A stretch of DNA of 27,176 nucleotides from positions 1 to 27,176 of the IMG/VR virus record IMGVR_UViG_3300046171_000090, one strand, 5' to 3'. The first letter of the stretch is position 1. Every line of letters starts with the position of its first letter. The stretch is from a virus. The position numbers were made by a program, and so were the translations under genes. The notes under the pieces were generated by a model. It searched no databases. It was not told the DNA's origin and saw only the letters and a list, made by a program, of their open reading frames with translations. Positions 1-27,176 of this stretch are shown piece by piece.

Positions 1-75
1 ATAGTCATTTTGCAACTCCCGTTTGCTGTGTACCCCTAAACAGTGCGCTTGTTATTTACACCTGTCAACACCTAA
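1..75 (-). promoter_or_regulatory. Intergenic leader of the next leftward gene, with candidate -35 box
   Basis: This non-coding stretch follows the stop of the replication gene. Read on the minus strand it holds a consensus TTGACA (positions 68-63). There is no convincing -10 box at 16-18 bases, so the promoter is only possible. A GGGAG Shine-Dalgarno sequence sits 7 bases before an ATG at 8-6, suggesting that another minus-strand gene begins at position 8 and runs off the left edge. I cannot identify that gene from three codons. Confidence 0.3.
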
Positions 76-780
76 TTACACATCCGCACCAACTTTCTTT
101 AGTTCGGCGATCACATCTGGCCGGTTTTGCTTGTAATAGGTTCGCATCCCGTCAGTAAGCCCTTTCCATTGATCCAGCGTGACCATCTTGCGCTGCGGCG
201 GTGTCCATTCGCTTGATTGCCCGTTAAAGGGCTTAGAATGGCCTGTGACGCGCTTTGGCTTCTTTTTAGCGTCTCTTATGCACCAGTTCTGCCAGAAGGC
301 TGTCAGATCAACGTAGGCGGCTTTGTTGCCGTTCTGCTTATCCCATAACCGTATTGCCTCTAGCACTTCGGCTGCATCAAGACCCTTGCTTTCAGCAAAT
401 TGGCGATCAGCCTCATCAGGTTCCCAGTCAACAACTTTAGTTTTCCCCTTATTTCTTTTTAACGGTTCTTTAATGGTTATGGGTGCGCCAGATGCAGGGG
501 TGTCCTGCATCTGGTGCAGGGGTGCGAGATATGCAGGGGTGTATTCTGTTGACCTTCCCGACCGGTGATTTCGGATCAAAAAGCCACCATCTTCCAGCTT
601 CTTTAACTTAGCCCGAACAGTGCGTTCCGCTGCGCCGGTAACGTGGCAAATATGCCCGACAGACGGCCAAGCAACGCCCCTTGCGTCATTGTGATGGTTC
701 GCAACTACGATCAAAACCAGCTTTGCTAGCGGGTCTTGAACAGGCGCATCCATCGCCCAATCCAATGCTTTAATGCTCAT
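76..780 (-). CDS. Winged-helix phage replication initiation protein (lambda O-like, DnaT-like C-terminus)
   Basis: The 234-residue product has an N-terminal winged helix-turn-helix (about residues 20-85) containing WPSVGHICHVTGAAERTVR, followed by a wing. This is the fold used by phage replication initiators to bind origin DNA. A linker (about 80-115) follows, then a C-terminal segment (about 118-172) with the FWQNWCIRDA pattern, which resembles the DnaT/YdaU-like domain of helicase-loading proteins. The linker-coding DNA carries three iterons, a perfect hairpin and an AT-rich tract, the arrangement known from the lambda O gene. The start is supported by a GGAGAT Shine-Dalgarno 8 bases upstream, and the gene overlaps the upstream DUF6378-like gene by 11 bases. 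The HTH call is firm. The replication role is inferred from domain order, embedded repeats and neighbours; a transcriptional regulator is the main alternative. Confidence 0.75.
   Translation of the reverse strand: MSIKALDWAMDAPVQDPLAKLVLIVVANHHNDARGVAWPSVGHICHVTGAAERTVRAKLKKLEDGGFLIRNHRSGRSTEYTPAYLAPLHQMQDTPASGAPITIKEPLKRNKGKTKVVDWEPDEADRQFAESKGLDAAEVLEAIRLWDKQNGNKAAYVDLTAFWQNWCIRDAKKKPKRVTGHSKPFNGQSSEWTPPQRKMVTLDQWKGLTDGMRTYYKQNRPDVIAELKKVGADV
488..514. repeat. Perfect 11-bp inverted repeat with 5-base loop
   Basis: CCAGATGCAGG (488-498) and CCTGCATCTGG (504-514) are exact reverse complements separated by GGTGT. The left arm contains the start of the first iteron and the right arm ends at the second. 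No U-tract follows, so it is not a terminator. A structured origin element or protein-binding palindrome is more likely. Confidence 0.7.
493..541. repeat. Three direct iteron-like repeats of TGCAGGGGTG
   Basis: The 10-base unit TGCAGGGGTG occurs exactly at 493-502, 515-524 and 532-541, with start-to-start spacing of 22 and 17 bases. Each copy encodes a different peptide stretch or phase in the host gene, so the identity is not explained by repeated protein sequence. They would be natural binding sites for the winged-helix protein encoded around them. Confidence 0.7.
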
Positions 781-1039
781 CGTGCAAAATCTCCAAGGTT
801 AGGGCTGCATAGCCAATAATATCCAAAAGGCTGTCGGCGTGGCTGCATTCGCTATTAGCCAGCCTTGACAGCTTCATAGCAATCATCATCGCGCCAAACT
901 GCTCCGGCGTAACGTCTTTGCCGACCACCATAGACATCATCTGGCTTGTTTGCGTCCAGTTTTTTCGCAGATCGCCATAGCTGGCACCACGTTCTTCTAA
1001 AATCGTTTCAACCGTCTCTAACGCCTTTGATCTATTCAT
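770..1039 (-). CDS. DUF6378-like small phage protein
   Basis: This 89-residue protein carries the pattern RGASYGDLRKNW near residue 17, then FGAMMIAMKLSRL and a DSLLDIIGYAALTLEIL tail. This order is typical of the phage DUF6378 family. The family is all-helical and distantly reminiscent of MazG-type folds, but no catalytic role is established and I assign none. The gene overlaps both neighbours by 8-11 bases, so it is translationally coupled inside the replication-side operon. Family assignment is from memory of the motif pattern. Confidence 0.7.
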   Translation of the reverse strand: MNRSKALETVETILEERGASYGDLRKNWTQTSQMMSMVVGKDVTPEQFGAMMIAMKLSRLANSECSHADSLLDIIGYAALTLEILHDEH

Positions 1040-1451
1040 TAAACAATTCCCTAACCATATGAAATTCGTTAATCGGCACTTCTGCCATTAGCCCATAATC
1101 ACGTTCAATTCCGCGATCCCTTCGGCCACCAATTGTTGTGGCAAAATCCACCTTGAAGCTGCAAGCCCCAATCCAATCAGTCCAGCGCACTATCAAAAAC
1201 GTGGGGATGCCAGTCTCAAATGCAACTTGCCGCGCATACATCATTTTATGAAGATGGATCAGTGACGTTTTATAGCGGTCACGCGGGAATGTGCGACACT
1301 TGACTTCGGCAAACGCTTCGATCTTGCCTTGCCGCGTCAATGCAAAGTCTAGCTGGCAATACTGTGGCAGTTTGACCGGCTCACATTTCCACGCTGTGCC
1401 GATTTCAGCAATCGTCAGCATTTCCATTTTCAGATTGTGTTCTGTTTCCAA
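1032..1451 (-). CDS. PD-(D/E)XK nuclease-like protein
   Basis: The 139-residue product shows a compact nuclease core: D35 in QLDFALT and E49-V-K51 in AFAEVKCR. The spacing and beta-strand context are those of the PD-(D/E)XK active site. No separate DNA-binding domain is visible. The start codon is TTG at 1451, supported by a strong AGGAG Shine-Dalgarno 6 bases upstream; the later in-frame ATGs lack one. The gene overlaps the preceding zinc-ribbon gene by 47 bases. Substrate is unknown. Its place among replication genes suggests DNA processing or host DNA degradation. Confidence 0.65.
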   Translation of the reverse strand: METEHNLKMEMLTIAEIGTAWKCEPVKLPQYCQLDFALTRQGKIEAFAEVKCRTFPRDRYKTSLIHLHKMMYARQVAFETGIPTFLIVRWTDWIGACSFKVDFATTIGGRRDRGIERDYGLMAEVPINEFHMVRELFNE

Positions 1452-1587
1452 AATCCACTCCTGTAGTTATCAGCTTGCAAACCGGACAAACCCACCGATC
1501 CGGTTCGATTTCAACATAACTGCGGCATTTCGGGCAACGCCCTTGCTCATATAACCGCTGAAATTTCCCGTCACCCTTTTGGATCAT
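1405..1587 (-). CDS. Small zinc-ribbon protein
   Basis: The 60-residue product has two paired cysteine knuckles, GRCPKCRSY and WVCPVCKL, that together form a zinc-ribbon. The C-terminal 20 residues are polar and lie in the overlap with the next gene. Such miniproteins are common in phage replication regions, where they may bind nucleic acid or a protein partner. No specific function can be given. The gene overlaps its upstream neighbour by 17 bases. Confidence 0.6.
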   Translation of the reverse strand: MIQKGDGKFQRLYEQGRCPKCRSYVEIEPDRWVCPVCKLITTGVDFGNRTQSENGNADDC

Positions 1588-1828
1588 TAAAATAGCCTCT
1601 TGGGAAAAACGGTATGACGTTTTGACGTTTTGACGTTGTTGCTATGAAATCAGCGCGGATCACGCCTAAAGGCTCAACGCCGTTATCGCTGTTGCGCGGT
1701 AAAACACGCACCTCAACGCCAGTTTTGCTTTTGAATATCTCAACGGTCAAATCTTTCACGTCAATCCACGTTTCACTTGAGATCATCACATATTCGCGGT
1801 CGCCCACTGTGTCCATATTACGCCCCAT
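1571..1828 (-). CDS. Unrecognised small phage protein
   Basis: I do not recognise this 85-residue product. It starts MGRNMDTVGDREYV and alternates polar and hydrophobic residues in a way that suggests a small beta-rich fold. A TTG start at 1852 is also possible. I prefer ATG at 1828 because a GGAAAGG Shine-Dalgarno lies 7 bases upstream and the overlap with the resolvase-like gene is then only 11 bases. There are no membrane segments or cysteines. Confidence 0.5.
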   Translation of the reverse strand: MGRNMDTVGDREYVMISSETWIDVKDLTVEIFKSKTGVEVRVLPRNSDNGVEPLGVIRADFIATTSKRQNVIPFFPRGYFNDPKG

Positions 1829-2279
1829 CGCCGCGCCTTTCCAATAAATCAAAATCAGCTATAAATTCCCGAATAAAAAAACAAGCTGTGTCAATGTCCA
1901 TTTCACAAGCATATTTCCAAGGATATTCGTCAGCCTCATCATAATCTTTATAAAGGTGACTTAAATCAATTAATGCTTGGATTGGCACCCGAACCCGCGT
2001 TTTTTGACGATCAAGCCTATAAAACAGCATCGGAAATTTATCAGCTATTGCCGCAGCGGTGCAAACTTGATCCCACCAATCAGGCGACACGCCTGTTTTT
2101 CTTCGCTTACATTCAATAACAAATGGGAAGTTCATATCTTCTGTGCGTAAATCGCCAAGATGCTTTTCCCGCGTTTGATCTAATTCCCGCACAAAATTAA
2201 GCCCAAGCTGTTGAAACAACTCATTTGCAATTTCGTATTCGTAGGAACGGCCTTTTGATCTTGATTTCAATCCCGACAT
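1818..2279 (-). CDS. Holliday-junction-resolvase-like PD-(D/E)XK endonuclease
   Basis: This 153-residue protein has the layout of phage and archaeal-type resolvases: an N-terminal basic GRSYEYEIANEL helix with E14/E16, D43 in LGDLRTED, and E56-C-K58 in FVIECKRR. These supply the metal-binding residues of the PD-(D/E)XK fold. It probably resolves branched DNA made during replication and recombination, which fits a divergent recombination operon only 105 bases away. A strong AAAGGGG Shine-Dalgarno precedes the ATG at 2279. It is the first gene of the leftward replication group. Another PD-(D/E)XK specificity is possible. Confidence 0.7.
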   Translation of the reverse strand: MSGLKSRSKGRSYEYEIANELFQQLGLNFVRELDQTREKHLGDLRTEDMNFPFVIECKRRKTGVSPDWWDQVCTAAAIADKFPMLFYRLDRQKTRVRVPIQALIDLSHLYKDYDEADEYPWKYACEMDIDTACFFIREFIADFDLLERRGDGA

Positions 2280-2384
2280 ATCTAACCCCTTTCAATTTTG
2301 CCCAGCATTGCCCATCAGCCCCTAATCTGTAAAGCAAAAAAATAACTGTTGCCATTTGGGAACGATCTGCGGTAACGTGTTGCT
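2280..2384. promoter_or_regulatory. Divergent intergenic region between replication and recombination operons
   Basis: This 105-base gap separates two operons pointing away from each other, so both promoters should lie here. Near 2300-2325 the plus strand holds closely spaced GCCCA/GCCCC direct repeats that could be regulator half-sites. A TTGCCA (about 2350) followed after 17 bases by GTAACG is a weak promoter candidate for the rightward operon. I see no consensus -10 box for either direction. Confidence 0.35.
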
Positions 2385-3233
2385 ATGAAAAAACGGGAAA
2401 TCAGTGAATTGTGGACAAGCGCAGGGTTCAGCCATTTATCGGCCAGCCAGCTATTACGTTCGCCAGCAAAATGGATATTTGATTATCTGCATCTAACATC
2501 AGAAGAACGCCGCGATGTTGGCGTTGGTGAACGTGCAGCAATTGGAACGTCAGTGCATACAGCGGTTCAATCTATAGTGTGTCACGGCGCAGATATTGAT
2601 GAAGCCATTGAAGCCGCGCAGATCGCTTTCGACTTCCATCCGGCGGATGAAGATGATGTGCTGCGTGTGAAGTTTCGTGAAGTGATACCGGCTATGGTGC
2701 ATCAAGGCGTGAATATTTGTGTAGAAAACGGGTTTACAGGCGCGATTGATGAAGAACGCATTGAATGTTGGTTGGATGATGTGAACGTGCCGATCCTTGG
2801 CTTTGTCGATTTGCTTGTTGAAGGCTCGATGTTTGGCGAGATGAAAACCAAGGCACCGCGCAAAACAAAGCTGTTGAAAGACGGTTCGCAAGGCTGGGCA
2901 AAGGCGACACTGCCTAAAAAGCCGGAGTTCGCCCACATCTGCCAAGCTGCTATTTACTGGCACGCGCTGCGGGTCACACCATCAATCATTTACATAGCAG
3001 AACACGATGCGGTCATCTTCAACGCATATAACTGCGAAGAATTGCAAGCGGACGGGATAACGTACGCTTTAAATGAAATGCGGCAAAAGGCATTGATCCG
3101 GCAAAACCTGTTGACCGTTAGCACTGACCCAAAGGTGCTGGCATCCATCACCGACCCAGACTGGGGTCATATGTATCAGTGGAAAATGAAAACCGAATGG
3201 CTTGAAAGGGCAAAAGAGTTATGGAAAATCTAA
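2385..3233 (+). CDS. RecB/Cas4-like PD-(D/E)XK exonuclease for recombination
   Basis: The 282-residue product has the full motif set of RecB-family nucleases: SASQLLRSPAKW near residue 19, G54-xxx-H58 (IGTSVH), D142 (GFVDLL), E152-M-K154 (GEMKTK), and Q187-xxx-Y191. These residues bind the two metal ions and position DNA. The next gene is an ERF-type single-strand annealing protein, overlapping by 13 bases. Exonuclease/annealase pairs are the core of phage recombination systems (lambda Exo/Beta, RecE/RecT). It likely resects double-stranded ends to expose single strands. Direction of resection cannot be told from sequence. Confidence 0.85.
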   Translation: MKKREISELWTSAGFSHLSASQLLRSPAKWIFDYLHLTSEERRDVGVGERAAIGTSVHTAVQSIVCHGADIDEAIEAAQIAFDFHPADEDDVLRVKFREVIPAMVHQGVNICVENGFTGAIDEERIECWLDDVNVPILGFVDLLVEGSMFGEMKTKAPRKTKLLKDGSQGWAKATLPKKPEFAHICQAAIYWHALRVTPSIIYIAEHDAVIFNAYNCEELQADGITYALNEMRQKALIRQNLLTVSTDPKVLASITDPDWGHMYQWKMKTEWLERAKELWKI

Positions 3234-3814
3234 AACTGCACGCGGCGTTGGCCGATGTTAGAAAGGCGGCTAGTGTCGGCAAATCTGGCAAGAACCCTAT
3301 GTTCAAAAGCGAATATTCAACGCTTGGCGATGTGCTGACTGCGCTGGATGTGTTGCCCGAATATGGGCTGTCATTTGCACAATATTTCCAAGATGGCGCA
3401 TTGGTGACGACTGTGGTGCATTTAGAGACTGGCGAAAAGATTAGCAGTTTTTTGCAGATCAGCCCTGAAAAAGACACGCCACAATCATTTATTAGCTGCG
3501 TGACATATTTCCGGCGTGCAAGTTTATTGACGATGTTCGGATTGAATAGCAATGACGATGATGGTAATCTCGCAAGCGGTGGTGGCGCGTTTCCCTCCCG
3601 TTCGCAGCCTAAACCAAAGGCACCGGCTGTCGCATCCACTCCGGCAGTCGGTGCCGCCACCAACAATGTTTTAGCTGAAAAATTAGATGCCTGTGCAAGT
3701 GTGCGTGATGTGAACGCGCTTTACACAAAGCTTTACGGTGCAAGCGGCATAAAAGCACCAGCCGACCAAATAGCAATGTTTTCAAAACGGAAAGAGGAAC
3801 TATCAAATGTCTGA
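3221..3814 (+). CDS. erf: ERF-family single-strand DNA annealing protein
   Basis: The 197-residue product carries the ERF core over residues 1-116: GKNPMFKSEYSTLGDVLTAL, the EYGLSFAQ segment, HLETGE, the helix TYFRRASLLTMFGL (about 95-108) and the acidic turn NDDDGN. These match the P22 Erf-like annealase family. A proline/alanine-rich linker (about 125-150) leads to a short C-terminal helical region, the usual two-part Erf design. It would anneal strands exposed by the upstream exonuclease, giving RecA-independent recombination. The gene overlaps both neighbours (13 and 8 bases), indicating tight translational coupling. Confidence 0.85.
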   Translation: MENLKLHAALADVRKAASVGKSGKNPMFKSEYSTLGDVLTALDVLPEYGLSFAQYFQDGALVTTVVHLETGEKISSFLQISPEKDTPQSFISCVTYFRRASLLTMFGLNSNDDDGNLASGGGAFPSRSQPKPKAPAVASTPAVGAATNNVLAEKLDACASVRDVNALYTKLYGASGIKAPADQIAMFSKRKEELSNV

Positions 3815-4058
3815 ATATGACAACACTAATCGCGGCGCGATCTTTAAGAACAACGACAAGACCGCCGACAATCAACCGGATTACACCGGCAAGATCAACG
3901 TGGATGGCGTTGAAAAGCGGATTGCGTTGTGGATACGCGAAAGCGCGGCTGGCAATAAATATATGTCAGCTTCGATCAGCGATCCTATGCCACCAAAGCA
4001 AGAGGATGCGCCACGCGCAGAACAGATGCAGCCTTTAGCAGATGCGATCCCGTTCTAA
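3807..4058 (+). CDS. DUF736-like small protein with SSB-like C-terminal tail
   Basis: The 83-residue product contains GAIFKNNDK, PDYTGKINV, KRIALWIRES and NKYMSASISDP, a compact beta-rich pattern like DUF736-type proteins. Its last residues are PLADAIPF. Bacterial SSB ends in acidic residues followed by IPF, the docking peptide for replication and repair partners. The match suggests that this protein either replaces SSB on phage single-stranded DNA or recruits the same partners. It follows the annealase gene with a GAGG Shine-Dalgarno. The tail is less acidic than in SSB. DNA binding is inference. Confidence 0.65.
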   Translation: MSEYDNTNRGAIFKNNDKTADNQPDYTGKINVDGVEKRIALWIRESAAGNKYMSASISDPMPPKQEDAPRAEQMQPLADAIPF

Positions 4059-4218
4059 AAAACCAACCTATGCACCGGCCTCAAATGCACAAGGTCGGTG
4101 CGTATGGTGCGACAAGACCCTGCGCCTTAGTGATCCCGATTGGATCGTGGACGGTGCAAAACAAATTCTGCATCTTGGATGCTTTCGGGAAAGATTGGAT
4201 ATTTTAAATGCAAATTGA
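4042..4218 (+). CDS. Zinc-finger miniprotein
   Basis: This 58-residue reading frame starts at ATG 4042, overlaps the previous gene by 17 bases and the next by 11, and so bridges the operon without a gap. It has a basic N-terminus (MRSRSKKP), then CVWC (about residues 20-23) and HLGC (about 44-47), which together form a plausible CxxC...HxxC zinc site. It probably binds nucleic acid or a recombination partner; no family was recognised. Support comes from the zinc-ligand pattern and perfect placement between coupled genes. Confidence 0.55.
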   Translation: MRSRSKKPTYAPASNAQGRCVWCDKTLRLSDPDWIVDGAKQILHLGCFRERLDILNAN

Positions 4219-4411
4219 AAAGAACGTGCCGATCCCACCAGCGGGTCGCAGCAAGATCGAAATCATCAATGATATGGAAATTGGTGATAGTGTGCTTTGC
4301 GAAACTTATGAGCAAGCAATGTCGCTGCGTGACGCACTGCGTTATCGCGGCCTAAAATACACCACGCGCAAAATGGACGGCAATGGCTGGCGGGTTTGGC
4401 GGCTGGAATAG
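4208..4411 (+). CDS. Small conserved phage protein (DUF7303-like)
   Basis: The 67-residue product opens with MQIEKNVPIPP, has an MEIGDSVLCE strand (about residues 23-32) and ends with YTTRKMDGNGWRVWRLE. I know this pattern from many phages, where it is listed as a family of unknown function close to DUF7303. It is the last gene of the recombination operon. Its TAG stop (4409-4411) spans the loop/stem boundary of the terminator hairpin. No enzymatic motif is visible. Confidence 0.6.
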   Translation: MQIEKNVPIPPAGRSKIEIINDMEIGDSVLCETYEQAMSLRDALRYRGLKYTTRKMDGNGWRVWRLE

Positions 4412-4804
4412 CCGCCTTACTTTTTGCCGAAAAAACTTGCTTGCTGACCGCATACCAAAGCTGGCTGCAACAATGGTGCCAAGCGTGTACTGATAATATT
4501 GCGGCATCGCCTCAAGCGCAGTAAAGCCATCAGCAACAATAGCCCTGCCCCAATCACCGCAAAATGCCAAGATCAACGGAATGCTGAACAAGATGGTCAA
4601 CCATTCATCTTTCCAGCTTGTTGATGTGGCATCAGCCATCTTCAAATCCCAGTCGATTTCGCCAGTGGCTTGCTTCTGGGCAATAGTGGCCGCTGCTTTG
4701 GCTTGTGCGACTTTTGTTTCTGCCGCTGCCTTGCTGGTCTCAACCTTGCCTTCAAGCCAAGTTGACGCAAGATTTGCCAGCGGTGATATTAATAAATTAA
4801 GCAT
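4352..4804 (-). CDS. Holin-like membrane protein (3' end frameshifted)
   Basis: The frame as read encodes 150 residues. An alanine-rich amphipathic helix (about 15-48) with KVETSKAAAETKVAQAKAAA is followed by WKDEWLTILFSIPLILAF (first membrane segment, about 63-82) and a second hydrophobic stretch, YYQYTLGTIVAASFGMRS. This is a common holin-like family next to phage endolysins, and the lysozyme gene is adjacent. The last 28 residues are arginine- and proline-rich and overlap the opposing gene. Removing one base from the six-base run at 4430-4435 gives the expected ending KFFGKK and a TAA at 4417-4419, a 128-residue protein. The tail as read is therefore probably an artefact. Confidence 0.7.
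   Translation of the reverse strand: MLNLLISPLANLASTWLEGKVETSKAAAETKVAQAKAAATIAQKQATGEIDWDLKMADATSTSWKDEWLTILFSIPLILAFCGDWGRAIVADGFTALEAMPQYYQYTLGTIVAASFGMRSASKFFRQKVRRLFQPPNPPAIAVHFARGVF
4398..4426 (+). terminator. Rho-independent terminator between convergent operons
   Basis: GGCGGCT (4398-4404) and AGCCGCC (4410-4416) form a perfect 7-bp GC-rich stem with a 5-base loop, followed on the plus strand by the T-rich TTACTTTTTG. It ends the recombination operon. The stop codon of the upstream gene lies in the loop and stem. The natural TAA of the opposing holin-like gene (after removal of one extra base) lies at 4417-4419, directly beside the stem. Confidence 0.7.
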
Positions 4805-5246
4805 CTGATAAAGCCCTCATCCTATCAATAAGTCTGCCAGCGCGGTTAGGCACTTGCCTTGCCCACTTGCTGTCTGCCATCTGCGTTGCTGCCTCATCAT
4901 AGTCATAATTAGCTATAGCTGCACGACACTTTACGAACCGACCGAAACGACTGCGGCCTAGGTTAAACGCCATATTCGCCAAGATTAGCTGGCATTCTTC
5001 CGGCAGATCATCCCAATTCTCAAACAGTGACCGGCAATCTTCGACAGTGACAGCGATATCAAGCGCGAATAGCTGGCGACAGCGTTCCGGCGTGATCTGC
5101 GTGCCGACAGGTTTGCCGTGTTCCGCATCAGCTTCGCGGATCAAATGCCCTATGCCAACAGTGGGCAAGCCCAAATGATCCAAATAAATATCTAGCCGCA
5201 CGCCCTCATCGCTGGCTATTTCTTCCCGTAACTGATCCATATTCAT
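4797..5246 (-). CDS. Endolysin, T4-type lysozyme (glycoside hydrolase 24)
   Basis: The 149-residue product has the GH24 active-site block near its N-terminus: E14 (DEGVRLDIY), D23 (LDHLG) and T29 (LPTVGIGH). The spacing matches E11/D20/T26 of T4 lysozyme, so it should cleave the N-acetylmuramic acid to N-acetylglucosamine bonds of peptidoglycan. The later CQLILANMAFNLG helix and the W in SKWARQVPNRAGRL are also family features. There is no signal peptide or membrane anchor, so it would need the neighbouring holin-like protein for release. Start overlaps the upstream stop as ATGA. Confidence 0.9.
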   Translation of the reverse strand: MNMDQLREEIASDEGVRLDIYLDHLGLPTVGIGHLIREADAEHGKPVGTQITPERCRQLFALDIAVTVEDCRSLFENWDDLPEECQLILANMAFNLGRSRFGRFVKCRAAIANYDYDEAATQMADSKWARQVPNRAGRLIDRMRALSDA

Positions 5247-5671
5247 CGTCTCATCTCCAAAACGTAATCAACCGCCTTATGCCAGCTTTCAACTTCCGCT
5301 TCAGCCGTAAACCGCGATGGCGACAGTCGCTTCGTACTTTGTAGGCACAGCTTTGCGGTGGGCAAGAACAAGCAACGTCTGTGCGATGGATCACCGGCAA
5401 CCAAAGCATAGATATCAAAATCCCTTGCACTGTGCTTGCGCTTGACTTTACTGCCGTGTGCAAGCTGAAATTGGTAAGACGGTTGCCGATGCGGTCTTTG
5501 ATGCAGCGACGCAGTTTTAACTTGCACTGACAGATAGCTATTAGCATCAAAAGCCACCAGATCGACAGCCGTTTGCTGACATAATGAAACCTTATGTGTT
5601 CCAATCGATATAATAGCCGCTGCTGCAAGATATTCCCCCATCAAGCCAATTGTGACTGCACTATTTAACAA
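5243..5671 (-). CDS. PD-(D/E)XK endonuclease-like protein in the lysis region
   Basis: The 142-residue product begins with a GLMGEYLAAAAI helix containing E13, followed by TAVDLVAFD with D37 and LSVQVKTAS with Q50-V-K52. This is the arrangement seen in the PDDEXK_5 / I-Ssp6803I-like nuclease group, where Q can replace the second acidic residue. The C-terminal part contains basic patches (KVKRKH, RLSPSRF). Start is TTG at 5671, giving an 11-base overlap with the upstream gene; ATG at 5641 would leave only two residues before E13. Its place between a membrane protein and the lysozyme is unexpected for a nuclease. Cellular role unknown. Confidence 0.6.
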   Translation of the reverse strand: MLNSAVTIGLMGEYLAAAAIISIGTHKVSLCQQTAVDLVAFDANSYLSVQVKTASLHQRPHRQPSYQFQLAHGSKVKRKHSARDFDIYALVAGDPSHRRCLFLPTAKLCLQSTKRLSPSRFTAEAEVESWHKAVDYVLEMRR

Positions 5672-6158
5672 TTACACCAGCCGTTGCTGTTAATACGCCA
5701 ATAAACAGCCCAATGATAACCACAACCAGCCCGACAGCAATAGCCCCAACTTTGAAATTTTCAAACATCTCTTGTTGACGTAGCTGCTCCATCTTTCGCT
5801 GCGCTGCGCGTGCTTCTTTAGCTTGCTGAATACGCTTTTGCCGTTCTGCCAATATACCAGCCCAAGTGCCGTGACCAAATCTGAAGTCAACCATTCTGGC
5901 AACTTCGGCAATCTGTTCTGCCGCAAGCCTTGCATCTATCATTTCTTTGGCGACAGACTGCACGCCAAACTGGTCGGCTAGACCAACGCCAGATTTCTTA
6001 TTGCTGGCCTCTTGCACTTGCTTTTGGCCGGTGAACAGCGCATCAATCTGACCGGCAATTTGCCCGATATCTTGTGCAGTGGATATGTTGCTTTTAATGA
6101 AATCTACGCTGCTTTTGACAAGCGCAATCCCAGCAAGGGCGGTGCTGATTGGTTCCAA
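5661..6158 (-). CDS. Tail-region membrane-anchored coiled-coil protein, unknown function
   Basis: The conserved part begins at EPISTALAGIALVKSSVDF, has an LFTGQKQVQEASNKKSG loop, a charged helix rich in Q/E/R (RQKRIQQAKEARAAQRKMEQ, a likely coiled coil) and ends with a hydrophobic membrane segment (GLVVVIIGLFIGVL). An open frame extends to 6260. Those extra 34 residues only overlap the upstream gene and do not look conserved. I therefore chose TTG at 6158-6156, with GGAAGG 9 bases upstream, giving 165 residues. I recall similar proteins in marine phages without assigned function. Confidence 0.6.
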   Translation of the reverse strand: MEPISTALAGIALVKSSVDFIKSNISTAQDIGQIAGQIDALFTGQKQVQEASNKKSGVGLADQFGVQSVAKEMIDARLAAEQIAEVARMVDFRFGHGTWAGILAERQKRIQQAKEARAAQRKMEQLRQQEMFENFKVGAIAVGLVVVIIGLFIGVLTATAGVIVK

Positions 6159-6352
6159 GATAGCTGACCTTCCGCAAGTCGCTGACACCGCCACTGCTTC
6201 GGCATCAAGTTGGCAATCTCCCCAACGTCCTTTGCCATAGTCATCGCGCGAGACCGGCAAGCTTCCCGCGTTTCACTGTAGATAATTGAATGAAATTCTA
6301 TGCAATCAGTCGGTGCGCCAATTACGCAAGCCAACACAATCGCTTTAAACAT
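6104..6352 (-). CDS. Small conserved phage protein with hydrophobic N-terminus
   Basis: The 82-residue product starts MFKAIVLACVIGAPTDCIEF, a hydrophobic stretch with two cysteines. This is followed by EACRSRAMTMAKD and MPKQWRCQRL, which give a spaced four-cysteine pattern that could form disulfides in the periplasm. This pattern recurs in marine siphoviruses next to the genes seen here. It overlaps the downstream gene by about 55 bases and the upstream one by 8. No function is assigned; an exported lysis accessory is a guess. Confidence 0.55.
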   Translation of the reverse strand: MFKAIVLACVIGAPTDCIEFHSIIYSETREACRSRAMTMAKDVGEIANLMPKQWRCQRLAEGQLSWNQSAPPLLGLRLSKAA

Positions 6353-6518
6353 CGTCTTTTCGACCGGTTAAAAACTTAACTGTGTCGGTTTCCCAGATGC
6401 GGATCAAAACCCATAGGCCAGTAAACAAAGCCACGATATCCGGCATCATACCGATCCACGCAGCAAATGTGCCTGTCCCAGCCGCAACGTCAATGATGAC
6501 TTTGTTTTCTTCGTTCAT
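6345..6518 (-). CDS. 57-residue single-membrane-segment protein, holin-like
   Basis: ATG at 6518-6516 opens a 57-residue frame ending at TAA 6347-6345. It has a charged start (MNEENKVIID), a hydrophobic segment (about residues 18-42) including MMPDIVALFTGLWVLIRIWE and a polar end TGRKDDV. It overlaps the next gene by 8 bases and fills what would otherwise be a 180-base gap. The size and topology fit a small phage membrane protein such as a second holin or antiholin. That role is inferred from nearby lysis genes. Confidence 0.55.
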   Translation of the reverse strand: MNEENKVIIDVAAGTGTFAAWIGMMPDIVALFTGLWVLIRIWETDTVKFLTGRKDDV

Positions 6519-6536
6519 TGTTTGCCGCCTTTGACC

Positions 6537-6884
6537 TTACCAGTTAGCAGGAATTTTCTGCACAACCGGCGGGTTTGCCAGATTGTTAATTTGCTCATCT
6601 AGCATATCACAAAGCTCAGTTTCAGTCTTGCTCAAGCTTTCCAAAACCTTTGCCTTGCACCAGTCTTTTGTGATCTCATCAAACGCAATAAATGCGTCAC
6701 TGGCTGGCTCACCGGCTGATGCAGTGCCATAAGCAGAAACCGATAAGGGCTGGCCTTCAGCGTTGGTTTCGCTATCGCTAACCGCAGTAATGCGCCAATG
6801 GATAGTCGTGACAACATCAGTTAAATCGCCCTCTGATGGTTTGGTATCAAGTGCTGGGAAATCCCAAGTGTATGTGTTAGCCAT
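6537..6884 (-). CDS. DUF7936-like phage protein beside the tail fibre
   Basis: The 115-residue product has NTYTWDFPALDTKP near the N-terminus, followed by VVTTIHWRITAV and an acidic C-terminal helical region (about 65-105). This is the pattern of DUF7936, a family found next to tail-fibre genes in many phages. The function is unknown; a small virion accessory protein is possible. Start and the preceding fibre stop share one base (TAATG), so expression is coupled to the fibre gene. Confidence 0.65.
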   Translation of the reverse strand: MANTYTWDFPALDTKPSEGDLTDVVTTIHWRITAVSDSETNAEGQPLSVSAYGTASAGEPASDAFIAFDEITKDWCKAKVLESLSKTETELCDMLDEQINNLANPPVVQKIPANW

Positions 6885-8857
6885 TAGTTTGTCTCCAGTG
6901 CCGCTAGGCGTGTTTCAATATTACTTAACCGTTGCTCAGTCGCCGCACCGATGAATGCCAGCAACTCAGGATAACGAATACCCAGCCGTGTGCGTTCTGC
7001 GGCACCCTCTGGGGCTTCTTCCACCGTCTTAAATGTGTCTGTGCGTGTGTAAGCTGCAACAGCTTCTATGCCGTTTTCTTCGTCTGCTTCAACCGCCGGA
7101 ACCTCAGTCTGTGTTTCCCACCAAGTATCTGAACACCAAAAGGCATAGTTTGCTGCGTTCAACCCAGCGGCACTCATAGCTGCTTGAACATCCTGTGCAA
7201 TGACGCCTGTATGTGTTCTGGCTGCATCGCCTTTTTCAGCAACGCTGTCGTTCCACTTAAAGGTCTTAAATAGTTGACTAATAGCTTTAGCCGCTGTCAT
7301 TTCAGCTTCAGTCAGTGCTGCGATTTGCTGTTTTTCGTTAGTATCAGATGTGTTGATGGTGCCGTTAGATGCAAAAAGCGTGTTCCAACGCAGATGACCA
7401 ATACCTAAATTCATTGAGTTGTCTGTGTTTACATAGAATTGGCTTGCGTCATTGTTCATCCGAACAACACTGCCGGTAGCATATGAAAGATTGCTACCCT
7501 GTGAATTTATAGTGAGTTTTCCACCAATGGCATCAATAGACCCTATCGTGGCGCCTTGTTTCCTTAAAGCAACTAGTTGACCATCATTGGCATTGTTCTT
7601 GCCAATTTCTACTGCCGCACGATTTGATGTTGTACCAAACTCCCAGTGGCTATCTGTGCGAATGTACCCACCCCCAGGCTGATTGCTATAGGCGCTAACA
7701 ACATTTGCTACTGTGTTTCCGATAGCCACATCTCCTGACGGCAATATGAGCATCCGTAGTGTTGGAGTTTGACCTGTTGCAGAGGCATTTGTTAGCTGCG
7801 AAAATGATAAACTTCCGTCTGACCCACCAAAAATCAAGTTCCCTTTGAAACCCCTTGTTGTAAACGTATTTAAACTATCTTCTGCATCCGCACTAAATCC
7901 AATGTACGGCTGGCCGCCACCGCCATAAGAACCTAATGTTCCATAATAGCCGCCACCATTATTAGCGTGTCCAAACTCAATAGCAGCGCCACTTTTCCTA
8001 GCACCAAATGTAGCAATACTTTGAGATTCTGCCGCAGCGTAAATCTGGCCGTTGCTTTTAATTCTGAGGCGTTCTGTGCCATTAGTAAGACCAGAATTGC
8101 CAGTATGGAAAACTAAATTATTTCCTGCACCAACATAAACAGTATCAGTAAATACACCCAAATAACCACAATCTGAACCGTTTGATTGAAGTTGTATACC
8201 ATCAAATGCAGAGGCGTTGACTGTTAGTTTGTGCGCCACTGAACTACTGCCGATGGCCACGTTGCCGCTGCTACCTATGGTAGCCTTCACGCCGCCACCA
8301 GTCAAAAACTCCATCGCATCTGAACTATTTGCCCTAATTGCAAGGCTTTCTGCGCCACCTGTGTCTTGCATTGCAAAGTAAGCGGCGTTAGGCAAAACCA
8401 GTTTGTTGGTCGTGCTGCCTACGCCAATTCCCACGTTGCCAGTTGATGATATAGACATCGCAAGGCTTGGTGTAGAACCTACATATGCGTTTATGCCACC
8501 GCCAGAAACCGCTGAAATTAAGCCAGTTTGTGTTCCGTTATTAAAGAGACCAAGAGTTCCATCTGCACCTGTTCTGTCTAACGATAAAGTGTTTCCACCG
8601 AGTGCGCCTTGGTCAATGGTTGCTTTACCATCAACAGTCAGACCATCAGCCGTGACAGTGCCTTGCACATTTACATCGTTAGTTATGTCGGTAATTTCGA
8701 TGGACGAAAGCACATCCTGCTCAATCGCGTTGTTTAGTTCTTCGCGGCTGATCTTGTAGGTAACTGCGCCAGATGTATCGACCACAACAAAGTAATCGTC
8801 AGCCGCAGTTGCGCTGCCGGTGATAGATACTAATTCGGATATTTTTTTATCGGCCAT
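6884..8857 (-). CDS. Tail fibre/spike with C-terminal S74 autoprocessing chaperone
   Basis: The 657-residue protein begins with a short attachment region (MADKKISELVSITGSATAAD) and continues with several beta-rich repeats of the type GNVGIGVGS, GNVAIGSSS and GDVAIGNTV. It ends with an intramolecular chaperone domain from about residue 500. The S74 signature is clear: S504-D505 in NTSDTNEK with K509, then HTGVIAQDVQAAM (about 549-561). In this family the chaperone trimerises the fibre and cuts itself off before the conserved serine. The last 20 residues (LSNIETRLAALE) form a coiled coil. It likely recognises the host receptor. Confidence 0.85.
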   Translation of the reverse strand: MADKKISELVSITGSATAADDYFVVVDTSGAVTYKISREELNNAIEQDVLSSIEITDITNDVNVQGTVTADGLTVDGKATIDQGALGGNTLSLDRTGADGTLGLFNNGTQTGLISAVSGGGINAYVGSTPSLAMSISSTGNVGIGVGSTTNKLVLPNAAYFAMQDTGGAESLAIRANSSDAMEFLTGGGVKATIGSSGNVAIGSSSVAHKLTVNASAFDGIQLQSNGSDCGYLGVFTDTVYVGAGNNLVFHTGNSGLTNGTERLRIKSNGQIYAAAESQSIATFGARKSGAAIEFGHANNGGGYYGTLGSYGGGGQPYIGFSADAEDSLNTFTTRGFKGNLIFGGSDGSLSFSQLTNASATGQTPTLRMLILPSGDVAIGNTVANVVSAYSNQPGGGYIRTDSHWEFGTTSNRAAVEIGKNNANDGQLVALRKQGATIGSIDAIGGKLTINSQGSNLSYATGSVVRMNNDASQFYVNTDNSMNLGIGHLRWNTLFASNGTINTSDTNEKQQIAALTEAEMTAAKAISQLFKTFKWNDSVAEKGDAARTHTGVIAQDVQAAMSAAGLNAANYAFWCSDTWWETQTEVPAVEADEENGIEAVAAYTRTDTFKTVEEAPEGAAERTRLGIRYPELLAFIGAATEQRLSNIETRLAALETN

Positions 8858-8863
8858 TTTTAC

Positions 8864-9814
8864 CTACCAAATCCAGAGTTCAATATAACCGGCGCGACCC
8901 GCTTCCGGCTGGATGCTGCCGCCATTAGTTGTGGCTGTGCCGCCAGCCCCAAGCGAATAGGACAAAACTTGACCGCCAACCGTTGCGCCAGTGACATATT
9001 TTTGCACTAGAACGCCAGCACCGCCATCTGAACGTCCACCGTCAAAATTGTTTGTTGTTGTGCGGCCACCAGATGCGCCAGCATTGTAAAGAATATCACC
9101 GCCAGCCGATGATGCGCCGACAGTTGTGAACCAGTTAGCTGTGCCAGCGTCGACTGATAAACTGTTTCCATTAGATCCACCAGCCGCCGTGATGGCAATC
9201 CCTAGCGTGCCATTGCTAACTGTGGTCGTGCCGCCATCGCCGCCAAGAGTAACGCTGTTTGTGCCAAGTCCACCTGTCGCTGGGTTGGCGTGTACAGCAC
9301 CACCACCACCGCCGCCGGATGCTTTAATTAAAACAGCTTGTGCGCCGGATGGGATTGTATAGCTAGTGCCACTAGTTAGCGTTGTGATGACTTGCGGATA
9401 AGATACAGCATTTTCAGCAATCGCCTGCGCTGTGCGTAATGGGGTCATCAATTCGGTGTTATTTGTTCCAGCTTCGGCTGTGGCTTGCGATGCCACTTGC
9501 AGATCAATGATCTTTGTGCCGCTGCTATTTAGCACATCAATGCCGCCAGCGGATGCAGCTTTTAGGCTATCGCTAATCAGTTTCCAACGGTCGTTGGTTA
9601 CATCCAATTCACCAACAATCACCCAATCTGCATTGTCTTTATCGCGCAGTTTTAAATAGTTGTTTGTGGTATCCAGCCACCACATACCAGCATAAGTAAC
9701 AGATGGCGCAGATGTGCCGCTGTTATTAGTCACAATCGCTTGCAGCACGTTGTTAATGTCTGACCGCGCAGATGGTGCTGATTGATTGTCAATTACATAA
9801 TCGTGATTAGCCAT
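8864..9814 (-). CDS. Tail fibre protein with glycine-rich C-terminal domain
   Basis: The 316-residue product has an N-terminal virion-attachment segment (SARSDINNVLQAIVTNNSG, then MWWLDTTNNYLKLRDKDNADW) common to many phage fibre proteins. A helical middle with LMTPLRTAQAIAENA (about 122-138) follows. The C-terminal half is strongly glycine-rich (KASGGGGGGAV, GGLG, GGDGG, SLGAGGTATTNGG) and ends GYIELWIW. Glycine-rich distal domains in phage adhesins pack as polyglycine helices with variable receptor-binding loops. One-base overlap with the J gene upstream. Receptor unknown. Confidence 0.75.
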   Translation of the reverse strand: MANHDYVIDNQSAPSARSDINNVLQAIVTNNSGTSAPSVTYAGMWWLDTTNNYLKLRDKDNADWVIVGELDVTNDRWKLISDSLKAASAGGIDVLNSSGTKIIDLQVASQATAEAGTNNTELMTPLRTAQAIAENAVSYPQVITTLTSGTSYTIPSGAQAVLIKASGGGGGGAVHANPATGGLGTNSVTLGGDGGTTTVSNGTLGIAITAAGGSNGNSLSVDAGTANWFTTVGASSAGGDILYNAGASGGRTTTNNFDGGRSDGGAGVLVQKYVTGATVGGQVLSYSLGAGGTATTNGGSIQPEAGRAGYIELWIW

Positions 9815-12438
9815 TACCCATACCTAACTTTTGCTGCCAGTTCATCGATGCTTGGCGTTACGTCATCGCTGGTTGATTGCAGTTCTATTCTAAACCTAAA
9901 CGCACGTCCTGAAAAGTCACCAGTCTTGAATTGCTTGTAAGCTGACCACGTTGGCGACCCAGCCGGATCGTCATCAGTGATCGAAATAAATTGCAGAACA
10001 TTCGTGTCGGTGAACTGCACCGATCCTGTCCAGTCATCCCAATTGCCAGCAAAGCTATCCCAGTTGCCAGTGATACTATCGAACAAGGCTGCATTGTTGT
10101 CAATCCGAACAACGTCCATTGGCATCGTGACTTCTGCTAGATTGACCGACCCTGTGTCGATGTAATTGCTAAAATCATATGTTGCTGTGGTTGGTGCGGT
10201 TGCTGGGCTTGTAATACGCAGATCACCGGAAATAATTGAACATCCGGTCTTGGTGCCGCTGAATGATGGGTCTTCTGTCTGCGTTAGCGTGTTAGCAAAA
10301 ACGCGCAGATCATTCTGGCTGATCACCAAACTGGTATAATTGACGCTGGCATTGCCCGATTTGTCATATGCCTTGATCATATATGTGCCAGCGCGTGGCG
10401 GCACTGTGACGCTGTTAGCCGGTCGCGCAACCTTGTCAATCGCTGTTGTGCTGTTGGCAAATGTCGCGCCTGTTGTCTGGCTGCTATAACGGATGCGGTA
10501 AAATGACAAATCAAGGTCTGGCACTGCCTCCCATTCAAGATGCAAGCCGCCAGCGGTAACGCTGCCAATAAGTCCGGTAATGTCAGCCGGTGGATCAGCC
10601 AAGCCCTGCACAGTTACGCTAAGCCGCGTTGTGAAATCACCCTTGATGCCAAACGTGTTGATCGCCCGTGCGCGAATATCATAATCACTATCTTCAACAT
10701 CAAGAATTTCAACGCGGCCAAGATCGCCAACGTGACCAGTTGAGTAAACTGTCTGACCGACTTTGCGATATTGCACTTCAATATTGTCGATGCGTTCCGG
10801 TGAATTTGATGTGACTTCGGCAATTATAACATTTGTTAGATGCTCATTAATCACCCGCGCTTCGCTGGTAATTGTCAAACCAATTGCCGGAACATCAAAT
10901 GGATCGGCCAGCGTTGTGTTGTTTGTCTCAAACGCGCTTTCTTCAGTCGCCCAGCTATAGACTGCCGCCGATGTTTCGCGCAGTGTCATCTTTACTTCAA
11001 GCGCACCATTGCCATCCGGTGCAAACGTCCAAGACAGCACTTCAAACGGCTTATCAACAAAACCAGCGCGGCTATTATTAAACAAGATCACATCACCGAC
11101 TTGCAATTGAAAGGCACGCAAGCCGAAACTGGCTGATAATGTTAGCTGTTCGCGGTTTTGATAAAGGGCAATCTTGCCGATCCGCTGCGCTGTGGCCGCA
11201 GATGACACCATTCCCAATTCCAAATCCATCGCACTTTCTTGCCCGTTATCGACTTGAATGAACGTGTTGCTTTTGATTTCTGGGAAATCACTAAATTGCC
11301 AATTGCTTTCAGACCCGCGAAATGTACCGCGCACGATGTTAAAGTTGTCGCGCCGTGAATGCCGCGTGTTAATCTGCAATGTGCTTCGCAAATCATCTTC
11401 GTCAAATGTCAGTGTTGGTGTGACATATGCCGCTGCCTTTGCTCGCCATTTGCCTTGTGCATACCACAACATCCCGCCCATCGGACGCAACAAGCTGTCG
11501 ATAGCATCAGCCGGTTTAACACCAGTCGAAAATGCGCCGTTGGTTGTGTATCGCTTTTCTGTGCCGCCGACTGCAAGTGTGACTGTTTCATCACAGATAT
11601 TCGCCGCTGTGATTGTTAGCGCGTCATCAATTTCATCAGCCGGTGAATTTAGGCCATAATCGCTTGTGAGATAATCGCGGAAACAAAGCGCAGCATTATC
11701 TGACCAGACCGTTGTTGATGTGCGTGGATCGTAAACCTTTTTGCCTTTGACGATTGCTGTGATATTTGGCTCGCCATTCGGGAATGCGTCAGCTTCAAAT
11801 TCCATTCTTGCATAAATATAGGCAATGCCCTGCAACCTGTGATCGTTTGTCCACTTGCCAGCACTTTCTGCAACCAAATCTTCATCTGCCGATTGCGTTG
11901 CCAATCCCAAATGCTTGTTGATGCGAACAACGCCAACATATTTATCTGGCGCAGTCACCTCGCCATCACCGTCAATTGTCAGTGCCTCATCGTTCAAATA
12001 AACTGTTTCAATTTCTTCGACCTCGTGACCGGCCAACGCGACAACAATGTGCAAAAACTTATTGTTGTCTGTTGCCTCTTTATAGACAACAGCACCGCCG
12101 ATTTTTGTGCGGCCATAAATGATTTGATGATCTGCAACAGGTGAAAGACCACTAACCAAAACGGCAGACGTTCCGGCTTGCTGACCGCCCGCATTTGGCT
12201 TTGGTGAAAGTGATTGGCTGACAAGGCCAAGCGCAAGATTTAACGCAAAGGCAGAAAAGAAACCGCCAAGTGTCATTGCCGTCCCAGCAAAAACCCAAGC
12301 TGCGCCAACACTAAGTGCAGCACTAGCCGCCGCTGCCACAACTACAGGCGGCATTGCATAAGCTGCTTCTGGAATAAGGGCAATCATCGCCGCAGATGTT
12401 AGCGATGTTGTGGTTTTTAGCAGCGTGATCTTGTTCAT
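9814..12438 (-). CDS. Central tail tip protein J (host specificity protein)
   Basis: At about 874 residues this is the largest gene. Position after the L-like and K-like genes, length, and segments such as HQIIYGRTKIGGAVVY, RDYLTSDYGL and the fibronectin-III-like part near PPADITGLIG identify the lambda gpJ family. It forms the tail tip and sets fibre attachment. The N-terminus is strongly hydrophobic, with a signal-like start (MNKITLLKTTTSLTSAAMIA ending in AYA) and two further hydrophobic stretches, as often seen in tip proteins that insert into membranes. I chose ATG at 12438, which overlaps the upstream stop as ATGA; 12450 (non-ATG) and 12354 are alternatives. Confidence 0.8.
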   Translation of the reverse strand: MNKITLLKTTTSLTSAAMIALIPEAAYAMPPVVVAAAASAALSVGAAWVFAGTAMTLGGFFSAFALNLALGLVSQSLSPKPNAGGQQAGTSAVLVSGLSPVADHQIIYGRTKIGGAVVYKEATDNNKFLHIVVALAGHEVEEIETVYLNDEALTIDGDGEVTAPDKYVGVVRINKHLGLATQSADEDLVAESAGKWTNDHRLQGIAYIYARMEFEADAFPNGEPNITAIVKGKKVYDPRTSTTVWSDNAALCFRDYLTSDYGLNSPADEIDDALTITAANICDETVTLAVGGTEKRYTTNGAFSTGVKPADAIDSLLRPMGGMLWYAQGKWRAKAAAYVTPTLTFDEDDLRSTLQINTRHSRRDNFNIVRGTFRGSESNWQFSDFPEIKSNTFIQVDNGQESAMDLELGMVSSAATAQRIGKIALYQNREQLTLSASFGLRAFQLQVGDVILFNNSRAGFVDKPFEVLSWTFAPDGNGALEVKMTLRETSAAVYSWATEESAFETNNTTLADPFDVPAIGLTITSEARVINEHLTNVIIAEVTSNSPERIDNIEVQYRKVGQTVYSTGHVGDLGRVEILDVEDSDYDIRARAINTFGIKGDFTTRLSVTVQGLADPPADITGLIGSVTAGGLHLEWEAVPDLDLSFYRIRYSSQTTGATFANSTTAIDKVARPANSVTVPPRAGTYMIKAYDKSGNASVNYTSLVISQNDLRVFANTLTQTEDPSFSGTKTGCSIISGDLRITSPATAPTTATYDFSNYIDTGSVNLAEVTMPMDVVRIDNNAALFDSITGNWDSFAGNWDDWTGSVQFTDTNVLQFISITDDDPAGSPTWSAYKQFKTGDFSGRAFRFRIELQSTSDDVTPSIDELAAKVRYG

Positions 12439-12599
12439 TCTACAACCCAAATCAAATCAGTTGGTTTAGCCGGTGAAAATTCCAGACCATCATAACCTAA
12501 AAATGCAACTTTATCACCCAGCGCAACGCCTAAAGCGATTTCAGTCACCATCAGCGCGCCGTAGTCGCCCCGACCTATAATCGCACCCCTTGGCGGCAC
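12435..12599 (-). pseudogene. C-terminal piece of frameshifted DUF6950 tail protein
   Basis: This frame encodes PPRGAIIGRGDYGALMV, then IALGVALGDKVAFLGYDG and SPAKPTDLIWVVE. It is the missing C-terminal half of the DUF6950 protein encoded immediately upstream, in the -1 frame relative to it. A GTG at 12599 could start it, but no Shine-Dalgarno is evident. The stop overlaps the J start. With the frame corrected near 12592-12610, the two pieces form one protein of about 143 residues. I treat it as part of one gene interrupted by a single-base loss. Confidence 0.6.
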
Positions 12600-12865
12600 A
12601 GCCAGTCCACGACCTTCAAACGGCTATTGATCGCCGTTATAATATTTGTATGACCGCTGCGCTTCATTTGCCGTTTGTAATTTAGAAACGCGCCCCATTC
12701 AGTCGTATAGGTTCCGAACCAATCATTAAATATGTGCTTGCCGGTCTGCACATAGTGCGCTTCATCAGCAAACCTAATGCAATCAAATTCTGCCCAGCAA
12801 AATGGACGATATCGCCATTCATTTATAAAGGCATCAAATCTTTCCGGCCAATCATCAAGCCTCAC
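12575..12865 (-). CDS. DUF6950 tail assembly protein, N-terminal piece (lambda K position)
   Basis: The frame gives RLDDWPERFDAFINEWRYRP, then FCWAEFDCIRFADEAHY and GTYTTEWGAF. This is the N-terminal half of DUF6950, with the FCWxEFDC cysteine helix typical of these small NlpC/P60-related tail proteins. It lies between L-like and J genes, where lambda has the K peptidase. The frame stops early (TAG at 12575) because the sequence lacks one base relative to its own C-terminal half. GTG at 12865 overlaps the upstream TGA and is a better start than TTG at 12877. Peptidase activity is not proven. Confidence 0.65.
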   Translation of the reverse strand: MRLDDWPERFDAFINEWRYRPFCWAEFDCIRFADEAHYVQTGKHIFNDWFGTYTTEWGAFLNYKRQMKRSGHTNIITAINSRLKVVDWLCRQGVRL

Positions 12866-13491
12866 CCACGCCCCCAATTGAATTTTTTGTCTTGCAAATC
12901 TTCGACAAATTCGAAGCCCTTGTCGGTTGGATATCTGGCTTTCTGGTTCTGATCGTTGTATCTGAAAATCCGCGCACGCTCCAAGTCGATCAAACGGCTT
13001 TCGACTGATATAGCAATGCTGCTAGTGTCAGCACCTTCCATAATTGTCATCTGGTCAATATAGCCATTGAACACTTCAACAACCGGCGTGACTGCACCCT
13101 GCGAAACGTCAATGCGGCTTCCATCTTCAGCTAGCAAATAACTGCCGTTTTCCAGCATCAAGAATTGCCGGTCTGCGTCAATCAAACCAAACAGGATTTT
13201 ACACTTGCGGCCTTGATATGGCTCACTGATGGCAAGCGAAATCAATTCAGACGGGATGCCGGACAAGCTAACAGTCGCACCTTTTGCCGATATTTCAGCG
13301 GTTTCTTGCAATTCGCTAATCTCAAGAAACTGACCAGTTCCAATATATGTATTGTTACCAAATACTAAATCACCGATGCCAGTCCACATATAAAGCGTTT
13401 GCGTGTCCAGATATAGTTCAACTGCAAAAAGCGGCTGAACTTCTGCCGCTTCTAAATTGTCGATGATGCTTTGTGTTAGTTCGCGGGTCAT
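12862..13491 (-). CDS. Minor tail protein (lambda L-like position)
   Basis: The 209-residue product starts MTRELTQSIIDNLEAAEVQP and includes DTQTLYMWTGIGDL (about 29-42), GNNTYIGTGQFL, and AEISAKGATVSLSGIPSEL (about 65-83). Alternating beta strands follow to the C-terminal RYPTDKGFEFVEDLQDKKF. This is a conserved tail-tip protein of siphoviruses found between the M-like and K-like genes, likely bridging the tail tube and J. The end KKFNWG is a usual feature. No cysteine cluster of the classical L protein is present, so the L name is positional. Confidence 0.65.
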   Translation of the reverse strand: MTRELTQSIIDNLEAAEVQPLFAVELYLDTQTLYMWTGIGDLVFGNNTYIGTGQFLEISELQETAEISAKGATVSLSGIPSELISLAISEPYQGRKCKILFGLIDADRQFLMLENGSYLLAEDGSRIDVSQGAVTPVVEVFNGYIDQMTIMEGADTSSIAISVESRLIDLERARIFRYNDQNQKARYPTDKGFEFVEDLQDKKFNWGRG

Positions 13492-13967
13492 TAGATAATA
13501 ACCTCAATGGCTGGGAACGTAATGCCATAGAAGCTGGCGTTGTTAATCGACCAGTCAGATTGATTTGTGGAAAGCCGGAAATTGCCAACAGCGTTAGCAA
13601 CTACCACCGCGCTGTCATCTGCCGGTGCTGTGCGGATATGCGGCCATATGTCAAGCGTTGCTTGTCCGGCTGCGTTGCTGTCTACGTTAGTCAAAACCTT
13701 GTGCAGTGTCGCGCTGGAACCACCGCCAAGTTGAATATAATCGCCAGCAAGCAGATAACCGGTCGCACTAACTGGCAAGCCATCAATGGTTAAATTATCG
13801 CCAGTCTGATCTGCACCATTAACAACCGGCGTGCCAGCCGCTGTTGATGCGCTGCCGCGTGCTGTTGCACAATTAGGATCGCCCATCAAGAACGTGCCGC
13901 GCATCCCTTTCAACGATAACAAAAAAGCAATCCAAACTTCAGCATCGTCACGCTTTAGCGGCGGCAA
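13491..13967 (-). CDS. Minor tail protein (M-like), main C-terminal piece
   Basis: This frame covers most of a conserved tail protein: PPLKRDDAEVWIAFLLSLKG, then GTFLMGDPN, a beta-rich middle with GDYIQLGGGSSATLHKVL, and DWSINNASFYGITF. The TTG at 13967 is not the true start: conserved sequence QRWEAEISLPP continues upstream in the same frame to about 13993. Beyond that the gene is split by two extra bases. Corrected, it begins at ATG 14125 and is about 210 residues. It belongs to the tail-tip complex between tape measure and L-like protein. Confidence 0.7.
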   Translation of the reverse strand: MPPLKRDDAEVWIAFLLSLKGMRGTFLMGDPNCATARGSASTAAGTPVVNGADQTGDNLTIDGLPVSATGYLLAGDYIQLGGGSSATLHKVLTNVDSNAAGQATLDIWPHIRTAPADDSAVVVANAVGNFRLSTNQSDWSINNASFYGITFPAIEVII

Positions 13968-13969
13968 AC

Positions 13970-14125
13970 TTATTTCAGCTTCCCAGCGTTGGCCCTGTGT
14001 GTGCCACCACTTGCTGCTTGTAAGTGAATGGGCTTTGACTGAATCGCAACGCTGTTGATCGCGTGCAAATTGACACTGGCGATGCCGGTCTGCGTTGGAA
14101 ATGTTAGTGGATATGAAATTGCCAT
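13970..14125 (-). pseudogene. M-like minor tail protein, N-terminal piece
   Basis: ATG 14125 directly follows the tape measure stop (TAAATG). The frame reads MAISYPLTFPTQTG, IASVNLHAINSVA, the usual start of this minor tail family, then loses sense and stops at 13970. Dropping one A from the run at 14034-14036 gives SSPFTYKQQVVAHTG. Dropping one base from the run at 13993-13995 then joins it to QRWEAEI in the main piece. Both joints produce family-like sequence, so the gene is intact apart from two extra bases. Confidence 0.6.
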
Positions 14126-14872
14126 TTAGATCACCCGAAATGCCGCACTGAATGAACCGCCGCGCCGCCTTGCGTCCAGCACCGCAGCTTTTGACGCTTC
14201 TTGTATAGCGGGCATCATTTGCATTACTTCAGCGCGTACTGTCTGCGATACGCCAGCCGATAGGTTGATGGTTTGGTTGACAACTACACCGCCGCCGCCC
14301 AGCTTGTTGTTAGGCACAATAGACCCGCTGCCATTTGGCACAAACATTTCTGCGCCGCGTTCGCCAACCATATATGGCGTGTTAGCGCGAACTGACCCGC
14401 CAATTGCTTTCTTGCCTCCAAATATTGCGCTGCCTATGGTGGATAAAAAATCCCCGCCTTTCATTGCATCTGTCAACGGCTTTGTAATTGTTTGCTGGAT
14501 TTGTAAGCGGATCAGATCGGCAATAATAGATTTTGCCATTGATTTGAAAGCATCCTTTGCACTAGCTGCACCCATAGTAACATCAACAAGTGCATCTTCC
14601 AGCGACTTGACGCCACGCACCGCAGCACCGCCAAGACCTTCGTGGATTTCATCGCCTTTTTCTTTTAGCTTTTTTAAGCTTTCAGCAAGCGTGTCAGTTT
14701 TTTCTGTTGTCTTTTCCATATCCGGCATTAACGCTGCAAGCTGCGCGTCTAATGCGGCAATCGCTTTGCCGGTCAAGTGCGCTTCATTTTTGTCTTTTTC
14801 AAGACCAGCTTCAAGACTGTCCAGATTTGGTAACAATTTATTGACTGCATCACTTAGACCAGGGAACGCCTT
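14126..14872 (-). CDS. Tape measure protein, C-terminal piece
   Basis: This frame encodes the C-terminal 247 or so residues of the tape measure. A charged helical region (SLKKLKEKGDEIHEGLG) is followed by DALVDVTMGAASAKDAFKSM, a hydrophobic segment, and the family ending with GGKKAIGGSVRANTPYMVGE, RGAEMFVPNGSG and VVNQTINLS. These motifs are the conserved tail end of lambda-H-like tape measures. It joins the upstream frame when one base is removed from the five-base run at 14871-14875. The restored gene spans 14126-15992, about 621 residues. Confidence 0.8.
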   Translation of the reverse strand, partial: KAFPGLSDAVNKLLPNLDSLEAGLEKDKNEAHLTGKAIAALDAQLAALMPDMEKTTEKTDTLAESLKKLKEKGDEIHEGLGGAAVRGVKSLEDALVDVTMGAASAKDAFKSMAKSIIADLIRLQIQQTITKPLTDAMKGGDFLSTIGSAIFGGKKAIGGSVRANTPYMVGERGAEMFVPNGSGSIVPNNKLGGGGVVVNQTINLSAGVSQTVRAEVMQMMPAIQEASKAAVLDARRRGGSFSAAFRVI

Positions 14873-15992
14873 TTTCTGCCAGTTTCATTGACTCGTCAGC
14901 GGCAAACTTGACTGCGTTAATAACCTTGTCAAGATTGTCACTCATTGAGGCAATAACAGCGATCACAGTCAGCGTGCCAACCATCAACATTTTCTGTGCG
15001 CCGCGATATAATATCATCGCCTTTTGCGCTTTCAATAATGCACCGCCAAACTTAATGAACGCTAACGCTTGCCCAAGAATAGCTTTAGCAAACAGATATG
15101 ACGTCACAGCGATCAAACTGCGCCGCAAAAAGTCAATGTTGCGCGAAACAAAATCAGCCATTTTGCCAATGTTTGAAAAAATGACAGGGATCATTCGCAC
15201 GCCAGATGCCAAGAACTGACCAATGGATGTTGCCAGACCATTGCTGCTTTGCATCATCTCGCCAAAAAATCTTGAAACATCAATCAAAGCTTGATTAAAA
15301 CCAGCCTCGCCAATCGCTTTTTTGAAAGTGTCAAAGCTGTCGCCAAGATTTGAAAATGCACCATTCAATGTTTTGGTTTGTTCTGCCATCGCACCGGCAA
15401 ATTGAGTTTCACCCAATCCAACCAGATATCCGGTAATTGCTTCAGAACTTTTTTGAACGGTTGTAGTCATTCCCTTAAAAGTAAAGGAAACCTTGTCGCC
15501 TTCTGTTTTGGCCTTGATGCCAAACTCTTTCAAGCGTTCAAACTCACCGACAGCCGCGTCTGCCGCTGCTTCAACAAACTGGTCAAGCGACTTGCCCACG
15601 CCGGACGTGATGTTGCCGAATGCCACCATCGTTTTGATTGATGGCTTTAAACCAACGGAAATCAGCTTGTTAAAGCTGCCAACAACTTCTTTCAATGCGA
15701 ATGGTGTTTTGGCTGCAAACACTTGCAAAACTTCAAATGCTTTAGAGGCGTTTTCGGCTGATCCCAAAAACGTCTTCAAAGATGCTTCAAGAGATTGAAA
15801 CTCTCTGTTGGTCTGCACAGTTGATTTGACCAAAAGGCCAAAGCCAGTTGCGCCAGCAAGTCCAGCAATGGCAGTCTGCACATTAAAGACCGCGCCTTTG
15901 ATTTTTCCAAGGCTAGAACGCAATCCAGCAAATGCTGTGCCGGTGTTGTTTTTGGCAGTGATCGTGATCGGCAGATTATTTTTCATTACCAT
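14850..15992 (-). CDS. Tape measure protein, N-terminal piece
   Basis: The frame begins with MVMKNNLPITITAKNNTGTA and AFAGLRSSLGKIKG, then the tape measure core FQSLEASLKTFLGSAENA, FAAKTPFALKEVVGSFNKLI and ALDQF-like helices. Hydrophobic segments follow near residues 300-345, which in this family help DNA entry through the inner membrane. ATG 15992 is preferred over TTG 15998 because AAGGTG lies 7 bases upstream. The protein sets tail length; about 621 residues predicts a tail of roughly 90-100 nm by the usual rule. The frame stops early at 14850 owing to one extra base. Confidence 0.8.
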   Translation of the reverse strand: MVMKNNLPITITAKNNTGTAFAGLRSSLGKIKGAVFNVQTAIAGLAGATGFGLLVKSTVQTNREFQSLEASLKTFLGSAENASKAFEVLQVFAAKTPFALKEVVGSFNKLISVGLKPSIKTMVAFGNITSGVGKSLDQFVEAAADAAVGEFERLKEFGIKAKTEGDKVSFTFKGMTTTVQKSSEAITGYLVGLGETQFAGAMAEQTKTLNGAFSNLGDSFDTFKKAIGEAGFNQALIDVSRFFGEMMQSSNGLATSIGQFLASGVRMIPVIFSNIGKMADFVSRNIDFLRRSLIAVTSYLFAKAILGQALAFIKFGGALLKAQKAMILYRGAQKMLMVGTLTVIAVIASMSDNLDKVINAVKFAADESMKLAEKGVPWSK

Positions 15993-16122
15993 TTTCAATC
16001 ACCTTGAAATATGCGAACCATTCGTTCAATTCATTTAGCGTCAATTCTTCAATTTCGGCTTGTGTCTTATGTAGGCGATCCGCTAAGGCCAGCATATTCA
16101 GCCTCAACGGGTCGCCCTTCAG
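15976..16122 (-). CDS. Tail assembly chaperone T extension (made by -1 frameshift)
   Basis: This 48-codon open stretch has no start codon of its own near its beginning. It reads LKGDPLRLNMLALADRLHKT, then QAEIEELTLNELNEWFAYFK, a helical pattern like the T part of lambda G-T chaperones, and it ends just inside the tape measure start. It is entered by -1 slippage at the A AAA AAC heptamer (16128-16122), giving a G-T fusion of about 162 residues (15976-16463). The fusion chaperones the tape measure during tail assembly, and its ratio to G is set by slippage efficiency. Confidence 0.75.
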   Translation of the reverse strand: MKGDPLRLNMLALADRLHKTQAEIEELTLNELNEWFAYFKVIENGNEK

Positions 16123-16463
16123 TTTTTTTCCGCATCCCCGACACTTTCAACATCGCCAAACATCTGCCCAGCAATATCGGCAATCAAGGTCACGCTATCA
16201 CCCATCAAATACATTTTATCTTCAAGAGTGAACAGCCGCTTGCCGTCAGCATCTTCAGCTTTGCTAATAATCAAATCAACCATTCCGGCAATCGTCATAT
16301 TGTTTAGAAAGTCTTTGTGCTTTCTTTGCAGCTTGTCAATGTCTCCGGCGGTAATGGCTCCAGAATAAATAACCAACGGCTGACCATCTTCGCCCCACTC
16401 ATCAACGCTAATGACCTTTCGGTCTCGATTACGCCTTGCGGCGATCTGTTCTCCCAAGCCCAT
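16119..16463 (-). CDS. Tail assembly chaperone G
   Basis: The 114-residue product begins MGLGEQIAARRNRDRKVISV and contains GEDGQPLVIYSGAITAGDID, KHKDFLNNMTIAGMVDLII and KAEDADGKRLFTLEDKMYLM. This is the tail assembly chaperone pattern resembling phage tail assembly chaperone 2-like families. It ends DAEKN at the slippery heptamer. Position between tail tube and tape measure is the conserved place for G. It would coat the tape measure together with the longer G-T product and is absent from the mature virion in related systems. Confidence 0.8.
   Translation of the reverse strand: MGLGEQIAARRNRDRKVISVDEWGEDGQPLVIYSGAITAGDIDKLQRKHKDFLNNMTIAGMVDLIISKAEDADGKRLFTLEDKMYLMGDSVTLIADIAGQMFGDVESVGDAEKN
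16122..16128 (-). promoter_or_regulatory. Programmed -1 ribosomal frameshift slippery site A AAA AAC
   Basis: On the minus strand the heptamer A AAA AAC sits in the zero frame of the G gene, directly before its TGA stop. Both tRNAs can re-pair after slipping back one base. It lies between the G-like gene and the T extension, exactly where lambda-type phages use -1 frameshifting. Confidence 0.75.
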
Positions 16464-16473
16464 AATTTACCCC

Positions 16474-16860
16474 TTAGACGACTGTTTCAGTTAGGCCACC
16501 AGTGCCTTGCATAGAATAGGTGGCGGTGTTGATCCCATCAGAAGATACACCAATTGAACGGCTAGTGACAATCGCTGAACCCGTGAGCTTGTGGTCTCCA
16601 GTTGTGTTACCTTCCATACCCAGAACCAGCGTCACCGTATCGCCAGCGGTCACGTTGTTTTGCGCTGTGTCTGTATCATCAAAATATGTTTCAACAGTTG
16701 CAGTGAAATCTGTGAAGCTGGCTTTGTATGTCTTCGATACATCGGACATTACGGTATCTTCGATCACATCAGCGGTTTCGTCCACGCTGAATGAAATCAC
16801 TTCAGCCATTACGTCTGTGCCGATAAGTACGACACCATCGTTACCCTTAAAAGTCGCCAT
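16474..16860 (-). CDS. Major tail (tube) protein
   Basis: The 128-residue product starts MATFKGNDGVVLIGTDVMAE and contains VISFSVDETADVIEDTVM, YKASFTDFTATVETYFDDTD and an NTATYSMQGTGGL ending. This is the single-domain siphovirus tube protein fold made of beta strands. A strong AGGAG Shine-Dalgarno precedes the start, as expected for an abundant structural protein. It forms stacked hexameric rings around the tape measure. It sits between the tail terminator and chaperone genes, the usual order. Confidence 0.85.
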   Translation of the reverse strand: MATFKGNDGVVLIGTDVMAEVISFSVDETADVIEDTVMSDVSKTYKASFTDFTATVETYFDDTDTAQNNVTAGDTVTLVLGMEGNTTGDHKLTGSAIVTSRSIGVSSDGINTATYSMQGTGGLTETVV

Positions 16861-16872
16861 TGGTTTATCTCC

Positions 16873-17316
16873 TTAAACGGCAGTTTCAACGTCATTTTCT
16901 TTGGTGCGATATTGCACCGTTATAGTAAACTGACCAACGGCAACCGGCTTTTCGCCATCGCCACTATAGTCAGCCTCAAACGCAACAACCTGTGCATCTT
17001 TTGCCAGATTGTTTAGCGTAGGATCAGCGGCAATGGCTTCTTCAACCTCAACCGCAATTTCATCCAGCGCATTATCATAATTCGCTGTGCCAATAACATA
17101 TGCCTCAACGGCAACATCTAAAACCCGATTTACCGAACGCGCCAAAGTGATTGTATCAAATTCGGTGGCTTCGCTCTTGGTAAAAATACACAATGCTGGC
17201 AGTTTTGTCTGTTCCAGCGGAAATATTCGGCTGCGAAATACATTACTGCCGGTTGCTGTTAAACCTGTTAAAATAGTGACGATCCTATCGCGGATTTGCT
17301 GCCGAACGTGCGCCAT
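16873..17316 (-). CDS. Tail terminator / minor tail protein (lambda U-like position)
   Basis: The 147-residue product starts with a helix, HVRQQIRDRIVTILTGLTAT, followed by RIFPLEQTKLPALCIFTKSE and a strand-rich part ending VGQFTITVQYRTKE. This matches the compact alpha/beta fold of tail terminator and completion proteins, which cap the tail tube and join it to the head. The gene order head-joining, terminator, tube supports this. It abuts the upstream gene without a gap. Confidence 0.7.
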   Translation of the reverse strand: MAHVRQQIRDRIVTILTGLTATGSNVFRSRIFPLEQTKLPALCIFTKSEATEFDTITLARSVNRVLDVAVEAYVIGTANYDNALDEIAVEVEEAIAADPTLNNLAKDAQVVAFEADYSGDGEKPVAVGQFTITVQYRTKENDVETAV

Positions 17317-17613
17317 CTACTGTTTTTCCAATACCAAAGTTGTCATTCCTGTGCCGTCATCTTGCACAATTCGCATTATGTAAGATATACCGCTGATTGT
17401 AATTGCATCACCTTCAGCCGCATTAATGACATCCGCAGTACGACAGAGAAACCGTGGTTGTTGTAATGCAAAACCAACGCCCCCGCCCGCCTCAACCTCA
17501 ACGAAATCATTGTCAAATATGCCATTGATAGTGCCGCCCGAATAGGTTGCCGCAACCCCAAAATCGTCAACGCCAATGAAGATGGCGCGATCATCTGCGG
17601 TTTCGACCGCCAT
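17317..17613 (-). CDS. Head-tail joining protein (lambda FII-like)
   Basis: The 98-residue product reads DDRAIFIGVDDFGVAATYSG, IFDNDFVEVEAGGGVGFALQ, a PRFLCRTADV segment and DDGTGMTTLVLE. I recognise this as the small beta-barrel head-tail attachment protein related to lambda gpFII. It would sit at the bottom of the connector and accept the tail. Its place between the capsid genes and tail terminator agrees. Confidence 0.75.
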   Translation of the reverse strand: MAVETADDRAIFIGVDDFGVAATYSGGTINGIFDNDFVEVEAGGGVGFALQQPRFLCRTADVINAAEGDAITISGISYIMRIVQDDGTGMTTLVLEKQ

Positions 17614-17795
17614 TAGTCGGCGTCCACTTTAGCTACTTTAGCCACTTTAGCTGACCATAGCTTTGCATAGCCGCGATCAATCAGCTTGTTCGCTTCATCT
17701 TCGCGAACATCGTGATCTTCACCGGCAAGCATAATCCCGACCGAACCCGCTTGGCAGTCTTTGATGGTTGTGATTTTGATCAGTTTCATTGTCAT
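17613..17795 (-). CDS. Small protein of the head region with KVA repeat tail
   Basis: I do not recognise a function. The 60-residue product starts MTMKLIKITTIKDCQAGSVG and continues GEDHDVREDEANKLIDRGYA, a small alpha/beta pattern often found between capsid and joining genes in siphoviruses. The C-terminus is a repeated KVAKVAKV encoded by three 9-base tandem repeats. It overlaps both neighbours (ATGA on the upstream side). Confidence 0.55.
   Translation of the reverse strand: MTMKLIKITTIKDCQAGSVGIMLAGEDHDVREDEANKLIDRGYAKLWSAKVAKVAKVDAD
17626..17652. repeat. Three tandem copies of a 9-base unit
   Basis: ACTTTAGCT, ACTTTAGCC and ACTTTAGCT follow each other without gaps at 17626-17652. They encode the lysine-valine-alanine repeat at the C-terminus of the small head-region protein. 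Copy number could vary by replication slippage without breaking the frame. Confidence 0.7.
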
Positions 17796-18004
17796 TTTTT
17801 CTTTGTGTTCCGCTTAACTAGGCTGGCCGCTGATTTCTTTGTAAGGCCAATAGCCCGATCAGTGATGCCTTGCTTTTCTTCGTAAACCTCAACCTTGCCG
17901 GTATTGACCAAATCAAGACCCACATTGTCAGTCACTTCGACAATATCGCCAACAACGTGCGCTTTGCCGCCAATGAGAATGTTGCGTTTGCATTTAATTT
18001 TCAT
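17792..18004 (-). CDS. Small DUF7210-like protein downstream of the capsid gene
   Basis: The 70-residue product starts MKIKCKRNILIGGKAHVVGD and continues IVEVTDNVGLDLVNTGKVEV, with a basic tail (KRNTKKK). I recall the first part from small proteins lying after capsid genes in siphoviruses, in or near DUF7210; function unknown. A frame extends to 18025. ATG 18004 is preferred because an AGGGGG Shine-Dalgarno lies 5 bases upstream, and it leaves the capsid-distal hairpin untranslated. Confidence 0.55.
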   Translation of the reverse strand: MKIKCKRNILIGGKAHVVGDIVEVTDNVGLDLVNTGKVEVYEEKQGITDRAIGLTKKSAASLVKRNTKKK

Positions 18005-18025
18005 ATCAGCCCCCTGTAGGGTCAA

Positions 18026-18051
18026 GATGGGGCAACCGAAGCTGCCCCATC
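18026..18051 (-). other. Hairpin with cUUCGg tetraloop after the capsid gene
   Basis: On the minus strand GATGGGGCAGC, loop TTCG, then GTTGCCCCATC form an 11-bp stem with one G-U pair. The loop is closed by C-G, the unusually stable cUUCGg tetraloop. It starts 11 bases after the capsid stop and is not followed by a U-tract. It is therefore more likely an mRNA-stabilising or attenuating structure than a full terminator. Confidence 0.7.
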
Positions 18052-18062
18052 ATTCATTATAT

Positions 18063-19769
18063 TTATGCGTCGATGTCGAGACACGCAGCAAATGACTGTG
18101 CGTGACGAACAGCGATGTCCAGCTCTTGCATAACGCGGATACGAACCGCGCCAGTTGAGCCAGCGGTATATGGATCCACGAGCACATCTGGGGTCGAGAA
18201 AAATCCCAGCATTAGCTGACTATAGTCCCCATAGATGAGTGCAGATGCAGTTGTAAGTGTGCCTTTTGTCAGGTCAGATGGCACGTTGTTGGTGATCGCA
18301 AGGTCGTAACCATAAAGCGAGTTCCAAGGTGCATCCAACAACATTACGCTGTCAGTTGACGCAACCTTTGAAGTTGAAGCCATATGTGACTTAACTTTCG
18401 GGTTGGTCAAATAGGCAAGGGTGTTGCCGTTGATTGCAGCGTTGTCAACTTCGACTTCTTTGACCAGATCGGTGATTGCTTGCCAAGTCAGATCGCCACC
18501 GTTTGTTCCGATCGCAACTGAACCGATACCGGCTGTTCCAATGATGCCGGTTGGCTCGTTAGACCCGCCGCCTTCAATTGCAACGTCCTCAATTTTCTGG
18601 GCGATTGCATTCAAGAGATCGTCGCGGATGATTTGCTCAACAGATGGATCAGACTGGATCATCAGCAAGCGGCTGATATCTGTAAATGCACCCAATGACT
18701 TTGGTGACATTGTGATCTGCGAGAAAGTTGCATTCACTTCAGATGTTGCGCCATTCTCAGCAACGAAACCGGCTGAAACGCCAGTTGCAAGCTTTGGAAT
18801 AGCAACGTCACCTTTGAGGCCAGTCATAAAGCGCGCGCCAAGTTCATTAAACACCAAACGCGAACGCAAGGCATCAACAAACTGGTCACCCATATGATCT
18901 GTGCCAACCAAGTTGCCGCCAGCGGATGCTGTGCCAACAGTCAGGTCACGGCGGCCGCCCCAGAAGCTATCCGGTGCATAGAAACCGCGTGCCTCGCGGC
19001 CATTGTTCTTTGCAATCTGCTCAGAAACTTCACGCTCAAGACCCTGCAATCCAGAACCATTTACCAAGCCGCGAACAGCTTTGATGAATGAATATGAACG
19101 CTGCTCTTTTTCTGACATATCAACCGCACCGGCTGACTGCTCAAGTGGCTTGCCTTCGCCGATTGCGTCCAACAATGTTGCGCGGAATTGTGCAACAGAC
19201 TGACCTTCACCAATAGCTTTGTCAGCTAGATCACGGCGGTTGTGTTTAACAGCAAGATTGATAATCTCGCTGGCATTCTTTTGAAAATCACGCTTTGCAG
19301 CTTCGGCAGCGGCTTCGCGAATTTCCTCGTGATTTACTTCGGTCATCTTGACCTCCTTTTGTTTAATCACTGGTTCGACAAATTCAGCTTTGCGGTTTAC
19401 GCCGACACCAGCGTCAGCGGGAACGGATACAATGCTGGCTTCATACGGAACCCAAGATGAAATCGCGACTGTCCCATCACGCTCATTCTTTTGCTCCATT
19501 TCGCGGATTTGATAGCCGATGCTGACGTTGCTTCGTATCCCATCCTTGACATCTTGATAGACCTCTTGAGCCAGTGCGCTTTTTCCAAAGCGAACCACAG
19601 ACCGCAACTTGCGATCAGCTTGATCCAAATAGGTACGTTCAATGACGCCAATCTGCTTTGTCAAATCGTGGTCTAGCAATAACGGCGCGTGACCGCTGCC
19701 CAACCTTGACAAATCCACTGCGTCATCTCTATGACGCAAAACCTCTAAACCGAAAGAACGCTCAACAGG
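18063..19769 (-). CDS. Prohead protease C-terminal part fused to HK97-type major capsid protein
   Basis: The frame first finishes the protease: ERSFGLEVLRHRDDAVDLSR, GHAPLLLDHDL (family histidine in LLDHD) and RSNVSIGYQI (nucleophile-type serine). A helical delta/scaffold-like region (about MTEVNHEEIREAAAEAAKRD onward) follows. The HK97-fold capsid then starts near GREARGFYAPDSF, with LVGTDHMGDQFVDALRSR, VAIPKLATGVSAGFVAENGA and the EPTGI loop. So one polyprotein supplies protease, scaffold and shell. Open frame extends upstream to 19922, but that part is out of register with the true N-terminus at 19762-20073. Restored gene 18063-20073, about 669 residues. Confidence 0.85.
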   Translation of the reverse strand, partial: PVERSFGLEVLRHRDDAVDLSRLGSGHAPLLLDHDLTKQIGVIERTYLDQADRKLRSVVRFGKSALAQEVYQDVKDGIRSNVSIGYQIREMEQKNERDGTVAISSWVPYEASIVSVPADAGVGVNRKAEFVEPVIKQKEVKMTEVNHEEIREAAAEAAKRDFQKNASEIINLAVKHNRRDLADKAIGEGQSVAQFRATLLDAIGEGKPLEQSAGAVDMSEKEQRSYSFIKAVRGLVNGSGLQGLEREVSEQIAKNNGREARGFYAPDSFWGGRRDLTVGTASAGGNLVGTDHMGDQFVDALRSRLVFNELGARFMTGLKGDVAIPKLATGVSAGFVAENGATSEVNATFSQITMSPKSLGAFTDISRLLMIQSDPSVEQIIRDDLLNAIAQKIEDVAIEGGGSNEPTGIIGTAGIGSVAIGTNGGDLTWQAITDLVKEVEVDNAAINGNTLAYLTNPKVKSHMASTSKVASTDSVMLLDAPWNSLYGYDLAITNNVPSDLTKGTLTTASALIYGDYSQLMLGFFSTPDVLVDPYTAGSTGAVRIRVMQELDIAVRHAQSFAACLDIDA

Positions 19770-20073
19770 GTTCTTCGCTTGAAATCGACATTCTGACGCG
19801 GCGGTCATCTTCTTCGACCATATCTGCTGCGCGTGAACGAAACACCAGTTCACCGCGATCAAGACGATCTTCATCATATCCAGCGGTTTCAACAACCGGC
19901 GGTGTCGCCTCTGACTTGCCAAACGTAATGGTCACGCTTTCGTCAGTTTCAACAATGTCTTTTATGTGTCTGTCCATCTGGGTATTATCACCCATATCAA
20001 CTTGATTTTCAATCGGTTCAATTTCAGACATTTCAATGCCCCTTTCGCCTTCATCTATTCGATCAGTCGCCAT
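19762..20073 (-). CDS. Prohead protease N-terminal piece
   Basis: The 103-residue frame runs MATDRIDEGERGIEMSEIEP, an acidic linker, then ESVTITFGKSEATPP, LDRGELVFRSRAADM and RRVRMSISSEEP, the first strands of an HK97-type (U35) prohead protease. It stops at TGA 19764-19762. With one base removed from the three-base run at 19768-19770, SEEP continues directly into VERSFGLEVL of the downstream frame. ATG 20073 overlaps the portal stop by about 11 bases. The long acidic N-terminal extension before the protease domain is typical of fused protease-capsid genes. Confidence 0.75.
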   Translation of the reverse strand: MATDRIDEGERGIEMSEIEPIENQVDMGDNTQMDRHIKDIVETDESVTITFGKSEATPPVVETAGYDEDRLDRGELVFRSRAADMVEEDDRRVRMSISSEEPC

Positions 20074-20431
20074 CTTTTTTGTTCACTTCTTCTTCAGATA
20101 GTTTTGCTGAACCAAAGCTGGTCAATCCACCGCCGAACGGCTGGAAGGCTGTTGAGATATTATAACGATCAGCAAGTTCAGCTTCGCGATTGATCTGTTC
20201 AAATATTTCTTCAGTGTCGCGGCCATATTGACTATGCACATCTTGCAAAGTGACAATGCCATTTTGCAAAGCTGCAACGCTTGCGGTGATTTCTTTAGCC
20301 GGATCGACCCAAGCAAAGCCGCGTGGCCGGTAAATAACTTGATCGGCAAACAGGTCAAACTTGCCCATTGGCAAGCTGACGCGGCCAACAGTGATCGCCA
20401 TTTCCAGCCAAGCGCGATAAATAGGGATCAA
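20063..20431 (-). CDS. Portal protein, C-terminal piece
   Basis: The frame reads PIYRAWLEMAITVGRVSLP, then DLFADQVIYRPRGFAWVDPA, KEITASVAALQNGIVTLQDV and HSQYGRDTEEIFEQINREAE. These are the conserved last helices of lambda-B-type portals, including the arginine/phenylalanine-rich WVDPxKE element. TTG at 20431 is not a real start. Removing one base of the run at 20424-20426 joins it in frame to QFMIDQFID of the upstream piece. Confidence 0.8.
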   Translation of the reverse strand: MIPIYRAWLEMAITVGRVSLPMGKFDLFADQVIYRPRGFAWVDPAKEITASVAALQNGIVTLQDVHSQYGRDTEEIFEQINREAELADRYNISTAFQPFGGGLTSFGSAKLSEEEVNKKDGD

Positions 20432-21563
20432 TGAACTGGTCGATCATAAATTGCTGCACCATCTTGAAGTGATCGCGATCTTCAATCGTGCCTTGCCGGA
20501 TGCTGCTATAGCTAACGCCTTCAAGATTGTTTGCCAGCGATACATATGAAACGCCCAGACCGGATGCGATGCCGCGCAAGATGCCCTTTTCAAACTCAGC
20601 AAAACTATCTGTCGGGTTTTGCGGATCAAAGGCAGTGAATGACATTCCAGCCGGTAACTGTGTGAATGTGGCTGGCTCCGCTGACATTATAGGCGCGTGA
20701 TTGTCATAATCGTCACCAACAAAGCCGTCACCTTCGGGGCTGGTGAAGAAACCCATCTTTGACGCAGCGACCCGCGCATTGACCAGCGTGGCTTCTTCGT
20801 AGCCGTCCAGCATCTTTAGGCGGGTCAGAACATTGCTCATCCAAGGCACGCCACGGGTCTGCCCAGCGCGATCCTGCAAATAGCAGTGAATTATCTCGCT
20901 TGCTGGCACGATCTTATGATGCCGCTTTGTGCGCGATCCATAGCCTTGATCGTGATGCGGGTGATCTTCAAACAGATAATAATTCAACGGCTTGCCGGTG
21001 CGCTTGTCTAACTCAACACCCATACGCACTTCGTTGCCATTGCCCAACCGCGTGTCATAGCCTTCATCAAGATAGTCAGCTTCCAAAAACTTCAGCGAAA
21101 AGCCGAACGGATTTCCGGCTGGGTTTTTAATCTTTTGGATTAGCACTTCGCCATCGCGTGCCAGCGTTTCCATAAATAGACGCTGTGCTTGCACCCAAGA
21201 CACGCGGCCATCAACAGTGCAGAAACCAGCCCGACCCCACGCTTGCCACGCTTGTTCGATGATGCGATTGCCCACGCTGTCTAGCGAATTGTCGTCATTA
21301 CGTTTGCGAACCTGTATCCGCACGCCATTTGATCCAACTACATTTGTTGACATAATTTGCAAATAGCGGCGGGCGTAGGGGTGATTTCTGCTAATTTCGC
21401 GGCATCTATCCCTTAAAACCCGCAATGATGGTTTGATTTCGCTGTCTGCCGACCGGCTGCTAGATACAAAATCACTGAATAGTCGGCCAGTGTCAGCCCC
21501 GTGAAACGCCCGAACCGCCTTGCGTGGTTGGGGCTTTGCTTTGAAAAAGTCAAAGATGCCCAT
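20355..21563 (-). CDS. Portal protein (lambda B family), N-terminal piece
   Basis: The frame starts MGIFDFFKAKPQPRKAVRAF and contains SLRVLRDRCREISRNHPYAR, NVVGSNGVRIQVRKR, RVSWVQAQRLFMETLARDGE, GQTRGVPWMSNVLTRLKML and SGLGVSYVSLANNLEGVSYS, the lambda portal family core. The portal dodecamer sits at one capsid vertex, docks terminase and passes DNA. The last 14 residues as read are out of frame; the correct continuation is in the neighbouring entry. Restored gene 20063-21563 encodes 499 residues, normal for the family. It starts 3 bases after the connector-like gene stop. Confidence 0.85.
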   Translation of the reverse strand: MGIFDFFKAKPQPRKAVRAFHGADTGRLFSDFVSSSRSADSEIKPSLRVLRDRCREISRNHPYARRYLQIMSTNVVGSNGVRIQVRKRNDDNSLDSVGNRIIEQAWQAWGRAGFCTVDGRVSWVQAQRLFMETLARDGEVLIQKIKNPAGNPFGFSLKFLEADYLDEGYDTRLGNGNEVRMGVELDKRTGKPLNYYLFEDHPHHDQGYGSRTKRHHKIVPASEIIHCYLQDRAGQTRGVPWMSNVLTRLKMLDGYEEATLVNARVAASKMGFFTSPEGDGFVGDDYDNHAPIMSAEPATFTQLPAGMSFTAFDPQNPTDSFAEFEKGILRGIASGLGVSYVSLANNLEGVSYSSIRQGTIEDRDHFKMVQQFMIDQFIDPYLSRLAGNGDHCWPRQLANGQV

Positions 21564-21565
21564 AG

Positions 21566-22153
21566 TTAAAACCTCACCAAGATGGTTGCGCCGGTAGTCT
21601 CACCCGCCAAAGCGCGTTCTTTTTGCCGTTCTTTGGCATATTCTTGCCGGTAAAAGTTCCGCGCGTCAATTAGATCAGTAAATGACATTTTTGTCAGTGA
21701 CCGCCCGTTGATGCTATAGCTGGCAACATCTGCATCAGCCTTGCCTTGCAAAACGCTTTCAATTTTACCGATCATTATTTCGGCGTGACTGCGTGGGTCA
21801 GCCCCGTTCACATCCAAATCTTCGATAGCAGTGAACGTGCCACGCTCAATGACCACGCGGTTGCCGGATGCGGTTTCTGTAACCTCTAGCTGCCAATGAT
21901 AAAAGCCAGCGGTGTAACCGGCTGACGTTGCGCTGTCCACTTCAAAAACATATGTGCCGTTTAATTCTTGCGCTGCAACTTTGATTTCAGTTGAACCGCC
22001 GCCAGTGATTCGCGCAACATATTCCATCGAATGCGTTGCCAGCGGATAGTCATCAACAAGGTCGGTGCGCTTCCAAAGCAGATAATCGCCAATGATGATT
22101 GTTTCGGGTGCTTGCCCGTCAGGGGCTTCGTCTATATCAAATCTGTTTGCCAT
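21566..22153 (-). CDS. Head-tail connector-like protein between terminase and portal
   Basis: The 195-residue product has a beta-rich N-terminal domain (DYLLWKRTDLVDDYPLATHS, then VFEVDSATSAGYTAGFYHWQ). The helical C-terminal part includes SYSINGRSLTKMSFTDLIDA and RNFYRQEYAKERQKERALAG. The GRSLTKM...R..Y element recalls gpW-type head-joining proteins, which lie between terminase and portal genes in lambda. The N-terminal domain resembles proteins that fold like small immunoglobulin-type modules. I call it connector-like from order and the C-terminal motif, not from full family recognition. Confidence 0.55.
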   Translation of the reverse strand: MANRFDIDEAPDGQAPETIIIGDYLLWKRTDLVDDYPLATHSMEYVARITGGGSTEIKVAAQELNGTYVFEVDSATSAGYTAGFYHWQLEVTETASGNRVVIERGTFTAIEDLDVNGADPRSHAEIMIGKIESVLQGKADADVASYSINGRSLTKMSFTDLIDARNFYRQEYAKERQKERALAGETTGATILVRF

Positions 22154-22156
22154 TAT

Positions 22157-22468
22157 TTACCGCCAGCTATTAACAAAGCCGCCTTGCCGTGGTCGGCGGG
22201 CAAGTGGATTAGGCTGTTGCGGCTGCGGTTGTGTTTCTGGTTCCGGCGCATTAACTACCCTATCGGCAACAGCGTTAATATTCAGCGACAAGATGCAAAG
22301 TGCCGCATATGCGTAAACCCTGCAATCAAGTGCTTCGTTTCTTGTGCGTGTTTTAACAAAGTCGCGGCGTGGGAACCCTTTTTGATACTTTGTGACAATT
22401 TTCTCAGAATTTGCTAATTGCTGATAATACTCGTCAGAACGCCCCGCTGGAAAGTGACAAAACCCTGC
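22157..22468 (-). CDS. Terminase large subunit, C-terminal piece
   Basis: This frame encodes GFCHFPAGRSDEYYQQLANS, then KYQKGFPRRDFVKTRTRNEA, LDCRVYAYAALCILSLNINA and a proline/glutamine-rich tail (PEPETQPQPQQPNPLARRP). These are the usual final motifs of GpA-type large terminases, including the RNEALDCRVYAYAA helix. It has no start of its own. Removing one base of the CCC run at 22470-22472 joins it to the upstream frame after LKVQSEG. TAA at 22159-22157 lies 3 bases before the connector-like gene start. Confidence 0.8.
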   Translation of the reverse strand, partial: AGFCHFPAGRSDEYYQQLANSEKIVTKYQKGFPRRDFVKTRTRNEALDCRVYAYAALCILSLNINAVADRVVNAPEPETQPQPQQPNPLARRPRQGGFVNSWR

Positions 22469-24023
22469 ACCCTTCCGATTGTACCTTCAGACGTGAAAAA
22501 AGCAACTCCTTGATCGGGAAAGTGCCGACTGCGAACAATTTAATCTTGCCAATGTTGTTTTTTGTCGGTCTGGATACCAATGGCCGCTGTTCGCCGCCCA
22601 TACCTTTGATGGCAAATATGCGCCGCCCTTCGCGTGGTCTGACAAAGTTATAGACCGCTTGAGTGTAATGACCGCCACTATCTATGCACGCTGCCCTAAT
22701 CCCTAGCTGTCTGCCGCTTTCGGTCACATATCCGGCTTTTAGGATGTTATCAAGGTCATTCCACAAATGCGGCGTGGATGGGTCGCCATACAAAGTTTTG
22801 TAATCAAGCGACCAACTTTCTTCATCACGACCCCAACCGACAATTTCCAGTTCAAGCCGGTCATCCTGCACATCGACCCCAGCAGTGACGACCACAATGT
22901 CATCTGGCACCGCATCGCCCCAATCATCTTCGCGGCCTTGAAAGTCGATGTCGCCAACAGTCTCGCCTTGATCTTCCCACGTTTCTGCCAAGAACGTATT
23001 GACGAACACGCGCAACGTGTCGGCTGACTTCTTTGCAACCAGAAAGTCACGCACCGCGTCAGCCATTACCGTCCAAGGGCTGTAAATGCCGTTGATATGA
23101 AAACCGGCTATTCCATTATAATCAGCGGTTGCAACCCACTGCCCTTTTCGCACTGACCGATTGCGCTTCGGATCATCCCAGACCGAACCGCAGCTTTCGC
23201 AGACATAACAAGCTGTGTCGGGTTTATCTTTCTCCCACTGCACTTGACCCCATTTCAGCGTTTGCACTGTGCCGCAATCTTCGCAAGGCACAAAATATTG
23301 CCGCTGATCGCTTTCAGCGTATTGGCTTTCGATCATTGATGCGCCTTTGTTGGTCGGCGTGCTGACCATTACCATTTTGCGGTTGTGGAACGTGGCTGAC
23401 CTTTTTCTTGCCAGCAAGATTGGTGATCCCTCTGATCCGGCTGAAACAGGAAAGCGATCAACCTCATCGCACAAAACAATTCTAATTGGCCTTGATGCCA
23501 GCCCAGCCGCACTATTCGATCCGACCAAGCTGATATGACCGCCAGTGAAGACTTTGTGCGTTGTCGTGTTATTTGCATCGCGGCTTCGCGGGTCTTTAAC
23601 TTTGTATTTCAAAGCCGGTGTATCACGCAGCATTGGCGCAAGCCGGTCTTTAGAAAACGCTTGTGCCATTTCCAGCGTAGGTTGCACTAACAGGATCGGC
23701 GCAGCATCGTGATGAATATGAAAGCCAATCACGTTCAACAGCATTTCGGTCTTGCCAACCTGTGCGCCAGCCATCACAACAATGTCACGCAGGGTCGGGT
23801 CGCTGATCGCGTCCATAATGCCGCGCTGATATTCTGCCCTTGATGTAATCCAACGACCGGCGGCTGCACTAGCTTCCGAGCTTAGTCGCCTTTCGCGGTC
23901 TGCCCACTGCCCCACGCTTAACCTTGGCGGCGGCTTCAACGTTTGCATCGCTTCCGCTATCACCGCCGTCAGTGACGACTGTGCGTCCTGCGTGCTGGTG
24001 TGGTTGGTAAGATGATAATTCAT
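22434..24023 (-). CDS. Terminase large subunit (GpA family), N-terminal piece
   Basis: The frame contains the packaging ATPase: Walker A AGAQVGKT (residues 85-92), Walker B IVLCDEVDR (about 182-190), the MVSTPTNKG coupling motif (about 219-227), and cysteine knuckles C247xxC250 and C275xxC278 of a zinc ribbon. The nuclease domain starts near TAGVDVQDDRLELEIVGWG. With the downstream piece the restored protein has 621 residues (22157-24023). It cuts concatemeric DNA and pumps it into proheads. Last 15 residues as read are out of frame. ATG 24023 overlaps the small subunit by 155 bases; ATG 23948 would still keep PPPRLSVGQWADRERRLSSE. Confidence 0.9.
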   Translation of the reverse strand: MNYHLTNHTSTQDAQSSLTAVIAEAMQTLKPPPRLSVGQWADRERRLSSEASAAAGRWITSRAEYQRGIMDAISDPTLRDIVVMAGAQVGKTEMLLNVIGFHIHHDAAPILLVQPTLEMAQAFSKDRLAPMLRDTPALKYKVKDPRSRDANNTTTHKVFTGGHISLVGSNSAAGLASRPIRIVLCDEVDRFPVSAGSEGSPILLARKRSATFHNRKMVMVSTPTNKGASMIESQYAESDQRQYFVPCEDCGTVQTLKWGQVQWEKDKPDTACYVCESCGSVWDDPKRNRSVRKGQWVATADYNGIAGFHINGIYSPWTVMADAVRDFLVAKKSADTLRVFVNTFLAETWEDQGETVGDIDFQGREDDWGDAVPDDIVVVTAGVDVQDDRLELEIVGWGRDEESWSLDYKTLYGDPSTPHLWNDLDNILKAGYVTESGRQLGIRAACIDSGGHYTQAVYNFVRPREGRRIFAIKGMGGEQRPLVSRPTKNNIGKIKLFAVGTFPIKELLFSRLKVQSEGCRVLSLSSGAF

Positions 24024-24321
24024 CCAGTGCTTCCCTTATTTGGTTTTCCAATATGCTTTGAATGGTTGGCAAGTCAGTTTCAGTGGCGCAGATCGGCGCA
24101 CATATTGAAGGCAACGCCAACAACTTTGCCTTCATAGCCGCCAGCACTTCGACCCAAGCACCGGCAACATCGTCAGATGCCACTAATTTGCGTTTGGCTT
24201 GCAGCAACTCAAGTTCAGCCATTTGCGCGTCAGCTTCCATTTTTCTGGCGCGTGCCGCGTTATAGTCTGCATCTTCAATCTTTGGCCGACCCACTGGCCT
24301 TTTTGCTGTTTGTGCTGTCAA
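23869..24321 (-). CDS. Terminase small subunit (Nu1-like)
   Basis: The 150-residue product starts RPVGRPKIEDADYNAARAR, followed by a helical segment (MEADAQMAELELLQAKRKLV), VAGAWVEVLAAMKAKLLALP and IREALDELSSY. This is the pattern of Nu1-like small terminases that bind the packaging site and recruit the large subunit. Two AT-hook-like GRP tripeptides flank it: VGRPKI at the start and VGRPRK at the end. Start is TTG at 24321, with GAGGGGG about 10 bases upstream; an in-frame TGA slightly further up excludes longer starts. The acidic/glycine-rich tail is co-encoded with the large subunit start. Confidence 0.75.
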   Translation of the reverse strand: MTAQTAKRPVGRPKIEDADYNAARARKMEADAQMAELELLQAKRKLVASDDVAGAWVEVLAAMKAKLLALPSICAPICATETDLPTIQSILENQIREALDELSSYQPHQHAGRTVVTDGGDSGSDANVEAAAKVKRGAVGRPRKATKLGS

Positions 24322-24429
24322 TTTATTGACGCCCCCTCAATTATTGTCAAAATTCTGACACTAGCTAAATGTCGCGCTGCCGAACAACCCATAAACGACT
24401 ATTGCTGATAGTACCTTTTGCCATTGGCA
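24322..24429. promoter_or_regulatory. Intergenic region before terminase genes with TGTCA/TGACA sites
   Basis: This 108-base gap is the longest non-coding stretch in the leftward late region. It holds a perfect inverted repeat TGTCA-6-TGACA (24345-24360) and further TGACA copies in minus-strand orientation near 24320. Read leftward, TTGACA (24350-24345) with a 17-base spacer and AATAAA gives a candidate promoter just before the TTG start. A palindrome TGCCATTGGCA (24419-24429) touches the stop of the upstream gene. A packaging site is an alternative role, since cos lies near the small terminase gene in related phages. Confidence 0.4.
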
Positions 24430-25080
24430 TCACCGTTTCTTGCTCCGCAATGCAGCTTGCAGCCGTATGTTGAACCGCTCCGCCACTCCATCTTTTCTGC
24501 CGAACACAACTCCGGCAACTGTGTCAGCATATGGAAACTTTGGTTGATACTGACCGCGATCACGATACTTGGCGACCATCCTAATCTTCTGCCCAGTACG
24601 TGCCTTTGTTTGTCTGCCGTATCTTTCCCAGATGCCAGCAAGGTGTGCGCCTTGCAGCCCCTTCGGTATGCCGCTGAAGTACTTGGCGCGATCATTAATC
24701 ATCTTGGCATACTCACTGCGCCTAATGTTGCCCAGCTTGGTCAGCCTTGTGTGTTTGGTTGGTATCATCAAAGAGCGTCTTTCTGGGAAGCGTGTGCCAC
24801 CAGCAATTTGAAAGCGCAAAAAGTCAGCGCGTGCGCCTTCAATAAACACCTTTGACATTAGGTTGTTTTTGTTGCCCTTTTCATATCTGAAGCCAGTCTT
24901 TGTGAAGCCTGTCGCCCCACCTTCAAAGACCTCTTGCGCCTTTTGCCTTAATGACTTCATCGCCACTGTTCGCGCCACATCATTCAGTGCGCGGCTAGTC
25001 GCAAATGGTATCTGTTTCTTTTGGATATCATTCAAGCCGCGTGTCAGCCTCTTAATGTCTGCTTTGACGTTGATGTTCAT
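24430..25080 (-). CDS. Putative phage morphogenesis or minor tail-type protein
   Basis: The 216-residue, highly basic product starts MNINVKADIKRLTRGLNDIQ and then KKQIPFATSRALNDVARTVA. I have seen this N-terminal pattern in phage proteins labelled minor tail or virion morphogenesis. The middle contains SLMIPTKHTRLTKLGNIRR and the end TVAGVVFGRKDGVAERFNIR. Position upstream of terminase, away from the tail genes, is unusual. Start ATG shares a base with the stop of the upstream zinc-ribbon gene. Assignment is tentative. Confidence 0.5.
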   Translation of the reverse strand: MNINVKADIKRLTRGLNDIQKKQIPFATSRALNDVARTVAMKSLRQKAQEVFEGGATGFTKTGFRYEKGNKNNLMSKVFIEGARADFLRFQIAGGTRFPERRSLMIPTKHTRLTKLGNIRRSEYAKMINDRAKYFSGIPKGLQGAHLAGIWERYGRQTKARTGQKIRMVAKYRDRGQYQPKFPYADTVAGVVFGRKDGVAERFNIRLQAALRSKKR

Positions 25081-25265
25081 CAGTGCTGTGTCTCGCTGTC
25101 CAGTTCCAATATGACGACCGTACCGTGGCAGTCGCGTGCATCAAAGATAATGCCATCGCATTCAGTGCAGTTGATCGTGCCACTGTTGGCCTCAACGGTT
25201 GCATAAGTGCTTTCGCCGCATATGCCGCAATCTACTTCGTGTTCAAAGAATAGCACATAATCCAT
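25080..25265 (-). CDS. Small zinc-ribbon-like protein
   Basis: The 61-residue product has VDCGICGESTY (about residues 11-21) and INCTECDGIIFDARDCHG (about 31-48), giving CxxC...CxxC and a further Cys-His pair, a plausible zinc ribbon. It is acidic overall. It follows the terminator at 25283-25310, so it needs its own promoter or read-through; a GATAAT near 25274 could be a -10 box. Function unknown. Confidence 0.5.
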   Translation of the reverse strand: MDYVLFFEHEVDCGICGESTYATVEANSGTINCTECDGIIFDARDCHGTVVILELDSETQH

Positions 25266-25282
25266 CGCTTGACATTATCCGC

Positions 25283-25310
25283 AAAACAAAAGGCGGTCAA
25301 TGCCGCCCTT
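25283..25310 (-). terminator. Rho-independent terminator after the 25332-25694 gene
   Basis: On the minus strand AAGGGCGG, loop CATTGA, then CCGCCTTT form an 8-bp stem (five G-C pairs, one G-U), followed by TTTTGTTTTG overlapping the stem base. This is a textbook intrinsic terminator 22 bases after the upstream gene's stop. It separates the small-protein cluster from the packaging genes. Confidence 0.75.
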
Positions 25311-25331
25311 TGCTTTCCCTTGCTGTTGAAG

Positions 25332-25694
25332 TTATGCAGAAACTTTGCCATCGCAGATTTCGTGGTACATATCAAGCATCACATTTGCATCGCCAAGCAC
25401 ATCATTCATATGCTCGAGATGGTTAAATTCTATGGTTGTCAGAGGCACATAAAGATATTCACCTCTCATTTCATCCCAAACAGTAATGCCAGCAATATGT
25501 GGAACAAATTCACCTTCTTCATCATATATGCCATTAGTTTGTTCAATATGATCAGCATAATGACAAATAATTTCGTCCCATAATTCTAAAGATATGTCAA
25601 AAAGCATTTTCCGCATATCTGGGTCATTGTTTAGCCTGTTACGCAAAATCTTTGTGATTTCATAGCGCATTGATTGATCTATACGTTTGTCCAT
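25332..25694 (-). CDS. Unrecognised acidic phage protein
   Basis: I do not recognise this 120-residue product. It starts MDKRIDQSMRYEITKILRNR, has an acidic helical middle (ISLELWDEIICHYADHIEQ) and a strand-rich part with EGEFVPHIAGITVWDEMRGE. The composition is acidic with several histidines, and there are no membrane segments or cysteine clusters. A strong intrinsic terminator follows directly, so it ends a transcription unit. Confidence 0.5.
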   Translation of the reverse strand: MDKRIDQSMRYEITKILRNRLNNDPDMRKMLFDISLELWDEIICHYADHIEQTNGIYDEEGEFVPHIAGITVWDEMRGEYLYVPLTTIEFNHLEHMNDVLGDANVMLDMYHEICDGKVSA

Positions 25695-25853
25695 TTATCC
25701 ACTCCAATCTGGGTTCTCTATGATGCCCGACCCGTGACATACATCGCAATCATCTTGCACTTCGCTGCCGCAAGGGTCATTGGCTCCACGCTTGCCCAAC
25801 CAATAAACAAGCCAGCCATAGCCCTGACACTCAGGGCATTCAATATTATCCAT
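25695..25853 (-). CDS. DnaJ-type zinc-knuckle miniprotein
   Basis: ATG 25853 opens a 52-residue frame: [10 protein letters not shown] near residue 6, [13 protein letters not shown] in the middle and [12 protein letters not shown] at the end. The CxxCxGxG knuckle repeated twice is the zinc-binding unit of the DnaJ cysteine-rich domain, reduced here to one pair of knuckles. It overlaps the HNH gene end by 8 bases and lies directly before the next gene. Phages carry many such proteins of unknown role. Confidence 0.6.
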
Positions 25854-26478
25854 TAAAGGTATTGCCTTTACGCAAATTTTCTTCTGCGGTTATGATTTGC
25901 AAATTCCAAGGAACGTGCAGACCACAGATGTTTTTGCCGCGCAAAGGCACAATATGGTCAACGTGATGTTGGATGCCGGTTTTTTCGTCCAACAAAATCC
26001 TCTTTTCATAAACTTTTGCAATTGCCTTTATATCGCACCATTTTGGTGTGGCTTTTTTTATTGCTTTGTCTCTTTTTTTCCAATTTGCTGCCACATATCC
26101 TTTGTTATTTTCTGCCCATTTTTTTTTATAACTTATGTTTTTTTCAGGATTTGCCGCAATATATTCCCTCGATTTCGTATAATGATATTCACGATTTTTT
26201 TGATACCATTGTTTCATATAAAGAAGCCGCGCTTTTTTGTGTTGCGGGTCTTGCTCCATACGAAACTTTGCTCTTTTCCAAATTTCTTTTTTGCACTTCC
26301 GGTATCTTTGACGCATTTGCTTTTTGCTTTGAGGCAATTTTGCGTGTTCTGATGCACAAATTACGCATTTGTGATTTGATGTATATCTTTCGCACAAATG
26401 ATTATGTGGGCATTTTTTGCCAGTGAAATATCTTTGTAAGTTATTAGCCAAAGCTTTTTTTCTGCTAATGATTTCCAT
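25846..26478 (-). CDS. HNH endonuclease with N-terminal zinc-binding region
   Basis: The 210-residue product has an N-terminal cysteine region (C23PHNHLC29, then C38VIC41), a long lysine/tyrosine-rich helical linker (about 50-150) and a C-terminal HNH domain: [34 protein letters not shown] (about 170-205). This architecture is common in marine phages. HNH enzymes close to terminase genes can assist cos cleavage in HK97-like phages; here three genes and a terminator lie between, so a free-standing homing-type nuclease is equally possible. The gene is markedly AT-rich compared with the structural genes. Confidence 0.8.
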
Positions 26479-26480
26479 AA

Positions 26481-26597
26481 TTACCCCCCAAACTGCACCA
26501 TCAACGCCCAGATGTTATAATCCTGCGTGATTGCATTAGTGCCAAACGTGATGACCATTGCGGTCACAAACAACATTCCAATCGTATCTTTAACCAT
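26481..26597 (-). CDS. 38-residue membrane miniprotein
   Basis: ATG 26597 begins a short frame, [20 protein letters not shown], continuing [18 protein letters not shown] to TAA 26483-26481. One hydrophobic segment (about residues 5-20) could span the membrane. It fills the gap between the lipoprotein and HNH genes exactly. Support is position and hydrophobicity only. Confidence 0.4.
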
Positions 26598-26598
26598 C

Positions 26599-26820
26599 TT
26601 AAACCCCCAACACGCTATGCCCACGACCACGCAAGCATTCATTCAACCATTTGATCTCCGCACCAAACTGCAAAGGCGACAACGCTTCTTTCACTAGCTG
26701 GCGGCACTCAGTAAGGTCACGCTGGTAAAGCTGCGCTTTATCACCGGACACCCGCAGATCAGCGACCGGCGTATAACTACAACCGGCCACCAATACTGCT
26801 ATAACGAACAGGCGGGGCAT
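26599..26820 (-). CDS. Small lipoprotein
   Basis: From ATG 26820 the product has 73 residues: a short signal sequence MPRLFVIAVLVAGC with a lipobox (LVAGC, cysteine 14), then DLRVSGDKAQLYQRDLTECR and the end NECLRGRGHSVLGV. After export the cysteine would be lipidated and the protein anchored to a membrane. Outer-membrane spanins (Rz1-like) look similar but are proline-rich, so spanin is only a guess. A longer frame from 26862 would bury the signal sequence. The start abuts the upstream stop. Confidence 0.65.
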   Translation of the reverse strand: MPRLFVIAVLVAGCSYTPVADLRVSGDKAQLYQRDLTECRQLVKEALSPLQFGAEIKWLNECLRGRGHSVLGV

Positions 26821-27176
26821 TATGCCGCCGCCCTTAAAAGTTGTTCGACCGGCTGGCGGCAATGCTTGTAATCATCGCGTGTCAAAAACTTAACATCGCT
26901 ATAAAAGCACAACCAACAGCCAAGACCGCTGACAAAAATCTGATCTTCATCAGCCTCAATTTCTAGCCGCGCAATCAAAGCATCAGCATCGAACCGCTTG
27001 CCGCCGAATGGATAAATGCCTTTATGAATGGCACGCACAAAAACTGGCAAAACCTTTTCTTTAAGTTCTTCAACCGATTTCACGGCCACTGGCATTTGGA
27101 AACGCTCAAAAAGCAAATAATCGGAAATCCGATCACCGCTGTCGCCATACATTGCTTCTGCGTCATCAAAATAAAA
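26820..27176 (-). CDS. Unrecognised phage protein, 5' end beyond the window
   Basis: The frame ending at 26820 is open to the right edge. It reads FYFDDAEAMYGDSGDRISDY before any clear start, so the true start probably lies outside, although ATG 27152 is possible. It continues MPVAVKSVEELKEKVLPVFV, FGGKRFDADALIARLEIEAD and a hydrophobic GLGCWLCFYSDVKFL. I recognise no family. The TAA shares a base with the ATG of the lipoprotein gene, indicating coupling. Confidence 0.5.
   Translation of the reverse strand, partial: FYFDDAEAMYGDSGDRISDYLLFERFQMPVAVKSVEELKEKVLPVFVRAIHKGIYPFGGKRFDADALIARLEIEADEDQIFVSGLGCWLCFYSDVKFLTRDDYKHCRQPVEQLLRAAA

Follow-up and report, generated by a model that had tools for sequence, protein, structure and literature searches.

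A probable lambda-type replication origin inside the O-like initiator gene of a small marine phage, with iterons that covary with the encoded winged helix

The stretch of DNA analysed here (27,176 nucleotides, hereafter the window) comes from what has been called a small marine phage. Positions 1 and 27176, its two ends, adjoin to within 2-3 bases in L004 and L155, two relatives; this makes it look like a complete phage genome of about 27 kb that is circularly permuted. The locus of interest is a gene on the minus strand whose product matches Pfam HTH_36 (E=1.5e-9, residues 17-68); the PF13730 match exceeds the family cut-off and thereby places the protein among the O-like / HTH_36 phage initiators. 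It also matches PHROGs families 1032, 391 and 270, with the annotations 'replication initiation protein' (E=5e-20) and 'replication initiation O-like' (E=6e-14), and Phage_rep_O, the family of lambda O proper, is absent among its Pfam matches up to an E-value of 0.1. Sequence comparison found no solved structural homologue (best E 0.03) and fold comparison of the winged helix gave no match at E below 1e-3, the closest folds being mostly repressors, so that residue contacts are not mappable onto any known complex. At 770-1039 the window encodes a small DUF6378 protein, the matches of which PHROGs labels 'phosphofructokinase'; the label looks like one carried over from fused proteins. The features of the initiator locus are as follows.

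76..780, minus strand: O-like replication initiator gene, 234 aa, with Pfam HTH_36 and PHROGs matches
529..780, minus strand: winged-helix domain, residues 1-84; HTH_36 match, predicted model of high confidence over residues 1-70
589..627, minus strand: recognition helix, residues 52-64, from DSSP on the predicted model
625-627, minus strand: E52 codon; top covarying column, within the recognition helix
613-615, minus strand: R56 codon; top covarying column, within the recognition helix
523..540, minus strand: iteron 1, ACCCCTGCATATCTCGCA; core invariant in 20 relatives
506..523, minus strand: iteron 2, ACCCCTGCACCAGATGCA; begins 17 bp after iteron 1, one base being common to both
484..501, minus strand: iteron 3, ACCCCTGCATCTGGCGCA; 22 bp after iteron 2
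about 436-481, minus strand: AT-rich tract, putative unwinding element; AT peak after the arrays, quiet in relatives
488-498/504-514, no strand assigned: inverted repeat of 11 bp with a 5-nt loop; in the window only, probably incidental
79..444, minus strand: C-terminal domain, residues 113-234, helical in the predicted model
475..750, no strand assigned: winged-helix plus iteron segment, swapped as a block in class C relatives (breakpoints in L044 and L049)

The repeat TGCAGGGGTG is present in exactly three copies (493-502, 515-524 and 532-541), all on one strand and nowhere else in the window; the three copies had been described in the earlier note from the letters alone. Since the gene lies on the minus strand, reading in its direction gives the winged helix, then three copies of CACCCCTGCA, the AT-rich tract and the C-terminal domain; the tract and this lambda-like order of parts, which had been pointed out as well, are both there. 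The full repeat unit is an 18-bp imperfect palindrome, ACCCC-N1-G-N2-A-N5-TNCN, which in the window takes the form ACCCCTGCA-N5-YGCA with a right half complementary to the left. Among the arrays in the matches listed, the base of the right half-site complements the left N2 in 488 of 572 copies. The spacings of 17 and 22 bp are the two commonest among 115 comparable arrays (matches listed), and AT content rises to 0.54 and 0.60 in the two 20-nt bins 3' of the array, against a gene mean of 0.40 (43 nonredundant array genes from the matches listed). Copies 1 and 3 are read in one phase (TPA) and copy 2 in another (APL), and copies stand in more than one phase in 114 of the 115 arrays, so the earlier claim that the repeats do not encode a repeated peptide in one phase was essentially right. 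The 11-bp inverted repeat at 488-514 had been counted as a part of the origin; it does exist, but we dropped it in that role, as it is found in the window alone and is probably incidental. An inverted repeat of 11 bp arises in 83 of 20,000 synonymous resamplings. That of the window is absent in the 26 class A relatives examined, most of which contain no more than the 6-bp palindrome of iteron 2 (CCTGCA-CCAGA-TGCAGG), and L020/L021 and L026 are without even that.

The repeats are real, act at the DNA level and are under purifying selection. Synonymous resampling of the gene, which keeps the protein unchanged, gave some 10-mer in three copies in 5 of 20,000 cases. The gene has a repeat score of 15; in 150 resamplings the mean score was 1.6 and the maximum 6. 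Persistence of the repeats at synonymous sites, proposed beforehand as a check, is found across 20 unique close relatives: none of the 9 degenerate third positions inside the repeat cores is polymorphic, versus 72 of 109 elsewhere in the gene, and outside the cores no stretch of 9 degenerate sites is free of variation. One of 6 degenerate sites is variable in the AT-rich tract. Linker repeats exceed the synonymous null in nearly all full-length relatives, and also in lambda O itself; they do not go beyond chance in L060, L114, L132, L133 and L090. L132 and L133 belong to the CCGTTGACGG group, and their repeats have possibly decayed or are of another sequence.

We also looked for such arrays in viral contigs by a scan blind to protein, asking for three ACCCCNGCA in close succession. 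Among the matches listed, 94 of 118 viral arrays lie inside open frames with this winged helix, compared with a background of 6 of 117 cellular arrays inside winged-helix genes, and array and gene have the same orientation in 99 of 100. The viral arrays outside winged-helix genes are largely simple tandem repeats (matches listed), and the cellular matches, almost all unrelated, served as background; no relative by protein was confirmed in cellular genomes in the first scan. All array scans were confined to one iteron type, ACCCCNG[C/A]A. Some loci depart from the common arrangement. In L482 and L423 the array lies on the strand opposite to the winged-helix gene (in L482 on both strands), and L156, L193 and L207 have ACCCCCGCAAA-type viral arrays in which the covering frame is without a winged-helix profile match; these three could be another kind of repeat locus.

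Winged helix and iterons cosegregate and are exchanged as one block. By their iterons, relatives with protein identities of 51-97% form three classes. The earlier note would have doubted its reading had homologues kept the protein and lost the repeats; this is not what is seen, as relatives with 51-65% protein identity do have repeats at this place, of a different sequence and alongside a different winged helix. Class C genes share 72-98% DNA identity with the window over most of the 3' half of the gene and only 15-63% over the 5' half, iterons included, so the C-terminal domain is kept where winged helix and iterons differ. In L044 and L049 the similarity of DNA to the window ends at 749/754 and restarts at 472/475, with flanks alike on both sides. 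L127 and its relatives likewise have the C-terminal domain of phage C72C1 (97% for L127) with another winged helix and other repeats. Over L127 and L130-L137 as a whole, C72C1-type C-terminal domains of 49-97% identity are joined to a different winged helix, and most have CCGTTGACGG-type repeats in the linker.

We consider it very probable that phage replication starts from 436-541, as an origin of lambda type within a gene, and that it is bound by the winged helix whose coding part lies just upstream. In lambda the origin lies in the middle of gene O and consists of iterons, each a 19-bp inverted-repeat unit, plus an AT-rich tract (PMC7466680), and the domain layout of O is that of the window initiator (PMC6022878). 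In the window, too, it is the linker of the initiator gene, between the parts for the DNA-binding and C-terminal domains, that contains the iterons (484-540); each is an imperfect inverted repeat, of 18 bp compared with 19 bp in lambda, and the AT-rich tract lies on the side coding for the C-terminal interaction domain (peak 0-40 nt after the array). The likeness in iterons, AT-rich tract and C-terminal domain is drawn from PMC7466680 and L065. Lambda iterons had been called longer than those of the window and differently spaced; only the second part holds (20, 24 and 23 bp in lambda, 17 and 22 bp here, with different sequences), and to speak of a separate origin type was too strong because the 18-bp inverted-repeat unit is much like lambda's. 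Other differences from lambda are the match to HTH_36 in Pfam and that no P-like loader gene was recognised. A helicase loader (P) adjoining the origin is a feature of the lambda system, separate from the origin site itself.

Origin activity is inferred, and so are binding as a dimer, direct residue-base contacts, unwinding and recruitment of the helicase. As in lambda, the origin would sit where the phage's initiator gene codes for the linker, and the winged helix, probably as a dimer, would bind each 18-bp iteron with a recognition helix inserted per half-site. Of CCCC-N1-G-N2-A, residue 52 would read N2 and residue 56, one turn further along the helix, N1. Assembly on three iterons may then open the adjoining AT-rich tract. 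The C-terminal domain presumably recruits the replisome and would bring in the host helicase. Recruitment of a host helicase by the initiator itself is suggested because no helicase or P-like loader was recognised among the window proteins scanned; as several of these are without any match, a loader of unrecognised kind is possible. For lambda, iteron binding, opening of the AT-rich tract and helicase recruitment have each been published and support the scheme by analogy (PMC7466680, PMC6022878). A change of GC skew at the gene, another of the proposed checks, is not seen: in the window and in phage C72C1 the skew follows gene direction, with no turn at the initiator gene, and is thus uninformative.

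It could also be that the repeats are an operator, through which the winged helix regulates its own gene or causes transcription to pause, and that replication starts elsewhere. Autoregulated genes, too, combine a winged helix with its cognate repeats, and the closest folds, weak as they are, are mostly those of repressors. Conservation of binding sites is by itself common to both functions and an operator would covary with its protein much alike; sequence alone cannot settle between origin and operator. The repeats, however, are found some 240 nt into the gene, in the linker and well away from the gene start, the AT-rich tract is on one side only of the array, and the protein falls in replication families with a layout that matches lambda. 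We consider an operator unlikely.

That the initiator binds these iterons is supported, indirectly, by covariation. When more than a hundred related genes are compared, two residues change along with two iteron bases, as if protein-DNA recognition followed a readable code: N1 (CCCC-N1-G) tracks residue 56, with C for Q or H, G or T for R, and T for Y, F, N or I, and N2 tracks residue 52, with C for E and A for D. Columns 52 and 56 come first of 84 columns for covariation. In a first set column 56 had z=11.5 and the next column 3.7 (matches listed); after dereplication at 70%, which left 86 genes from the matches listed, we obtained z=17.8 for 56 with N1 (next column 4.7) and z=14.8 for 52 with N2 (next column 7.2), with Fisher p=2e-16 for the former pair and 6e-11 for the latter. 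Counts in these 86 are E-C 45, D-A 17, E-A 7 and D-C 0 at residue 52, and Q-C 35, R-G 13, R-T 11 and Q-T 4 at residue 56. The exceptions are the 4 Q-T cases, mostly with a residue other than D or E at position 52, and the 7 E-A cases, and R does not discriminate G from T. The window itself (E52, R56, TGCA) is consistent with the code, as is a further scan for TGCA arrays, in which none of 48 new loci with the winged helix has Q at 56. In L020/L021, CCCCTGCA is replaced by CCCCCGCA (T to C) in each of the three iterons along with R56Q, one of several differences of their protein from that of the window. L212 and L460 have winged helices 96% identical, differing by E52D, N57K and T81A, and GCA...TGC in the former is GAA...TTC in the latter, at either half-site and in practically all copies. 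The predicted model puts residues 52 and 56 on one face of the recognition helix, near its start and a turn apart, and they may contact N2 and N1 directly.

The association could alternatively reflect shared ancestry with no direct recognition, given the kinship of many of the sequences and the poor resolution of the tree. This seems decidedly doubtful. Two single columns carry the signal, both on the same face of the recognition helix; the others, with an identical ancestry, have much lower scores, and it is precisely at residues 52/56 that near-identical proteins differ. Association of D52 with GAA iterons had been predicted from two sequences (L092 and L093) before the new scan, and in the ACCCCNGAA scan D was then found at 52 in 41 of 57 rows (matches listed), GCA arrays having almost always E, which counts against ancestry as the explanation. 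Of the tree-independent pairs, 16 of 21 and 15 of 19 are concordant (31 of 40 together), and none is opposed. Taken alone the pairs are moderate evidence, because the tree, made from about 80 columns with 51-56 omitted, has many forks that are poorly supported or unresolved.

A partition (centromere-like) or other maintenance site is very improbable: the winged-helix plasmid segregation protein TubR is among the weak structural matches, but the protein matches replication families, and no partition ATPase/GTPase was recognised among the window genes scanned. Repetition at the protein level, or low-complexity expansion of the proline/alanine-rich linker, which is disordered in the predicted model (pLDDT under 50 at residues 87-110) and of a kind that can expand, has next to no probability and was rejected on the mixed reading phases and the frozen synonymous sites described above, to which are added that spacings divisible by 3 are the rarest among the comparable arrays (matches listed) and that L059, with a related winged helix, has its array in opposite orientation with other peptides.

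The lambda-type origin proposed here has parallels in other systems. Furth and Yates (1978) reportedly found, in hybrids of lambda, phi80 and 82, that the DNA-binding end of the initiator and the origin are exchanged together; the exchange seen here is natural, with edges visible at base level. Arguello-Astorga and Ruiz-Medrano (2001) are said to have paired residues of the geminivirus iteron-related domain with iteron bases by comparison. Geminivirus Rep is a plant-virus rolling-circle initiator with iterons outside its gene, and is unrelated to the window initiator in fold and mechanism. In the RepA_N initiator of PLE the DNA-binding domain covaries with the iterons and the C-terminal domain is conserved (PMC8263062); that account describes whole modules of a phage satellite and is not known to assign residues to bases. 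Neither a residue-base code for O-like initiators nor an HTH_36 origin is the subject of any paper found in our search of the open-access literature. We think it rather likely that O-like initiators, which carry reader and target in one gene, will yield a near-predictive winged-helix code from thousands of environmental pairs, one that would start with 56-N1 and 52-N2 and could be extended to the GTCA, TGACA and GCCAC half-site classes also observed here.

The comparisons would add a large and diverse phage group to those with lambda-type origins, a group in which the origin can be located from sequence alone. With protein and binding site in one gene, each sequence is a labelled recognition pair, and a readable winged-helix base code becomes directly testable on natural variants. 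Exchange of one short segment explains how phages can switch origin specificity, and this switching would affect which phages interfere with one another in replication within one cell.
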